This document shows, piece after piece, positions 1 to 64,000 of a stretch of 64,000 nucleotides of DNA; positions within the stretch are counted from its first letter, which is position 1, and the number at the start of each line of letters is the position of its first letter. Position numbers and translations under genes: made by a program. The notes beneath the pieces are model-generated. The model saw only the letters and a program-made list of their open reading frames with translations. It did no database searches and was not told the origin of the DNA. The stretch is from a virus. The stretch is taken from the IMG/VR virus record IMGVR_UViG_3300032285_001029, positions 62,001 through 126,000 of that record. One strand, written 5' to 3'.

Positions 1-2032
1 ACGAACTACCACTAGTTCCTGTAACAGATGCTTTATATGTATACGTTACATAGTTATAAGTTTCCTGCATTAAAAACTGTTTATTAATTTTTAATAAAAA
101 TTGTGCTTGAGGGTTTAAATAGCCATCTTCAACTTGTTTTAATGCATATTTTAATGTTGCCCATGGAACATCAATCGTTGCTCCATTAGTTGGATAAGGG
201 CTATCTGTTCCGGTAGGGCCTACGAATACTACATCATTAATAAATCCATAATTACCCCATACTGGATATCCGTTAGATACACGTAAAATTTGACCATTTG
301 TGCCTACTGGAAGTCTTGTAGGACCAGTTGGACCATAATACACCATATCGCCTTGTGTAGTTAAAGTCGATGTCTCTGCTCCTGCTGACAGTAGATTCCA
401 ATAGAATCCTACAGTGTCATTATCTGGACGATTTGCAGTGATAGATAAGTGTGCTCGTTGACTTATGTAACTGTTAACACCAAATGTTGCAATATCGCCT
501 TGAACATAGTTTATGCCAGTTGACCAAGTTGCACTGATACCACTGTAAGTAAACAAATTAACAGCACTACCTGATACAGAAGAAACTGTAATAGTAATAT
601 CATTTGCAGGACTTAGGCCACCGACGTCTGTACCAAGAATCTTGATAATATCATTAGCTGAATAGTTAGATCCATTACTAGTTTTTGTTAATGTATATGT
701 AGTTCCTGATCTTAATACAGTAAACTGAACACCACTAGCAGCGACGTTGCCTACAGTAACATTAGTAGTAGATACACCTGTGTATGTTTGAGGACTATTG
801 ACCCACTGCAAACCAGAATTTAATCTTGCCCACACAGTGCTCTTAGGAGGAGCATACTGTGCATAAGTTGCAATTGTTTGCCCGCTTAATGTTGATGAAA
901 TATCTAATACAGATCCGCCTATTGTTGTGCTTATCTGTATTGTTCCGGATCCAGAAGATCCTGTGACAGCAGTAATATAATAATTAGTTGATCCAGCTAC
1001 ACCAGCAAAACTTGATGCAAATTGTATCATCATGTCTGCTGCTAGTCCTGATACTTCACTAACTGTAATAGTGTCTGCAGATGAATTAGTCGCTGTTGCA
1101 GTTATACTATAAGCAGTTGAGTCTAATATAGAAACATAAGTGTAACCGTGTAAATTAACTACTTTTCCTACGGTATAACTAGTCTGTATGCTCCATTCAC
1201 CTGAATATAACAATCCTTGTGTTAATACAGCCCATTTACTTGTGTCTGTAGGCAGATAGTTTAGATTGTTACTTTTAGCAATGTAAGTATTTCCACCGTA
1301 TGTAACAACATCGCCTTGAATATAGTTCGATGAATTATTCCATTGATTTGCGTATTCAATACCATTAGTGAATATAGCAAACTTGGCTGCATCTATTGTT
1401 GTGCCGGTAGATGTATGATATGTTGTACAAATCCATAAATTCGCACCGTATTTGACAACATCATTGAGTCTATATCTAACCGATGATCCACTCCAAGCCC
1501 CAGCATAATAGACACCAGCATTAAAAACTGTCCAACTTCCTATATCGGATTCTAAACCCGATGCAATTGTTGCAGCAGAAGTATGATAAGTTGAGCAATA
1601 GTAACTGATACCACCGTAGGTTACTATATCTCCTAGATGATAAATGGTGCTTGGTTGCCAATCTCCGGTGTTATAAAATCCTTCTACAAATGTATTCCAT
1701 TTATCTGAATCATCTTCTAGACCTAATGTAGTTGTTGTAGCCGAAGTATGAGCGGTATTACAATAATAAATTATACCGTCATTTTTGACTATATCACCAA
1801 AGTTATATAGTGTTGTAGGTGTCCAATCGCCCCGCCATTGAATACCATCCGAAATAATGCTCCATTTATTAAGATTGAAATCAGTAATGAACAATCCCGC
1901 AGCAACATGACTAATTCTACAAATATAAGTCTTGCCGCCATTAGTAACAACATCATCTACAAGATATTGATTACTTGCAGTCCAATTTCCTTGATATACA
2001 AACTTAATTCTACCTAATAAAAACTCTGCCAT
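1..2032 (-). CDS. Adhesin-like virion protein, 3' end cut by window edge
   Basis: The frame is open from the ATG at 2032 to the left edge (677 codons visible). The first 270 residues or so carry repeated aromatic modules of the pattern W-x5-Y-x3-D-x-V-x-x-G-G-x-x-Y-x-C-x3-H, for example around residues 12, 63 and 115, resembling the chitin-binding CBM5/12 fold; two or three more copies without the Cys/His follow. A YY-type beta module and a short tract like PWATLKYAL follow; the latter matches the start of the beta-helix segment (PWRTIKYAC) of the neighbouring 2626-residue protein, so the two are paralogues. The start is supported by AAAGGA upstream and a late-type promoter 23 nt away. A surface adhesin or side-fibre role is inferred; the missing C-terminus could hold the deciding domain. 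Confidence 0.7.
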   Translation of the reverse strand, partial: MAEFLLGRIKFVYQGNWTASNQYLVDDVVTNGGKTYICRISHVAAGLFITDFNLNKWSIISDGIQWRGDWTPTTLYNFGDIVKNDGIIYYCNTAHTSATTTTLGLEDDSDKWNTFVEGFYNTGDWQPSTIYHLGDIVTYGGISYYCSTYHTSAATIASGLESDIGSWTVFNAGVYYAGAWSGSSVRYRLNDVVKYGANLWICTTYHTSTGTTIDAAKFAIFTNGIEYANQWNNSSNYIQGDVVTYGGNTYIAKSNNLNYLPTDTSKWAVLTQGLLYSGEWSIQTSYTVGKVVNLHGYTYVSILDSTAYSITATATNSSADTITVSEVSGLAADMMIQFASSFAGVAGSTNYYITAVTGSSGSGTIQISTTIGGSVLDISSTLSGQTIATYAQYAPPKSTVWARLNSGLQWVNSPQTYTGVSTTNVTVGNVAASGVQFTVLRSGTTYTLTKTSNGSNYSANDIIKILGTDVGGLSPANDITITVSSVSGSAVNLFTYSGISATWSTGINYVQGDIATFGVNSYISQRAHLSITANRPDNDTVGFYWNLLSAGAETSTLTTQGDMVYYGPTGPTRLPVGTNGQILRVSNGYPVWGNYGFINDVVFVGPTGTDSPYPTNGATIDVPWATLKYALKQVEDGYLNPQAQFLLKINKQFLMQETYNYVTYTYKASVTGTSGSS

Positions 2033-2054
2033 TTTATTTTATTCCTTTGATTTA

Positions 2055-2062
2055 ATATTTAC
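2055..2062 (-). promoter_or_regulatory. Putative T4-type late promoter (GTAAATAT)
   Basis: The minus strand reads GTAAATAT 23 nt before the ATG at 2032, in a 51-bp gap between two large genes. It matches the TAAATA core seen before other units here. The octamer overlaps a small dyad, ATTTAC-G-GTAAAT, a possible operator-like element. Assignment is by similarity to the T4 late consensus TATAAATA. Confidence 0.45.
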
Positions 2063-2083
2063 CGTAAATCACTTTTTTTGTTT

Positions 2084-5000
2084 TTAACGATGGAACCAGT
2101 GCTTAGTAAAATATAGCCACGATGATTCATTACCGTCTACTCCTCCAGCTGCTCCTTCAATTGACACTTTATTGGCCATTTTTACCGAACTTCCTGGAAT
2201 TCCTTGTGTAACTGTGCTGGTTATAAGATTCTGACCGCCTAATACCACAGTACCTGCGCTTACTTGATTAGTCACCACATTCGATCCGCCTTGACTTAAT
2301 CTATTAGCAATATATGTTCTAATAGCCTTTTGAGTGACAATAACACTGTCACTATTAGCAATTAAGGTAGGATCAGTGCTAATTTGGCTGATAACTACAC
2401 TTTGACTACCTACTGCAATACCGCCTAATGTTAACGATGTTAAACCAGTTAAACCAAATTGGCTGGCACTTAGTGTTACAATACCCGTAGCCTGTTGTAC
2501 TCCAAAGAAACTACCAACTTTGAAGTTACCATCTTGGTCTGTACTAGTGTAAAACACTCGTCCATAATTTATTTCAACCGTTTGATTCTGTGCTTGCAAA
2601 CTAGTGTCAGCTGGAACATCTGGGTAGCCTGATTGGTATTGATCGCCATACCCTATGTTTAAGAAATCATGTCCAGTTAAGCGAACTTGACTATACTTCT
2701 GTCTAATTACTACACTAATAGCATTTGTAGGAGCTAATGCTGTACTTAATGCTGGATTCAAACCAATTATAGCGGTAACATTCGGTGCTGTACTGTTATT
2801 TAAAACAGTAACACTAGTAATTTTATAAATGTTACTGTTACCATTAATAACTAAATCACTACCAACGGATGGCTGGTACGTCATATTTGATAATATTAAG
2901 TTATAGGAATTTTGATAATCTTCGGAATAGCCAGCACCTGAAGTTGTTATAGTTGTAGTGTTTACATTATAACCTACACCTCTGCTTAAGAATATTGGAT
3001 TTGCTAATGAGCCGTTGCCAATAAGCTGAGATGTCACTGCACTCTGTGTAGAGTTTGTATCATATAATGTTAGAGTTGGGGCTGAAGTATAACCTGATCC
3101 TGGTTCCCATGAGGTAAATCCTGTTACAATACCACTTGTTATTGTTGGTCTAGATTTAGGTTTTGCTCCTGCACTGATGTTAGTTACATAATTGTTGCCA
3201 CCTACTGTAACAAATAATCCAGTATATGAATCGTGACCTAACGTGTATGTCATTACAGGAGTTAAAATTGCTGTAGTTCCTGATAAACTATCAGTTACAA
3301 CAATAGTTGGAGTTTCTGTATATCCAACTCCAGCACCTGTTAATGAGAATCCGCTAACCTGACCGCTTGGATTAATAGTTACCGTAGCCGTTGCCTGTTG
3401 TGTTACAAAAGGACCTCCTCCTGTAAATCTCAATGTAGGTGCTACACTATAGCCCGATCCTGAACTGGTTATAGTTATACCTGTTACAGTTCCATAGTTA
3501 ACTGCAGTGTAACCAAACGCCATTGCAGTATAAGTAAACCCAGTTACAGATCTTTGTTTCCATACAATACCGTCTTCGGTGGTATATGCTAAAATATTTG
3601 CATCACGGATTGCAACAAATACACCTTGCCCGTATTCGATGCTAGTTGCCCTGACAACATACGGTGATTGGACCCATGTAATTCCATCTAAGCTATATGC
3701 AGGTTTTGCATTTGCACCTGATGATACAGCAACAAATCTGCCATTACCATAAGACACACTAGACCAAGTTGTGCTAGATGGTAAACCATTACTAGCGACC
3801 CACGTTTGTCCATCTGTACTATATGCCGATGTTGTTCCACCTGATGCAATAGCTACAAAAGTACCTGCGCCAAACGCTAAACTAGTCCAAGTTGTGCTAG
3901 ATGGTAAACTAGCAGCAGACCAAGATTGACCAAAGTTAGTGCTGTATGCAGCTTTATTACTTGACGCAGCATTATCGATTACAACAAACACACCATTACC
4001 ATATTCTACACTGCCCCAAGTTGCTTGACTAGGTAGTGTAGTTTGTCTCCAACTATCTGTTGGTAATGTTGTATAAAGAGCGGTTGAATTTCCTACACCA
4101 CCACTACTTACTAATACCCAATAACCATTGCCGTAGGCTATTCCAGTCCATGTTGCCACTACTGGAAGAGTGATTGACGACCATGTTTCTGCATCTGTTG
4201 AACCAACCAAGTAGCCTATGCCACTCGGAACACCAATCCAATAACCGTCTCCATATCCAATAGCTGTCATCCCAGCACCTTGTGTTGGAAAACTAGGCAG
4301 TGTCTGTGAGAACGAAGGAGCAGAATAAATCGGTCTTGGTTCAACGTAATACGTTGTGGTAGTGTCTAATAACGTAGCAGCAGTGGTTCCTGGAGTAATA
4401 TGATCCCACCCTGATACAACCATCTGCATACTATCGCCGGATGTCCCTACTGAAACTGCCGTTGATCCGCCTGCCGTTGATGCTAGTGTAATTGTGTTTG
4501 TTCCACCTAATGTAACAGTCTTAATATAATAAGTAGTGCCTGCCGTAATACCGGATATGTAGGATGAATTAAACAATGCTGTAGCAGATCCTTTCGATGA
4601 CACTAACAACGTCTTATTAGGAGTTGTAGTAACAGTCATCGATCCACTGCCTGTAGTTAATGTCAAATCACTACCAGTAGTTTCGACATTTAGATAACCA
4701 GTTGCTGTTGATAACGTAGCTACTGTACCTGTAGTAACTGTTTTTCCTGTCAATGTTCCTGAAGTTTGTGTTGTTAAAGTTACATCGGAACCTGTAGTGT
4801 TTACGGTTACTATAGAACTAGTATTTGCAGTGACTAATGGTAAATCACCGCCGCCTGATGTAGCACTAATCTTGATTGTAGTCGGAGTTAGTATAGCAGA
4901 AATATAGTATACAGTTCCCGAAACAATGTTACCAACAGTTTCACCGTAGAATATAATAGGATTGTTTAGTACAAAATTCAAGGAAGACAGGACAGTGATT

Positions 5001-8000
5001 ATATTAGTACCAGAAGTTGTACCAGTCATTTGTGTTGATAAAATACTTGTACTAACTGTAAATGTTGATCCTGAAGGAATCTTACTTATGTAATACTGTG
5101 TAGTTGTTGACAATCCACTACCTACTAATCCTGTACCACTAAATGTGATAGGATACAAAGGAACTAAACTAGTAGTTGTACTAGTAATATAGTTTGTTGT
5201 ACTAGCGGTTGCAGTACAAGTAATATTTAATATGGCGCTACTTGTTGCAACTTGGAATTGGGTAGAGTTAGGAATGTTAGACACATAATAAATTGTATCT
5301 ACAGATAGACCTCCCATTGTAATTCCTACAAACTTCACAGGATTACCTATAACAAATCCGCTAGTTGATGTACATGTAATTAAGTTTGCACCTACTAGTG
5401 TTGCTGAGGCTATTGTCTGATTTAATGTATTACTAATTGTAATATGTGAACTGTCAGGAATCAAACTAATATAATATTTTGTGTTTAATTGTAAGCCGCC
5501 TATCGCAGTACCTGTAAAAATAATCGGAAATAACGAAACTATGCCAGCTGTCGTTGTTACCGTTAACTGATTACTTACGGCAGTTGTTGCCGAAGCTGTA
5601 GTAGTTGTTGTACCTGACGATATTGTAAAATAATGACTATCCTTTATGTCATTAACATAATAAATTGTTCCTGCGCTAGTTCCGCCTAACGCTGCACCTG
5701 TAAACTGAATTTGCATGTTAGGTTTCATGTATGTCGTAGAATCTGCATACATGTAGCTAGTCCCGGAAACTACATTCATTATCATACTGCCAGTGCCTGT
5801 GACTAAAAATACAGGAGTTCCGTATATCGATGTCGAAACTTGGAAAGTATTTCCTGATATGTTTGTAATATAATAGGTAAAATTGTTAATAACACCGCCA
5901 TACAGTCCGCTATATTCGAACGTGACTGGCATGTTTTGATACAACTGAGTGATATTAGTAGTTGTCATTGTGTTAGTCTGACCACCCGTAACCGAAGTAA
6001 TTACAACGGTTGCTTTGGAAGTAGACGTAACTGTTGCTGAATATACTGTTGGATAGAATGATACCGGCATGTCTGTATACAACAGATTAGTATCAGCCGA
6101 ACTATCTAAATATAATTCATTTGTTGACGATGTGCTACCAGTAATTTTTACTGGATCATATGATTCTTTAGCGACGTAAGCATATCCATTCACATCATCG
6201 TAATAGGAAATTAGTCCGTATTGACCTACTCCTGTACCACTAGTTAAAAATACTCGCAAACCTAAATATGTGCTACTTGCAGCCGTTTCCGATCCGGCCA
6301 ACGTGACATACGATGTGTTTCCGCCTTGTGCATTGTTGCTGCTAGTTTTGTAACCGGCACCACCAACTTGATCTCCTGTACCTGGATCAATAATTCTACT
6401 TTGATAAACTGCACCTGATCTAATTTCATTAGCAACACTTGATACACCGCTACCTGATCCTGTTACTAGAAAGTCTGCGTATGCGCTGTATTTTTGAGTA
6501 TCAGTGCGTAGATAAAACTTAGGTGTTGTTTGATACGGATTATGTTCAATTTGTGGACCATACACATAGTTATATGCAGATACTGCAGTTGCATATCCTG
6601 CAACATAGACGTAGAAGGTACATAAATTATTAAGACCTGATACATCGTAAGTGGTGAAGTAAAGTCTATTCCAACTGTTATTACCTTTAATAATCCCAAC
6701 ATTTAACGGAGTTATTGCACCGGTTAAGGTAGTTGTATAAGTTAAAGCACTTAGATTGTAATCAATTCTTGTTGTGTTAGAACTTACTCCGCTGAATACA
6801 GTTGACAAAGAAACTGTTGATGCTGTACCGGCTTTAACATAAACACTAAATGTGTATTTTTGTTTAACTGTGTTTGGAACTGTCCCTGTTGCACTAGCAA
6901 CTGTAATTGCTCCTGAAACTGCAGTATCTACGTTAATTGTAATATCATGCAGACCTAATAATCCGCCAACTGTATTACCACTAATTAATATCTTATCGCC
7001 AGTATTGTAACCTGAGCCGCCAACTGGACTTCCTGTAATTGCACTAACTACATACCCTGCTGCTGTTACAGAGATAGTAAACGTAGCACCATTGCCTGTA
7101 CCAATAATATTAGAACCACTACGCCCTGTATAAACGTTACCTGAAGGAGTAATGTTGATTGCTTGGTAAATTGATCCAGAGTTGGCTGCTACATTAGTTT
7201 TGGTCAATTGCCATGCATATAGTCCACCAAATGGATCTGTACTATTTTGTAAGTATGTTACATATGAATCGTCGGCCCAACCAGTTGATGTTAAATTGTT
7301 ACTGTTCTTTAATAGATTAAGTACTTGCTGATTGTAAAACTTACCGTTGTTAGAAAACTGATATTTTAAAACTTGAGCACTTAGCCCTTGTACTGTTTGT
7401 AAAGTTGGAGTAACACCGTAGTATCTATTATACGTCACAGCAGTAATTGGTGTTTCGTTAACGTCAAATCCTTCGGCGATAACACCATATGTACCATATG
7501 AGCTGTTACCATTAGTAGCACGAATACGTCCACCATTTTCTGCAAAATAACCAGCATAACCAAAGTAACTGAAAATACTAACAAGTTCAGTTAATGCACC
7601 GGTATTAGTACACCATGCACCGATACCATCATTTATAATATGAGTATAGTCGTTAGCAACAATAGATTTATTACCGCCGTTATGTAAACTACCATCAATT
7701 TTTAATCCTGTGCATCCTTGACCAAATGAACTTACATTTTGAATGTAAGGAGATTTATAAGAGATCCATACAGTAGTATCAGCTGGTCCTGTTCCTGGAT
7801 CTAAACTTACAAATGCACCGCCAGTTGGACGTTGTGTGCCTAACGAGTTAGTAGTTCCTAACGTGCCTAGTAATCCAGACATTGTCATGTTGCGAATGCC
7901 GCTGCCATTTCTCACATAAAACATATTTGAAATAGCATCGCCGCCTATGACTTGAATAAGTCCACTGCCGCCGAGTAATGTCGATGCTGAACCATTTGGG

Positions 8001-9964
8001 GTTGTACTAATTTTAAATTCTGTATTTGAATCGATACTGACAACATAGTAGGTCGTTCCTACAGCTATATTACTAGTTTCAAATGGAACTAATGTCGAAG
8101 AAACATTATTATTTGAAAGTATAAACTGTATAGGTGCATTTAAGTACATGCCTGCAGTAGTGTCGCAGGTAAATTTACTTGTGGCAGCATCGGACGAAAA
8201 AACAAAAGTATTAATTACTCTACTAGGCCTGACTACAGTACTTCTTAATTCATCTCCTACTAATGCAATACTTGCTGGTACAGTTATAGGAAGTTCTTCG
8301 TTGTATGTTCCTGTTTTGATAAAAATAGTAGCAGGTGCTACAGCATTTGCACAAGCATACTTGATAGTACGCCATGGTTGATCCCATGTAACGCCAAATG
8401 TTGGAGTATCTGTTCCTGTTAACGCTACATAATAGACATTAGGACTAGTTAAGATTCTTTGCCAAGAAGGAGTAGTACCGACAGATTGTAATTGATATGT
8501 TTCAGAACCAATTGCTAATGATGTTCTATTATCTGAACCTGTGGTAGAATTATAAAATAAATCACCCTGACTGCGCAGAGCATTTTGTCTTGCATGTAAC
8601 GTATAAACAGTCCAGTAATTATGACTAGTATCTAAATCAGGCGCAGTTGGTGCGGATGAAGTATGTGGGGCTATGCACATGTAACTGGCATTTTGCCATG
8701 TAACTACATCACCAGCTGTATATGTTGTATTTGTTAGCCAGAAATTTTTATGATAAGCGCCAGGTACTAACAATGACCAGTATGTAGAATTAATTCCTGA
8801 AAATGCAATAGTTTGACCATCAGTTAATGCACCGTCAGGCGCTTTGTCTAATATTACTGTATCGGTACTGACAAGTTGCGATATTTTTTGTCCGCCGGCA
8901 AAATTAGTACTGCCGCCGGCTATAAACATACCTGCTGCTAAACTTGTATTATTAGAAAGTTTGATAGTTGTTCCGCTACTACCGGTTGCAGTGTATGTTT
9001 TTGTTATTGTAGTATTATTCGAAGGATTCTGTCCGGTATTATTTGCAATAGCTCTAAACAATCTTCCATTATAATATACGGTATCGCCTACTCTATAAGA
9101 ATAACTTTGACTCCAATTTGAGGTTATAACATTGAAACCAGGTAGTACTACAGTCCAGTTAGCAGAATTATAATCGGGATCAAATCCTAAATTATTATTA
9201 ATGCTGCTTTTCCAAATGTTACCACCGTATGAAACTAAATCATCTAATTGATATTTTGTAGAAATACTCCATGCACCTTCAAATTGTTGAGCAGGAAGCC
9301 AAAGGCTCCATTTTGCTGTTTCGAAAGTACCAATCGACGTATGATGTGTTGTACAAATATATAAATCTGAGTTTAATTTTACAACATCATTTGCTTTATA
9401 TCTTGTGCCGCTGCTAACAAAGTCGCCTTTGTAATCGATACCGTCATAAATTGAAGTCCATTTACCGATGTCTGTTTCAAGCCCGTAAGTAATGCTAACA
9501 TCGCTAGTATGAGTAGTATTACATTGATATACAATACCGCCATATCTTACTACATCGCCCACGCCGTACGCATGATTAGTTTGCCAGCTAGCATGCCATT
9601 TATATCCTTCAACTAGTAATGTAAATTTTGCTACATCTATTACAGTTGAACTAACATGATAGGTATTACAGACATAAACAGCTCCACCGTATTTTACAAC
9701 ATTACCTGGATTATATTGCTGCCCAACATCCCAATCATACTTGTATTGTGTGCCTGCAATGATTTTTTCCCAGTAGTAGAAGTCTACTGCATCAATAGTA
9801 CCTATAGTAATTAAATCAGTACTAAACACACCGGATGTATGTGCAAATTGACATACAAACGCTTGTCCTTCAAATTCTACAACTGTGTCAATAGCATAGA
9901 AAGTGTCGGTTGCCCATGATCCAACATAATTATATCTTAAACTGCTTATTCTAAACTCAGCCAT
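2084..9964 (-). CDS. Giant multidomain adhesin / fibre-like virion protein (2626 aa)
   Basis: Order of segments by residue: seven aromatic CBM5/12-like modules at about 10-430, five with C-x3-H; a right-handed beta-helix or pectin-lyase-like region at about 505-835 (YVALTGTDTP, then the ladder ending LVGDELRSTVVRP); a lectin-like beta-sandwich with GQxY/YTFSVYVKAG at about 885-1155; six to eight YYI modules at about 1290-1820; a beta-propeller-like array of six or seven YGNGxFVAV repeats at about 1880-2150; GSGY/P modules at about 2160-2290; and a C-terminal domain from 2440 ending in SWLYFTKHWFHR. No signal peptide is seen. RBS TAGGAAAA precedes the ATG. It is the last gene of a unit starting at 12443. 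Host-surface binding is inferred from domain types. Whether it is a side tail fibre or head fibre cannot be decided here. Confidence 0.75.
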   Translation of the reverse strand: MAEFRISSLRYNYVGSWATDTFYAIDTVVEFEGQAFVCQFAHTSGVFSTDLITIGTIDAVDFYYWEKIIAGTQYKYDWDVGQQYNPGNVVKYGGAVYVCNTYHVSSTVIDVAKFTLLVEGYKWHASWQTNHAYGVGDVVRYGGIVYQCNTTHTSDVSITYGLETDIGKWTSIYDGIDYKGDFVSSGTRYKANDVVKLNSDLYICTTHHTSIGTFETAKWSLWLPAQQFEGAWSISTKYQLDDLVSYGGNIWKSSINNNLGFDPDYNSANWTVVLPGFNVITSNWSQSYSYRVGDTVYYNGRLFRAIANNTGQNPSNNTTITKTYTATGSSGTTIKLSNNTSLAAGMFIAGGSTNFAGGQKISQLVSTDTVILDKAPDGALTDGQTIAFSGINSTYWSLLVPGAYHKNFWLTNTTYTAGDVVTWQNASYMCIAPHTSSAPTAPDLDTSHNYWTVYTLHARQNALRSQGDLFYNSTTGSDNRTSLAIGSETYQLQSVGTTPSWQRILTSPNVYYVALTGTDTPTFGVTWDQPWRTIKYACANAVAPATIFIKTGTYNEELPITVPASIALVGDELRSTVVRPSRVINTFVFSSDAATSKFTCDTTAGMYLNAPIQFILSNNNVSSTLVPFETSNIAVGTTYYVVSIDSNTEFKISTTPNGSASTLLGGSGLIQVIGGDAISNMFYVRNGSGIRNMTMSGLLGTLGTTNSLGTQRPTGGAFVSLDPGTGPADTTVWISYKSPYIQNVSSFGQGCTGLKIDGSLHNGGNKSIVANDYTHIINDGIGAWCTNTGALTELVSIFSYFGYAGYFAENGGRIRATNGNSSYGTYGVIAEGFDVNETPITAVTYNRYYGVTPTLQTVQGLSAQVLKYQFSNNGKFYNQQVLNLLKNSNNLTSTGWADDSYVTYLQNSTDPFGGLYAWQLTKTNVAANSGSIYQAINITPSGNVYTGRSGSNIIGTGNGATFTISVTAAGYVVSAITGSPVGGSGYNTGDKILISGNTVGGLLGLHDITINVDTAVSGAITVASATGTVPNTVKQKYTFSVYVKAGTASTVSLSTVFSGVSSNTTRIDYNLSALTYTTTLTGAITPLNVGIIKGNNSWNRLYFTTYDVSGLNNLCTFYVYVAGYATAVSAYNYVYGPQIEHNPYQTTPKFYLRTDTQKYSAYADFLVTGSGSGVSSVANEIRSGAVYQSRIIDPGTGDQVGGAGYKTSSNNAQGGNTSYVTLAGSETAASSTYLGLRVFLTSGTGVGQYGLISYYDDVNGYAYVAKESYDPVKITGSTSSTNELYLDSSADTNLLYTDMPVSFYPTVYSATVTSTSKATVVITSVTGGQTNTMTTTNITQLYQNMPVTFEYSGLYGGVINNFTYYITNISGNTFQVSTSIYGTPVFLVTGTGSMIMNVVSGTSYMYADSTTYMKPNMQIQFTGAALGGTSAGTIYYVNDIKDSHYFTISSGTTTTTASATTAVSNQLTVTTTAGIVSLFPIIFTGTAIGGLQLNTKYYISLIPDSSHITISNTLNQTIASATLVGANLITCTSTSGFVIGNPVKFVGITMGGLSVDTIYYVSNIPNSTQFQVATSSAILNITCTATASTTNYITSTTTSLVPLYPITFSGTGLVGSGLSTTTQYYISKIPSGSTFTVSTSILSTQMTGTTSGTNIITVLSSLNFVLNNPIIFYGETVGNIVSGTVYYISAILTPTTIKISATSGGGDLPLVTANTSSIVTVNTTGSDVTLTTQTSGTLTGKTVTTGTVATLSTATGYLNVETTGSDLTLTTGSGSMTVTTTPNKTLLVSSKGSATALFNSSYISGITAGTTYYIKTVTLGGTNTITLASTAGGSTAVSVGTSGDSMQMVVSGWDHITPGTTAATLLDTTTTYYVEPRPIYSAPSFSQTLPSFPTQGAGMTAIGYGDGYWIGVPSGIGYLVGSTDAETWSSITLPVVATWTGIAYGNGYWVLVSSGGVGNSTALYTTLPTDSWRQTTLPSQATWGSVEYGNGVFVVIDNAASSNKAAYSTNFGQSWSAASLPSSTTWTSLAFGAGTFVAIASGGTTSAYSTDGQTWVASNGLPSSTTWSSVSYGNGRFVAVSSGANAKPAYSLDGITWVQSPYVVRATSIEYGQGVFVAIRDANILAYTTEDGIVWKQRSVTGFTYTAMAFGYTAVNYGTVTGITITSSGSGYSVAPTLRFTGGGPFVTQQATATVTINPSGQVSGFSLTGAGVGYTETPTIVVTDSLSGTTAILTPVMTYTLGHDSYTGLFVTVGGNNYVTNISAGAKPKSRPTITSGIVTGFTSWEPGSGYTSAPTLTLYDTNSTQSAVTSQLIGNGSLANPIFLSRGVGYNVNTTTITTSGAGYSEDYQNSYNLILSNMTYQPSVGSDLVINGNSNIYKITSVTVLNNSTAPNVTAIIGLNPALSTALAPTNAISVVIRQKYSQVRLTGHDFLNIGYGDQYQSGYPDVPADTSLQAQNQTVEINYGRVFYTSTDQDGNFKVGSFFGVQQATGIVTLSASQFGLTGLTSLTLGGIAVGSQSVVISQISTDPTLIANSDSVIVTQKAIRTYIANRLSQGGSNVVTNQVSAGTVVLGGQNLITSTVTQGIPGSSVKMANKVSIEGAAGGVDGNESSWLYFTKHWFHR
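3764..3909 (+). repeat. 23-nt direct repeat marking duplicated propeller blades
   Basis: The same 23 bases (beginning CCAAGTTGTGCTAG) occur at 3764-3786 and 3887-3909, 123 nt (41 codons) apart, inside the propeller-like part of the 2626-residue adhesin. Both encode LPSSTTW at the same place in the blade, so this is a recent in-frame blade duplication or a conversion tract. Confidence 0.8.
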
Positions 9965-9979
9965 TCTATTTTCCTATGC

Positions 9980-10342
9980 TTAACTAGTATAATTGTAAGT
10001 TTGATTTATTCTTGCAACTAATTGACCTTGAGTGTTAACATAATAGTAAACACTTCTGTTGTCCCACCGCCATTGATCAAAATTCAGATTTGGATTAGGT
10101 CTGGTATGGTCAGTGTCTAATCTGCCATCTAAGAAGTCAACGCCCCATTCAAAATTGGCAAAATTATTAGCAGCTACGCCTGCTTTATTTACTGTAACTA
10201 GGTCTTGTGAGGTTAGCTGATCGAGACGTGTAAAATATAAATTTCCGCTACTGTCTCGACGCATTGCATAAAAGTATCTAGGAACTCCGTCCCCTAATAC
10301 TGTGTTTTGATCCAATAAGCCTGCATAAAATGGTGTGGCCAT
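9980..10342 (-). CDS. Small structural protein of unknown function (120 aa)
   Basis: A 120-residue soluble protein starting MATPFYAGLLDQ after RBS AAGGAAAG. It is rich in Tyr, Trp, Asn and Arg, with a central stretch FEWGVDFLDGRLDTDHTR and a Tyr-rich end. No transmembrane segment, signal or known motif is visible. It lies 15 bp upstream of the giant adhesin and 9 bp downstream of the 194-residue gene in the same unit, so a connector or chaperone for the adhesin is possible, but this is only context. Confidence 0.6.
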   Translation of the reverse strand: MATPFYAGLLDQNTVLGDGVPRYFYAMRRDSSGNLYFTRLDQLTSQDLVTVNKAGVAANNFANFEWGVDFLDGRLDTDHTRPNPNLNFDQWRWDNRSVYYYVNTQGQLVARINQTYNYTS

Positions 10343-10351
10343 AATCTTTCC

Positions 10352-10936
10352 TTATACGATTTCTACATAACTTACAACAGCGTCTAAACCACCGGACCCG
10401 TAACTATATACATTAATTGTAGTGCTAGTTCCTAATACCATACGCTCACCACCATTGACTAATTTTAATACTTGATTCTGAGGTATAATCATTTTATATG
10501 CATAATAAGCAGATGTATTTGAATTTGCATTATCAACTAGTTGTACGTTAACTACTTGTAAATCATCTGTACAGTTAACTAGTGCTAGACCTACAACTGT
10601 TATCTTTGCATTACTTGGACTAGTAAGTAAACTAGTAGTTTTGTTTATAATTCCTGTCATGTTGCCTCCATTGCCTGTTCCAACATTAAACGGAGGACCG
10701 CCTAGACTAGTACTTATAGTAATTTCAGTAGAACTTTCAACAGTAATAATGTAATAAGTTCCTGCAATTAAATTTCCAATAGTTGTGCCCAGTACAATAA
10801 GTTCCATTCCTACAGCTAAACCTGTAGTAGAATCAACAGTTACAATATTTCCTACTTGATTAGTATCTGTAATTGTAATTTCTAAACCAGTAGCACCGAT
10901 ATTTGAACTTAATGCATTTTTAAACGTAGTTGCCAT
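10352..10936 (-). CDS. Beta-rich virion protein with YYI module (194 aa)
   Basis: Residues about 30-95 form one copy of the module also found in the giant adhesin: a V-x-G-M-x-L strand, then AGTYYIITVESSTEITIST, then a GG-rich turn ending in GNMTG. The remaining C-terminal half is a predicted beta-sandwich with no recognised family. The start follows a GGATAAAAAA leader. The gene sits 4 bp after its upstream neighbour in a tight unit of structural genes. A small decoration or fibre-linker protein is plausible; no specific role is supported. Confidence 0.6.
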   Translation of the reverse strand: MATTFKNALSSNIGATGLEITITDTNQVGNIVTVDSTTGLAVGMELIVLGTTIGNLIAGTYYIITVESSTEITISTSLGGPPFNVGTGNGGNMTGIINKTTSLLTSPSNAKITVVGLALVNCTDDLQVVNVQLVDNANSNTSAYYAYKMIIPQNQVLKLVNGGERMVLGTSTTINVYSYGSGGLDAVVSYVEIV

Positions 10937-10940
10937 TTTT

Positions 10941-12443
10941 TTATCCTAACATTAGTGCCGATTGGACACCGATATCTTGTAATAGTGTTGCGTCGACATT
11001 ACCTCCGCCGCCGCCTCCAGAACCACTACCAACGCCGGTCCATGCAAGCCCATTCCACACTTCCATTTGTTGGATATCTGTGTTAAAACGAGTCATACCA
11101 AGTTCATATATACTTGGTCGATCTGCATTTCCGCCTGCAGGTAATACTACACCATTTTTGCCACCAATTTTAAAGTAGCCGTCGCCGGTACCAGAAATAG
11201 TAGTTATTCCGTCTGTAACTACATTAGTGATAGTGTTGTTATAAAACCTTAAATTACCAATCTTAACTCCGGCATTTCCGCTGGTATTAAATAATAAATC
11301 ATCACCCGATGTTATAGTTGTTATAGTATTGTCGGTAATTCTAATACCGGCTGTTTCAAAAACGGATGTATAAAATTTGCCAGTATCAATGTAGGCCATT
11401 ACTACATTATTAGAATAGAATCTAATTGTATTATCTCCGGCGCCCGGATATAATTCTGGAGTTATGTAAGTATTTCCAGCAACATCCCCAACTCCGCCTA
11501 ATTGTATCCAGTAAGATCCATTGTAACCTTCATAACGAGACATCTCGCTATTATATCGTATCATACCGTAACTGGCTGGATCAGGACGTTGCAGTGTAAT
11601 ACCTACAGGAACTTTAAAGCTAGTAGTAGAATTAATAACTACGCTGCCTGTGCCTTGAGGTTGTAACACAATGTCTTGATCGGGCTGTGTGCTGCTTATT
11701 GTATTGTTGTTAACTTTTAGTTGTTCTAAAATAATACTTCCAGAACCATTTGCAGTAAGAACTATGTTTCCGTTAGTATTTGTACTGATAATACTGTTGC
11801 CGACAATACCGATATTCCCAGTGTAAAAACTAGAAGTAATAATATTATTTGCATATAAGGTATTCCAACGAAGAGTGTTAGAACCTAAACTATAGACGTT
11901 ATCCTGGCTAGGAATAATATCACTAGCTATTTCTGCTGTAAAAACTACATTGTCAGTTGTTTGATTGCCTAACTGAATATCACCATCTGCGGTAATATCG
12001 CCTGTTGCATGTAAACTACCGTTTATTAACGTATCACTTTGAACTTTAAATTGACCAGTTCCTGTAGGATTAATACTAATATCAGTGTTTGTTCCAGATA
12101 CTTCTAACGTGCTATCGTAAATATTCCAAAGTCCTACTTGTAAGCGACCTTGATATACAACAGGATTTGCACCAGACGGAGTTAAATTGATAGTTCCGCT
12201 AGTGCTTGAAATTGTGTTATTGAGAAATGTGAAACTGGATAATGTTGCTTGTGTCGTAACATTAAGATTTGTAGTTCTGGTAGTGCCGTTGACATCTAGG
12301 TCGTATTGAGGAGTTGATGTCTTAATTCCGACACGCAGATTATTAACGTCAAGATAAAGAAGGTCGTCCTCAAAGGCAAGATCTACACCATCACGAAGTA
12401 GATTCGCTTTTAAGAGCGGACCTGTAATACGACCAACAGCCAT
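10941..12443 (-). CDS. Fibre-like virion structural protein (500 aa)
   Basis: It begins MAVGRITGPLLKANLLRDG, nearly the same as the start of the 533-residue protein upstream (GRISGPLLAANLVRNNVDL), so the two are paralogues with a common N-terminal attachment domain. The next part matches the VGIKTSTPQYDLDVNGT type seen in tail-fibre and head-decoration proteins, followed by NTISS-type short beta repeats. Two copies of a YGMIRYNSEMSRYEGYNG-like motif lie in the C-terminal half, and a glycine tract precedes the end. RBS AAGGAGA gives a firm start. A late-type promoter lies about 100 nt upstream in the 131-bp gap. A fibre or collar-whisker role is inferred. Confidence 0.65.
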   Translation of the reverse strand: MAVGRITGPLLKANLLRDGVDLAFEDDLLYLDVNNLRVGIKTSTPQYDLDVNGTTRTTNLNVTTQATLSSFTFLNNTISSTSGTINLTPSGANPVVYQGRLQVGLWNIYDSTLEVSGTNTDISINPTGTGQFKVQSDTLINGSLHATGDITADGDIQLGNQTTDNVVFTAEIASDIIPSQDNVYSLGSNTLRWNTLYANNIITSSFYTGNIGIVGNSIISTNTNGNIVLTANGSGSIILEQLKVNNNTISSTQPDQDIVLQPQGTGSVVINSTTSFKVPVGITLQRPDPASYGMIRYNSEMSRYEGYNGSYWIQLGGVGDVAGNTYITPELYPGAGDNTIRFYSNNVVMAYIDTGKFYTSVFETAGIRITDNTITTITSGDDLLFNTSGNAGVKIGNLRFYNNTITNVVTDGITTISGTGDGYFKIGGKNGVVLPAGGNADRPSIYELGMTRFNTDIQQMEVWNGLAWTGVGSGSGGGGGGNVDATLLQDIGVQSALMLG

Positions 12444-12544
12444 CTGCTCTCCTTAATACCCCGTGTTTCACGGTTAACCACCTTGCATTGCGGGTTTACC
12501 ACAGTTTAATATCGCAAAATCTTGGTCTGATTTTTGCTGTAATA

Positions 12545-12552
12545 TTATTTAT
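12545..12552 (-). promoter_or_regulatory. Putative T4-type late promoter (ATAAATAA)
   Basis: The minus strand reads TGATAAATAATATT in the 131-bp gap before the 500-residue gene, giving a leader of about 95 nt. The leader contains a short CCGTG-TTT-CACGG hairpin at 12461-12473. It would start a separate unit running down to 2084. The final base departs from the usual core, so confidence is moderate. Confidence 0.4.
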
Positions 12553-12574
12553 CAGAATCGGAATTTACTGTTGA

Positions 12575-14176
12575 TTACAGGTTGAAAATGAGTGCCCATT
12601 CGGTCATAGTAGAATAGGCAACTACTTCGTCAACTCCTCCACCACCGCCACCACCGCCCATAGTTACCCAAGAATTAGTTTTGGTACTGTAAGCTTCGCC
12701 GGATCCAGTTTCGGTATTAAAACGATATTCCCCATTTTCTGGTGTAAGAGGACGCTCTAATGTTGTTCCAAATGGTAAAACAACACCTTTGCCTGAAAAT
12801 TTTAAATAACCTCGATTGGTGCTGTTAAAAGTTAATGGTTGTGATGTGACACTTATCGTATCGTCTGAAATTGAAACTCCGGATACTATTGTATTTCCAG
12901 CAGGTGTGCTAATAGCAGTATCTGTAGTATTACTAACTATACGTCCAGTAAATGTAGGTCCGCCTAGTTTAGCAGTTATACTATAAAACTTAGTTGTATC
13001 AATGTATGTTTTTACTACATTATTTGTAGCAAATCGAATAGTGTTATCTCCGACATTTACAGTTAATTCTGGTGTAATATACGTGGCACTATTGCTGCTG
13101 TAGACATTGTTTAGACTTACTAGTTGTCCGGCAGGAACATAACCTTCATATCTGTGATAGGTACTATTAAAACGTAACTGCCCGTATTCAGTTAACAGTA
13201 AGTTTGAATTGTTACCTGAAGGTAATTTTACAGATGCAGTTGAATCTACCACAGTTGAACCAGCACCTCTTGGAGAAAGAATTATACTTTTTTCTGTATT
13301 ATTAGCAGGAGAAGCGGCTACATTAGTAATAGTATTTTGATTGAATTTTAAATTAAGAGCAACTATACTGCCGCTGCCATTAGGCGCAAGAATTAAATCT
13401 TGTCCGGCTGTTTTAGTTTGGATAGTATTTGCAACAATTGAAATGTCCGGAAATGTAGTAGTAAAGAAATTAGATACATTTACAGTTAATGATTTCCAAC
13501 GTAAACTAGGAGAACCAATGTCATAACTAGGAAGATTTACACCATCGCTGCTGTATTCTTGAGAATCTTCCGTGATAAAAACGATTCCATCTGCCGCAGC
13601 AAGTGTGCCTGCAGTAACAGGCGCCGGTAACATATTACTAGCTACATGTCCGTTAATTGTAACAGTATCAGTAGTTTCATTTCCAAAATAGATGTTACCA
13701 TCTAATGTAATGTTACCTGTAGCATGAACACCACCAGTAACATACATATCAGAATTTACAATTAATTTTCCAGTACCCGGAGGATCAAAAGTAATGTCAG
13801 TATCTGCAGTTGTGGCTGAGAAATAATTATCACCGATCTCTAAATTGCCAACTCTTACAGCACCTGTAACTGCTATTGTAGGATTACTTGTTTGATCTGG
13901 TCTGATGTATATCTTACCAGAAAGATGCTGAATTGTATTCGAAGATACAACGAAGTTTCCTATAGTAGTAGTTGTATTTGTAGTTAAGGAATCGGATCTA
14001 GTAGTACCGTTTACAAATAATTCTGATGTAGGTGCTGCTGTTTTGATACCTACATAGTTAGGAGTACTGTTGACTTTTAGATAAACAAGATCCGTCTCGA
14101 AAGCTAGATCTACATTATTTCTAACAAGATTTGCGGCTAGTAGTGGGCCACTAATACGCCCTAGTTCGGCGCCCAT
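12575..14176 (-). CDS. Fibre-like virion structural protein (533 aa)
   Basis: A paralogue of the 500-residue protein downstream: same N-terminal block (GRISGPLLAANLVRNNVDL, then YVGIKTAAPTSELFVNGT), the same Asn/Thr/Ser-rich beta repeats, and two R-Y/F-N-S/T motifs (GQLRFNSTYHRYEGY near residue 335 and GEYRFNTETG near residue 480). It ends in a glycine tract plus a short hydrophobic tail. It follows the 264-residue gene by 9 bp. The duplicated pair suggests hetero-oligomeric fibres or neo-functionalised decoration proteins. Function is otherwise inferred from sequence texture only. Confidence 0.65.
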   Translation of the reverse strand: MGAELGRISGPLLAANLVRNNVDLAFETDLVYLKVNSTPNYVGIKTAAPTSELFVNGTTRSDSLTTNTTTTIGNFVVSSNTIQHLSGKIYIRPDQTSNPTIAVTGAVRVGNLEIGDNYFSATTADTDITFDPPGTGKLIVNSDMYVTGGVHATGNITLDGNIYFGNETTDTVTINGHVASNMLPAPVTAGTLAAADGIVFITEDSQEYSSDGVNLPSYDIGSPSLRWKSLTVNVSNFFTTTFPDISIVANTIQTKTAGQDLILAPNGSGSIVALNLKFNQNTITNVAASPANNTEKSIILSPRGAGSTVVDSTASVKLPSGNNSNLLLTEYGQLRFNSTYHRYEGYVPAGQLVSLNNVYSSNSATYITPELTVNVGDNTIRFATNNVVKTYIDTTKFYSITAKLGGPTFTGRIVSNTTDTAISTPAGNTIVSGVSISDDTISVTSQPLTFNSTNRGYLKFSGKGVVLPFGTTLERPLTPENGEYRFNTETGSGEAYSTKTNSWVTMGGGGGGGGVDEVVAYSTMTEWALIFNL

Positions 14177-14185
14177 TGACTGTCC

Positions 14186-14980
14186 TTATTTGTCAAACCC
14201 GTGTAAAACTACTACAGGTTTACCTAAAGGAACTGCGGAACTAAATTTAACAAAATATCCAGATCCCGTATTTGTAGAATCTGTTATAGTTAACATTGTT
14301 CCAGAAGAAATTGATGACGTAATAGTTGGCTTATTGATAGTAATACTAGTCAACTGCCCGCTTGTGTTTGTTGTATATGTTAAAATTGCTGTGTTTGATT
14401 GTAAGTATGCACTGCCTGTAACAATTGCACCGGTAATGTCAACTGCAGGATATACAATATATCCTGTAGCAGTTGGATCAAAATTAATAGTAGTTGCACC
14501 AGAACTAGTAATGCCGCTAGTTTTAGGTGTGTATACTTCTCCTGCAATACTAGGGTTTTGTTCAATAGTATAGTTAGTTGTAAATAATTGAATAACATTT
14601 TCAACTAATACAATTAAATTTGCACCAGACCAAGATGTTCCGCTTTGAACAACAGTAGGAGGAGCAGGATTAAGTGGTCCAAAATAAACAGTACTAGCAT
14701 CGCCATAGCCAAGTAATTGTTGTGTAATCGGTGTAGCCTCTTTGAATCGTATGGCCCGCCATGTAGCACTACCTAACGTTGTACCTTGATAAATTTCTAC
14801 CTCAGCTGTACCTGTATTGTATCTCATTTGTCCTAAACTTGGGCTGCTAATAGCTGCCGAACTGTTAGGTAACACCAAACTGTTAGTCGTGTTCATTAGA
14901 ACATCATTGTCAGTGGTTATAGCTACTCGCTTGTCGTAGATCATTCTACGATTTAAAGTTAATGTTTTTAAATATCTCAT
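14186..14980 (-). CDS. Virion structural protein, unknown role (264 aa)
   Basis: Starts MRYLKTLTLNRRMIYDKR. Residues 45-90 hold the motif LGQMRYNTGTAEVEIYQG, related to motifs in its two downstream neighbours, and the rest is Thr/Ser-rich beta sequence. The ATG overlaps the stop of the upstream 105-residue gene by one base (TAATG), so the two are likely translationally coupled. A small fibre or wedge accessory protein is plausible, with no stronger evidence. Confidence 0.6.
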   Translation of the reverse strand: MRYLKTLTLNRRMIYDKRVAITTDNDVLMNTTNSLVLPNSSAAISSPSLGQMRYNTGTAEVEIYQGTTLGSATWRAIRFKEATPITQQLLGYGDASTVYFGPLNPAPPTVVQSGTSWSGANLIVLVENVIQLFTTNYTIEQNPSIAGEVYTPKTSGITSSGATTINFDPTATGYIVYPAVDITGAIVTGSAYLQSNTAILTYTTNTSGQLTSITINKPTITSSISSGTMLTITDSTNTGSGYFVKFSSAVPLGKPVVVLHGFDK

Positions 14981-15297
14981 TAGACTGTCAATGTGCTAAC
15001 TGTTGCAGATAAACCTGTAGTAGAACCAACTGCTACGATTGTATCATTATTAGCTAGTACCATTTTTTCTTGGTCAAAACTAACTGTATCCCCAGCTGGT
15101 ACTGATAATGCGCTTACAATCATGTTGCTTGTACCTGGAGTTCCAACAGCTCCTGCATTATTTGATACTGCATACATAGTTAAATTTACATCCGACACAG
15201 AAGTATTGCAAACAATTATAGTTGTTATTGCATTATTTCCTGCACTGGTATAAATTGTTGTGTTGGTTGCTAAAATTGCTGTATTCTTAATTGCCAT
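14980..15297 (-). CDS. Small beta-sandwich protein (105 aa)
   Basis: A compact 105-residue protein beginning MAIKNTAILATNTTIYTSAG. The pattern, with hydrophobic strands separated by N/T/S/G turns (NAITTIIVCNTSVSDVNLTMY, then VPAGDTVSFDQEKMVLANND), resembles small phage decoration or fibre-associated beta proteins. It shares one base with the next gene and is 9 bp after the 401-residue gene. No signal or membrane segment. Capsid decoration is one possibility, not shown. Confidence 0.6.
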   Translation of the reverse strand: MAIKNTAILATNTTIYTSAGNNAITTIIVCNTSVSDVNLTMYAVSNNAGAVGTPGTSNMIVSALSVPAGDTVSFDQEKMVLANNDTIVAVGSTTGLSATVSTLTV

Positions 15298-15306
15298 TTT
15301 ACGTCC

Positions 15307-16512
15307 TTAAAATAATACACTAAACAGCAATGCTCTATTTTTTGAAATTAATTCGTCGCTAGTAATTAGATTAGCAAAAAATATTCCGGTCTTTCCTGTT
15401 CCTGTATAAGTCCCTGTATTACTAGCAGACCAAATTTTTGTTGTGCCACTGATACCTGCACCACCTGCATTATCATCTAATCTTAAAACAGAGTTTACTT
15501 CTACATCACCGCTAGTACTAGTTAAAATTAGATTATTGCTTGTAGAATTTTTTACAGTATTTCCAAATATATTTACATTGTCAACATCTAATCCTGCCGA
15601 TGTTATAGTTGCTCTTTGAGTTTCGCTAATATAAAATGTAGTACTAGTATTGTTAGTAGTTACTCTTGATTTTATTGTACCATTTATATAATAGATCGTA
15701 GATACGTCTGCTATACCAGTAGCGTAACTACCAGCAGCAACATATTGTTCAGTCCATTGTTTTGTAACAAGTGTATTTGGATCTACAATATTAGCTGCAT
15801 ATGATGAGGAATTTGTAATTCTTACAACACTAGCAGAATCTTGCATATCTAATAACAGATCACTTCCACCAGAAGTTATAGTTTCTAATTCTAATCCGCT
15901 TAGTACTTCGTCAGCTGTTTTAAATACCCATGAACCATATACTTCTATATAGTTAACAGTTGCAGTCATCGATCCGCTGCCATTAGAAACATGGAATACA
16001 GAACCGCCTAAAATTGTGCTTACTTGTATTTTACTATTGACGCTGTCTATACTTTTAACATAATAAGTTGCACCATTGACTACACTACCGAAAACTGTTC
16101 CCGTAAACACTATAGTACTACCTGCACTGATTGCAGCAACACTGTTTAGTGTAATCCAATAACCAGTAGCAGTTGTTGCAGTAGCAGTATATGCAGTGGT
16201 AGCTAAATGTGTATGAGGTATAGTTTCTTTAAAAAATAACTGGGCGTTAGAATAATCACCGCGATCGACTTCTATACCCGATTGATAGTTTAAAATTGCA
16301 CTTATACCGGGACCAATCTGTCCATTATTAAGTGTGAATATATTATTGCTAATATTGATATTAGTAGATTCAACATTTGTTGACACACCTTTAACATCAA
16401 GATTACCAAGAATATAAACTGTTCCACCATAGTGCAGATCCAACGTGATGTTGCCATCAGGCTGGACCTGTATTCTATAGTTGTCGTCGTCGACTTTTAA
16501 AACTCTTGTCAT
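15307..16512 (-). CDS. Fibre-like virion protein with YYV module (401 aa)
   Basis: The N-terminus MTRVLKVDDDNYRIQVQPDG leads into VYILGNLDVKGVSTNVEST, a beta-strand motif common at the heads of fibre-type proteins. A YYV module lies at about residues 110-190 (GATYYVKSIDSVNSKIQVST), the same family as in the adhesins and the 194-residue protein. The C-terminal part has NIFGNTVKNSTSNNLILTST-type beta repeats. It follows the 430-residue gene by 6 bp with a weak RBS, so coupling is likely. The specific virion location is unknown. Confidence 0.6.
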   Translation of the reverse strand: MTRVLKVDDDNYRIQVQPDGNITLDLHYGGTVYILGNLDVKGVSTNVESTNINISNNIFTLNNGQIGPGISAILNYQSGIEVDRGDYSNAQLFFKETIPHTHLATTAYTATATTATGYWITLNSVAAISAGSTIVFTGTVFGSVVNGATYYVKSIDSVNSKIQVSTILGGSVFHVSNGSGSMTATVNYIEVYGSWVFKTADEVLSGLELETITSGGSDLLLDMQDSASVVRITNSSSYAANIVDPNTLVTKQWTEQYVAAGSYATGIADVSTIYYINGTIKSRVTTNNTSTTFYISETQRATITSAGLDVDNVNIFGNTVKNSTSNNLILTSTSGDVEVNSVLRLDDNAGGAGISGTTKIWSASNTGTYTGTGKTGIFFANLITSDELISKNRALLFSVLF

Positions 16513-16518
16513 TGTATA

Positions 16519-17811
16519 TTATTGACTTTGTGTAGTTTCTAAACGAACACCGGCTGAATTACTGTCTGGACGGGGAATCTCAGCACCACTGTTACCCCAT
16601 CTTACTAATTGTCCGCGTGGGTACACATTTGGATCAGCAAATATTCCTAGACTTGGATTTTTACGAACTACTATGCACTTATGTGCTGTAACTTTAGTTA
16701 CCCAGTATTCGTGATCGTCATCGTCCCAAGCTGTTAAACTTGCTTGACCTAGTGCTGCAGGAGCGTGTGCATATAATCTTGCACTGACTACACTACCAAC
16801 AGCAGCTTTTAAAATATATGTTCGTGTACCACGTTGTCTAATAACATCAGTATCTCGAACTTGGCCGTTAATATATGATTTGAATAACAAAGTATATCTT
16901 GAACTAGAGCTGCCACCGACATTAGTATCAGTAGTATTCCAATCAAACCCATCGATCGATGCGTTACCTGTTGCAAATGCAATAGTAGTATCTTGGCGTA
17001 CATAACCACGATTACGATTTGCACCTGTTCCATTTAATACATCAATGCTTAATACTCTATATGTTGTGTTGACTGTTAAACCTGTACCTTCTGTAGAAGT
17101 TGTTACAACTGATGTAATATCTCCTGGCAATGCTGTGTAGTTACCACGATTTGTAATGTTAAGTGTTTTAGCAGTCCACTGACCATCTAAATTAATAGTT
17201 AACCCTGCTGCTGCTCCACTGTTTGTAGTTGTTAGTATACCTGTTGGCAATACTGTATAACTACCTGCGTTAGATAATGTTAATTGTGTTACACGGCCAT
17301 AAGGAGCAGTTGTACCACCTGCACCAACATTAAGACCTGTTACTGTAAAAACAGCAGCTTGACTAAACGTACCGCCTTGTACTGTGATTGTGTCGCCGAT
17401 ACCATAACCTTGTGCGCCAGTTCCACCAACGACTACAATGCCTACACCGCCTGGCGTTGAGTATGCACCGTCAAATGTTGTGCTGTTGTTGCCATGTACA
17501 CCTGCTGTTGCAAGAGTATATGTAGCTTGTATTCCTGTTCCACCAGTAGCTGTGATAATGCTAGACATGGTGTAACCTTTGCTGTTTACCTGTTCTTGTG
17601 GAGCTGCTGCGCTAACTTCCATGTGTACACGATAAGTTGCTGCTACCCCAGCTGGCAATTGTGGAGCTGTTATGTTTAGTGCTGGAATAGCAGTATAACC
17701 GCTACCTTTACTGTCGACATAAATGTCAGTGATTGTAATGCCGCCTTCGTTTGGTAATACACCGTTTTCGTTTCTATTACCAAAGTATAATGATTTAATT
17801 GGACGTCCCAT
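16519..17811 (-). CDS. Beta-rich virion protein with GSGY modules (430 aa)
   Basis: The start is set at MGRPIKSLYFGNRNENG because AAGGAG lies about 10 nt upstream; an ATG 23 codons further upstream lacks this. The protein has repeated glycine-rich units such as GSGYTAIPALNIT, GAQGYGIGDTITVQGG and SYTVLPTGILTT, a module also present in the 2626- and 5148-residue proteins. The C-terminal segment (WVTKVTAHKCIVVRKNP, then PRGQLVRWGNSGAEIPRPDS) looks like a distinct folded domain. It is the first gene of the unit starting at the late-type promoter at 17901 and lies just downstream of the capsid gene terminator. A neck, decoration or fibre role is possible. Confidence 0.6.
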   Translation of the reverse strand: MGRPIKSLYFGNRNENGVLPNEGGITITDIYVDSKGSGYTAIPALNITAPQLPAGVAATYRVHMEVSAAAPQEQVNSKGYTMSSIITATGGTGIQATYTLATAGVHGNNSTTFDGAYSTPGGVGIVVVGGTGAQGYGIGDTITVQGGTFSQAAVFTVTGLNVGAGGTTAPYGRVTQLTLSNAGSYTVLPTGILTTTNSGAAAGLTINLDGQWTAKTLNITNRGNYTALPGDITSVVTTSTEGTGLTVNTTYRVLSIDVLNGTGANRNRGYVRQDTTIAFATGNASIDGFDWNTTDTNVGGSSSSRYTLLFKSYINGQVRDTDVIRQRGTRTYILKAAVGSVVSARLYAHAPAALGQASLTAWDDDDHEYWVTKVTAHKCIVVRKNPSLGIFADPNVYPRGQLVRWGNSGAEIPRPDSNSAGVRLETTQSQ

Positions 17812-17874
17812 TTTGTTTTTCTCCTTAAGAAATAATGGCGTTCTAGGCCATACGCGGTTGGATTTCCGCATAAA

Positions 17875-17891
17875 ACTCACACCATGTGAGT
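17875..17891 (-). other. 5'-leader hairpin
   Basis: A perfect 7-bp dyad, ACTCACA-CCA-TGTGAGT. If transcription starts about 6 nt after the TAAATAC box at 17901, this stem would form almost at the 5' end of the transcript of the 430-residue gene. A 5'-terminal stem can stabilise mRNA; an operator role is the alternative. Confidence 0.45.
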
Positions 17892-17900
17892 CGTTACTAT

Positions 17901-17908
17901 GTATTTAG
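17901..17908 (-). promoter_or_regulatory. Putative T4-type late promoter (CTAAATAC)
   Basis: The minus strand reads GCTAAATACATAG between the gene 23 terminator and the next gene. The 90-nt leader contains a 7-bp hairpin. Its placement immediately after a terminator supports a new transcription unit running to about 12575. Confidence 0.45.
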
Positions 17909-17916
17909 CTGAGATT

Positions 17917-17941
17917 AAAAAAGGGCACCGAAGTGCCCTTT
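17917..17941 (-). terminator. Rho-independent terminator after major capsid gene
   Basis: On the minus strand a perfect 9-bp stem, AAAGGGCAC / GTGCCCTTT, with a TTCG tetraloop is followed by a T-run of six. It starts 26 nt beyond the stop codon of the capsid gene. This is the strongest terminator seen in the window. Confidence 0.9.
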
Positions 17942-17966
17942 GAATTGTTTACAAACAAGTAATAAA

Positions 17967-19133
17967 TTACTTGAAAGAAACGTTTTGAATTGCAACTTTA
18001 CCTAGGTAGTCAGCTGCGTTACCTAGAGAAGAAGCTGTGTTTGACAACTCAACATAACCATAACGTGTCATGAATGATACGACTGGTTCGAAAGTTGACG
18101 GATCTAAAACAACACCACTGCTCATTAATGGAATGTATGGGCAATAGAATGCTGCTGCATCGCTCTCACTAGCACCTTTGTAACCGATTAGAACATCGGA
18201 ACCATCTGAGCTATATGTGTTAACGTAGATCTTCATTGCACTGTTCAATGTACCAACAAACTTAGTGTTTGTTGGAGCTTCGAAAGTACCTTCAGTTGTA
18301 CGAGCAAATGCTGATGTTGTTGCGCTCTGTAGAATGGTTAAAGCAAATGGACTTACAACTGCCCAGTTACCTGCGCCACGACGAGTACGTTGAGCGATTA
18401 GGTTAGATACACGATTGATCTGAACAGCTAATGCAGCGTGTTCGTCACCAACGAATGTAGCAGTACCAGAAACTTGAGTTTGGTCAAAAGTTTCAATTGC
18501 TGTACCAGCCAAGCTACTTAGACTTGCTAAGATTTCTTGATCGATTTCAGCAGTAATTTCTTGTGCCAAAGCAGCCATAACTTCTGCTTCGATGTCAATA
18601 CCTTGTTGGGCTTGTGCATCTTGAGCAGCCTCGAATGTCCAACGAGCAGACAATTTACGAGTTTTAGCTTCGACTGTTTGTTTCAAGATTTGAATGCTTA
18701 GTCTATTTCCTGGCAAACCTTCTAGTGTAGCTGTTGAAGCAGCTTTACCAGTCGAGTTATTACCGGAATAGTTCTCAGCAATCTTGAATGGGCTTAATGC
18801 TTCCTCACCTGCTGCAACATTAACTGTTCCAGAAACGGAATCAGCGTAACGTACACGCAGAGTGTGGATTTGACCTACTGGACCTGTCATAGGTTGTACA
18901 CCTAGCAACTCGTTAGCAATAACGGTTGGCATAACACGACGGATCACTGGTAGAATCACGCGATTTAATGTTGCGACGTTGCCGGCAGAAGTGGCTCCAG
19001 CTGTGCTGCTCTCTGATAGATACTTGCGAGTATTATCAAGTGTTACAGACATTACTGATTTTTTAGTGCCTTGTAGGCCTTCTAAAAGTGCATCTTTGGT
19101 TTCTGCCCAACGGCTTGTTAGTAGTTCTGACAT
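17967..19133 (-). CDS. 23: Major capsid protein (T4 gp23-like)
   Basis: The shell-forming hexameric capsid subunit. Diagnostic parts are the N-terminal helix (SRWAETKDALLEGL), the segment VILPVIRRVMPTVIANELLG followed by VQPM, close in pattern to T4 gp23, and TRRGAGNWAVVSP near residues 250-262. A candidate gp21 cleavage site (L-S-E before S) lies after residue 41, just before the conserved segment, as in T4, where the cut is about residue 65. At 388 residues it is shorter than T4 gp23 (521), which suggests no large surface insertion. RBS AAGGAG precedes the ATG. It follows gene 22 by 11 bp and ends at a strong terminator, as expected for a highly made protein. Confidence 0.95.
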   Translation of the reverse strand: MSELLTSRWAETKDALLEGLQGTKKSVMSVTLDNTRKYLSESSTAGATSAGNVATLNRVILPVIRRVMPTVIANELLGVQPMTGPVGQIHTLRVRYADSVSGTVNVAAGEEALSPFKIAENYSGNNSTGKAASTATLEGLPGNRLSIQILKQTVEAKTRKLSARWTFEAAQDAQAQQGIDIEAEVMAALAQEITAEIDQEILASLSSLAGTAIETFDQTQVSGTATFVGDEHAALAVQINRVSNLIAQRTRRGAGNWAVVSPFALTILQSATTSAFARTTEGTFEAPTNTKFVGTLNSAMKIYVNTYSSDGSDVLIGYKGASESDAAAFYCPYIPLMSSGVVLDPSTFEPVVSFMTRYGYVELSNTASSLGNAADYLGKVAIQNVSFK

Positions 19134-19144
19134 TTAAATTCTCC

Positions 19145-20248
19145 TTAAATTTTTAGTCCAGCAAGGCGTCTAATATCTACGATATTATTGTCATTACCTT
19201 CGCTGCTACGGTTGCTGTTGGAAATTATTTCTTTATTTCCTGTTATTTCTTTAGCCTCTACAAGTGCCTGTCTCTTCTGCGGAGCTTTGCCAGCAACTAC
19301 TGCTGGTAGATACTTTTCAAAACTTTCAGTAAGTTTTGAAGTTTTCACACTCTCCATTAACTCTCCCATGATTTCACGTTGATCCGAACTTAACGGAGCA
19401 AGTAGTTCACTCATGATTGCTTTTCTTTCTTGCGATTCTTTTAGTTTCGCAACTTCTGCTTGTTTACTTTCTAGTATTTGTTTAGCTTCTTCTTCTGCCT
19501 GTTTGGCTTCTTGAATCGCTAAATCTTTCAAGTCTATGACTTTGAGTAATTTTGCAGTTTCTGATTTTTCATTTAGATAGCTACTTTGGTATTCGTTAGC
19601 GAATGCTTCAAATAGTTTTCTTCCGAAATCATTACGACGAGCAGCATCAATATCTTCTTTCAATCCGTGTAGTTCAGAACGTAGTCCTTCACTAACCAAT
19701 TGATCGACTCTAATAGCGGCACGTTTTACAAATTGTTGTTTTGTTTCTTGAAGTTGCTTACGCCCTTCACGAATCAATTTAACCTTAGTTTCTGCTAAGT
19801 CTTTCTTATCTTCATAGAACTCTGCAATTTCACTGGCAAGAGCCTCAATTACGAATTGTTCTAGTTTGCCGAATTTGTTAGCCATCTGCATTTGATCTTC
19901 GTGTAGTTCACGAATTTCAGATGCTAGTTGACGTGTTACAAATGCATTAGCTACATTACTAGCTTCTGCAATTTTCTTAGCGTATTTCACTTTCATTTCT
20001 GATAGTGATTTACGATCTTCTGCGAACTCAACGATTTCTTTGCTTAGTTGATCACTGACCATACGATCAATTGCTTCAACCATAACACTTCTATCATGCT
20101 CATATTTCTGAGCGAACTCTTCGCGCAATTGTGCAGTTGCTAGTTCACGATTCTCATTGATCTTCGATTCCCAAGCTTGCTCAATTGACTCTTTGATGTC
20201 AGCTGAAATCACATTGTTTTCGAATAATTGTTTTAATGCATCCAACAT
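19145..20248 (-). CDS. 22: Prohead core scaffold protein (T4 gp22-like)
   Basis: The internal scaffold around which gp23 assembles, degraded by the gp21 protease during maturation. The 367 residues are almost all charged helix or coiled coil (Glu, Lys, Ala, Leu, Gln; no Cys), with a repeated pattern of about 45 residues: SKEIVEFAEDRKSLSEMKVK, SEIRELHEDQMQMANKFGKL and SEIAEFYEDKKDLAETKVKL. Several L/I-x-E before A/S sites fit gp21 cleavage, such as ILES and LVEA. It is longer than T4 gp22 (about 270). It lies between protease and capsid genes in T4 order. The end, VDIRRLAGL, is basic and hydrophobic, as expected for a capsid-binding tail. Confidence 0.9.
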   Translation of the reverse strand: MLDALKQLFENNVISADIKESIEQAWESKINENRELATAQLREEFAQKYEHDRSVMVEAIDRMVSDQLSKEIVEFAEDRKSLSEMKVKYAKKIAEASNVANAFVTRQLASEIRELHEDQMQMANKFGKLEQFVIEALASEIAEFYEDKKDLAETKVKLIREGRKQLQETKQQFVKRAAIRVDQLVSEGLRSELHGLKEDIDAARRNDFGRKLFEAFANEYQSSYLNEKSETAKLLKVIDLKDLAIQEAKQAEEEAKQILESKQAEVAKLKESQERKAIMSELLAPLSSDQREIMGELMESVKTSKLTESFEKYLPAVVAGKAPQKRQALVEAKEITGNKEIISNSNRSSEGNDNNIVDIRRLAGLKI

Positions 20249-20261
20249 GTGATTCTCCTTA

Positions 20262-20888
20262 TTATTGGAGTTTGCTTATTATTCCTAATAAGCTCTCTTT
20301 GAGATACTTCTGTGCTTTAGGATCATCCTTAACCTCTTGCGCTATACGCAAGGCATTATAACCACCACGACTATTCATCAAGTGTTCATAAATTGGTGTA
20401 GGATATGCTCCTGGAGCACTAGGTTGAGCTACCATATCTACTGTGATAATCTCAAAATCTGATACTTCACCGGAACCGTCCTCACGAACATTCCCGGATC
20501 CGCGACTGGAAACTCCTAACTTAACTCCGCTTTCTAGCATTGTACGGATTAGTTGTCCCATTGGTGTAGGTAAAATTTTCATCTTACCATAACCGTTTGG
20601 ACCGTCCATCCACATATTAACTATCATGTGTGATACACGATCCAAGTTGATTTTTAGGTCGTCTGGATGATCCACCTCTCCAAGTACGCTATAACCATTT
20701 TGAATCTGATCGTTCAGAGTCTTAACAGCCTTGCTAATCTCGCTCACAGGATATACTCTCTGGTTAGCGTTACGGATACCGCCCTGTATACAAATACCAC
20801 TTAGATACAGACTTTTTCCGTCTTTCTCATCACTTTCGATGAGTATTTTAGCTTGGTCGAAACTTAAATTTTCGCGTAAGTGGAGCAT
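20262..20888 (-). CDS. 21: Prohead maturation protease (T4 gp21-like)
   Basis: A serine protease that cleaves scaffold and capsid proteins in the prohead. The family motifs are visible: GEVDHPDD with the probable catalytic His74, GVSSRGSG with the probable catalytic Ser127/128, and the ITVDMVAQPSAPGAYP segment with an acidic residue at 151. At 208 residues it matches the usual family length. It sits between the acidic core gene and gene 22 with 12-13 bp gaps, in T4 order. It probably acts inside the prohead and cleaves itself. Alternative families are unlikely given context. Confidence 0.93.
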   Translation of the reverse strand: MLHLRENLSFDQAKILIESDEKDGKSLYLSGICIQGGIRNANQRVYPVSEISKAVKTLNDQIQNGYSVLGEVDHPDDLKINLDRVSHMIVNMWMDGPNGYGKMKILPTPMGQLIRTMLESGVKLGVSSRGSGNVREDGSGEVSDFEIITVDMVAQPSAPGAYPTPIYEHLMNSRGGYNALRIAQEVKDDPKAQKYLKESLLGIISKLQ

Positions 20889-20901
20889 CTATTTGCCCTA
20901 A

Positions 20902-21789
20902 TTAACGAACACGCTTGCCACCGATTAAGCTTGACTTGTCAACGCTTCCGGTGTTCTTTTCGCCAGTACCTGCGCCTACTAGGCCGCCTTCTGCTGGTCC
21001 TTTCTTCTCTGGTCCATGTCCAGGCTCTTTCTTCTTAAACGCTGTTTTACCAGCATTTCCGCCTACTACGTTGATGTTACCAGTGTTCATATCTTGTGTT
21101 TTTGGACTTGCTAAACCACCTTGTGTTCCGCCAGTTCCGCCTTGACCGCCACGAGCGATATTAGCAGTTGTTCCACCCATATTGTTTGGACCAGCTACTG
21201 GACTTTTAGTGTTAGCACCATTGTCACCATGCTTTGGCATAGCTACTTTTTCCAATGTTGAACCTTCGAAAACACCGTGATGTACGTGATGAACTACTTT
21301 ACCACTGCCTTCCATCTCTGGTTCAGCATCCATAGAATCCATTCCATCCATGTTGGTTTCCATTTCCATCTCGTCGTCACCCATGTCGTCCATGCCGCCC
21401 ATGTGATCTTCGCCTTCTTCGCCGGCCATTAGTTGTTCAAATTCTGCTTTTAATTCTTCTAGAGCATCTTCTAGATCCATAACACGATCTTCGATGTCTT
21501 CGTCACCTTCGTCTTCGCTATCGTTGTCTTCAGCGTCATCAACAAAGTCGTCGCCTGCGTCGCCTCCGAAGTCGTCGTCACTACCTTCTTCTTCCTCTTC
21601 GCCTTCTTCTTCCTCTTCTTCCTCTTCGCCTTCTTCTTCTTCTTCGGCGCCGAAGTCGCTTTCTAATAATTCTTCGTAAATTTCACGAGATTTTGCTACT
21701 ACGATGTTATGAAAAATCTCTTCTGCTTTTTCTTGATCTTCATTGATCAAAGCCTCAAGCATGGCTTCAAATTGTGCGCGATCAGTCAT
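20902..21789 (-). CDS. 67: Acidic prohead core protein (T4 gp67-like)
   Basis: The first 45 residues (FEAMLEALINEDQEKAEEIF, then HNIVVAKSREIYEELL) match the short helical domain typical of gp67-type core proteins. Residues 49-101 are an almost unbroken Glu/Asp tract, followed by a coiled coil (DRVMDLEDALEELKAEFEQL), a Met/Asp-rich stretch and a Gly/Thr/Lys-rich tail ending GGKRVR. T4 gp67 is only about 80 residues; this protein is 295, so the extra parts are phage specific. The location between genes 20 and 21 fits. RBS AGGAGA is strong, and a late-type promoter lies 37 nt upstream. The name is by domain and position, not by full-length similarity. Confidence 0.7.
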   Translation of the reverse strand: MTDRAQFEAMLEALINEDQEKAEEIFHNIVVAKSREIYEELLESDFGAEEEEEGEEEEEEEEGEEEEEGSDDDFGGDAGDDFVDDAEDNDSEDEGDEDIEDRVMDLEDALEELKAEFEQLMAGEEGEDHMGGMDDMGDDEMEMETNMDGMDSMDAEPEMEGSGKVVHHVHHGVFEGSTLEKVAMPKHGDNGANTKSPVAGPNNMGGTTANIARGGQGGTGGTQGGLASPKTQDMNTGNINVVGGNAGKTAFKKKEPGHGPEKKGPAEGGLVGAGTGEKNTGSVDKSSLIGGKRVR

Positions 21790-21825
21790 TGTTTATTCTC
21801 CTGTGATATGATACAAGGCTGTAAG

Positions 21826-21833
21826 ATATTTAC
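21826..21833 (-). promoter_or_regulatory. Putative T4-type late promoter (GTAAATAT)
   Basis: The minus strand reads AGTAAATATCTTAC 37 nt before the ATG of the acidic core gene, within a 107-bp gap. The same octamer GTAAATAT precedes the gene at 2032. It would drive the 67-21-22-23 unit ending at the terminator at 17917. Confidence 0.5.
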
Positions 21834-21896
21834 TATTAACCGATGAAAAGTACCTGAATATGCCGTAAAAACGACATATTTTTTTGAAATTTAAAA

Positions 21897-22145
21897 TTAA
21901 ACAGCACCGACGGGTGCAGGTGGAGGTGTGAAATACATATTATGGATAAAGTCGAGCTCCTGTTCTTGTTCCAAAATATGAGCTTCGCTGGCTTTGCGTA
22001 GCTCGTTTATCTGTTGTAAACTAAGTCTAGTTTTACGTGTATCTGTATTCGAAATTATAGAGTTATCGCGCTGAGGTTCGTATCGCAAATCATTTGCTAC
22101 ACGTCTAGTATCCTGATCAATATAAAATAATTCTCTAAGTATCAT
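21897..22145 (-). CDS. Small conserved-type protein between portal and core genes (82 aa)
   Basis: An 82-residue, charged, helical protein (MILRELFYIDQDTRRVANDL, then TRKTRLSLQQINELRKASEA) ending in a Pro-rich tail. Small proteins of similar texture occur next to gene 20 in other T4-like phages, to my recollection; no function is known to me. No Shine-Dalgarno sequence is seen, and a perfect TATAAATA ends 6 nt before the ATG, so the mRNA may be leaderless. Otherwise it would be translated by read-through from gene 20, whose stop is 8 bp upstream. Confidence 0.6.
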   Translation of the reverse strand: MILRELFYIDQDTRRVANDLRYEPQRDNSIISNTDTRKTRLSLQQINELRKASEAHILEQEQELDFIHNMYFTPPPAPVGAV

Positions 22146-22150
22146 ATCAA

Positions 22151-22158
22151 TATTTATA
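22151..22158 (-). promoter_or_regulatory. Perfect TATAAATA late-type box at a gene start
   Basis: An exact T4 late consensus octamer on the minus strand overlapping the stop codon of gene 20. By T4 spacing the predicted +1 is the A of the ATG at 22145. It could be chance in an AT-rich genome, so confidence is limited. Confidence 0.4.
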
Positions 22159-23890
22159 CAACTGGAGCAGTTGGAGCACCCATTGGCACTGCAGGAGCAG
22201 CACCTGCACCCATTTCTCCGGTATCTACTTGATCTTCCATGCCTTCTGGTGCCGATAGATCTTCTGTATCGGTTATATCGCTTTCAAGACCCGCTGCGCT
22301 AATACCTGCACTTCTAAGTTCTCCACTGGCATCTGTGTGTGTTGGGATACCTTTTCCGGATTCCTCACTCCACATGCGTTCGTTTTCTGCAACTTCCTCG
22401 TCTGTTAGGCCTAAAAAGCGTTTTAATGCAAAACGTTTTGACATATATGGAACTGCTTGAATTGTGTTGAAAGTATTAATTCTTTCTGCATCTAGGCTAG
22501 CTTGACGACTGCTAGCAAAGTTTAATGGAGGATTAAAGCGTAATTCAAATAGACTTGAATCTAAATTAAGTCCTTTACCATAGAGATACATTTTAAATTC
22601 TTGGTCAAATACTTCAGTTAGTAGATTCTGTAACCGTTCGCAGTACTTGTTAAAACGCAGTTCTTGAATATAAGCTGTTCCAACACGACCGTCATTATAT
22701 GATGATTGGCTATCATCTGCACCTGTTGGCAGATAGCTGCTAGGAATACGTAAACCACGGAATAATTTGTTAGTAAAAAACTTTAAATCATCAATTTCGC
22801 CAAGATTAGTACCGCCAGGCAATGTGTCAACTTTACTGCCACGACCTTCTGCTGTAGTAGGGAAAAAGTAATCTTCGTTGATACTTAATGGATTATATGC
22901 ACTGTCAATAACGTTTTGTCCGCCGCCAGTTTGACTAGGAATTCTACGCTGATGTATCTCATTCTTAACACGTTCCACAAAGGCCATGGCCATGTGTGCG
23001 GGCATATTACCTACATCAATATGGAACACTCTACGCTCTGGAGCACGTTGAATACGATAGATAATGATAGCATCTTCAAGCAGTTCTTTCTGCTTGTAAG
23101 TTTTAAAAATATCTTCTAATAAACTGTTGCCAAAAGGATATAAGTTGTCTAAACCTTCGCTTAAACTTAGGTGTATAATATGTTTGGCATCGATTGCATG
23201 TTCTGTTTGGCCCAATGTAAATCGTCCGCTAGATCCAGACTGAGGAAATGCAAAACTGCTTGAACCTGTATTTGTTCCTGAAAATCCAGCACCAGCACCA
23301 CTGCTGCCCATCATCTCTTTTGGCTTTAGATTTGGTGTAATCATCGTAGCAACTAAACTATGAAAGTTTGGTGCTAGATCTTTAATTACATATTGCTCTG
23401 GACGTTTGCCATCACTTTCATTAACAATAACTTTTGTAACTTTGCTAGGATCGACATACATCCATTTTTGAGTTTCAGGATCTCGAATAAAAAATGCATC
23501 TCCATATTTAAAAGCATTTCTGAAGATGCGAAATATGCGTGTATCAAACTTTTGTAGTTTGTTCCACTGTTGTAAGTATTCGCCTAATATACGAATTTCA
23601 CTATTAGTTGCTTTGTGTCTCCAATGGACACTAAAGGCAGTTTTGCCATCTTTATTCTTTTGTGTGCAAAATTCAGCTAAGATGTCTAATGCTGCATTAA
23701 CTTCTGGATCGCTGTCCATTGTTTCATACTGCATGTATCTTTCAATTCGATTAGGAGCACCAGCATATACATCCGGCAGATAACTTGAATAGTTTGACTT
23801 AGCAGGACCTGGCTTGCTAGTATTAGCATAGCCACTAATTGGGCTTACATTGCTAGTTTTTACTGGTGAAAAGTATTTTTTCCAAGACAT
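22154..23890 (-). CDS. 20: Portal vertex protein (T4 gp20-like)
   Basis: Forms the dodecameric portal through which DNA is packaged and to which the neck binds. Features include NRIERYMQYETMDSDPEVNA then ALDILAEFCTQ near residues 45-75, the RIFRNAFKYGDAFFIRDPE block near 140-160, and FKTYKQKELLEDAIIIYRIQ then RAPERRVFHIDVGNMP near 265-300, all typical of T4-like portals. It is 578 residues versus about 524 in T4. It includes a Gly/Ser-rich loop (MGSSGAGAGFSGTNTGSSS) and a Pro/Ala-rich acidic tail. It follows the tape-measure-like gene by 14 bp and starts the T4-ordered head genes. Confidence 0.95.
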   Translation of the reverse strand: MSWKKYFSPVKTSNVSPISGYANTSKPGPAKSNYSSYLPDVYAGAPNRIERYMQYETMDSDPEVNAALDILAEFCTQKNKDGKTAFSVHWRHKATNSEIRILGEYLQQWNKLQKFDTRIFRIFRNAFKYGDAFFIRDPETQKWMYVDPSKVTKVIVNESDGKRPEQYVIKDLAPNFHSLVATMITPNLKPKEMMGSSGAGAGFSGTNTGSSSFAFPQSGSSGRFTLGQTEHAIDAKHIIHLSLSEGLDNLYPFGNSLLEDIFKTYKQKELLEDAIIIYRIQRAPERRVFHIDVGNMPAHMAMAFVERVKNEIHQRRIPSQTGGGQNVIDSAYNPLSINEDYFFPTTAEGRGSKVDTLPGGTNLGEIDDLKFFTNKLFRGLRIPSSYLPTGADDSQSSYNDGRVGTAYIQELRFNKYCERLQNLLTEVFDQEFKMYLYGKGLNLDSSLFELRFNPPLNFASSRQASLDAERINTFNTIQAVPYMSKRFALKRFLGLTDEEVAENERMWSEESGKGIPTHTDASGELRSAGISAAGLESDITDTEDLSAPEGMEDQVDTGEMGAGAAPAVPMGAPTAPVV

Positions 23891-23904
23891 TGATTAAATT
23901 ATCC

Positions 23905-25872
23905 TTACATGCCAGTACGACTATTTGAAACTCCAGATGCAACATGTTTTAATTGAGTAACTTGTTTATCTGCAATATTTACTAACTGGCCCATGTATGT
24001 ACTTATCTGCATCATGTGTTGTTTCAAGTCATTAAGGCCGCTATTATTGTCAACTGCGGGCATTTGAATAGTTGGCGCAGGTAACGTAGGCATCGCTGTT
24101 TGAGCTGACGATATTTTGGTAGCAAACGTTTCCATCATAGGCATAAACTGACTCATTGCCGAATTCATTTGTCCTTTAATTTGATTAATATTGATATTCT
24201 TACTTGAATCAAATATTTGAGAAAATTGATCCTTAGTTAGTACAGTTTCGCCTTTATGAACTTTGCCAAAAAAATCATCGGGTTCAAACAGTTGCCCTGT
24301 CATACCTAATGTACCAAGTGCTCTTTCTTGTTTTCCAACATTCCGTGTAACAACTCCTGATCTCTCCTTGGGCGGCACTGCAGCTTTAGGAGCGCCAGGT
24401 GTCTCTCCACTAAGTCCTTTATAAATTTCAGACCAGATGCTTCCTTGCTCTGACATTATGCTCTTGTTAGTATCTAATATTTTTTTCAAATCTGCTTGAT
24501 GATCTCCGGCAAATTTATTAAACTGTTTAAACATAGTGTTAAATTCTACACCTGTATCATAAATTATGTTTTTAGATGCATTAAGTGTACGTTGTAAAGC
24601 AGCATTAGGATCTTCTAATGCTGCTTTTTTCTGCTCAGCAGTTGCTTTTTCTCTCGCTATTCGAGCTTCTTCAGTTGTTTTTATTTCGCCTTGTCTAGCT
24701 GCAGTTATTTGATCATTTAATGCTAAGTTCTTAGTCATACTTTCATTGTACATTTTAAGAATAGCATTACGTTGCTCCTGAGGCATACCTGCATCACCTC
24801 TTGATGCTTGCTGAACTAGTCTTAAAAATTCAGGATTAGTTATTTGTTTATTGTATTCTTCGGTAAACTTAGCTTTGGCTTCTTCGACCCCTACTCCTGA
24901 TTTAACTGCGGCACTGTATTCTTGCAATGCAATCCCAGCAGGACCTAACGCTGTAACTAACTGTGCATCCATTTGATTTGTAATAGCACCGCCAGTTTCT
25001 TGTAAATGCAAACCAAGATCTGTTATAGATTCTCCAAACTGACTCATGTTTGCCATGCTTTGTATTGCTCGCTGTTGTTGATCTTTATCTAATCCTGCTA
25101 AGTAGGCACTTACGTCGGCTTTTGCCAGCTCCTTCTTCAATCCTTCTTCAACTTGTTTCCTACTCATACCTGTTGCTCGGGACAGGTCGTCGATTTGTGT
25201 AGTAAGCATACCAGCCGATTCTATAAGAGCATTTTGTCCTACTGTTGTTCTAGCATCGGCTGCTCGCATACCCATTGTTGAAATTAACAGTGCGCTGTTT
25301 AAATCTTCTGCTGATCCGCCAGCAAGTAAAAATTGATTTCCTAAATCTGATGTTTGAACATTACGAGATAATTCTAAAAATCGTTTTGAACTATCGGATG
25401 CAGTTAGTCCTAGCCCTTGAAGTTGTATAGAATTTTCTTTATTAAATCTAACATAATCGTCCATGGTCATACGAGCACCACTGACAGAAGTTGCAAAGTC
25501 TCCTAAATTGCCACCAAAGTATGCTCCTTGATCTGCAGCTTTACTCAACGAATCATTATAGAGATTAATTACTCCGCCACCTTTTTCCAACGCATTGGCA
25601 AAAACTCCGCCTACTACTGGGATTGCACGTAACGGTTCTGCGACTAGAGAAACAGCATCATTCAGATTGAACGTGCCAATTGTTAATTTTTGAAAAGCAC
25701 CTGTTAAAGCATTAGCTGTACTTGTTACGGGTTTAAATAAATCGTCAATAAATCCAGTAACGCCACCGCCGGAACTTCTACCGCCGCCGGAGCTGCTGCC
25801 ACCGGACGAACCGGATCGCGATTGATCTCTCAAAACTTGTGTTAGTTCTCGTACTTCATCTTCAAGTGCCAT
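23905..25872 (-). CDS. Tape-measure-like tail protein (gp29 analogue)
   Basis: A 655-residue, mostly helical protein. A Gly/Ser/Arg-rich N-terminal linker is followed by a mid-size helical body (LAGGSAEDLNSALLISTMGM, QIDDLSRATGMSRKQVEEGL, and long Lys/Glu/Gln stretches). The segment GKVHKGETVLTKDQFSQIF near residues 540-560 matches a motif commonly seen near the C-terminus of tape-measure proteins. A hydrophobic Ala/Val/Gly stretch lies at about 75-105. The length is close to T4 gp29 (590), the baseplate-hub tape measure. It faces the gp26/gp51-like chaperone gene across a short divergent promoter region, which supports a tail role. The identification rests on composition, motif and context. 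Confidence 0.65.
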   Translation of the reverse strand: MALEDEVRELTQVLRDQSRSGSSGGSSSGGGRSSGGGVTGFIDDLFKPVTSTANALTGAFQKLTIGTFNLNDAVSLVAEPLRAIPVVGGVFANALEKGGGVINLYNDSLSKAADQGAYFGGNLGDFATSVSGARMTMDDYVRFNKENSIQLQGLGLTASDSSKRFLELSRNVQTSDLGNQFLLAGGSAEDLNSALLISTMGMRAADARTTVGQNALIESAGMLTTQIDDLSRATGMSRKQVEEGLKKELAKADVSAYLAGLDKDQQQRAIQSMANMSQFGESITDLGLHLQETGGAITNQMDAQLVTALGPAGIALQEYSAAVKSGVGVEEAKAKFTEEYNKQITNPEFLRLVQQASRGDAGMPQEQRNAILKMYNESMTKNLALNDQITAARQGEIKTTEEARIAREKATAEQKKAALEDPNAALQRTLNASKNIIYDTGVEFNTMFKQFNKFAGDHQADLKKILDTNKSIMSEQGSIWSEIYKGLSGETPGAPKAAVPPKERSGVVTRNVGKQERALGTLGMTGQLFEPDDFFGKVHKGETVLTKDQFSQIFDSSKNININQIKGQMNSAMSQFMPMMETFATKISSAQTAMPTLPAPTIQMPAVDNNSGLNDLKQHMMQISTYMGQLVNIADKQVTQLKHVASGVSNSRTGM

Positions 25873-25896
25873 ATTTTTTAACCTGTAAAAGTAGCA

Positions 25897-25904
25897 TATA
25901 AATA
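25897..25904 (+). promoter_or_regulatory. Perfect T4-type late promoter (TATAAATA)
   Basis: An exact TATAAATA 29 nt before the ATG of the gp26-like gene, followed by an RBS (CGGAGA). The predicted start is near 25910. It is interlocked with a minus-strand box at 25914-25921. Confidence 0.65.
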
Positions 25905-25913
25905 GATACCTAT

Positions 25914-25921
25914 ATATTTAT
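25914..25921 (-). promoter_or_regulatory. Putative T4-type late promoter (ATAAATAT)
   Basis: The minus strand reads GGATAAATATATAGG, 42 nt before the ATG of the tape-measure-like gene. The boxes on the two strands are only 9 bp apart, with predicted starts about 3 bp from each other. Confidence 0.55.
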
Positions 25922-25932
25922 CCGGAGATAAA

Positions 25933-26754
25933 ATGGCTATAAATCCCTTACAAAAGTACTTTCGTCAACCAAAAGTCTATATCAGTTTACCTAGTAAAGG
26001 TGTGTATTACTCTGCAGGAAATTTACAAGGTAACATTGAACAGATACCAGTATACGGTATGACAGGCATGGACGAAATTATGGCTAGAACTCCGGATGCA
26101 TTATTATCAGGAGAAAGTACAATTAAGATTGTAGAGAGCTGTTGCCCTACTATTAAAAATGCTTGGGAAATTGTAACTATTGACTTAGAAACTATACTAA
26201 CTGCTATTAGAATTGCAACGTATGGTAACTTGTATGGAGTAGAAACAAAATGTCTACAGTGCGGTGAAGAACACGCTTACGACATCGACTTAAATCAATT
26301 TATAGATCATTATAAGAATTGTACTTACGAAAATAAAGTAGTGCTAAAAGACTACACTATCAACTTACGCCCTATTACGTATAAAGAAACGTCGGAGTTT
26401 TCAATAAAAAACTTTGAGATACAACAAAAGTTTAAGCAAGTTAATCAGATGCCCGAAGGCGATGAGAAAAAACTTATAAGTGATCAGCTGTTTAAAGATA
26501 TTGTACAACTACAAAAAGAAATCTTCAGCGCAGGAATTGAATCAGTTGAAGCAGGTTCCCAGACAGTTAATGAACGTTCTTATATTAACGAATGGTTAGA
26601 CAACTGTGAAAAATCTGTATTCGATCATATCAAACGGCAATTGAATACAATTAATAAAGAATGGACACCGCCTGCTACAAAAGTAAAATGCACAGCATGT
26701 GGGCATGAACAAGAAGTGTCTGTTACATTGGATCAGTCTGATTTTTTCGTCTAA
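25933..26754 (+). CDS. 26: gp26-like baseplate hub / tail assembly protein with zinc-ribbon Cys pairs
   Basis: A 273-residue protein starting MAINPLQKYFRQPKVYISLP. The N-terminal GVYYSAGNLQGNIEQIPVYG and GMTGMDEIMARTPDALLSG segments resemble T4-type baseplate hub assembly proteins (gp26 family; family call from memory). Two Cys pairs, CLQC at 107-110 and CTAC at 253-256, could bind one zinc. The last codons are GAT TTT TTC GTC TAA. The TTTTTTC heptamer and a following 14-bp inverted repeat predict that some ribosomes shift -1 and continue into a gp51-like 77-residue extension. A late promoter (TATAAATA) lies 29 nt upstream. It sits opposite the tape-measure-like gene, the usual partner of such chaperones. 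Confidence 0.7.
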   Translation: MAINPLQKYFRQPKVYISLPSKGVYYSAGNLQGNIEQIPVYGMTGMDEIMARTPDALLSGESTIKIVESCCPTIKNAWEIVTIDLETILTAIRIATYGNLYGVETKCLQCGEEHAYDIDLNQFIDHYKNCTYENKVVLKDYTINLRPITYKETSEFSIKNFEIQQKFKQVNQMPEGDEKKLISDQLFKDIVQLQKEIFSAGIESVEAGSQTVNERSYINEWLDNCEKSVFDHIKRQLNTINKEWTPPATKVKCTACGHEQEVSVTLDQSDFFV

Positions 26755-26804
26755 GCCTAATTAAATTAAACAACGAAGAAATTAGCGAGTATTTAATTAG
26801 GCTT
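26742..26804 (+). promoter_or_regulatory. Programmed -1 frameshift signal
   Basis: The heptamer T TTT TTC (26742-26748) lies in the zero frame of the gp26-like gene, three codons before its stop (counting the stop). It is followed after 4 nt by a perfect 14-bp inverted repeat, AAGCCTAATTAAAT (26753-26766) with ATTTAATTAGGCTT (26791-26804), around a 24-nt loop. Opening the first pairs would give the more usual 5-9 nt spacing. This is the standard architecture of a bacterial-phage -1 frameshift site. Confidence 0.85.
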
Positions 26805-26981
26805 GAACAGTTTATATCTAGATTCAAAGAAGAACTACTTAGAGTAAGCTGGTATATGAGGGGTTCAGTTACTTACGATCAAATGCTATATCAGTACAGT
26901 TATGATGATCGTGCAGCAATGTATGAAGTAATCAAAGAAAATATTGAAGCTACTAAAAACTCTGGAATGCCGTTAATTTAA
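26748..26981 (+). CDS. 51: gp51-like frameshift extension (77 aa, -1 frame)
   Basis: The -1 frame after the shift reads RLSLIKLNNEEISEYLIRLE, continues as helix, then WYMRGSVTYDQMLYQYSYDD and ends NIEATKNSGMPLI, stop TAA at 26979-26981. The frame is open back to a stop at 26739 and has no ATG, GTG or TTG before the conserved-looking core (first ATG is in WYMRG), so independent initiation at a normal start is unlikely. The texture (W-Y-M-R-G-x-V-T-Y, then NIExTKxxGxPL) recalls T4 gp51, the baseplate hub assembly catalyst. As a fusion the product would be 349 residues. The stop abuts the convergent gene's stop. Confidence 0.75.
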   Translation, partial: RLSLIKLNNEEISEYLIRLEQFISRFKEELLRVSWYMRGSVTYDQMLYQYSYDDRAAMYEVIKENIEATKNSGMPLI

Positions 26982-28142
26982 TTATTTCTGAACTAGTTGT
27001 CCAGTTTGCGGATCACGAGTATAGCCTGCAGGAGCTGGTTGTGATTTTCTATAAGCAGTCAATGCATTTTGATCAATTGGCTCATACCACTTTGTCGGCG
27101 TTGGAGCAGCTTTATCATATTGTTTCATAGCAGCAGGTGTACCACCATCAGGTCCTGTAGTACTAGTTGCTGCAATATCCTGTTGTGCTGTTGGGCTAGG
27201 TTTTGCAGATTGTTGTGTACCATTAGCTGTGCCAGTAGTTGCTGCAGTTGTACTAGTTGTATCAGGAGTTTGATTTGATTGTCCAATTATTGAATCAATT
27301 ATTCCGCCAGCAGCACGGATTGCTGCTGCTTCGATAGTCTGTACATAATCTGTTACATTAGGAAAATACTGTTGTAGCCAAGTAAACAGCATAAATCTTG
27401 CGATTGTTTCAGATCCCTTGTCAGTTGCTGCCCATGCCATAAATGTAGCTTGTCCTACAGTAGCAACTTTTTGTAGAAATGCATCTAACCCAGGAAAATT
27501 TTTAGATATAATTTTCCAGCTGGCAAATGATCTTATTAGTTTATTACCTATTAACACACCTGCTATTCTGCTTACGCACCAAGAAGTTTCTTGTTTATAC
27601 AGTGCATTATATTCATCTTGTGTGATTGTTCCGCTTTTTAGTGCTGCTTCGCCTTTGCGCAAATTAACCACACACTCGTATACCGGTTGTCCAACATCCC
27701 ATAGACCCAATGCACCCCACACAACTGATCCTGCTTTGTTCATGACGTTCCATGCTGTTCCAACTGGAGCAACAATACGAGCAATCTTATCTTTAATTGC
27801 TTGTACGCCACCTTTAATTGCAGATATTTGATCCTGTCGTATTAATTTTTCTGCTTCTTTTCTAGCACTTTTAATAATATCTTTCCATTCGGGATTATTA
27901 ACAGTGAAATGTCTACGAGCTTCGACTTTACCAACGGCAGCTTCTAGTTGTGCTAGTACTGCTTTACGATTTATCGAAGTACCTGCCTTACTTGCACGAA
28001 CCATTTCTTGTGCAAAAAGATCTATAAGTTTTTGCTTAGTCGCAATTCCTCCTATAGATTTAGCACCATATGCTAAAGCTTTACCAATTAGTCCTTCTTC
28101 ATGAAGATGTTGGTTAGGTGTAATTATGTCAAGTATTCGCAT
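26982..28142 (-). CDS. Unknown protein with hydrophobic segments and Thr/Ala linker (386 aa)
   Basis: Starts MRILDIITPNQHLHEEG, a short helix-plus-acidic leader. The middle has hydrophobic stretches (VGTAWNVMNKAGSVVWGALG near 127-146, WCVSRIAGVLIGN near 193-205 and a third near 228-240) that could insert in a membrane or form a helical bundle. Residues about 290-350 are a Thr/Ala/Gln/Pro linker, and the end is basic and Pro-rich. No family is recognised. A leader followed by an amphipathic body could fit an ejected internal virion protein or a membrane-active factor, both guesses. A late-type promoter lies 22 nt upstream. Confidence 0.65.
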   Translation of the reverse strand: MRILDIITPNQHLHEEGLIGKALAYGAKSIGGIATKQKLIDLFAQEMVRASKAGTSINRKAVLAQLEAAVGKVEARRHFTVNNPEWKDIIKSARKEAEKLIRQDQISAIKGGVQAIKDKIARIVAPVGTAWNVMNKAGSVVWGALGLWDVGQPVYECVVNLRKGEAALKSGTITQDEYNALYKQETSWCVSRIAGVLIGNKLIRSFASWKIISKNFPGLDAFLQKVATVGQATFMAWAATDKGSETIARFMLFTWLQQYFPNVTDYVQTIEAAAIRAAGGIIDSIIGQSNQTPDTTSTTAATTGTANGTQQSAKPSPTAQQDIAATSTTGPDGGTPAAMKQYDKAAPTPTKWYEPIDQNALTAYRKSQPAPAGYTRDPQTGQLVQK

Positions 28143-28163
28143 GATGCTTTCTAGGTTAGTATG

Positions 28164-28171
28164 ATATTTAT
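28164..28171 (-). promoter_or_regulatory. Putative T4-type late promoter (ATAAATAT)
   Basis: The minus strand reads AATAATAAATATCATAC, 22 nt before the ATG of the 386-residue unknown gene and 11 nt after a perfect 8-bp hairpin at 28182-28200. Confidence 0.5.
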
Positions 28172-28320
28172 TATTCTTTTAAGATGAACTACGTTCATCT
28201 GCTCTTCGCTCACGCTCGAGCATTTCTTCTTTTTAATATTATTGAACTATTATAATGCGAAGCATTTTAAATATTATCCAGATTGTTCAGTCACACTTAG
28301 CCCAGGGCGGGCTAAGAACA

Positions 28321-28458
28321 TTATCCGAGTTGCACAATGTCACACAGCGTTATGGCATTACAGAGGCGGTCAGCCTGTACCTCGAGCCACGTCTTTCCTG
28401 ACGGCGGTTTACAAACATACGCTATCATGCTTGTAAACGTAGGGTTTTCTCCCTTCAT
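28321..28458 (-). CDS. Candidate small ORF (45 aa)
   Basis: MKGENPTFTSMIAYVCKPPS followed by GKTWLEVQADRLCNAITLC, ending DIVQLG. AAAGG lies four nt before the ATG. The start overlaps the stop of a 21-residue ORF by ATGA. Codons are GC-richer than in the phage genes around. The amino-acid mix looks protein-like, but length and lack of known homologues keep this tentative; opposite-strand frames are also open here. Confidence 0.35.
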   Translation of the reverse strand: MKGENPTFTSMIAYVCKPPSGKTWLEVQADRLCNAITLCDIVQLG

Positions 28459-28520
28459 TTTGCCTTTAAATCCGTTTCAAATAACCAAACAGCAGGGCTT
28501 ACAAAGCTGTCATCATCCAT
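28455..28520 (-). CDS. Candidate tiny ORF (21 aa)
   Basis: MDDDSFVSPAVWLFETDLKA plus a final K, stop TGA overlapping the next ATG (ATGA). No Shine-Dalgarno is seen. It could be a leader peptide coupled to the 45-residue ORF or simply chance. Confidence 0.2.
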   Translation of the reverse strand: MDDDSFVSPAVWLFETDLKAK

Positions 28521-28626
28521 TTTGGGTAGTGGTTAAGCACTCTTGCGGCAGAGATTTATGTCCGAGTGACTCGTGGTCCTCTTGTCATATGCGCACGAAA
28601 TAAGCCTGCGCTAGCCAAAAACCGCT

Positions 28627-29070
28627 TTATTTTGCCTGTTTATCTTGAGATTTGCGTATATGTGAACCATGCACACGCACTTGAATATGCCCGTTATAAT
28701 AGTCATTTGACTCTAGAACACGGCGAGAAAACTGCTCTCGTGCTTCGATATAGCTAGCTTCTGGCTTACTGGAACAGTAAAAAAGTATCTCTCTTTTAAA
28801 GTTTTCTGGTCCTAATTCTACGACATCTTTGTTTAATTCTATATTAGAACCGTAGTATTCGCGCCAATCGCTGTCTATTTTTGACTTTATCTTTTGCCTT
28901 TTTTTGTTGCCATTCTTGAATTTAACTACTTTGTAAGTAGTTTTGCTGAATTTTGCCAGCTTTTTGCCTATATACATGCGTCCTGTAGTAAGATTAGTAA
29001 TAAGATATACAAATCCTACGCAATCTTCAGGTAGATTTTCTATTATTTCGTTTTGATAATACCAGGACAT
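28627..29070 (-). CDS. GIY-YIG-type putative endonuclease (147 aa)
   Basis: Residues 19-37 read GFVYLITNLTTGRMYIGKK, a GIY-YIG-like core (FVY, then YIG), followed by DSDWREYYGSN and an Arg/Glu segment (EAREQFSRRVL) that could hold the catalytic residues. Short proteins like this near genes 46/47 are common in T4-like phages and are usually called putative endonucleases. It could be a homing-type nuclease or a domesticated repair or anti-host enzyme; an independent start, ATG directly after the upstream TAG with zero spacing, suggests stable residence in the operon. The basic stretch (NGNKKRQKIKSK) may bind DNA. Confidence 0.65.
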   Translation of the reverse strand: MSWYYQNEIIENLPEDCVGFVYLITNLTTGRMYIGKKLAKFSKTTYKVVKFKNGNKKRQKIKSKIDSDWREYYGSNIELNKDVVELGPENFKREILFYCSSKPEASYIEAREQFSRRVLESNDYYNGHIQVRVHGSHIRKSQDKQAK

Positions 29071-29337
29071 CTACTGTTTATCATTGGATGTCCTTGCCTT
29101 TGCTTCCTTCTGAGCCTTTCGTTCTGCCTTTTGATCTTCCCAAACTTCGTCTTTCCAATTACGCCATTCTTGTAGTGCAGCCCTGCGCTGTCTTGCAACG
29201 ATACGTATGTCCGCTAACAGATTGCGTGTGTTGATACATGCCCTTTTAGTGCCGGTATTTACTAGGCGCTGATTCTCTTCAAAATATTTTCTGAAGAGGC
29301 GCATTAGTTCAGCATGTAGTTCTTCGTCCGGCTGCAT
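29071..29337 (-). CDS. Small charged protein in the recombination operon (88 aa)
   Basis: An 88-residue helical protein (LHAELMRLFRKYFEENQRLV), then RQRRAALQEWRNWKDEVWED and a Lys/Ala-rich end. The ATG overlaps the gene 46 stop by one base, and its own stop directly precedes the ATG of the GIY-YIG gene, so expression is coupled. Composition suggests nucleic-acid or protein binding. No family is recognised. Confidence 0.6.
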   Translation of the reverse strand: MQPDEELHAELMRLFRKYFEENQRLVNTGTKRACINTRNLLADIRIVARQRRAALQEWRNWKDEVWEDQKAERKAQKEAKARTSNDKQ

Positions 29338-31115
29338 TAATTTGAAACCTCTACGTCATTTGCATAGCTAGTAAATCCGTTTTCTTTAATTACTTTAAGA
29401 ACATTACTGACTCTGCCGACAAGTTCGTCCTTGTGGCTGATTAAGTATACATTCTTGTTACGTTCTCTAGCAAATTTCTTTAGTACTGACAGTGCGTTCT
29501 CTACTCCTGCAGCATCAAGTCCGTTATCAATTAGCTCGTCAATGAATAGCAAGTTACAACTTTGATATAAACTTTCCCACACATCTCTAAATGCCCACGA
29601 CAATCCTAAGATTAATCTATTGCGCTCACCTCGTGATAAGTTATCAAAGTCTAAGTCTTGTCCTAACTGAGTAATCTCTACAGTTAAATCGTTTTGGAAT
29701 GTTACAAGATGAGGTAGACCCATTTTATCTAAGTAATGACTTAGTCTGTTATTCAGATAAGCTAAATTTTGATCAATAATCTTCTTGCGAATAAAACTGT
29801 CTTTGTTTGTTAACAGTTTTAGTAAGAACTCTTGATGATTCTTAAGTTCTGTTGCATTGTTAACAGTGTTCCATGATATTTCCTGCATGGCAGTATTGTT
29901 TAATTCATCGATCTGTTCTTGATACGGATCAACTTCTTCTGATCGTGTGATTAATTGTGTTTCAAGCGTTTTCAAATTGTTCTGATGTTTTAGTGCCTGC
30001 TCGACAGTATCATAATATGTGTCAGGGCGTGTGCCTAATTCACCTACTGCGGCAATCTCATCATTGACACGAGCATAATCCGCAGTTAGTTTCTGTAGAT
30101 ATGTATGAGCATCGCCTAGATTTTTTGCAGAAGTAGCTCGCATTTCTTCGTGCTTGTGATCCTGGAGCTCTTGTTCGCAAGCAGGGCACTTATTTTTTTC
30201 AAGCTGATTGTCTTCAGCAGTATATTTTTTAACTGTTTTATCTGCTTGAATAATTGCACTCTCCAGTGTAGCACGTTCTTTCATCAAGCTAGTATGTTTA
30301 GTTTTGCTTTCTAAGTGAGCTTTTAGTTCAGCATGTGCTATAATCTCTGCTTCTATGTCTACATTTTCTAATTCTACAATAGCTAGACCTATTTTTTCTA
30401 AGTCTGTTTTTTGTTGAGCATACCAAGCAGTTCGTCTTGAGTTTAGACCGTCAATGCTTTGCTGTATTTTTTCGTTACTGCGTTTTGCTGCTTCTATGTT
30501 TGCAGTCTCTTGTGTAATAACATCTTTAGTTTGACGAATTAGCTCTTTAAGACGTTCTGCTTTGTCAGACAATTGCGTAATTCCTAGCAGTTGTTCAATG
30601 ATAGTACGTTGATCCGCAGTTTTCATACTGAGGAATGGTTCAGTATATGTATTAAGTGCAACGATATGTTTAAACATATCATGACTCATACCAAGTAGCT
30701 CATCTAAATCCTTTTGTGTTTCTCTACTATCGCCTTGTGCATCATCAGTTTCGTCACTATCTTGTGCTTGATTATTAATAAAGAATTTTAGTACATTAGG
30801 TTTGCGACCTCGTTCTATACGATAGTCTACCCCATTCTTTTCAAAACTTAACGTAACTAACATATTCTTATTGTTAATTTTATTAATTAAGTTATCTTTT
30901 TTGATATTTGTAAGAGCATTGCCGTATAGTGCATAGCTCAAGGCATTAACAATAGTTGTTTTACCAGTACCGTTTCGACTGCCACTATCGTCGCCGCCTT
31001 GATCTAAGTTTTCACCTAGTACAAGCGTTAATTGTTGTTTGCTAAAGTCCACGGCTTGGGTCTGATTGCCTACGCTCATGAAGTTTTTTACTGTTAAATT
31101 CTTAATTCTGATCAT
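29337..31115 (-). CDS. 46: Recombination endonuclease subunit, Rad50/SbcC type (gp46-like)
   Basis: An SMC-like ATPase acting with gp47 on DNA ends in recombination-dependent replication and host DNA breakdown. Walker A GTGKTT lies at about 49-54 after LVLGENL. A coiled coil runs at about 180-470 with a zinc-hook CPAC near 311. The signature LSRGERNRLILGLSWAF is near 490-508, and Walker B LLFIDELIDNGLD near 520-535. At 592 residues it is close to T4 gp46 (560). It overlaps gene 47 by 4 bases (ATGA), so the complex partners are made together. The unit probably starts at the sigma70-like promoter near 33000, giving early expression. Confidence 0.94.
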   Translation of the reverse strand: MIRIKNLTVKNFMSVGNQTQAVDFSKQQLTLVLGENLDQGGDDSGSRNGTGKTTIVNALSYALYGNALTNIKKDNLINKINNKNMLVTLSFEKNGVDYRIERGRKPNVLKFFINNQAQDSDETDDAQGDSRETQKDLDELLGMSHDMFKHIVALNTYTEPFLSMKTADQRTIIEQLLGITQLSDKAERLKELIRQTKDVITQETANIEAAKRSNEKIQQSIDGLNSRRTAWYAQQKTDLEKIGLAIVELENVDIEAEIIAHAELKAHLESKTKHTSLMKERATLESAIIQADKTVKKYTAEDNQLEKNKCPACEQELQDHKHEEMRATSAKNLGDAHTYLQKLTADYARVNDEIAAVGELGTRPDTYYDTVEQALKHQNNLKTLETQLITRSEEVDPYQEQIDELNNTAMQEISWNTVNNATELKNHQEFLLKLLTNKDSFIRKKIIDQNLAYLNNRLSHYLDKMGLPHLVTFQNDLTVEITQLGQDLDFDNLSRGERNRLILGLSWAFRDVWESLYQSCNLLFIDELIDNGLDAAGVENALSVLKKFARERNKNVYLISHKDELVGRVSNVLKVIKENGFTSYANDVEVSN

Positions 31116-32122
31116 AGACTATTATAAATTTCCAGCAGAGTGATTTTATTAAAAGCATCGGATTCGATAGAAGTGATTTGATTAGCTACAATTTCGTCTA
31201 CGCTTTCAAATGCTTGTATTTCGAGGTTGGTATCTATTTGTGTTTCTTTGCGTTCAGCTATTAATGTAAGTTCTCTAATTGCATAATCTTGTAAAAACTT
31301 TTCTTTAATAAAACTTGCTTCTTCATAACTTACATCAATGTCCAATGCAACACGAAGATGTTGTTTAGGTTTAATGATAGATGCATTATCAATTAATTCA
31401 CTTAATTTTGTTGTGCGGAATGTAGGTTGTTCCGGCCAAGTTAGATATTCTGGCTGTTTGCCCCATTCTAAAATCATCATCCCACGCTCGTCATCCCACG
31501 CATCTGCATAATTGTGAGGAAAAGCATTGCCAATATAGATCATATTGCCCTGCTGTTGACGTTTGTGGAAGTGTCCGCTGAATCCTAATTCATATTCTTT
31601 GAAGTTATCGAGTTGTATTTCACCATGATCTGGCATCTGTACCATAGCGTTCATAAAGAAGTTAGGCAGTTCAAAATGTCCAAAAATATATTTGCCGGTA
31701 TGTTTTTTACCAATATGCTTCCATTCATCGCCGACTAACCAAGGACACATAGTGACTTCGCCGATAGTCACAGGTTCGTGAACTATAGTAATGCCCGGAA
31801 TGTATTTGCCAAACTCTACACTATGGATATCACGTTTATCCTTATAGTACAAATCGTGATTTCCGGGAAAGAAGAAGAACTGATCAAATGCTTGACCTAG
31901 TTTTTCTAATGCCCGCAGGCTATAATCCATAGTTGTAATGTTGAGACTGTTGCGATTGTGATGCCAATCGCCCATAAACATTCCAGTATCGCAGCCAGCC
32001 TGTTTAGCTTCTGCAATATACCAGTCAACAAAGTCTAAACAGTCTTGATTATGTGTCTGGCTATTACTTTTCAAACCAAAGTGTATGTCTGTAAAACAAG
32101 CTACTTTTTTAAATAGACTCAT
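31112..32122 (-). CDS. 47: Recombination nuclease, Mre11/SbcD type (gp47-like)
   Basis: The metal-dependent nuclease partner of gp46. Calcineurin-type phosphoesterase motifs in order: TDIHFGLKS near residues 11-19 (Asp12, His14), GDWHH at 51-55, GNHD at 87-90, FGHFE near 147 and GFSGHFHKRQ near 180. It is 336 residues, matching T4 gp47 (339). The start overlaps gene 55's stop by ATGA, and its own end overlaps gene 46, so the order 55-47-46 is one coupled operon. Acts on double-strand ends in the cytoplasm. Confidence 0.94.
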   Translation of the reverse strand: MSLFKKVACFTDIHFGLKSNSQTHNQDCLDFVDWYIAEAKQAGCDTGMFMGDWHHNRNSLNITTMDYSLRALEKLGQAFDQFFFFPGNHDLYYKDKRDIHSVEFGKYIPGITIVHEPVTIGEVTMCPWLVGDEWKHIGKKHTGKYIFGHFELPNFFMNAMVQMPDHGEIQLDNFKEYELGFSGHFHKRQQQGNMIYIGNAFPHNYADAWDDERGMMILEWGKQPEYLTWPEQPTFRTTKLSELIDNASIIKPKQHLRVALDIDVSYEEASFIKEKFLQDYAIRELTLIAERKETQIDTNLEIQAFESVDEIVANQITSIESDAFNKITLLEIYNSL

Positions 32123-32958
32123 TCGCTACTCTCGTCAAATCTTTTCATAGCAGCAGCATGTTCGCCGTCGCTTATTCGTGTGTAACTAGGATTCATGCCA
32201 TTAATTTCTAAAATGTCATCTCGTATATTTTGATTGCGTTTTTCAATGTTAATTACTCGAACAAAACTATTAGTAACAGCAGCAGTGAAATAAGCAAAAG
32301 GGTTGTCTGATTTAGATTCATCGAATTGTAATCCTATTTGAGTGAGCTGTAAAATTGCTTGCCCTTTCATTTCGTCATTGTAAGTATATCCTCTTACATT
32401 ACCTCTTGTAGCATACCGCTCACATAATTTAAGCATCATACGTGCTAGATTGTTTGTAATTTGTCCTTTATCTTTATCAAAATGACCTTTACCAACAGTG
32501 CCTTTCCAATGACTTTTACCAACACACTCTAGTTCATCTTCGTCGTTAAATTTCCAATGTTGAAACGGAGGAAAGTTTACTTTATCTCTATGATCTGCTG
32601 TAGTTTTTGGATTCTTTTTGCGAGTATTGTTTAATGGTATATGATCAAATGTCATAACTCTAAACACTAATTCTTGTTTAAGTATTTTCTTGTAGTCGAC
32701 TTCGCAATCTGCTTGTTTAACCTTTTCTCCAGCAGCTTTTCTACGTGCATAATCCTGTTCACCTAGTCTTTTTGCTTTGTTGCGTTTAGCTTCTGCAATG
32801 GTTCTAATATTAATTTTTTCTATACTAGGCAAAATTATATCATATTGATGATATTCTGCTTTGGTAAAGCTGCAATATGAGCTTTTGGACTTATGTATTT
32901 CAGCTAGTAAGTCTTTATTGTTTAGATAATTTACTTTTACTGGTTGGGTTGGTGTCAT
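32119..32958 (-). CDS. 55: Late-gene sigma factor (gp55-like), enlarged N-terminus
   Basis: gp55-type factors replace host sigma to recognise TATAAATA late promoters. The C-terminal half (LARMMLKLCERYATRGNVRG, GQAILQLTQIGLQFDESKSD then NPFAYFTAAVTNSFVRVINI) matches the sigma region 2-like core of gp55. At 279 residues it is about 95 longer than T4 gp55 (185). The extension is basic, Lys/Arg-rich and contains Lys/Arg blocks such as AKRNKAKRLGEQDYARRK. RBS TAGGA and a sigma70-like promoter lie upstream, fitting early transcription that later activates the late promoters in this window. It is divergent from the baseplate genes. Confidence 0.85.
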   Translation of the reverse strand: MTPTQPVKVNYLNNKDLLAEIHKSKSSYCSFTKAEYHQYDIILPSIEKINIRTIAEAKRNKAKRLGEQDYARRKAAGEKVKQADCEVDYKKILKQELVFRVMTFDHIPLNNTRKKNPKTTADHRDKVNFPPFQHWKFNDEDELECVGKSHWKGTVGKGHFDKDKGQITNNLARMMLKLCERYATRGNVRGYTYNDEMKGQAILQLTQIGLQFDESKSDNPFAYFTAAVTNSFVRVINIEKRNQNIRDDILEINGMNPSYTRISDGEHAAAMKRFDESSE

Positions 32959-32979
32959 GTGATATTCCTATATTGTAAA

Positions 32980-33008
32980 ATTATAAACTACGCACTTAAT
33001 AAAATCAA
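32980..33008 (-). promoter_or_regulatory. Putative sigma70 promoter for 55-47-46
   Basis: On the minus strand TTGATT (33008-33003), 17 nt spacer, TATAAT (32985-32980), then a short leader with TAGGA and the ATG at 32958. The -10 box is perfect and the -35 matches 4 of 6. A different box pair (TTGACA / TATTAA, 16 nt) is also present here. It fits early expression of the late sigma gene. Confidence 0.6.
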
Positions 33009-33016
33009 ATAAATAC
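33009..33016 (+). promoter_or_regulatory. Putative T4-type late promoter (ATAAATAC)
   Basis: AAATAAATACTTG ends 20 nt before the ATG at 33037, with RBS GAGGAC between. It starts the baseplate block and lies back to back with the sigma70-like promoter of gene 55. Confidence 0.55.
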
Positions 33017-33036
33017 TTGTCAAAGAGGACAAATAT

Positions 33037-34056
33037 ATGCCAGCATTACGTAATAACTCGTCATTTGGTAGTGGCGTAAGCTCGACAATTAATGCAACAT
33101 CGAATATTATTAGCAGTGCGCAAACATCGTTCGCATCAGTTCGAAACTTGAGTAATGCGTTAACTGCAGACGGAAGCGATGTTGCTAGCGTTCTTAGAAG
33201 CTCAGCATTGCCAACAGCAGGCGAAGCAATTGGGGATTTAGGCAGTGCGTTTGCTAGTTTCCTGGGCGGAGACGCTGATCCTAATGATTGGAGAGTACGA
33301 TTAAGCTTACCTACATGGCCTAGTTTTAGGGGAAGTCCTGTTCTTGCACCGTTAAAGGATGCAGGCGGTCTAATTTTCCCCTATACTCCAACAATCACTA
33401 TGAAGTCTGGTGCTACGTATCAACCTCACCAACCCGTGCATACTAATTATCCTTTCCGGGCATATAAAAGTAGTAGTCCTGGTACAGTAGAAATTGTAGC
33501 CCCGATGAACGTAGAAGATCAAACACAAGCTTTATATTGGATAGCAGCAGTCCATTATCTTCGAAGTTTAAGTAAAATGTTCACAGGAGCCGATCCAAAG
33601 GCAGGAAATCCTCCTCCTATTGTCAGACTTAATGGTTACGGCCAATATGTTTTTAAAAATGTACCTGTGGTATTAACTAGTTTTAATTGCACACTTCCAA
33701 ATGATTGTGATTATATTGGAGTAAATGTTCAAGGTAGTTTAGCTGGTGCAATAGCCGATGTTGCAGACTCGTTAAGTGGGTTATTAGGAGGCATCGGTGG
33801 AGTGCCGTCGTTAAAAGATTATGCAGGATTAGCTAATTCGGCAAGTAATATATTAGGTGCGGTTAGTTCTGTTGCTAGTGTAGCAGGAAGTTTAGGTATT
33901 ACAGGATCGACCCCAGCAGGGTTTGCTTATGTTCCCACAAAAAGTCAGTTTACAATTTCACTAGAAGCAACATATAGTAGACAATCTGCTAGAAGCTTTA
34001 GTCTTGATAGATTTGTTACTGGCGGTTATGTTAGCGGTTCTACAGGGTATATTTAA
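33037..34056 (+). CDS. Baseplate tail-tube initiator/cap-like protein (gp48/gp54 class)
   Basis: A 339-residue protein. After a Ser/Ala-rich N-terminus, the core has NDWRVRLSLPTWP, GGLIFPYTPTITMKSG, HTNYPFRAYKSSSPG, QALYWIAAVHYLRSLSKMFTG and NPPPIVRLNGYGQYVFK, a set of motifs I recall in the tail-tube cap/initiator proteins of T4-like phages. Ser/Ala/Gly-rich low-complexity segments follow, then an end FTISLEATYSRQSARSFSLD. It starts the baseplate unit, just before gp53. Which of the two T4 proteins (48 or 54) it corresponds to cannot be told here. Confidence 0.65.
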   Translation: MPALRNNSSFGSGVSSTINATSNIISSAQTSFASVRNLSNALTADGSDVASVLRSSALPTAGEAIGDLGSAFASFLGGDADPNDWRVRLSLPTWPSFRGSPVLAPLKDAGGLIFPYTPTITMKSGATYQPHQPVHTNYPFRAYKSSSPGTVEIVAPMNVEDQTQALYWIAAVHYLRSLSKMFTGADPKAGNPPPIVRLNGYGQYVFKNVPVVLTSFNCTLPNDCDYIGVNVQGSLAGAIADVADSLSGLLGGIGGVPSLKDYAGLANSASNILGAVSSVASVAGSLGITGSTPAGFAYVPTKSQFTISLEATYSRQSARSFSLDRFVTGGYVSGSTGYI

Positions 34057-34058
34057 TT

Positions 34059-34364
34059 ATGTCTGCAAAATATTCTAACACTAGTCCGTATTATCTGACT
34101 CCGATAAAAAATAATTTTAATTTAGATTTTTTACAAATTCGATCAGTCAGTGCAGAAGCCGATGATTTTTTATATACAATTGAACCTCAATATACTTATA
34201 GACCAGATCTATTAGCGTACGATTTGTATGGGCAAGCTGGTTTATGGTGGGTCTTTATTCAAAGAAATATGAATGTTTTAGAAGATCCTATTTTTGACTT
34301 TATACCAGGGGTACAGATTTATATTCCTAAAAATAGCAGTTTAAAAAAGGTGTTAGGATTATAA
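34059..34364 (+). CDS. 53: Baseplate wedge protein (gp53-like)
   Basis: The core YTIEPQYTYRPDLLAYDLYG, then LWWVFIQRNMNVLEDPIFDF and PGVQIYIPKNSSLKKVL is the typical C-terminal fold of gp53-type wedge proteins, with the RPDLLAYDL and WWVF motifs. T4 gp53 is 196 residues; this is 101, so the N-terminal half is reduced. It follows the 48/54-like gene with 2 bp between stop and start, and the next gene starts right after. It is a structural part of the inner baseplate wedge. Confidence 0.85.
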   Translation: MSAKYSNTSPYYLTPIKNNFNLDFLQIRSVSAEADDFLYTIEPQYTYRPDLLAYDLYGQAGLWWVFIQRNMNVLEDPIFDFIPGVQIYIPKNSSLKKVLGL

Positions 34365-34365
34365 A

Positions 34366-36543
34366 ATGGCACTACCAGGGTTAGACACGTCATTAACTAG
34401 TAACAATATAAGCTCAGGGAGTGCAACAGTCAATCCAGCTAATATTGTTAACTCAATCGGTGGAGTAATATCTACCGTTTCTAATATCTTAACAGCTAAA
34501 GATAAAACACTATCGTTGCCGTTGGCAAATCCTCTTGATGCTTATGCCACTTATGATTATATTTTTACATTAACCTCTATATCTGATGCTGATTTAAAAG
34601 ACAATACATTTATGAAGGGCTATAATAAATTTCCTATTATAGCAAAAACAGCTAGTAGTGATCCTAATAATCGTGTGCAAACGGCATTTGGAAAACATGA
34701 ATTCTATATAGATAATGTAACAATGACTAGTTCAGTCGGGTATACTGGCGGTAAAAATACTAATGTACACTTTTTTTCTTTTGAAGTAACAGAACCATAT
34801 AGTATTGGGTTATTTGTTGTAGCCATGCAACAAGCAGCATTTAATCAAAATCATAAAAATTTTAAAGTTGCACCTTATGTATTAACAGTTGAATTTAGGG
34901 GTAATAAAGAAGACGGTGGCATGGAAATTGTTCCTAACTGTACACGACACATTCCGTTTACAGTGACTTCTGTAGATATCCAAGCAACAGAAGCTGGATC
35001 GAAGTATACAGTTAATTGCACTAGTATTTCAACTATGGCATTAACTGTTTTAAAACAAACTGTTCCTACAGATATTAATATATCAGGGAAAACTGTACAA
35101 GAAGTATTACAAAGCGGACCCTTAAGTTTACAGAATATTGTTAACACAACAAAAAAACAAAATGCAATTAAAGATCAGGTATCTGATCAAATTTTAATTT
35201 TATTTCCTACTGATATTTCGTCTTCGGCAGTTGATGCTAATAGTTCGAGTAATACTGCAACGGTAAACCCGACTACTAGTCAGTTACCTAATGCCTTAAT
35301 TTCTAAATTTAATCTTACGGTTAGTACTGATAATGCACAAAATATTTTGTATTCATCATCAGATGTGAACGCCATTGGTCAAGCGTCGATGGGATTTAAT
35401 AAAGAAAGAAAGGCAGATGCGCCAACAGCGGATTATAAAAAAGTATATGACAAAACAAAACAAGTAAATGTAAGATCTAGCATATCAGCCGACGATGGTA
35501 CAAGTTCATTTAGATTCGCACAAAACATAGATATTCCGTCAATTATAAATGAAGTTATTTTGAATTCAACGTATGCTATTGATGCATTATCTCAAGATAA
35601 GATTGATGCGTTTGGTAATCGAACCTGGTGGAGAATAGATACTCAAGTTTTCAATATTGCATCGGCTAATGATACAAGTACAAATACAAAACCAACATTA
35701 ACTGTTTACAGAGTTGTTCCTTATTTGGTACACACTTCGACATTAATGGCCAGTAATAGTCAGCCTATTGGATTGCCAAATTTAGCTGCACAAGTACCTA
35801 AAGTTTATCAATACATATATACAGGAAAAAACACTTCTGTTTTAAAATTTGATATTAAATTTAATTTTGCATTCACTTCGGTTTTTCAATTTGATGATTT
35901 TAATCGAAGCCAAGATTCTGTGACTGCAAAACAAACAGGAGATACTTCAAGTAGTAAACAAGCAAACGGCAGTGCTTCAAGTTCGCCTGACTCAGAGCCT
36001 TCGACAAATCCAGGCAGCTGGGGCGGCCCTGCAAGAATACGCATCGGTACAGATTCATCATCGGATAATAAAGGCGGCGGTGGCTCGGAAAATTCACAAG
36101 TTAGGATAGCTAGGACATTCTTCGATGCGTTAAACAATCCAAATGATATGTTAGGATTAGATTTAGAGATAATAGGAGATCCGTTTTGGATTATTCAGAG
36201 TGGTGTAGCTAATTATACAGCAAAACCAGGACCTTATATAAATGTAAATCAAGACGGTACAGTAAACTATCAAAACGGCGAAGTACACATTGGTGTAATT
36301 TTTAAAAGCCCGCTTGACATCAATCAGTCAACGGGTATGTATGACTTTGGTAAATCTTCAGACAAGTCGTCGTCGGTTATTGGATTTAACGGACTGTATA
36401 GGGTTATCAACGTTGAAAGTAGGTTTCAAAATGGAATGTTTACTCAAGTACTAAAAGGAAATCGATTGCCTAATCAAGAAAATAAAAATGTTGCAAAACC
36501 AAATCAAACTCTTAATACTAATCCTCCTCCGGCAACTATATGA
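34366..36543 (+). CDS. Probable baseplate hub component (725 aa)
   Basis: Contains VHFFSFEVTEPYSIGLFVVA and YDYIFTLTSISDADLKDNTF in the N-terminal third, VYQYIYTGKNTSVLKFDIKF near 485-505, a Ser/Gly-rich disordered linker (residues about 535-590, including TSSSKQANGSASSS) and a C-terminal domain ending MFTQVLKGNRLPNQENKN. Similar large proteins sit in the hub position of some T4-like phages, where they are the functional counterpart of gp27-type hub proteins; this is inference. The start follows gp53 by 1 bp and its end overlaps the spike gene by ATGA. Confidence 0.5.
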   Translation: MALPGLDTSLTSNNISSGSATVNPANIVNSIGGVISTVSNILTAKDKTLSLPLANPLDAYATYDYIFTLTSISDADLKDNTFMKGYNKFPIIAKTASSDPNNRVQTAFGKHEFYIDNVTMTSSVGYTGGKNTNVHFFSFEVTEPYSIGLFVVAMQQAAFNQNHKNFKVAPYVLTVEFRGNKEDGGMEIVPNCTRHIPFTVTSVDIQATEAGSKYTVNCTSISTMALTVLKQTVPTDINISGKTVQEVLQSGPLSLQNIVNTTKKQNAIKDQVSDQILILFPTDISSSAVDANSSSNTATVNPTTSQLPNALISKFNLTVSTDNAQNILYSSSDVNAIGQASMGFNKERKADAPTADYKKVYDKTKQVNVRSSISADDGTSSFRFAQNIDIPSIINEVILNSTYAIDALSQDKIDAFGNRTWWRIDTQVFNIASANDTSTNTKPTLTVYRVVPYLVHTSTLMASNSQPIGLPNLAAQVPKVYQYIYTGKNTSVLKFDIKFNFAFTSVFQFDDFNRSQDSVTAKQTGDTSSSKQANGSASSSPDSEPSTNPGSWGGPARIRIGTDSSSDNKGGGGSENSQVRIARTFFDALNNPNDMLGLDLEIIGDPFWIIQSGVANYTAKPGPYINVNQDGTVNYQNGEVHIGVIFKSPLDINQSTGMYDFGKSSDKSSSVIGFNGLYRVINVESRFQNGMFTQVLKGNRLPNQENKNVAKPNQTLNTNPPPATI

Positions 36544-38093
36544 TTAATGTAAAAACAAATAATTATGTACCTTCGGGACAACCAGAATTAAGTCCGTTTC
36601 CAGTGTTGGCTAAAATTGTTAGCCACCTTGAGCCTAGTTACATGGGTAAATTAGAAGTTCAAATTTTACGTAATGTAAGTGGAGAATTATTAGACGGAAT
36701 AACACACCCTGTGAGTATGGTTAGTCCGTTCTGGGGACAAACTAGTGTAGATTATAATACAAGTGATTCAGGATACGACTACACACAAAAGTCGTACGGC
36801 ATGTGGATGATTCCGCCTGATGTTGGAACAGTTGGTATAGTAATATTCATTAATGGTAATGCTAAAAGAGGTTACTGGATAGGATTTGTTCCTGACGAGG
36901 GAGTAAATTTTATGACCCCAGGAATAGCAGCGACAGAGCTTACTAATCCTCAAATTTATAGAACCGACAAATTTGCTGGCACTAATGAAATACAAAGATT
37001 ACCAGTAGCAGAATATAATAAACGTGCAGTACCACAAGGTACAACAATTTCCGATCCTACGACAGTTGCTAAACCAATACATCCGTTAGCACAAATTTTA
37101 ACTGACCAAGGATTAGTATATGATGATACACGTGGCCTGACTAGTAGTTCATCTCGACGAGAATTACCGAGCATGGTGTTTGGTATTAGTACACCTGGAC
37201 CAATTGATAAGAGAGAAAATGCACCGCGTGGAGATGTCGGTCCTCCAGGTGATAAAATTAATAAGCAAGTAAGTCGCCTTGGCGGGACAACATTTGTTAT
37301 GGATGACGGTGATTCGGCATTTTTAAGAAAAGGTCCTGCATCAACAACGCCTCCTGAGTATGCAGCTATCGAGCAAGGCGACACTATACCTGATGATCCT
37401 ACAATTCCACACAACGAATGTGTGAGAATACGTACTAGAACCGGCCATCAGATACTATTACATAATTCAGAAGATTTAATTTATATTGGTAATGCTAAGG
37501 GTACTACTTGGATAGAATTAACCAGTAATGGAAAAATTGACATCTATGCTAAAGACAGTATTAGTATTCACTCAGAACAAGATTTAAATTTCAGAGCAGA
37601 TCGAGATATTAATTTAGAAGCCGGCAGAAATTTTAATGTACATGCAGCAGGAAACAAAACAGAAGAAATTAATGGAAATTTAAATTTAGTAGTTGCAAAA
37701 GATCAAAAAATTACAACACTTGGAAACCTTGATGTGTTGACACAAGGGCATACTTATATTACATCGGGCAGCAGAATTGATTTTCGAAGCTCAAAAATTT
37801 ACGCTACTGCGGGAAGAATTTATTGGAATAGCAGTAGTTCGGCAAATCAAGCTACTCCTGCATCTACATTGTCTAAACATAAAATTCCAGATTCAGAAGG
37901 TGCTACCGCTTTGCTTTCTATAATGAATCGTGTGCCTTTACAAGAACCTTGGCCGCATCATGAAAATTTAAATCCTGCTATGTTTGTATCTAGTAAAACT
38001 GATCGAAATGAAGCGGACATTACAGTACCATCGATGTTTGGAAAATATACAACATCGGTGGATACATTCAGAAGAGATGCTGTAAAAAAATAA
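36540..38093 (+). CDS. Baseplate spike protein, gp5/VgrG-like without lysozyme domain
   Basis: The N-terminal OB-like domain (SPFPVLAKIVSHLEPSYMGK, then LEVQILR) is followed by SYGMWMIPPDVGTVGIVIFI. The C-terminal half, IDIYAKDSISIHSEQDLNFR, then DINLEAGRNFNVHAAGNKTE, is the ladder of a triple-stranded beta-helix spike. The end has RVPLQEPWPHHENLNP, a motif I recall in spike proteins of T4-like phages. No lysozyme motif (Glu/Asp/Thr active site) can be seen, so membrane puncture without cell-wall digestion is implied, or digestion is by another protein. 517 residues; T4 gp5 is 575 with a lysozyme domain. The start overlaps the upstream gene by ATGA. Confidence 0.7.
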   Translation: MINVKTNNYVPSGQPELSPFPVLAKIVSHLEPSYMGKLEVQILRNVSGELLDGITHPVSMVSPFWGQTSVDYNTSDSGYDYTQKSYGMWMIPPDVGTVGIVIFINGNAKRGYWIGFVPDEGVNFMTPGIAATELTNPQIYRTDKFAGTNEIQRLPVAEYNKRAVPQGTTISDPTTVAKPIHPLAQILTDQGLVYDDTRGLTSSSSRRELPSMVFGISTPGPIDKRENAPRGDVGPPGDKINKQVSRLGGTTFVMDDGDSAFLRKGPASTTPPEYAAIEQGDTIPDDPTIPHNECVRIRTRTGHQILLHNSEDLIYIGNAKGTTWIELTSNGKIDIYAKDSISIHSEQDLNFRADRDINLEAGRNFNVHAAGNKTEEINGNLNLVVAKDQKITTLGNLDVLTQGHTYITSGSRIDFRSSKIYATAGRIYWNSSSSANQATPASTLSKHKIPDSEGATALLSIMNRVPLQEPWPHHENLNPAMFVSSKTDRNEADITVPSMFGKYTTSVDTFRRDAVKK

Positions 38094-38102
38094 GGAAAAA
38101 CA

Positions 38103-38552
38103 GTGAGCTCAAACGCAAAATTATACAACAAGATTGTTGTTCCATACAGTAATAGCTATAAAACAAATCCGGTACGAAGTCAAATGTACAAAGGATTTAG
38201 TACAATAAGTCCGGATACCAGGAATTTTAAACTTTTTGATTTTGAATTAATTAAACAGGATTTATTAAATCATTTTCATATAAGACAAGGCGAAAGATTA
38301 ATGAATCCTCGCTTCGGCTGTGTTATCTGGGAACTATTATTCGAACCATTAACAGATGATTTAAAAAATACTATTCAGAGAAATGTTGAAGATATTATAA
38401 ATTCTGATCCTAGAATAAAAGCGAATCAGGTAATAATTACATCTTATGAAACGGGAGTACAAATTGAGTGTGTTATTGAATATTTGCTTTACAATGTTCA
38501 AGAACAGATTCAACTTCAATTTGATCAAACAAATGGTCTGTTGACAGGATAA
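38103..38552 (+). CDS. 25: Baseplate wedge protein (gp25-like)
   Basis: A 149-residue protein with GTG start after RBS AAGGA. The core FDFELIKQDLLNHFHIRQGE followed by RLMNPRFGCVIWELLFEP, with LTDDLKNTIQRNVEDIINSD, is the standard gp25/GpW fold (R-P/L-x-N-P-x-F-G motif). Length is slightly above T4 gp25 (132). It lies between spike and gene 6, as in T4 order (5, then 25 nearby). It is an essential wedge component linking the sheath to the baseplate. Confidence 0.9.
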   Translation: MSSNAKLYNKIVVPYSNSYKTNPVRSQMYKGFSTISPDTRNFKLFDFELIKQDLLNHFHIRQGERLMNPRFGCVIWELLFEPLTDDLKNTIQRNVEDIINSDPRIKANQVIITSYETGVQIECVIEYLLYNVQEQIQLQFDQTNGLLTG

Positions 38553-38573
38553 AATACGCAGATATTTCAAAAA

Positions 38574-38581
38574 ATAAATAG
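38574..38581 (+). promoter_or_regulatory. Putative T4-type late promoter (ATAAATAG)
   Basis: AAAATAAATAGTGATATAGAG in the 46-bp gap before gene 6; the box ends 18 nt before the ATG. It gives gene 6 and the giant gene a second promoter within the baseplate block. Confidence 0.5.
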
Positions 38582-38598
38582 TGATATAGAGATAAAAA

Positions 38599-41500
38599 AT
38601 GACATCAACCTCAAGACAAAACAATCTATTAATTGCCCAAGATTGGACAAAGATTTATCAATCTTTCAGAAATGCTGATTTTCAAAGTTATGATTTTGAA
38701 AATCTTCGCCGCACAATGATCGATTATATTAGAACAAATTATCCAGAAGACTATAATGATTACATTGAAAGTTCGGAATATCTTGCCTTAATAGATTTGA
38801 TAGCGTTCTTAGGTCAAAGTATTAGTTATCGCATTGATTTAAATGCTCGAGATAATTTTTTAGAGTTATCTGAAAGACGAGATAGCATCTTAAGACTTGC
38901 TAGATTAGTTGCCTATAATGCACAACGCAATAATGCTGCTAGTGGACTACTAAAATTTACTAGTGTTCAGACTACTGAAGATGTGTTAGATTCTAGTGGT
39001 CGTAATTTAAGTAATCAAACTATTGCATGGAATGACTCGAGCAATACCAATTGGTATGATCAGTTTATCAGTGTAATGAACGCTGCATTTCCTACAACTC
39101 AAAAATTTGGAAATCCATCTGATAGTGCAAACATCTATGGGGTGCCAACGCAACAGTATAGATTTAATAGCAAGATAGCTGGTATCCCTGTATTCAACTT
39201 TAGTAAGGTAGTTTCTGGACAATCGATGAATTTTGAGATTACTAGTACAACCTTTAGTAGTCAAAATTATATTTACGAAGAATCGCCTAAGATTGGAAAT
39301 CCATTAGCATGTGTTTACAAAGACGACGGCAGGGGTGCCGGAAGTTCGTCAAACGGTTTCTTTCTACATTTCACACAGGGAACATTAAACCAAGGATCAT
39401 TTACAATTGATCAGCCAAATAGTCACGAATCGGTCGATATTGATACACCAAACATTAACAATACCGATGTATGGTTATATAGTGTGAACAAGACAGGTGT
39501 TGAAAGTGACTTATGGACTCAAGTTCCTGCCCTTCAAGGCAATAATATTATCTATAATAGTATTAATCAGCAGATAAAAAATATTTATGCGGTAATTACA
39601 CGAACTGGGGATACAGTCAGTTTGCAATTTAGTAATGGAATTTTTGGAAAACTTCCAGTTGGTACATTTAAAGTTTACTATAGAGTTAGTAATAATCTGG
39701 ATTATACTATAAATCCTGCCGACCTTAGCAATATAACAATATCGTTTCCTTATACTAGTGCTACGAATCAATCAGAAACATTAACAATTAATTTAAGCCT
39801 TTCAAACTCCGTTAGTAATGCATCAGCATCGGAATCCAATGCCAGTATCCAAGCTAATGCTCCACAAAGTTATTATACACAAAATAGAATGATTACAGCA
39901 GAGGACTATAATATAAGTCCTTTGTCGGCCAGTACACAGGTTTTAAAAATACAAGCAGTTAATCGAGTTAGTAGCGGTATAAGCAGATATTTTGATTTAA
40001 TTGATCCTAGTGGTCAATACAGTTCCACCACTTTATTCGGTAGCGATGGTATAGTTTATACAGAAAAATATCTGACTAAGTTATTATTCACGTATCTTAC
40101 AAAAGTAGATATTCAAGGTACAATATACAATGATATCTTTACTATATTAAAAGATTCTAACTTAAGGAATTTTTATTATGGAAACTATCAAGTTTCGTTA
40201 ACCGCAAGTTTAAACATTGCCTGGTATCAAAAAACTGCAGATAGAACAATGTCAACAGGTTATATAGGCGGCACTACTAATAGTATTCCAATCAAAGTAG
40301 GCGATTTTACTGCAACTAATCTTCAGTATCTTCAAGTTGGTGCGTTAGTTCAATTTACTGCACCGACTGGCTACTACTTTGACACAACTAATTATAATAT
40401 TATTACAGCAGGTACGGCTACAGTGACTGGTGCAGTTCAGTCTATTTGGGCTGAATGTATAAATTTAACAGATGATGGCACAGCGTCGGGTACTGGATTA
40501 TTATCTACAGGATTCGGTCCGATTGGTTTCAACAAAGAAATCCCAACAGGTGCCATTGTAACTGAGATTATTCCTACATGGAATACTACTATTGGTTCGT
40601 CAATAATTACAAAGATGGTCGATTTAATTTTTTCAAATCAACCATTTGGTCTTACGTACAATTCTTTAACACGAGCTTGGCAAATTATTTACGAAACTAA
40701 TCTAAATGCTGCATCGTTGTTTTCTTTATCTAAACAAGGCGATACAACTAATACGCAAACAGATGCTAGCTGGCTATTATTGTTTACTACAGATAATGTG
40801 ACATATACAGTAAGTTCGCGTCAGCAACGATACGTTTTTGAAAGTTCTAAGCAGATAAGTTTTTACTTTGATAATAGTAAAAAAATCTATGATTCTACAA
40901 ATAATACAGTAGTAAAGGATCAAATTACAGTACTCAGCATCAATAATCAACCAAGTAGTTTAACTCCATTTACTATAGATAAAAAATGGGATATAGTTGA
41001 TTCTTATTTAGGTCTCGATGGCTTTAAAGATAATAGTAAACTTGTAGTGTCGTTTGCTGAAAATGAAACAAACGGTTCTACAGATAATCCTGATTCATTT
41101 AGAGATATTGTATATAGTAATTCTGTACCATCCTATATTGTTCAAGAACGGTATACAATTACAGAAGGCCAAGAAGATTATAGATATGTAAAAAATGATG
41201 GTATTGTGAAGATTTTTCTTTCACAAAGCTATGTTGGGGAACTATCTCAGTATACAGATGGCCAGTATTTTTATTTTATCGATACTGATACGGTGAAGAA
41301 ATTTAATGCAATATCGTCAACTTTTTTAGTAAGTTTAGATTATAAGGTCTATGCAGGAAGAGACGACTTAAAGTTTCAATATGTACATAATGCAGATTAT
41401 GAATCTCGCGTAGATCCTGGATCAAGCAATATAGTTGACATATATGTATTAACAAAGAGCTATGACACTTACTATAGACAATGGATATCAGGTGCAATAA

Positions 41501-42045
41501 ATTCAGAACCGTTGCCTCCTAGCAGTGCTGAATTGTTTGATTTATTGGATCCAAAATTAAATCTAGTTAAGTCTATCAGTGACGAGATAGTCTATCATCC
41601 GGTAAAATATACACCTTTGTTTGGCACCAATGCCGATCCTTCTTTACAAGCAATGTTTCAAGTAATTAAGACCCCGGGTCAAGTTATTTCGGATAATGAT
41701 GTACAAACACGAGTTATTTCGGCAATTAATCAGTTTTTTGCACTTGAAAATTGGAACTTTGGCGACACATTTTATTTTACAGAGTTATCGACTTATGTAA
41801 TGAATCAGCTAACTCCTTATATTTCAACATTTTTGATTGTACCTAAACAAGGAACTCAAAATTTTGGTAGTTTATTTGAAATTAGTAGCACTAGCAATCA
41901 GCTATTCATAAGCACAGCTACAGTGGAAGATGTTGTTATTATTTCAGGAGTGACTGCTACGTCTATCAAAGCTATTCCAGGCACGATCGTATCGTCAAAT
42001 ATTGCATCTAGTCAAGTTTTAACAAGTTCAACATACGGAATTTAA
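38599..42045 (+). CDS. 6: Baseplate wedge protein (gp6-like), enlarged
   Basis: The N-terminus matches gp6-type wedges: DWTKIYQSFRNADFQSYDFE, then MIDYIRTNYPEDYNDYIESS and EYLALIDLIAFLGQSISYRI. The LARLVAYNAQR helix and ANAPQSYYTQNRMITAEDYN also fit baseplate J/gp6 proteins. At 1148 residues it is far above T4 gp6 (660); the additional part, about residues 520-900, is beta-rich and may be an inserted domain. It is followed by the giant gene with 3 bp between stop and start. It forms the iris of wedge heterodimers around the hub. Confidence 0.85.
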   Translation: MTSTSRQNNLLIAQDWTKIYQSFRNADFQSYDFENLRRTMIDYIRTNYPEDYNDYIESSEYLALIDLIAFLGQSISYRIDLNARDNFLELSERRDSILRLARLVAYNAQRNNAASGLLKFTSVQTTEDVLDSSGRNLSNQTIAWNDSSNTNWYDQFISVMNAAFPTTQKFGNPSDSANIYGVPTQQYRFNSKIAGIPVFNFSKVVSGQSMNFEITSTTFSSQNYIYEESPKIGNPLACVYKDDGRGAGSSSNGFFLHFTQGTLNQGSFTIDQPNSHESVDIDTPNINNTDVWLYSVNKTGVESDLWTQVPALQGNNIIYNSINQQIKNIYAVITRTGDTVSLQFSNGIFGKLPVGTFKVYYRVSNNLDYTINPADLSNITISFPYTSATNQSETLTINLSLSNSVSNASASESNASIQANAPQSYYTQNRMITAEDYNISPLSASTQVLKIQAVNRVSSGISRYFDLIDPSGQYSSTTLFGSDGIVYTEKYLTKLLFTYLTKVDIQGTIYNDIFTILKDSNLRNFYYGNYQVSLTASLNIAWYQKTADRTMSTGYIGGTTNSIPIKVGDFTATNLQYLQVGALVQFTAPTGYYFDTTNYNIITAGTATVTGAVQSIWAECINLTDDGTASGTGLLSTGFGPIGFNKEIPTGAIVTEIIPTWNTTIGSSIITKMVDLIFSNQPFGLTYNSLTRAWQIIYETNLNAASLFSLSKQGDTTNTQTDASWLLLFTTDNVTYTVSSRQQRYVFESSKQISFYFDNSKKIYDSTNNTVVKDQITVLSINNQPSSLTPFTIDKKWDIVDSYLGLDGFKDNSKLVVSFAENETNGSTDNPDSFRDIVYSNSVPSYIVQERYTITEGQEDYRYVKNDGIVKIFLSQSYVGELSQYTDGQYFYFIDTDTVKKFNAISSTFLVSLDYKVYAGRDDLKFQYVHNADYESRVDPGSSNIVDIYVLTKSYDTYYRQWISGAINSEPLPPSSAELFDLLDPKLNLVKSISDEIVYHPVKYTPLFGTNADPSLQAMFQVIKTPGQVISDNDVQTRVISAINQFFALENWNFGDTFYFTELSTYVMNQLTPYISTFLIVPKQGTQNFGSLFEISSTSNQLFISTATVEDVVIISGVTATSIKAIPGTIVSSNIASSQVLTSSTYGI

Positions 42046-42048
42046 TAC

Positions 42049-45000
42049 ATGGCATCTCAAAAAAACAACAATGGATTAACATCCAAACTAATTCCTAACA
42101 TTTATCAATCCGATGCTAACAAGAAGTTTTTACAAGCAACTCTTGATCAGTTAGTACAACCAGGAACTATAAAAAAAGTTAATGGATATGCAGGAAGAAA
42201 GAATGCTAAGGCTAGTGTAGGGGATGACATTTATATAAATGCAGCCGGTACTACTCGACAAAATTATCAACTCGAACCAGGATTTACAGTTCAAGATGAG
42301 CTAGGAAATTATACATTTTTTAAAGATTATCAAGATTATATAAATGATCTTTATGTGTTAGGCAGTAATACTAAAAATCATAGTCGGCTGAATAAACAAG
42401 AATTTTACAGTTGGAATCCCCATATTGATTGGGATAAATTTTCTAATTTTCAACAGTACTATTGGTTACCTTACGGTCCCGACACAATTACAGTATTCGG
42501 TCAACAGTCAGCGATTCAAAGCACAATTAAAGTCAGTATAGAAAATGAAGGTACAAATTTCCAGTGGATGTTTTCTTCTGATGCATTAGTTCCTAACCCT
42601 ACAATTAAACTTTATCGAGGCCAAACTTATGTGTTTGAAATCGATAGCATTGGTAATCCTTTTACTATTGCAACAGTTCGTAGTAATGATGTTGAATATT
42701 TGTATCAAACTCCGGGCCTTGATGGAAATAAAGTTTTTCAAGGAACGATTACTTTTACAGTACCTGCTGATGCACCTAGTTTGCTTTATTATTTTAGTGA
42801 TACAGATTTAGATGCCAGTGGAGTTTTTGAAATTCTTTCTATTGAAGAAAACACATATCTTGATGTTGAAAAGGATCTGTTAGGCAAAACATCATACACA
42901 TTACCTAACGGAGTTACGTTAAGCAATGGCATGAAAATTAAGTTTATAGGTAACATAACACCTGAAACTTATTCTAAAGGGCAATACTATGTTGAAGGTG
43001 TTGGTACAGGAATCGTATTAACTGAAGAATCATCACTAGAAATAATTGCACCTTATACTACTGATACTACTATTTTATTTGATTCTGATCTGTTCGACTC
43101 TTTGCCTTTTAGTAGTGCTAGCTCATATGCAGGAACCTTAGATTATATTACTATTAATAGAAGTAGTCAAGATAAGAATCCATGGAGTCGATACAATCGT
43201 TGGTTCCATAAAGATGTTATTGAAGTAAGCGCAGCATTAAATGGCAATGTTCCAAGCTTAGATCAGACTGCTCGTGCTGTTAGACCTATTATCGAATTCG
43301 AATCAAATTTACAACTTTATAATTTTGGAAATAAGTCGGTCGTTGATGTTGACGTTATTGATAATTTTACTACTGATGCATTTTCTATTATAGAAGGTAG
43401 CTTGGGATACAATATTGATGGTGTAGATTTAGTTCAAGGATATTTGGTAATTTTTACTGCAGATCCAGATCCGTTTGTTAAAGATAATGTATATGAAGTG
43501 CAGTTTGTTTCGGTCAATGGTGTTCAACAAATACATCTAGCGTTACATTCAACGCCATCTGAGAATGATTCTGTAATTGTAAAAAGCGGAATAAAGAATC
43601 AATCGATCACTTATTGGTACAATGGTACAGACTGGATTTATGCACAACAAAAGACTAAAGCAAATCAACAGCCTTTATTTGATATTTTCAATTCCGATGG
43701 AATTAGTTTTTCGGATACAACAATATATACAGGATCTACGTTTAAAGGATCTGCAGTATTTTCTTATGCAGTGGGCTCGAGCTCAAATGATCCTAGTTTA
43801 GGATTTCCTTTATTATATAAAAATATAAACAATATCGGAGACATTGTCTTCAACTTTAATCTAGTTTCTGACACATTTGTGTATAAACTAAGCGGTGATA
43901 TAGTTACAGTTGATATTAGTATTGGTTATTTAAAACAGATACAAACAACAGCTTCTGTGTTTGTAAATGGATGGATAACAAATAGTGTTACAATGACACA
44001 GGGTGCTGTAAGAATCTACAAAAATTCAGAAATTACAAATAACTTCGATATCGACATTTTTGATAATATTAACGATCTTGATGACTTAGTAGTCAAAGTT
44101 TATGTTAATGGTATTAGATTAGAAAGCACTGAATGGTCAATAAGCGACGGTGTAATTTACAAATATGTAGAACTATTAACTGACGTAACAACCGCCGATG
44201 TATTAACAATTAAAGCGTATGCAGCACAACCTATCAACAAGAATGGATTCTATGAAATCCCATTGAACTTACAAAATAATCCCCTGAACAATGAGATTAC
44301 TACTTTTACACTAGGTGAAGTTTTAGATCATGTAGAGTCGATCGTAGAAAATGTACCAAATTTTTCAGGATCATATCCTGGTTTCGGTAATTTACGAGAT
44401 TTAGGACAGATTAGTAAGTATGGAACTAAATTTGTTCAACACAGTGGTCCTGCAAGTCTATCTTTATATCATATCACTAATAAAACTAATAATGTAATTA
44501 GAGCTATAGAAAAATCTCGTAATGACTATGTTGCCTTTAAAAGAGCGTTTATTAATGCTGCTACTGGGTTATCAGAGGATTTATCGGTTGTTGAATCAGT
44601 CGATTATATTTTAAGAAAAATTAACGAGAATAAACCTAAGACCGGACCATATTATTTCAGTGACATGGTGCCTTATGGTGCAGCTATTGTAAGTGATATT
44701 CCTGTTCTAGATTACAGAATTAAAACGTATCCATTAACCGATCCATTTAGCTTAGATGTATTGTCTTATAAATCAGTATTAATATATCGAAATGGCACAC
44801 AGTTATTGTATAACACTGACTATATTTTTGATAGTGATAACTCAAATTTTATAATGTTAGATACATCTCCGTTAGCTAACGGTGACGTACTTACAACATA
44901 TGAGTATGATAGCACTAACGGATCGTTTGTTCCAGAGACTCCGACTAAGTTAGGATTTTGGCCAGCATACGAACCTAAAATACTCTTAGATAACACATTG

Positions 45001-48000
45001 TTGACTCCAAGAGAATTAATACAAGGACACGATGGTAGTCTCACATTAACGTACGGCGATTATAGAGACGATTTATTACTTGAATTAGAAAAGAGAATTT
45101 TTAATAACATCAAGATATCTTATAATACTGAAATTTTTGATGTTTATGATTTTATTCCTGGATATAATAGAACAACAGATTACAGTTTATCTGAATTTAA
45201 CAGTACGTTGTCGCCATATTTTTATGAATGGATCGGGCTAACTAATTCAGATTTTACAACACCATTTAGCTTCGATACATCAAATTCATTTACATATAAC
45301 TATGCAGGGCATTATGCCCCTAATGGGGAAGCAACACCTGGATTTTGGCGAGGGATCTATCGTTGGATGTTTGATACAGATCATCCTAATGAAACTCCTT
45401 GGGAGATGCTAGGATTTACAAGTGAGCCAACATGGTGGACATCTGTGTATGGTCCAGCACCCTATACCAGTAACAATTTAATTTTATGGAATGACTTGTC
45501 GGAAGGTATTGTTAGAGCACCTGGATCGACTACCTCGGTTCGTACAAAATTTATTCGTCCTATTTTGAAAACTAATATTCCAGTTGACGAAAACGGTGAA
45601 CTACTAAGTCCTTATAGTGCAGGTTTAGCATTAGGTACTATAACTGATGCTACTTCTGGAAGTTACGTGTTTGGCGATATAAGTCCAGTAGAAACAGCAT
45701 GGCGTAGAAGTAGTTATTATCCTTATACAGTATTGTTAGCGTCAACGTTATTGCAGCCTTCTAAAACTATAGGAATTTTTCTAGACAGATCACGTGTTAC
45801 TCGTAATCCAGCCGGACAATTAGTTTATGCAGACACAATGTTGCGAATTCAACCAAGTACGTTAGCTTTATCTAGTGTTTATTCATCATCAGTGAATGTA
45901 CAAACTGCAGGTTTAATTAATTTTATTGTCAACTATGTCTTAGATGATACTCTTGAATCGTATGCTGCTTATAAAACAGATTTAACAAATATAAATTGTC
46001 AGTTAAGTTATAGATTAGGAGCATTTACAAGTAAAGAAAAGTTTGATATTATACTTGATTCAAGAACTCCGCTAAGTGCAAGTAATAGTGTATTTGTACC
46101 TAAAGAAAACTATAATCTTCATCTTAATAAGTCTAGTCCGATTAACAGAATAATTTATAGTGGAGTTATTATAACCAGATTAGCAGATGGATTTGTAATT
46201 AATGGTTATAGTAAGGTACAACCTTATTTTAATTACTATTCATATTACGATACTGGAATAGTAGTTAACATTGGCGGTATATCTGAAAGTTATGTTAATT
46301 GGACAGCCGGAGAAAGTTATTATCCTGGCCAAGTTGTACAGTATAATAGGCAATTTTATAGAACGATTTCTTCTCAGATTTTAGTTACCTCATTTGATCC
46401 AACAGGATATGTTCTTTTAAAATCTCTCCCAATTAATGGCGGTGTTAATTCTAATTTTAGAAGTAAATGGAACAGAAAAGAATCGCTAGTACTTCCTTAC
46501 GGAACTAAACTAGAAAAAATACAAGATGTTGTTGACTTTTTATTAGGGCATGGTGAATATTTAAAAGATCAAGGATTTATTTTTGAAGACTTTAATCCAA
46601 ATCTTCCAGATATTTGTAATTGGGAAACTAGTGCTAAAGAATTTTTATTTTGGACAACACAAAATTGGTCTTCGGTGCAGGATAAATGGACCGAGTGGAC
46701 TCCTAATATTGACATAGAGTATAATGAAATAGTTCGATATAACGGAGAATATTATCAAGCTTTACAAAAAATACCAGCCACTTCATCGGTTCCAGTAAAC
46801 AACTTATCAGTTAGTGGCGAAGAAGGAGATTACAGATTATATGCCGACGATGTATTAGGTGTTTATATAGGAATGTTAGTTACTGGACCAGGTGTTGAAG
46901 CAGGTGCTCTAGTGCAATCTGTCACCGGTCATGGGCCATATGTCATTAATTTAACAGAGAATAATATTGGGACAGTAACACAGGCATCTTTTGTAGGATT
47001 TTTTAACACTAATCTGTATGAAAACTTACCAGGTTTAGACACAGTAGGAAGTGCGGTAATAAGTCTTAGTCCTGCAGCAGGACAAATTACCTTCCTTGCA
47101 GACTTAGCAGTAGTAGAGTCTGTAACGGATCCATTTAATAGTTATTCTATTTTTAAAGTGGACGGTACTCCTATTTCTCCTCAGTTCATAGACTCATATA
47201 GAAATGGCAATGTTGTAAGCTATCGAGCTAATAACAATGATGGCATATATGCCGCAACTTTTTACTTAATACAGCAAGAACAAATTTTGTTATTAGATAA
47301 TGTTACAATGTTTAATGACACAATTTATAATCCTGAAACAGGATACAGACAGGAAAGAATTAAGATCTCTGGATACGTAAGTTCTGAATGGTACGGTGGT
47401 TTTGATGTACCTGGATTTATTGTAGATCAAGCAATAGTTAAAAATTGGGAAGCCTGGCAAGATTATGCACTAGGAGATACAGTCCTTTATCAACAGTACT
47501 ACTATTCAGCTAATAGATTTGTCCCTGGTGTCGATGTCTTTAAGATAGCCGAACCCGATGGTGTAATTAATTGGATTAAATTATCAAGTGCTCCAGCATC
47601 TAAACTTATTCCTAACTGGTCGTATAAGGCTACACAATTTACAGATTTTTACAGTTTAGATAGTGACAATTTTGATGCAGATCAACAGTCGTTAGCACAG
47701 CATCTTATTGGTTATCAAAAACGTCAATATCTTGAAAATTTAATTCAAGATAGTGTAGGTGAATTTAAGTTTTATCAGGGAATGATTTATGATAAAGGCA
47801 CGCAGAATGCTTTTAATAAATTATTTGGTGTTTTAAATTCCGAGAATGCTGACAGTTTACAATTCTATGAAGAGTGGGCAATTCGTGTAGGTCAATATGG
47901 ATCTGCAGAAGGGTTTGAAGAAATAGAATTTGTTTTAGATGAAGAAGAATTTAATAAGCGTAATCCTCAAGGATTTGAGTTAGTGTCTAGATTAGATGAA

Positions 48001-51000
48001 GAGCATAGTGATTTTGTCAATCGACTAAGTCCTAACGAGATATATTTAAAACCTTTAAACTATTCCAGCAATCCTTGGCCGACGATATCTAACTATCGTC
48101 CTTACTTACGATCAGCCGGTTATGTACGTCCAGGCGAAGTTTCAGCATCGATTGCATCAATAGATAATATTATTGACATTGATATTGCTACATTAGTCGA
48201 CGGCGATTATATTTGGTGCGGATTTGAAGGCCCGAGTTGGAATGTTTATAGATTTACAAACACAAAAAATAAAGTAACAGAATTAACATATTCCTCTAAT
48301 AAACTTAATATTACCTTTAGTCATAATCACGAACTAAGAGCAGGCGATTATGTTGGTATACGTGAGTCTGGTGGATTTGATGGATTTTATAAAATCACAG
48401 ATATGAACCCTGTGACTATTATTATTTCAACTACATTAACTACAGCACCATTAGTCCCGTATGAAGGCTTAAATGATATAGTAATTTTTAGATTCAATTC
48501 TCAAAGAGCAAGTAGTATTGATACTGCTAATTCTTCGATACCGCAAGAAATTAAGAGCGGAGAGTTATTATGGACCGACGATAATGGATCAGGCATTTGG
48601 TCTACATGGCAAAATGATACAGTTTATGCAGACTCTGAAATTAAATTTAGTTTACCTAAAGCAGGATTAGGGTTTGGAAGAGAAATAGCAATTACTTCAG
48701 ATGGAAGTCTTGCTGCTATTTCGACTAAGACAGGACAAACATTCATTTATCATAAGTCTAGTCCTTCTTCGTCGTGGATACAACGAGACACTATCGATGC
48801 TCCGGAGATATCCAAGTCTGATGTATTTGGAAATAATTCTAATGAATTTGTACAACTGGCAGAAGTATTAGCTATGTCTCCTGATGGAGCATGGCTTGCT
48901 ATTGGATCACCGACTGCAAGTAATGCAGCTACTATACAAAAAACTTATTATAAGGCCGTAGATATTTTAGCAGGGACTAATTCAGGATTAGCTGGTCAGG
49001 GTGCAGTATCTTTATATAAGAAAGATGCAAATAACATTTTCACTCTAGTAGACACAATTTTAAGTCCATCCCCTACTGCAGGAGAACTATTTGGATCTAG
49101 TTTAGTATTCAAACAGACTACACAATCTAACAATTTTGTTAGTTATAATCTTTTAGTTGGCGCTAAGGGCTTTAATTCAGGAATCGGTCGAGTTTACGAA
49201 ATCAAATATCAGCAGTTAGTGCAAGCTACTGCATCTTATAATCCAAATGGCAGTAGTAATAATGGTATAGTAGGTATCAATGTAGATTCTCCTGGTAGCG
49301 GATTTTTAACTAATCCTATTGTGATTATTGCCGCTCCTACTGATTCGGGAGGTGTGCAAGCTACCGCTACATGTACAATTGGTGTTGCAAGTGCTAGACT
49401 TATTCAAGCAGGATCTGGCTACTTAGTAGGCGATTTATTAACAGTTACAGGTGGATCGTCAACGCAACCTGCAATTTTAAGAGTAACTGCTATTAACACA
49501 AACATTCAAAAAGGTAACATTGGTGCTGTTTTAGGAGTGTCTATAGTTAATGCTGGAAAGTATACAGTAGCTCCGACCTTAACAAACATTGTTACTGGTG
49601 GCACCGGAACAAATGTTCGATTTGCTATTGAAGTTGGAATATCTTCATTTACGGTTACAAATCCCGGCGGCGGATATATTGAAAAACCATTTGTAAGTTT
49701 TTCAGGAACAGGATCAGGAGCAGTTGCTACAACAGTATTAGGTAGTGTAGTGACCTTATCTTCAACATCGGGCATAGCACCAGGTATGAGTATAACTGGT
49801 ACAGGATTTACAAACAATCAAACTGTGACTTCGGTTGTAAATTCTACAGCTATAGTTATTTCTTCTGCAGCTTCCTCTATACCTTCGGGCAATTTAAATT
49901 TTTCAATAGTTCAATGGAATTATAACACTAGCAGTTATATTTCTGCTCCAAATGGTCAAAAAGCATTTGGTAGTAGTTTATCATCTGCAGTTTTGGGTAA
50001 TGTTTTAGCAGTTGGTGCTATTGGTGTGCCGTTTGACGGGACTTATAATTCGGAAGTAGTTGGTAGAGTTAATTTATATCAAAATAATGGAACAGCTTGG
50101 ACTTTGATTCAGTCTCCTATTGTAGGAGGCGAATACGGGTTTAGTAAAGGATTAAGTGTATCCGAAGATGGCATATGGGTTGCTATAGGATCTCCTTATA
50201 AGTTAAAAAAATATAGCAATCAAGGACAAGTAGATTTATATTATAATGATACTGGCACTTTTAATTTTTATCAAGAAGTAGAAAATATTAATCCTCAAGT
50301 TAATGGACTGTTCGGTGCCGGAGTAGCTTGGATGAACGGCAGCAATACTATGGTTGTTTATAGTCAGAACTCCGATATAGAAACTCTTGAAATATTTGAT
50401 TCTGGTAATACAATATTTGATGGAAATTCTACTAAATTTAAATCTATTGTTAGAAACAATGGACGTATAGATGTGTATGACAGGTATAATTTAAACTTTA
50501 TATATGGCGAGACATTAAGAGATCTTGCAGAATTAAACAGTGAATATGGTGATGGTTTTGCAGTTGGTTCAAACAATATTTTAATTGGAGCCCCATCTGC
50601 TACTGTTAATAATCTTATTGCTGGCAGAGTATTTGGTTACGGTAAAAAATCTAATGCATATAGTTGGACTATACTACATCATGAAATTCCTAAAGTCAAT
50701 TTAACTAAATTTAAACGTGCATTAATATACGATAAAACAAATAGCTCGTTAGTATCCTATATTGATATTATCGATCCAATGCAAGGAAAAATTCCTGGAC
50801 CAGCAGAACAAGAAATAAGATATAAGTCTTTCTATGATCCTGCAATATATTCGATAGGTAACGCAACAGTAAATGTTAGCGAAGGTCAAGCATGGACTGA
50901 TGCCCAAGTCGGACAACTATGGTGGGATTTACGAACTGCAAAATTTATTGATGCGCACGACAATGATGTAGTTTATAGAAACAATTCCTGGGCATTATTA

Positions 51001-54000
51001 TTTCCCGGTGCTAGTATCGATATATATGAATGGGTTTCATCGTCCTATACTCCTAGTCAGTGGAACAAGCTAGCAGATACTGTTTCAGGACTTTCACAAA
51101 ATATCAGCGGCCAAAGTCTGTATGATGATACAGTTTACTCTAGCACTCAGAGTTATAATAATGTTAGTAAAACTTATAAAACAACATATTATTTCTGGGT
51201 AAAAAATAAAACAATTGTACCTAATCTTAAGAATCGATCTCTCTCAGCTAGCGACGCTGCTAATCTTATCGGAAATCCAAGAGGTGCCGGATATAAATTT
51301 TTAGCATTGACAGGTTCTAATAGTTTCAGTCTAGCAAATGTCAAACCCTTATTAAATGATAAAAATATGGTCTTGTCTGTTGAATATTGGACTATAGACA
51401 ATCCTGAACATGCATTAGTACATCGTCAATATGCAATTATTAACAATGATAAAAATACAGTCCTACCTGAGTTAATTGAACAAAAATGGTTTGATAGTCT
51501 GTGCGGAAAAGATCAAAATGGCCGTGTGGTGCCGGATGTAAAGTTACCGCCTAAATTAAAGTATGGTATAGAATTCAGGCCTCGTCAAGGCATGTTTGTT
51601 AATCGATCCGAGGCGTTAAAGCAGTTTATTGAAGAAGTTAATAGAACATTAATCTCCTATCAAATAACTACAAATAAAAATATATCCGCATTGGATTTAT
51701 ATGAATTACCGCCATCGGATCTTACTGGATTGTATGACATAGTTAAAGATACCGATTATGATTTACGTTTTGTAAATGTTGGCAATTTCTCTTTACCTTC
51801 GTTAGTGGCTGTAATCACAGAAGGCAGAATTACTGGAGTAACAATCGTAAGTGCAGGATCGGGTTACATAAATGCACCGTACATTACAGTATCAGGCGAC
51901 GGCGAAGGTGCAATTTTAAAAGCACAAATAAATGCATTCGGTCAGTTGATCGGAGTAACGATTGTCGATCCTGGCCAAGGATATAATGAAGAAAATACCA
52001 TGTTGGGTATTAGAAGTTATAGTGTATTAGTTCACAGCGATAGCGGATCTCAAGGTTATTGGAGTATATACACATTCGATCTCACAACTCGTGTTTGGTC
52101 AAGAATACAAACACAGAGTTACGATGTTCGCCCTTATTGGAGTTATGCTGATTGGTATGATACTAATTATAATCAATATACAGTTGTAGATTATTCTGTA
52201 AACACATTTACAGGACTGTATGGAATTAATTCCAAGATAGGTGAACTAGTTAAGGTTAAAACCACAAATAACGGTACTTGGATGATTTTAGAAAAGTATG
52301 CCGAATCGGAAAGTATTGATTGGACACAACGCTATAAACCAATAGCAGTTGAAAAGGGCACAATACAGTTTAATTCTATTCTGTACAACCTTACTGATAC
52401 GGTTTATGGGTATGACGGTGCATTGTATGATGATTTAAATTTTGATAATTCTGCTAATCAAGAATTAAGAATTATTTTAGACGCAATAAAAAATGATATT
52501 TTAATTGACGATTTAAGACAAGCTTATTTAAATTTATTTTTCTCCAGTGTACGATATGCTATTAGTGAACAAACAAGTGTCGACTGGATTTTCAAAACTA
52601 GCTTTATTAAAGCAGATCATTTAGTAGGACCTCTTAAACAGCCGGTTAACTATCAGCCTGATAATCTTTCAGATTTTGAAAGTTATATTTCAGAAGTAAA
52701 ACCGTATCGGACAAAAATTAGAGAGTATGTAGACAATTACAGTAATTTAGATTTAGGATCTACTGCTGTAACAGATTTTGATTTGCCTCCACAATATCAA
52801 TCCGGTGCAATTGTTCCGATTTTAACAGGTTATAGTAATGATAACGTAACGGTTGATAATGCAATTATCGATTCTGTGTATCCTTGGGCATTTTGGAATG
52901 ACAATCATTCTTATAAAGTTATTGAATTAAGGATTGTCGATGCCGGCAGCGGATATATTACAGCACCCGAAGTTATTATCGAAAGCGGTTCAGGTGCCGG
53001 CGCAACAGCTAAAACGTTTATCACTAATGGATCTATTAGAACAGTCGTTCTATTAACATCTGGGTCTGGATATCTTAGTGCACCTACTGTTGTACTAAAT
53101 GGCGGCGTTACTGATGGCGGACGTAAAGCAAGGATAATCGCAGTAATAGGCGACGGTGTTGTTAGAAAAACAACAGTAGGAGTTAAGTTTGATAGACTTT
53201 CAAAAACATATTCTTTGATAGAATTAGAAAAAATCGAAACTATAACAGCATCGGCTTCTAAATTACAATATACTTTGCCGTGGGCACCTGATATAAGATT
53301 AGGAACTCATTCTGTTACAGTTAATGGCATTCCTGTAATTTCAGATGATTATGCATTGTCTGTTAAGACTTCAAATAGTTTAGGTTATACTAGCTACTCC
53401 GGACTAATAACTTTTGATAATTCTTTCACAGCAGGATCAGTTATTAAAGTAAGCTATTTGATAAACTGGTCATTGTTACATGCATCGGATAGAGTTCAGT
53501 ATTATTACACTCCTGAAACTGGACAACCAGGAAAAGAGTTAGCACAACTAATGTCTGGTGTAGACTACGGCGGAGTGATTGTTAATAGTTTTGGCTTCGA
53601 AACAAATTATGGTTGGGATTCATCGTCATTGTTCAGTGATGTGTGGGATGGTACTGACAGTTCCTTTACCGATTATATAACAGTAGTCGATGCCGATACA
53701 CATACTTTTAACTTGCCTTACTTACCCGCCACAGGCACAAATTTAAATATTTACTACAGTGAATATTTTTCAGAAACCTATGCAGGAGACGGTGTACAAA
53801 CACAATTTACGTTTGATATAAGACAACAAACACCTGTTGCATCTGTAAGTTGTTCTTCAAATATATTATTACCATACAGTGCTACATTTCAAGGATTAGG
53901 GATCGCTATTACTAATGTCATTGGATCAGGCTCTTCGATAGTAGTTTCATTTGCTACTAGATCAGAAATACCATTTTCTTTAAATCAGATTATTAGTATT

Positions 54001-57000
54001 TCAAACATAGCAACTACTGTAAATTCTCTACAAAGTTATAGTCACTATAATGGAATTTATACAGTAACATTTGCTACAAATCATAGTATAACTCTCATTG
54101 GCACTGACACTGCACAATACGCATCAGGCGGTACAATTTCGTTGGTCAATGAAACTCTAGTCGCGTTAGACTCTACTATGGATCTAGATGCAGGAATGAA
54201 ATTAATACGAACTAACGCAGGATATAATACAGTTATCGGCGAAATTAAAACGGTTATTAATTCAACGTTAGTTACGCTAGTACAATCACTAGAAAGTAAA
54301 TCAGTTGCAGTTTTAACTACCTCATCAGTAAGTGCAGGAGCCACTGTTCTATCTTTTAGAAGTACTTCGTCGTTAATTAGCGGAAGCACCGTAGTTGGCG
54401 GCCCAATTGGTATATTAGATAATGTAACTATGACAATATTAAGCGGAACTCAAATAACATTAAGTTCGTCGCTGACCAGTGCGGTAGATGCTGGCACATC
54501 TTTCACGTTTACATATACTCCAATTCCAGATACAGGAGAAACAGTATTAATTACCTATAATGCAAAAGGAAGTAATAAGCTGCAGTTAGATAGCATTGAT
54601 AATATTCAATTAAAAGACAAAGTATCTTTAGTAGGAACTGATCTAACTCTTTTCGCTTATTCGACTACAGTTAGTACTATTTTAAACAATAACATTCTTG
54701 AACTTGATCATGTATTATATGACACTGTAGTTTCCGCAGAAACTGTTTTATTTGAAAGAACTTTAACAATTAATCCTAAAACGTCTGTAGCCGGTGTGGG
54801 TGTAGTTACATTATTAGACCCAATAAACACAGGAGAGACATTAACCATAAGTTCAAATTTAGCTCCTGTAAGAATTGATGATGAAAATTATGGAACATTG
54901 AATCAAACAAATGCAGATGCTGTAATGCTAACTGTAGTTGCTGATGGAGAAAGTCGACAGGTCGATATTCCTGGTACATTTGTAGTTAATGATTTTGATA
55001 AGTTTATTATTCGTCAAAGTACCAGCGATGGATCAATAGAACCATTAACCAGCTCATTTGATACCAAAATAGATGGCGGAAACATGGCATATACTAGTGC
55101 ATCGGGTCTATTGGCGGATGACATTACTATAGACGGAGATGGATTTGTAACCCCAATGACCAGCTATTTCCCGGAAGAAGTTGTTCCAGGACAAGTAGTA
55201 GATGCGTTAGCTATTAAAGTTTTTGATAAACCGTCCGGTGGATCAGCAGAGATTTTAGTTCAAAAATATCTAGCAGATGGGGAAACATTTGAGTTTAATA
55301 TAGGACAGATTCCTAATAGCTCGTCAGCAGTAATTGTTAAAACAACAGTTGCTGATGTAACTACAATTTTAACTGAAACAACTGATTACATAGTAGATTA
55401 TAAAAATCAAACTATTGTTTTTGTAAACTTGCCAGATATTGACACATTAGTGTCGATTTACAGCATTGGATTTAGTGGAACTGACATTCTTGTTTTTGAT
55501 TATTTTGTTGGAGACGGACATACAAAAGAATTTGTAACACAGGCAAAATGGATAAGTTCCTTCACATCCGGTACGTATGTAGATGGAAATTCCGTAGATA
55601 ATTTAACATTTGAAACAGATGATACGTATGATTCTGCACATAGAATTGGCTTTAGATTAGTCGATGCCCCTGCAGTAGGATCAATAATCGCATATATCTT
55701 TGTAGCCGGAGCCACACAGACTTTTGCAATAACTAGTAAGCAGATAATTCCTACTGATGGTACATTAACTTATGCATTAGATAATATTGTTGGAGATGCT
55801 TTACCAAACGAAACAACGATGATTGTTCGTGTAGATCAAACAATATTACCAAGACCTAAAAATAGTTACTTTACAATCGCAAACAATCAATTAGTTTATA
55901 CAGTTGATCCGGGACTGTTCACACCATATAAAGTGAGATCAGAAGATGTTGCAGTAATAGTCGGCGGAGTTATATTAAAAAATTCTGTAGATTATCTTTT
56001 AGATGTAGCCGGAATACAAATTACGTTGTATGAAACAACCTATTTAAAATATGTTGATCAAGCAATGATTATAAGCATTAAAACACAGGCAGGATATTTT
56101 TACATTCCTCCTGCAAACAGATTTACACCTCCTTATATTCAGTTTAGTCATCCTTATGATAATACAAGTACTGTCGAAATTATTAGTTCCTACAGAAATA
56201 ATGTTTTAGGAATGGCGACTAAAGATCTAAATGTGAATCCAAAATTGGCTCTAGTACCAGATACACAGGAATATTTTGAATATCAAAATATTTTTGGAGG
56301 AATAATAAAGTTAGATGATGCAGTACGAAATGAAAATTATGTATGGGTAACTAAGAATGGAAAGCTTTTAACTCCAAGTTTAGATTATATTTTAAATTCT
56401 GATTTTAGAACTTTAAAACTAGCAGTCAGCCCTAATACTGCAGATAATATTACTATTTTGACATTTAGCAGTAATATAATAACGTCAGGTATTTCTTATA
56501 TGCAGTTTAAAGATATGCTGAATAGAACTAGTTATACTAGATTAAGTTTGAATAAGAGAACACAGCTAGCATCGGATCTTAGAGCTACTGATAAAATAAT
56601 CACAGTAGTTGACGCTAGTAACTTTGATATTCCAAATCCTGCTGCAAATAAACCTGGCATTGTTGAAATCAGAGGAGAACGTATAGAATATTTTACGTTA
56701 GATGGCAACGTTTTAGGACAATTAAGAAGAGGAGTTTTAGGAACTGGAGTTTCTAAGATTCATAAATCCGGAAGCTATGTACAAGACATTGGAACGGCTG
56801 AAACAATACCGTACACAGATACTACTAATACACAACAGATTGTCAGCACAGGATCTAACACTATAACAACGAATGTTAAACCAATTAAGTCATCTAGTAT
56901 ATGGTCTTATCAAACAGGATTTACTTCAGTAATACCTACGGGATTTGGACAATCAAATGACATAGAAGTATTTGTTGGGGGATATGATATATCGATATGG

Positions 57001-57495
57001 AGCGAAACAACTAGTTACGTTATAAATGATATTGTATCTTATAACGGATATGATTATAAATGTACAACAGATCATATCAGCTCTTCGTCATTTGCAAAAG
57101 ATAAAACAAATTGGAAGTTCTTTATTTCAAATATTAGACTACAAAAACAACCGTATGAAGTATACAATGTCAATCAAGCTCCAAATAGTCCAGCCGGCGA
57201 TGTACAGTTTGATGCAGATTTTTCTGTAGACGGAGTTAATAATTCTATCAGATTAACAACTGCTCTAAAAGAAAATGTCGTTGTAACAGTTGTACAACGA
57301 AAAGGCAAAGATTGGGATTCTACTGTAAATATAATAGATGATACTGGTCAGATAGCAGAATTCTTAAAAGCAACTCCTGGGGCGTGGTATACCGGCATTG
57401 AAAATTACTCATTATCTGTGAATACTAATGCTACTTTTGATAACAGTGACATAACATTTGATAATTCACATAACACATTCGATCAAGGATCATAA
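42049..57495 (+). CDS. Giant baseplate-associated protein at gp7 position (5148 aa)
   Basis: One uninterrupted 15.4-kb frame. The N-terminus, MASQKNNNGLTSKLIPNIYQ, and the WYLPYGPDTI-like motif near residue 140 recall large wedge proteins following gene 6. Along the chain: aromatic W-x-x-x-Y/V-Y-N-G modules near residues 1418, 1547, 1800 and 4983 (the last with C-x3-H), a beta-propeller or FG-GAP-like region at about 2200-2750 (AMSPDGAWLAIGSP and similar repeats), GSGY/P modules at about 2410-2560, 3260-3320 and 3630-3690, and VIDNFTTD / GDGxxxxF beta units. T4 gp7 is 1032 residues. RBS is weak (start 3 bp after gene 6). Role as baseplate/fibre organiser is inferred from position and domains. 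Confidence 0.55.
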   Translation: MASQKNNNGLTSKLIPNIYQSDANKKFLQATLDQLVQPGTIKKVNGYAGRKNAKASVGDDIYINAAGTTRQNYQLEPGFTVQDELGNYTFFKDYQDYINDLYVLGSNTKNHSRLNKQEFYSWNPHIDWDKFSNFQQYYWLPYGPDTITVFGQQSAIQSTIKVSIENEGTNFQWMFSSDALVPNPTIKLYRGQTYVFEIDSIGNPFTIATVRSNDVEYLYQTPGLDGNKVFQGTITFTVPADAPSLLYYFSDTDLDASGVFEILSIEENTYLDVEKDLLGKTSYTLPNGVTLSNGMKIKFIGNITPETYSKGQYYVEGVGTGIVLTEESSLEIIAPYTTDTTILFDSDLFDSLPFSSASSYAGTLDYITINRSSQDKNPWSRYNRWFHKDVIEVSAALNGNVPSLDQTARAVRPIIEFESNLQLYNFGNKSVVDVDVIDNFTTDAFSIIEGSLGYNIDGVDLVQGYLVIFTADPDPFVKDNVYEVQFVSVNGVQQIHLALHSTPSENDSVIVKSGIKNQSITYWYNGTDWIYAQQKTKANQQPLFDIFNSDGISFSDTTIYTGSTFKGSAVFSYAVGSSSNDPSLGFPLLYKNINNIGDIVFNFNLVSDTFVYKLSGDIVTVDISIGYLKQIQTTASVFVNGWITNSVTMTQGAVRIYKNSEITNNFDIDIFDNINDLDDLVVKVYVNGIRLESTEWSISDGVIYKYVELLTDVTTADVLTIKAYAAQPINKNGFYEIPLNLQNNPLNNEITTFTLGEVLDHVESIVENVPNFSGSYPGFGNLRDLGQISKYGTKFVQHSGPASLSLYHITNKTNNVIRAIEKSRNDYVAFKRAFINAATGLSEDLSVVESVDYILRKINENKPKTGPYYFSDMVPYGAAIVSDIPVLDYRIKTYPLTDPFSLDVLSYKSVLIYRNGTQLLYNTDYIFDSDNSNFIMLDTSPLANGDVLTTYEYDSTNGSFVPETPTKLGFWPAYEPKILLDNTLLTPRELIQGHDGSLTLTYGDYRDDLLLELEKRIFNNIKISYNTEIFDVYDFIPGYNRTTDYSLSEFNSTLSPYFYEWIGLTNSDFTTPFSFDTSNSFTYNYAGHYAPNGEATPGFWRGIYRWMFDTDHPNETPWEMLGFTSEPTWWTSVYGPAPYTSNNLILWNDLSEGIVRAPGSTTSVRTKFIRPILKTNIPVDENGELLSPYSAGLALGTITDATSGSYVFGDISPVETAWRRSSYYPYTVLLASTLLQPSKTIGIFLDRSRVTRNPAGQLVYADTMLRIQPSTLALSSVYSSSVNVQTAGLINFIVNYVLDDTLESYAAYKTDLTNINCQLSYRLGAFTSKEKFDIILDSRTPLSASNSVFVPKENYNLHLNKSSPINRIIYSGVIITRLADGFVINGYSKVQPYFNYYSYYDTGIVVNIGGISESYVNWTAGESYYPGQVVQYNRQFYRTISSQILVTSFDPTGYVLLKSLPINGGVNSNFRSKWNRKESLVLPYGTKLEKIQDVVDFLLGHGEYLKDQGFIFEDFNPNLPDICNWETSAKEFLFWTTQNWSSVQDKWTEWTPNIDIEYNEIVRYNGEYYQALQKIPATSSVPVNNLSVSGEEGDYRLYADDVLGVYIGMLVTGPGVEAGALVQSVTGHGPYVINLTENNIGTVTQASFVGFFNTNLYENLPGLDTVGSAVISLSPAAGQITFLADLAVVESVTDPFNSYSIFKVDGTPISPQFIDSYRNGNVVSYRANNNDGIYAATFYLIQQEQILLLDNVTMFNDTIYNPETGYRQERIKISGYVSSEWYGGFDVPGFIVDQAIVKNWEAWQDYALGDTVLYQQYYYSANRFVPGVDVFKIAEPDGVINWIKLSSAPASKLIPNWSYKATQFTDFYSLDSDNFDADQQSLAQHLIGYQKRQYLENLIQDSVGEFKFYQGMIYDKGTQNAFNKLFGVLNSENADSLQFYEEWAIRVGQYGSAEGFEEIEFVLDEEEFNKRNPQGFELVSRLDEEHSDFVNRLSPNEIYLKPLNYSSNPWPTISNYRPYLRSAGYVRPGEVSASIASIDNIIDIDIATLVDGDYIWCGFEGPSWNVYRFTNTKNKVTELTYSSNKLNITFSHNHELRAGDYVGIRESGGFDGFYKITDMNPVTIIISTTLTTAPLVPYEGLNDIVIFRFNSQRASSIDTANSSIPQEIKSGELLWTDDNGSGIWSTWQNDTVYADSEIKFSLPKAGLGFGREIAITSDGSLAAISTKTGQTFIYHKSSPSSSWIQRDTIDAPEISKSDVFGNNSNEFVQLAEVLAMSPDGAWLAIGSPTASNAATIQKTYYKAVDILAGTNSGLAGQGAVSLYKKDANNIFTLVDTILSPSPTAGELFGSSLVFKQTTQSNNFVSYNLLVGAKGFNSGIGRVYEIKYQQLVQATASYNPNGSSNNGIVGINVDSPGSGFLTNPIVIIAAPTDSGGVQATATCTIGVASARLIQAGSGYLVGDLLTVTGGSSTQPAILRVTAINTNIQKGNIGAVLGVSIVNAGKYTVAPTLTNIVTGGTGTNVRFAIEVGISSFTVTNPGGGYIEKPFVSFSGTGSGAVATTVLGSVVTLSSTSGIAPGMSITGTGFTNNQTVTSVVNSTAIVISSAASSIPSGNLNFSIVQWNYNTSSYISAPNGQKAFGSSLSSAVLGNVLAVGAIGVPFDGTYNSEVVGRVNLYQNNGTAWTLIQSPIVGGEYGFSKGLSVSEDGIWVAIGSPYKLKKYSNQGQVDLYYNDTGTFNFYQEVENINPQVNGLFGAGVAWMNGSNTMVVYSQNSDIETLEIFDSGNTIFDGNSTKFKSIVRNNGRIDVYDRYNLNFIYGETLRDLAELNSEYGDGFAVGSNNILIGAPSATVNNLIAGRVFGYGKKSNAYSWTILHHEIPKVNLTKFKRALIYDKTNSSLVSYIDIIDPMQGKIPGPAEQEIRYKSFYDPAIYSIGNATVNVSEGQAWTDAQVGQLWWDLRTAKFIDAHDNDVVYRNNSWALLFPGASIDIYEWVSSSYTPSQWNKLADTVSGLSQNISGQSLYDDTVYSSTQSYNNVSKTYKTTYYFWVKNKTIVPNLKNRSLSASDAANLIGNPRGAGYKFLALTGSNSFSLANVKPLLNDKNMVLSVEYWTIDNPEHALVHRQYAIINNDKNTVLPELIEQKWFDSLCGKDQNGRVVPDVKLPPKLKYGIEFRPRQGMFVNRSEALKQFIEEVNRTLISYQITTNKNISALDLYELPPSDLTGLYDIVKDTDYDLRFVNVGNFSLPSLVAVITEGRITGVTIVSAGSGYINAPYITVSGDGEGAILKAQINAFGQLIGVTIVDPGQGYNEENTMLGIRSYSVLVHSDSGSQGYWSIYTFDLTTRVWSRIQTQSYDVRPYWSYADWYDTNYNQYTVVDYSVNTFTGLYGINSKIGELVKVKTTNNGTWMILEKYAESESIDWTQRYKPIAVEKGTIQFNSILYNLTDTVYGYDGALYDDLNFDNSANQELRIILDAIKNDILIDDLRQAYLNLFFSSVRYAISEQTSVDWIFKTSFIKADHLVGPLKQPVNYQPDNLSDFESYISEVKPYRTKIREYVDNYSNLDLGSTAVTDFDLPPQYQSGAIVPILTGYSNDNVTVDNAIIDSVYPWAFWNDNHSYKVIELRIVDAGSGYITAPEVIIESGSGAGATAKTFITNGSIRTVVLLTSGSGYLSAPTVVLNGGVTDGGRKARIIAVIGDGVVRKTTVGVKFDRLSKTYSLIELEKIETITASASKLQYTLPWAPDIRLGTHSVTVNGIPVISDDYALSVKTSNSLGYTSYSGLITFDNSFTAGSVIKVSYLINWSLLHASDRVQYYYTPETGQPGKELAQLMSGVDYGGVIVNSFGFETNYGWDSSSLFSDVWDGTDSSFTDYITVVDADTHTFNLPYLPATGTNLNIYYSEYFSETYAGDGVQTQFTFDIRQQTPVASVSCSSNILLPYSATFQGLGIAITNVIGSGSSIVVSFATRSEIPFSLNQIISISNIATTVNSLQSYSHYNGIYTVTFATNHSITLIGTDTAQYASGGTISLVNETLVALDSTMDLDAGMKLIRTNAGYNTVIGEIKTVINSTLVTLVQSLESKSVAVLTTSSVSAGATVLSFRSTSSLISGSTVVGGPIGILDNVTMTILSGTQITLSSSLTSAVDAGTSFTFTYTPIPDTGETVLITYNAKGSNKLQLDSIDNIQLKDKVSLVGTDLTLFAYSTTVSTILNNNILELDHVLYDTVVSAETVLFERTLTINPKTSVAGVGVVTLLDPINTGETLTISSNLAPVRIDDENYGTLNQTNADAVMLTVVADGESRQVDIPGTFVVNDFDKFIIRQSTSDGSIEPLTSSFDTKIDGGNMAYTSASGLLADDITIDGDGFVTPMTSYFPEEVVPGQVVDALAIKVFDKPSGGSAEILVQKYLADGETFEFNIGQIPNSSSAVIVKTTVADVTTILTETTDYIVDYKNQTIVFVNLPDIDTLVSIYSIGFSGTDILVFDYFVGDGHTKEFVTQAKWISSFTSGTYVDGNSVDNLTFETDDTYDSAHRIGFRLVDAPAVGSIIAYIFVAGATQTFAITSKQIIPTDGTLTYALDNIVGDALPNETTMIVRVDQTILPRPKNSYFTIANNQLVYTVDPGLFTPYKVRSEDVAVIVGGVILKNSVDYLLDVAGIQITLYETTYLKYVDQAMIISIKTQAGYFYIPPANRFTPPYIQFSHPYDNTSTVEIISSYRNNVLGMATKDLNVNPKLALVPDTQEYFEYQNIFGGIIKLDDAVRNENYVWVTKNGKLLTPSLDYILNSDFRTLKLAVSPNTADNITILTFSSNIITSGISYMQFKDMLNRTSYTRLSLNKRTQLASDLRATDKIITVVDASNFDIPNPAANKPGIVEIRGERIEYFTLDGNVLGQLRRGVLGTGVSKIHKSGSYVQDIGTAETIPYTDTTNTQQIVSTGSNTITTNVKPIKSSSIWSYQTGFTSVIPTGFGQSNDIEVFVGGYDISIWSETTSYVINDIVSYNGYDYKCTTDHISSSSFAKDKTNWKFFISNIRLQKQPYEVYNVNQAPNSPAGDVQFDADFSVDGVNNSIRLTTALKENVVVTVVQRKGKDWDSTVNIIDDTGQIAEFLKATPGAWYTGIENYSLSVNTNATFDNSDITFDNSHNTFDQGS

Positions 57496-57497
57496 AA

Positions 57498-58403
57498 ATG
57501 ACTCAAAAAATAATTAATGTCGGACTAACACAAGACGACGGCTCAGGTGATAATTTAAGATCAGCTGGTTTAAAAATTAACGATAACTTTACAGAACTGT
57601 ATACTGTTATTAACAATTCTCAAAATTATATTACAGAAATTGTAGGAGGACAAAATATTTCTGTTACTAGTGCTAATGGAATTATCACAATTGATAATAC
57701 TTTTGTACAGTCGCCCGCAGTAGCTAGTGCATTAACTGGTAACACATTAGCTCCGAATGTTGTTAGATCAAGTTTAACTTCTACAGGAATATTAACTAGT
57801 TTGCAAGTGTCAGGTACAGCATCATTGTCAAATATTAGCTTTGCTAATAATGGACAGATTATAGATTTCTCTGGCCAAACAATAATGGTTAATACTTCCG
57901 GAACCATTATAGGTAGTGGTGAATATAAAGCAACTATTGCTGCACGATCGAGCGGTGCAGTGGAACTCGTAGCAAATGACGGTTCCGATGGCGATAGCTC
58001 GGGGAATACATGGACTTTTAGTACAGATGGTAGATTAACAACACCAGGACAAGTTAATATTATCAGTACCGATACTGCAGATAGCGGTCCTGGGTATGCT
58101 GGTATATTCAAACTAACAAATAATAATGTCGGTGCCACACTTATTAACAAATCAATTCGTATAAGTGATACAGGTCATTTGCAGATTGTTAACAGCACAT
58201 ATCAAAATACAATATTTGATCTAAGCGATTCAGGCAATTTAACAATAGCAGGCATCTTAAAGCTTCCAGTATTAACTGCAGAACCAACTTCGCCAGTTAC
58301 TGGAATGATGGCAATTGCAGATGGAAATGTATGGGATCCTAGTTTAGATGGAATTGAATGCTTAGTTGTATACTTAAATGGTGCATGGGTCACAATAACC
58401 TAA
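57498..58403 (+). CDS. Baseplate/fibre protein with gp10-type N-terminal domain (301 aa)
   Basis: Starts MTQKIINVGLTQDDGSGDNL followed by RSAGLKINDNFTELYTVIN. This N-terminal domain is shared with T4 gp10 (wedge pin) and many phage structural proteins that attach to the baseplate. The rest has short beta repeats (ILTSLQVSGTASLSN) and a C-terminal globular part. It is shorter than T4 gp10 (about 600), so it may be an attachment subunit. It starts 2 bp after the giant gene. Confidence 0.65.
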   Translation: MTQKIINVGLTQDDGSGDNLRSAGLKINDNFTELYTVINNSQNYITEIVGGQNISVTSANGIITIDNTFVQSPAVASALTGNTLAPNVVRSSLTSTGILTSLQVSGTASLSNISFANNGQIIDFSGQTIMVNTSGTIIGSGEYKATIAARSSGAVELVANDGSDGDSSGNTWTFSTDGRLTTPGQVNIISTDTADSGPGYAGIFKLTNNNVGATLINKSIRISDTGHLQIVNSTYQNTIFDLSDSGNLTIAGILKLPVLTAEPTSPVTGMMAIADGNVWDPSLDGIECLVVYLNGAWVTIT

Positions 58404-58432
58404 ATCATTAAATTACCATATTATGAAACTTG

Positions 58433-58440
58433 ATAAATAC
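58433..58440 (+). promoter_or_regulatory. Putative T4-type late promoter (ATAAATAC)
   Basis: TTGATAAATACAGAATAAAG in the 56-bp gap before the 204-residue gene; the box ends 19 nt before the ATG. It matches the box at 33009 exactly. Confidence 0.55.
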
Positions 58441-58459
58441 AGAATAAAGAGAGATCGCT

Positions 58460-59074
58460 ATGCAGAGTAAAGACGTCACAGGAATCCATATAGAAGGGCA
58501 TATCAAAATTTTTGATCCCGTGTCCAAGGAAGTTTTTATTAACAAACGTAATGCTATTCATTATGAAAACTTCAGTTTGGCCTTAGCTGAAAGTATCAGC
58601 AATAGTGGACAGGGCATTATCAATCAAATGGTATTCGGAAACGGTGGAACTTATGTTGATCCTACAGGGATTATCACTTATTTGACCCCAAATACTACTG
58701 GATCAAATGCTAGCCTATATAATCAAACATACTCAAAGGTTGTTGATGGTAACAGCAGTTTAAATGTCGATCCAACACGAAATTTTATGGAAAGTAGGCA
58801 TGTTACTGGAACAAATTATACAGATATTTTGGTAACATGTTTGTTAGATTATGGTGAAAATATTGCAGGGCAATCTGCTTTCGATGTTACTAACAATAAT
58901 AACAGTCCAGCAGTATTCGACGAGTTAGGTTTAGTTTCTTACAACTATACAACAAACAGTCCTACATTGTTAACACATGTTATTTTTCATCCAGTACAAA
59001 AAAGTTTAAATCGATTAATTCAGATTGATTATACAGTAAGAATTCAAACTCTTACTGGTTTAGCAGGAGTATAA
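58460..59074 (+). CDS. Virion/fibre accessory protein of unknown function (204 aa)
   Basis: A 204-residue protein (MQSKDVTGIHIEGHIKIFDP, then INKRNAIHYENFSLALAESI). It is moderately charged and has no membrane segment or repeat. An Asn-rich segment (FDVTNNNNSPAVF) is near residue 145. It sits between a gp10-type protein and fibre genes in the same orientation, with 3 bp before the next ATG, so a fibre-attachment role is plausible. No family is recognised. Confidence 0.55.
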   Translation: MQSKDVTGIHIEGHIKIFDPVSKEVFINKRNAIHYENFSLALAESISNSGQGIINQMVFGNGGTYVDPTGIITYLTPNTTGSNASLYNQTYSKVVDGNSSLNVDPTRNFMESRHVTGTNYTDILVTCLLDYGENIAGQSAFDVTNNNNSPAVFDELGLVSYNYTTNSPTLLTHVIFHPVQKSLNRLIQIDYTVRIQTLTGLAGV

Positions 59075-59077
59075 TAC

Positions 59078-61258
59078 ATGAGCTATCAGATTACTTTTAC
59101 TGAAGCAAATAATCCTGCAAAGCTACCCATTACGGTACAAGATCAAACATTAAACACACAAACAAGTATAACTTTTGTAGGAAAAAATTATTCAGGATTT
59201 AGTCCTATAATTGCAGAAAATTTTTTACATTTATTAGAAAATTTTGCATCGGTTCTTCCGCCTGATAATCCTGTACAAGGTCAACTATGGTATGATAGTT
59301 CTACAGGAATAAATTTATTAAAAGTGTTTGATGGCACAAATTGGTCAGAAGCAGGTGCAGTTAAGAAAGCCACTAGTGCACCAGCTGTTGCTAATAGCCA
59401 AGCAGGCGATTTATGGATTGATACTATAAATCAACAGCTTTATTTGTTTTCAGGTTCTGCTTGGTTACTAGTAGGTCCACAATTTAGTGCAGGTACAAAA
59501 ACAGGAACAGCAGTTGAAACGCTATTAGATACTAGTAATGTATCTCATCCTGTATTAAGCTTTTATTCAAATAATACTCGTATTGGTATAGTGAGTAACG
59601 AATCGTTTACTCCTAAATCCACATTAGCTGGATTTACAAACGGTATTACACAGGGTTTAAATTTAACGCTCGGAGATAACACAGGCGCCAATGCCTTGGC
59701 AAATACATCTTATAAACTGTATGGTGCTGCTAGTTCTGCAGATGCATTGAACATAAGTGGTAAAGTTATATCTTCTAGTAATTTTTTACGCAGTGATCAA
59801 GTCAGCACAACAAATTTTCCTTTGAAAGTTCAAAACGATGGCGGTATAAGTTTAGGAAGTGATCTAAGTTTTAGTATCTTCACAACTCCGACATCAGTTA
59901 GTTTATATTCTCAGTCTTCGGCTAGGGGAATAGATTTAAAAGTTAAAAATGCAACAGATGGCCCAGTTACTCTTATACACTTAGATGCAACAAGTGAATA
60001 TGTCGGTATCGGCACGAATAATACTAGCCCAACAGAAACATTAGATGTGTCGGGCAATATTGTAGCATCTGGAGAAATTTATAATCTTTCACAAATAGAT
60101 TCGACTATAATTGGACAAGGTGCATTGGTTACCGATGGTGGTTTATCTGTAGCATTAAACAGTACATTTGGTGGAAATGTTACTACGTATGGAAAAATTG
60201 TTGTTAATAATTTAACAGACATGGATGTGCCTTTAGCAGGATCGGTAATAGTTCCAGGACCATTAACTGCATCAGATTCTGCTGTTGCAAATTTATATGA
60301 TATCGGATCTGTTACAAGACCTTTTAGAAATGTATTTGCACAATCATTTGTTGGAGCGTTTAGTGGTCAGTTTGCCGGAACTCTAACAGGAAATGCTAGC
60401 GGATCTGCAGCATATCTAGCAAGTTCTACTAATTTTTTATTAACAGGTGATGTGGGAAGTACTAATGGAGTAGGAACACCATTTAATGGTCAGACACAAA
60501 CAGGAACCCTATCGTTAGATGTTAAAATACAACCAACATTTGTAACAGGACAGTCGACTACATTAGTAGATTCTAAAACTACAGATGCACTCGTGATTCA
60601 TAGACAAGGAGTAGGACTTGCAAAAACAACTCAAGCTACGTTTTTAAGCAATGTTTCTCAAGTACCGACAGGTGCAATTGTTCCTTATGCAGGAGCGGCT
60701 GCACCTACTGGTTACTTACTGTGTGACGGAAGCGAAATAAGCAGAACTACCTATGCAACACTATTTCAAATTATAGGATATACTTATAGATCACAGTCTC
60801 AACTACAGGGTTTAGGAACATTTGCATTGCCAGATCTTAGAGGAAGATTCCCGTTAGGTGCAGACAACATGAATAACGGGCTTCCACAAATACCATCCGT
60901 AAGTAATCCTGCCGTATCAGTAAATGCTAGTCCAACTGCTCCTGCCGGCAGAGTTACAGATTCTTCAGCTTCAACAGTTGGTGCAGGAAGTGGAGCAAGT
61001 CAACAAACACTAGCACTTGCTAATATTCCTCAGCATACGCATACACTAAACAGTGGAAACTCGCAGTATTATGCACCTGGATCACCGGGGCAATTACCAG
61101 ATACTGCAACAGGTGTTACAGCTGGCAAAGGTACTTCATCGTTGAACACAGGTTATGGTTTATCGAACAGTGGTAAGATATCAGGTGGTAGTGATACTAC
61201 AACTCCTATTACTACAATGAATCCATATTTAACGATCAATTACATTATTAAGACTTAA
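59078..61258 (+). CDS. Tail-fibre protein with tail-collar domain (726 aa)
   Basis: The N-terminal domain (ITVQDQTLNTQTSITFVGKN, then FLHLLENFASVLPPDNPVQG followed by QLWYD) is shared with the next two genes, so the three are paralogues. A YVGIGTNNTSPTETLDVSGN motif near residue 310 is typical of trimeric fibres. The C-terminal part has GAIVPYAGAAAPTGYLLCDG, then the collar-type FALPDLRGRFPLG (PF07484-like) and a HTHT motif. It follows the 204-residue gene by 3 bp. Likely a short tail fibre or host-binding tip; the exact partner is unknown. Confidence 0.75.
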   Translation: MSYQITFTEANNPAKLPITVQDQTLNTQTSITFVGKNYSGFSPIIAENFLHLLENFASVLPPDNPVQGQLWYDSSTGINLLKVFDGTNWSEAGAVKKATSAPAVANSQAGDLWIDTINQQLYLFSGSAWLLVGPQFSAGTKTGTAVETLLDTSNVSHPVLSFYSNNTRIGIVSNESFTPKSTLAGFTNGITQGLNLTLGDNTGANALANTSYKLYGAASSADALNISGKVISSSNFLRSDQVSTTNFPLKVQNDGGISLGSDLSFSIFTTPTSVSLYSQSSARGIDLKVKNATDGPVTLIHLDATSEYVGIGTNNTSPTETLDVSGNIVASGEIYNLSQIDSTIIGQGALVTDGGLSVALNSTFGGNVTTYGKIVVNNLTDMDVPLAGSVIVPGPLTASDSAVANLYDIGSVTRPFRNVFAQSFVGAFSGQFAGTLTGNASGSAAYLASSTNFLLTGDVGSTNGVGTPFNGQTQTGTLSLDVKIQPTFVTGQSTTLVDSKTTDALVIHRQGVGLAKTTQATFLSNVSQVPTGAIVPYAGAAAPTGYLLCDGSEISRTTYATLFQIIGYTYRSQSQLQGLGTFALPDLRGRFPLGADNMNNGLPQIPSVSNPAVSVNASPTAPAGRVTDSSASTVGAGSGASQQTLALANIPQHTHTLNSGNSQYYAPGSPGQLPDTATGVTAGKGTSSLNTGYGLSNSGKISGGSDTTTPITTMNPYLTINYIIKT

Positions 61259-61262
61259 AATT

Positions 61263-62462
61263 ATGCCATATACAATAACTAAAACAGACGGTTCGGAACT
61301 TACAAAAATAGTAGATGGGACTATAGATCAAACATCTACTGATATAACCTTAATCGGAAAAAATGCATCAGCTTACGGAAAGTTTATTGATCAAAACTTT
61401 GTAAGTATATTAGAAAATTTTGCTAATTCGACACCGCCTTCCTACCCAATAACAGGTCAACTTTGGTATGACACTAGTGAAGGACGTTTAAAAGTCTATG
61501 ATCCAGTTGGTGGCGGATTTAAAGTATCGGGAGGCACAATAGTTGCTGCTTCTGCTCCAAGCTCACTGACTACTGGCGATATATGGATTAATAGTTATAG
61601 TAAACAATTATATTTTAATGACGGGTCTGCTACTTTTTTAGCAGGACCTTTATATACGGCGCAACAGGGAATAAGCGGATTTAATGTTGTAACAATTTTA
61701 GATACAAGTAGTGTTGCACACACTATTATATATTTGTATGTAGCACAGGTATTATTAGGAATTTGGAGTTCAACAGCGTTTACCCCGTTAGAGATAATTC
61801 CAGGATATGGATCTTATGTAGTTCCAGAAGGACAACCAAATGCAGGTGCAACTGTATCTAATCCTATAATTATAGGCTTTAATGCATCAGCGATCTCAGG
61901 CGAAGAATTTAATGTAACCGCAACTAGAGCACTAGGAATTTTATCAACAGACGGCCAATCAGTGCTAACTGCAGGAAACTTTCTTTCATCGACTGAAAAT
62001 ACAACCACAGCATACGGCAGTTTACAAATACAAGGCGGCCCAACTAATGTACCTTTAGTATTAGGCCCTAGTTTAAACAATAAAATTTCAGTAAATAGCC
62101 AATTATTTTCAATAGCGCCAAATGGAAATCAGGCTGTTAATCAAAATTTTGAAATTGCTACACAACCTACATCTGCAGTTACATCAACAAATTTCTTTAT
62201 TGATGCTTCTAATCAGCGAGTAGGAATTAATACAAATTCACCGCAAATTGATTTTGATGTGGCTGGGGATGCACAGGTTCGCGGTAGTCTAACTGTATCT
62301 GAAGATACACATCTTACTGGAAAAGTTATTTTTGCTTCGACTAGTGTTCCGTCGACAGTTATCTCGGCAGGTGTTGCTGGACAAGTTGCATGGGACTCTA
62401 GTCACTTTTACGTATGCATTGCAGCTAATAGTTGGAAAAGATGTAATTTGTCTACATGGTAA
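61263..62462 (+). CDS. Fibre-family paralogue lacking the collar tip (399 aa)
   Basis: N-terminal block (TDGSELTKIVDGTIDQTSTD, then FVSILENFANSTPPSYPITG followed by QLWYD) matches the genes before and after. The repeated R-x-G-I-N-T-x-S-P motif appears near residue 310 (VGINTNSPQIDFDVAGD). It ends with a small beta domain (VAWDSSHFYVCIAANSWKRC) and lacks the collar domain of the 726-residue paralogue. It lies 4 bp after that gene. A 13-bp inverted repeat spans the stop codon. Confidence 0.65.
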   Translation: MPYTITKTDGSELTKIVDGTIDQTSTDITLIGKNASAYGKFIDQNFVSILENFANSTPPSYPITGQLWYDTSEGRLKVYDPVGGGFKVSGGTIVAASAPSSLTTGDIWINSYSKQLYFNDGSATFLAGPLYTAQQGISGFNVVTILDTSSVAHTIIYLYVAQVLLGIWSSTAFTPLEIIPGYGSYVVPEGQPNAGATVSNPIIIGFNASAISGEEFNVTATRALGILSTDGQSVLTAGNFLSSTENTTTAYGSLQIQGGPTNVPLVLGPSLNNKISVNSQLFSIAPNGNQAVNQNFEIATQPTSAVTSTNFFIDASNQRVGINTNSPQIDFDVAGDAQVRGSLTVSEDTHLTGKVIFASTSVPSTVISAGVAGQVAWDSSHFYVCIAANSWKRCNLSTW

Positions 62463-62480
62463 TTTGCAGACAAATTACAT
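62441..62480 (+). repeat. 13-bp perfect inverted repeat spanning a stop codon
   Basis: ATGTAATTTGTCT (62441-62453) and AGACAAATTACAT (62468-62480) are perfect complements around a 14-nt loop. A nested alternative, GTAATTTG-CAGA-CAAATTAC (62459-62478), shares the 3' arm. The stop TAA at 62460-62462 lies in the loop of the long stem. There is no T-run after it, so a terminator is unlikely. Confidence 0.7.
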
Positions 62481-62495
62481 AATAAAGGAAATAAC

Positions 62496-64000
62496 ATGTC
62501 ATATATAATTAATCATTTTTCTGGAAGCCAACTAGCTGTTGTTCCTGACGGTACAGTCGATCAATCGACATCTTTAAAGTTAATTGGTAAAAACTATGTC
62601 GGTTACGGGGAAGCTCAAAATGAAAATTTTGCATATCTCTTAGAAAATTTTGCTAGTCCGACTGCTCCATCGCGTCCAGTGCCTGGACAACTTTGGTTTA
62701 ACAGCAATCTTAAAATCATTAGTGTTTACAACGGAACAGCGTGGAAACAAATTGGCCTTGCTGATATTGCAAGTGAACCGCCTGTTGGCGCTGCAAATGG
62801 ACAATTTTGGTTTAACACATCTACTCAACAAACTTTTATTAAAGCCGGAGATTCGTATAATTTAATTGGTCCGGAAGTAGCTCCAGGATTTGGAATTACT
62901 AGAGCAGTATCGACAACTATTCGAGATACAGACAGTAATGTTAAGCCAATTATAAAGCTTCTTATTGATAATACAGTTATAGCCATCGTTTCTAAAACAT
63001 CATTTACCATATTAAATGATGATTATATTTCTGGATTTAACTTATTAACTGCTGGTATAACATTATGCAATCAGTTTAACATTAAAGGAAATATAGAAGG
63101 TAATGCAGATTCGGCAACTAAATTAGCAACTGCACGTAACATTAACGGTGTTGCATTTGACGGAACAGCAAATATTGATATTACAGTATCAGGAAATTTA
63201 CTGACTGGAAATACATTAGCATCGACAATTGTTAATTCAAATTTAACTAGTGTAGGTACACTCGCTAATCTAACAGTTACAAATACTATCGTTGGCAGTG
63301 TGAACGGTAATGCAGCAACAGCAACTAAGTTGGCTGCAACTAAAAATATTAACGGTGTAGCATTTGACGGCAGCGCCAATATCACAATTTTTGATTCAAC
63401 CAAATTACCATTAACCGGCGGAGTACTGACGGGGGATCTTACATTGCGTGGTGATCCTATTGATAATAGTCATGCAGCAACTAAAAAATATGTAGATGAC
63501 AGAGTTGGCTCAATAACTCTCGTCCCGCAAGGTCTAATAACTCTATGGCATGGAATATTAGGTAACATTCCAGCTGGTTGGGCAATATGTGATGGTACCC
63601 GTGGAACACCAGATTTACGCGATAGATTTATTATTGGAGCCGGCAATTTATATCCAGTTGGAAATACTGGCGGAACTAAAGATGCAGTTGTAGTAGATCA
63701 TACACATACTGCAAGCTTTACTGGAACTCCACTACCAAATCATACACACGGTATTACCGATGCTGGACATGCCCATGCACAAGCTGGATATAATTTAAAT
63801 AATGATCCTGCAGGCGCTCTTCCTTTTTATAATTGGGCGAATACTCATAAAGCAACCAATGTCACACAAACCGGTTCTGCTACAACCGGAATTACCGTAA
63901 ATCCAATTACAGCAGGAACTCCGTCTGGATCAGTTACAGTTAACAATCCAGTTGGCGGAGTATCCGGAACCGATAAAAATTTACCTCCATATTATGCGCT
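62496..64000 (+). CDS. Tail-fibre protein with HxH tip motifs, 3' end cut by window edge
   Basis: Start ATG after RBS AAAGGAA. The N-terminal block matches the two genes upstream (TVDQSTSLKLIGKNYVGYGE, then FAYLLENFASPTAPSRPVPG followed by QLWFN). Then repeated units (LATARNINGVAFDGTANIDI and LAATKNINGVAFDGSANITI) as in fibre shafts, a KKYVDD linker, a collar-like GLITLWHGILGNIPAGWAICDG, and histidine pairs (HTHT, HTHG, HAHA) near residues 405-430. HxH pairs bind iron in T4 fibre tips. The frame is open to the right edge at residue about 501. Confidence 0.75.
   Translation, partial: MSYIINHFSGSQLAVVPDGTVDQSTSLKLIGKNYVGYGEAQNENFAYLLENFASPTAPSRPVPGQLWFNSNLKIISVYNGTAWKQIGLADIASEPPVGAANGQFWFNTSTQQTFIKAGDSYNLIGPEVAPGFGITRAVSTTIRDTDSNVKPIIKLLIDNTVIAIVSKTSFTILNDDYISGFNLLTAGITLCNQFNIKGNIEGNADSATKLATARNINGVAFDGTANIDITVSGNLLTGNTLASTIVNSNLTSVGTLANLTVTNTIVGSVNGNAATATKLAATKNINGVAFDGSANITIFDSTKLPLTGGVLTGDLTLRGDPIDNSHAATKKYVDDRVGSITLVPQGLITLWHGILGNIPAGWAICDGTRGTPDLRDRFIIGAGNLYPVGNTGGTKDAVVVDHTHTASFTGTPLPNHTHGITDAGHAHAQAGYNLNNDPAGALPFYNWANTHKATNVTQTGSATTGITVNPITAGTPSGSVTVNNPVGGVSGTDKNLPPYYA

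Follow-up and report, generated by a model that had tools for sequence, protein, structure and literature searches.

Comparative analysis of a probable programmed -1 frameshift in a putative tail chaperone gene of the gp26/gp51 family in phages

In phage lambda, the chaperones gpG and gpGT are made in a ratio of about 30:1 short to long form and are absent from the finished virion, and their gene is located directly upstream of the tape measure gene in the same operon. Frameshift devices of this sort have been described before in tailed phages, and T4-like phages are among them. A 2016 review describes the tail-gene frameshift of long-tailed phages as widely conserved 'except T4' (PMC5009743). 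The tail chaperones of T4-like phages were identified by Vladimirov, Gautam and Davidson (2022, Virology 566:9-15). According to the papers that cite this work (PMC10885494, PMC12846349), the mechanism there is not frameshifting; in the PRFect paraphrase of it, some T4-like phages have one short gene and one fused long gene (PMC10885494). We infer that the chaperones of the 2022 study, as represented in these citing papers, are gp26 and gp51. According to the paper on phage Adele, TAC-N genes in T4-like phages are known to contain poly-T slippery sequences. For the tail chaperones of the Pakpunavirus Adele and the Vandenendeviridae, its authors inferred by comparison a -1 frameshift at a poly-T site, a likeness to the locus described here, whereas the conserved motif is GTTTTT, the phage families are different, and the account given there reports no hairpin covariation (PMC12846349). 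One source (PMC3004832) lists both T4 gp26 and T4 gp51 among hub assembly chaperones, which fits the chaperone role proposed below.

The locus and its neighbourhood

The window analyzed in this work, from an uncultivated phage of the T4 type, is a stretch of 64,000 nucleotides, positions 62,001-126,000 of the IMG/VR record IMGVR_UViG_3300032285_001029 (141,855 bases). Its features of interest are as follows.

25933-26754, plus strand: 0-frame gene from the ORF list, 273 aa, PF12322; proposed as short-form tail assembly chaperone (TAC-N)
26742-26748, plus strand: slippery heptamer T TTT TTC, in frame, found in the sequence; identical in 87/87 loci and in 80/80 cyanophage-type contigs
26752-26754, plus strand: 0-frame stop TAA, found in the sequence, which the shifted ribosome would avoid; an equivalent stop lies 1-6 codons past the heptamer in all 87 loci
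26753-26804, plus strand: predicted stimulatory stem-loop (arms 26753-26766 and 26791-26804, loop of 24 nt), based on covariation and fold z-scores
26748-26981, plus strand: -1 frame coding region that would add 77 residues, giving a proposed long form (TAC-NC) of 349 aa; open in 87/87 loci, with codon-position entropy and a helical model as further evidence
23905-25872, minus strand: divergent neighbour, 655 aa, putative tape-measure gene, assigned from its place between the portal gene and the gp26-like gene and from the RaK2 annotation

The PF12322 gene ends in GAT TTT TTC GTC TAA, where a single codon separates the heptamer from the stop. In the -1 frame a TGA occupies 26739-26741 and the next stop is the TAA at 26979-26981, and the predicted fusion, recomputed, has 272 + 77 = 349 residues. 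An earlier note, made from the sequence alone, had described the in-frame heptamer, the open frame, a fusion of this length, and a perfect 14-bp inverted repeat 4 nt past the heptamer, and each of these was confirmed. Bare TTTTTTC is found in the window at the chance rate (20 occurrences vs 19.9 expected), and for this reason conservation was used as the test. What makes the heptamer significant is its phase and where it lies, together with the open -1 frame and the fact that 87/87 loci conserve it.

The 273-aa protein matches PF12322 ("T4_baseplate"; E-value 1.5e-18, 67.7 bits against a cut-off of 24.5) and PHROG 150 (baseplate hub; 8.3e-19). Its AlphaFold model (pLDDT 88.6) matches T4-like baseplate hub assembly proteins with E-values down to 6.5e-22, and a search of the PDB by sequence and by fold gave no significant match. 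The gene is present in a single copy in the record, which may be incomplete, vs two copies in T4, and the -1 extension likewise occurs once.

The 655-aa neighbour has no Pfam match and is probably the tape measure gene, judging from its position and from the RaK2 gene at the equivalent position, which is annotated as similar to tape measure protein. The earlier note had placed the PF12322 gene facing a tape-measure-like gene; the neighbour is there, and the arrangement is more exactly head-to-head, or divergent, and some 60 bp separate the two start codons. The neighbour lies on the opposite strand in 49 of the 75 loci that have enough upstream sequence. This divergent order differs from the single operon of lambda; moreover, no sequence homology to gpG/gpGT was found, and in the window a hairpin accompanies a slip site that reads T-TTT-TTC. 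Neither the sequence search nor the fold search of the PDB brought up lambda gpG, a negative of little weight, as the chains searched may not include a gpG structure.

Conservation of the slip site, the hairpin and the -1 extension

The comparison set of 87 loci consists of the window, six cultivated jumbo phages (Atu_ph07, CBB, RaK2, PA5oct, 121Q, and XbC2) and 80 IMG/VR contigs. The earlier note had proposed a comparison of homologues for the heptamer and the open frame, and both were found throughout: an in-frame TTTTTTC lies 1-6 codons ahead of the 0-frame stop in 87/87, and the -1 frame is open in 87/87 over 72-79 codons (79 for the window's clade, 72-78 for the jumbo phages). The relatives with the conserved site have 41-54% protein identity, and the jumbo phages 26-30%. 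At the site 100% of Phe-Phe pairs read T-TTT-TTC, vs 7 of the 194 pairs (3.6%) in the rest of these loci. In one contig (L036:3426-4252) the gp26-like gene has an internal in-frame stop near the C-terminus (after ...FDAVKNKI), possibly a sequencing error, with the heptamer and the -1 frame intact.

The fold of the window has a z-score of -2.64 over 96 nt and of -3.44 over the 80 nt past the heptamer, and for all 87 loci the median fold z-score is -2.73 just past the heptamer vs about 0 at five control offsets. The stem is found at a common place in 57 of 68 representatives, with a spacer of 6 nt to its conserved part. The pair counts given here cover these 57 loci, chosen for having the stem, and the 11 others were set apart after inspection. 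Among the 57 relatives, 84% of cells are paired in the stem; double-changed cells number 40, vs 14.9 +/- 3.0 in shuffles (0/500), a count that ignores relatedness; and the covariation score is 0.258 at the stem vs at most 0.090 when the stem is slid by 1-3 columns. RNAalifold recovers the hairpin unaided. Two column pairs illustrate the covariation, again in counts over the 57 relatives that ignore relatedness: A21 occurs with T54 in 6/7 vs 2/50, the T54 change in the other arm being mostly a synonymous Leu change (CTA to CTT), and G19 occurs with C56 in 4/4 vs 0/53.

The standard hairpin is not at this position in 11 of the 68 representatives (L067, L068, L072, L076-L078, L081-L084, and L086), where the heptamer is intact, and the consensus fold of these 11 loci is empty. 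In two of them (L084 and L076), by eye, the 5' arm GGCTTCT... appears to pair with a 3' arm farther downstream than elsewhere. The six jumbo phages have different or no clear hairpins. In Atu_ph07 (L001) a very strong nested structure past the heptamer, from about position 4817 (-33.4 kcal/mol, z -7.3), is the strongest among the named phages examined.

In the region past the heptamer, the codon-position entropy of the -1 frame is 1.00/0.57/1.39 (68 representatives below 90% identity). Such variability of the third position with conservation of positions 1 and 2 is the pattern expected of a translated -1 frame. The extension residues F1, F2, R3, L6, and K29 are invariant. As the earlier note had observed, the -1 frame of the window has no early ATG, GTG or TTG; an ATG first appears at extension codon 39. 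None of these codons precedes extension residue 8 in 79 of the 87 loci, and none precedes residue 36 in 42 of the 87. Because 79 of 87 loci have no early start codon, and the window none before the 39th codon, little room appears to be left for a separate start of the extension. The extension is predicted to be all-helical (structure model, pLDDT 90). It has no meaningful match on its own in Pfam or PHROGs and no significant match in the PDB by sequence or by fold.

Relation to T4 gp26/gp51 and occurrence in other phage groups

PF12322 takes in both T4 gp26 (208 aa; 8.8e-64) and T4 gp51 (249 aa; 3.9e-52), which on profile evidence makes them paralogues, and the whole 0-frame protein is therefore homologous to both. 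A direct hhalign comparison of the gp26-like alignment with T4 gp26 or gp51 gave weak partial matches only, and hence the link rests on the PF12322 profile. The earlier note had called the extension a gp51-like protein, an assignment that we replace: the extension appears to correspond to the C-terminal tail of gp51, and the products should be described as a gp26/gp51-like domain with or without a gp51-type tail, not as a gp26-like protein joined to a gp51-like one. Residues 200-246 of T4 gp51 match the -1 extensions of cyanophages (E-value 2.4e-5), the cyanophage extensions match those of the jumbo phages (1.9e-4), and the window-clade extension aligns with the jumbo ones (25% identity to CBB). 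Window-clade and cyanophage extensions align in hhalign over six columns only, with no direct profile match. The window extension thus appears to be related to the gp51 tail indirectly, through a chain of links via the jumbo phages.

The earlier note also suggested that the T4-type 26/51 pair may be the same device as lambda G/GT. The -1 frameshift and the lambda analogy are supported; T4 itself does not rely on the device, having two genes, and its gp26 gene ends in GAG TTC TTT, without the heptamer. As judged from these sequences, T4 encodes its short form and its C-terminally extended long form in two paralogous genes that lie on opposite strands, the extension in gp51 being fused in one frame, whereas the window phage would make both from a single gene with a -1 site.

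The baseplate hub genes of the six jumbo phages are homologous to the window gene and have the in-frame TTTTTTC and the open -1 frame as in the window; the synteny with the portal and putative tape measure genes holds in all of them except Atu_ph07. GenBank treats each as a simple single gene and either omits the extension or labels it as a separate hypothetical protein. Truncated pieces of the extension are so annotated in Atu_ph07 (4930-5052), L002 (4870-5046), and L005 (4837-5046), and none is annotated in RaK2 (L003). CBB_250 does not appear among the entries consulted in the CBB virion mass-spectrometry table, in a source whose text numbering appears inconsistent, and this observation was left out of the evidence.

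The PF12322 genes of S-PM2, P-SSM2, KVP40, and PhiW-14 end with T-TTT-TTC followed by an open -1 frame, and those of Cr30, phiM12, and HTVC008M have T-TTT-TTT (T7). A second IMG/VR scan with cyanophage-type sequences yielded 80 marine contigs (L113-L192), all of which contain TTTTTTC with a stop one codon later and, apart from contig-end cuts, extensions of about 60-68 codons. A Shine-Dalgarno-like GAGGG lies about 10-15 nt upstream of the heptamer in 68 of these 80 loci vs 0 of the 87 loci of the window set; the Glu codon at that place is GAG in 68/80, vs 48% elsewhere. This element appears to resemble the stimulator of dnaX frameshifting.

Three outlying phages have other arrangements. In Rhodothermus phage RM378 (L110) the PF12322 gene ends in TCC TTT TTT TGG; the frame that stays open past this end is +1 (or -2), possibly a different shift direction at the T7 run. 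In Sphingomonas phage PAU (L111) an extension-like ORF starts with ATG ATG past an AAGGAG-like sequence right at the stop, and the extension may be a separate gene there. In Salmonella phage Vi01 (L104; Ackermannviridae) the open -1 frame encodes the extension-like GYSIFEISESMPW, and the classical heptamer is absent (GAA ATT TTC ATT TAA).

Proposed mechanism, alternatives and implications

It is very probable that the single-copy PF12322 gene makes a short and a long tail chaperone by a hairpin-stimulated -1 slip at T-TTT-TTC. The slip site, the frame, the hairpin, and the coding status of the extension are well supported by the comparative sequence evidence, and programmed -1 frameshifting as a whole is well supported because of the site and open frame in 87/87 loci, the covarying hairpin, and the 80/80 cyanophage-type set. 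From these data we infer that frameshifting actually takes place, at a useful rate, and that the products act as chaperones in the manner of gpG/gpGT. Most ribosomes would terminate at 26752-26754 to give the 273-aa short form, whereas the hairpin at 26753-26804 would hold up a smaller number of them, which would slip back one base on T-TTT-TTC, with tRNA-Phe re-pairing as TTT TTT, and would read the -1 frame to 26981, yielding a long form of 349 aa. If the pair behaves like gpG/gpGT, the short form in many copies and the long form in few would cover the tape-measure protein, with the extension serving to bring in subunits of the tail tube or the hub, and both forms would leave before completion of the virion.

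The extension could instead be a small gene in its own right, with translation beginning by re-initiation or at a start codon of its own past the gp26-like stop. The arrangement in some relatives favours this reading, including an ATG at extension codon 5 (0-based), just past the 0-frame stop, in 67 of 80 cyanophage-type loci, the annotated downstream ORFs of 121Q and XbC2 that overlap the stop, and the SD-like AAGGAG ahead of the ATG in PAU. Re-initiation would accordingly seem harder to exclude in the cyanophage-type clade than in the window's clade, because an ATG usually lies just past the stop. For the window we consider a separate gene unlikely: extension residues ahead of the first possible start at the 39th codon are conserved, most of the 87 loci similarly have no start in the first residues, and re-initiation needs neither the absolute conservation of T6C nor a covarying hairpin 6 nt downstream.

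The homopolymeric slip site would also suit RNA polymerase slippage, by which mixed mRNAs would reach the -1 frame at the level of transcription, but in bacteria such slippage usually takes a run of about 8-9 identical bases, whereas 87/87 and 80/80 loci have exactly six T and then a C, and a covarying hairpin at a spacer of 4-6 nt fits a ribosomal stimulator; polymerase slippage is thus very improbable. That the inverted repeat is a terminator or a chance feature, the heptamer a chance occurrence, and the downstream frame a decayed gene has in its favour the chance frequency of TTTTTTC in the window, but no T run is found 3' of the stem, the arms sit within the conserved coding region, and chance is excluded by the conservation, the covariation, and the coding signature, which makes this combination hardly credible.

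A broader view, to which we give about equal weight for and against, is that the -1 shift in the PF12322 gene is ancestral and near-universal in T4- and RaK2-type phages, that T4 replaced its product by duplication, and that the stimulator was exchanged between lineages, with the covarying hairpin in the window's clade and, in the cyanophage clade, hairpins together with a Shine-Dalgarno-like GAGGG some 10 nt upstream. The covarying hairpin, the breadth of occurrence, and the lineage differences may be new additions to what is known; if unreported, the exchange of stimulators and the purely comparative proof would be new. The natural covariation makes the stimulator testable, and the data also imply that the long form of the chaperone is missing from the database entries of many phages of the jumbo and T4 types. 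T4 has long been the stated exception, and together with the 2022 chaperone work, the device found intact across much of the remaining group suggests that T4 lost it upon gene duplication.
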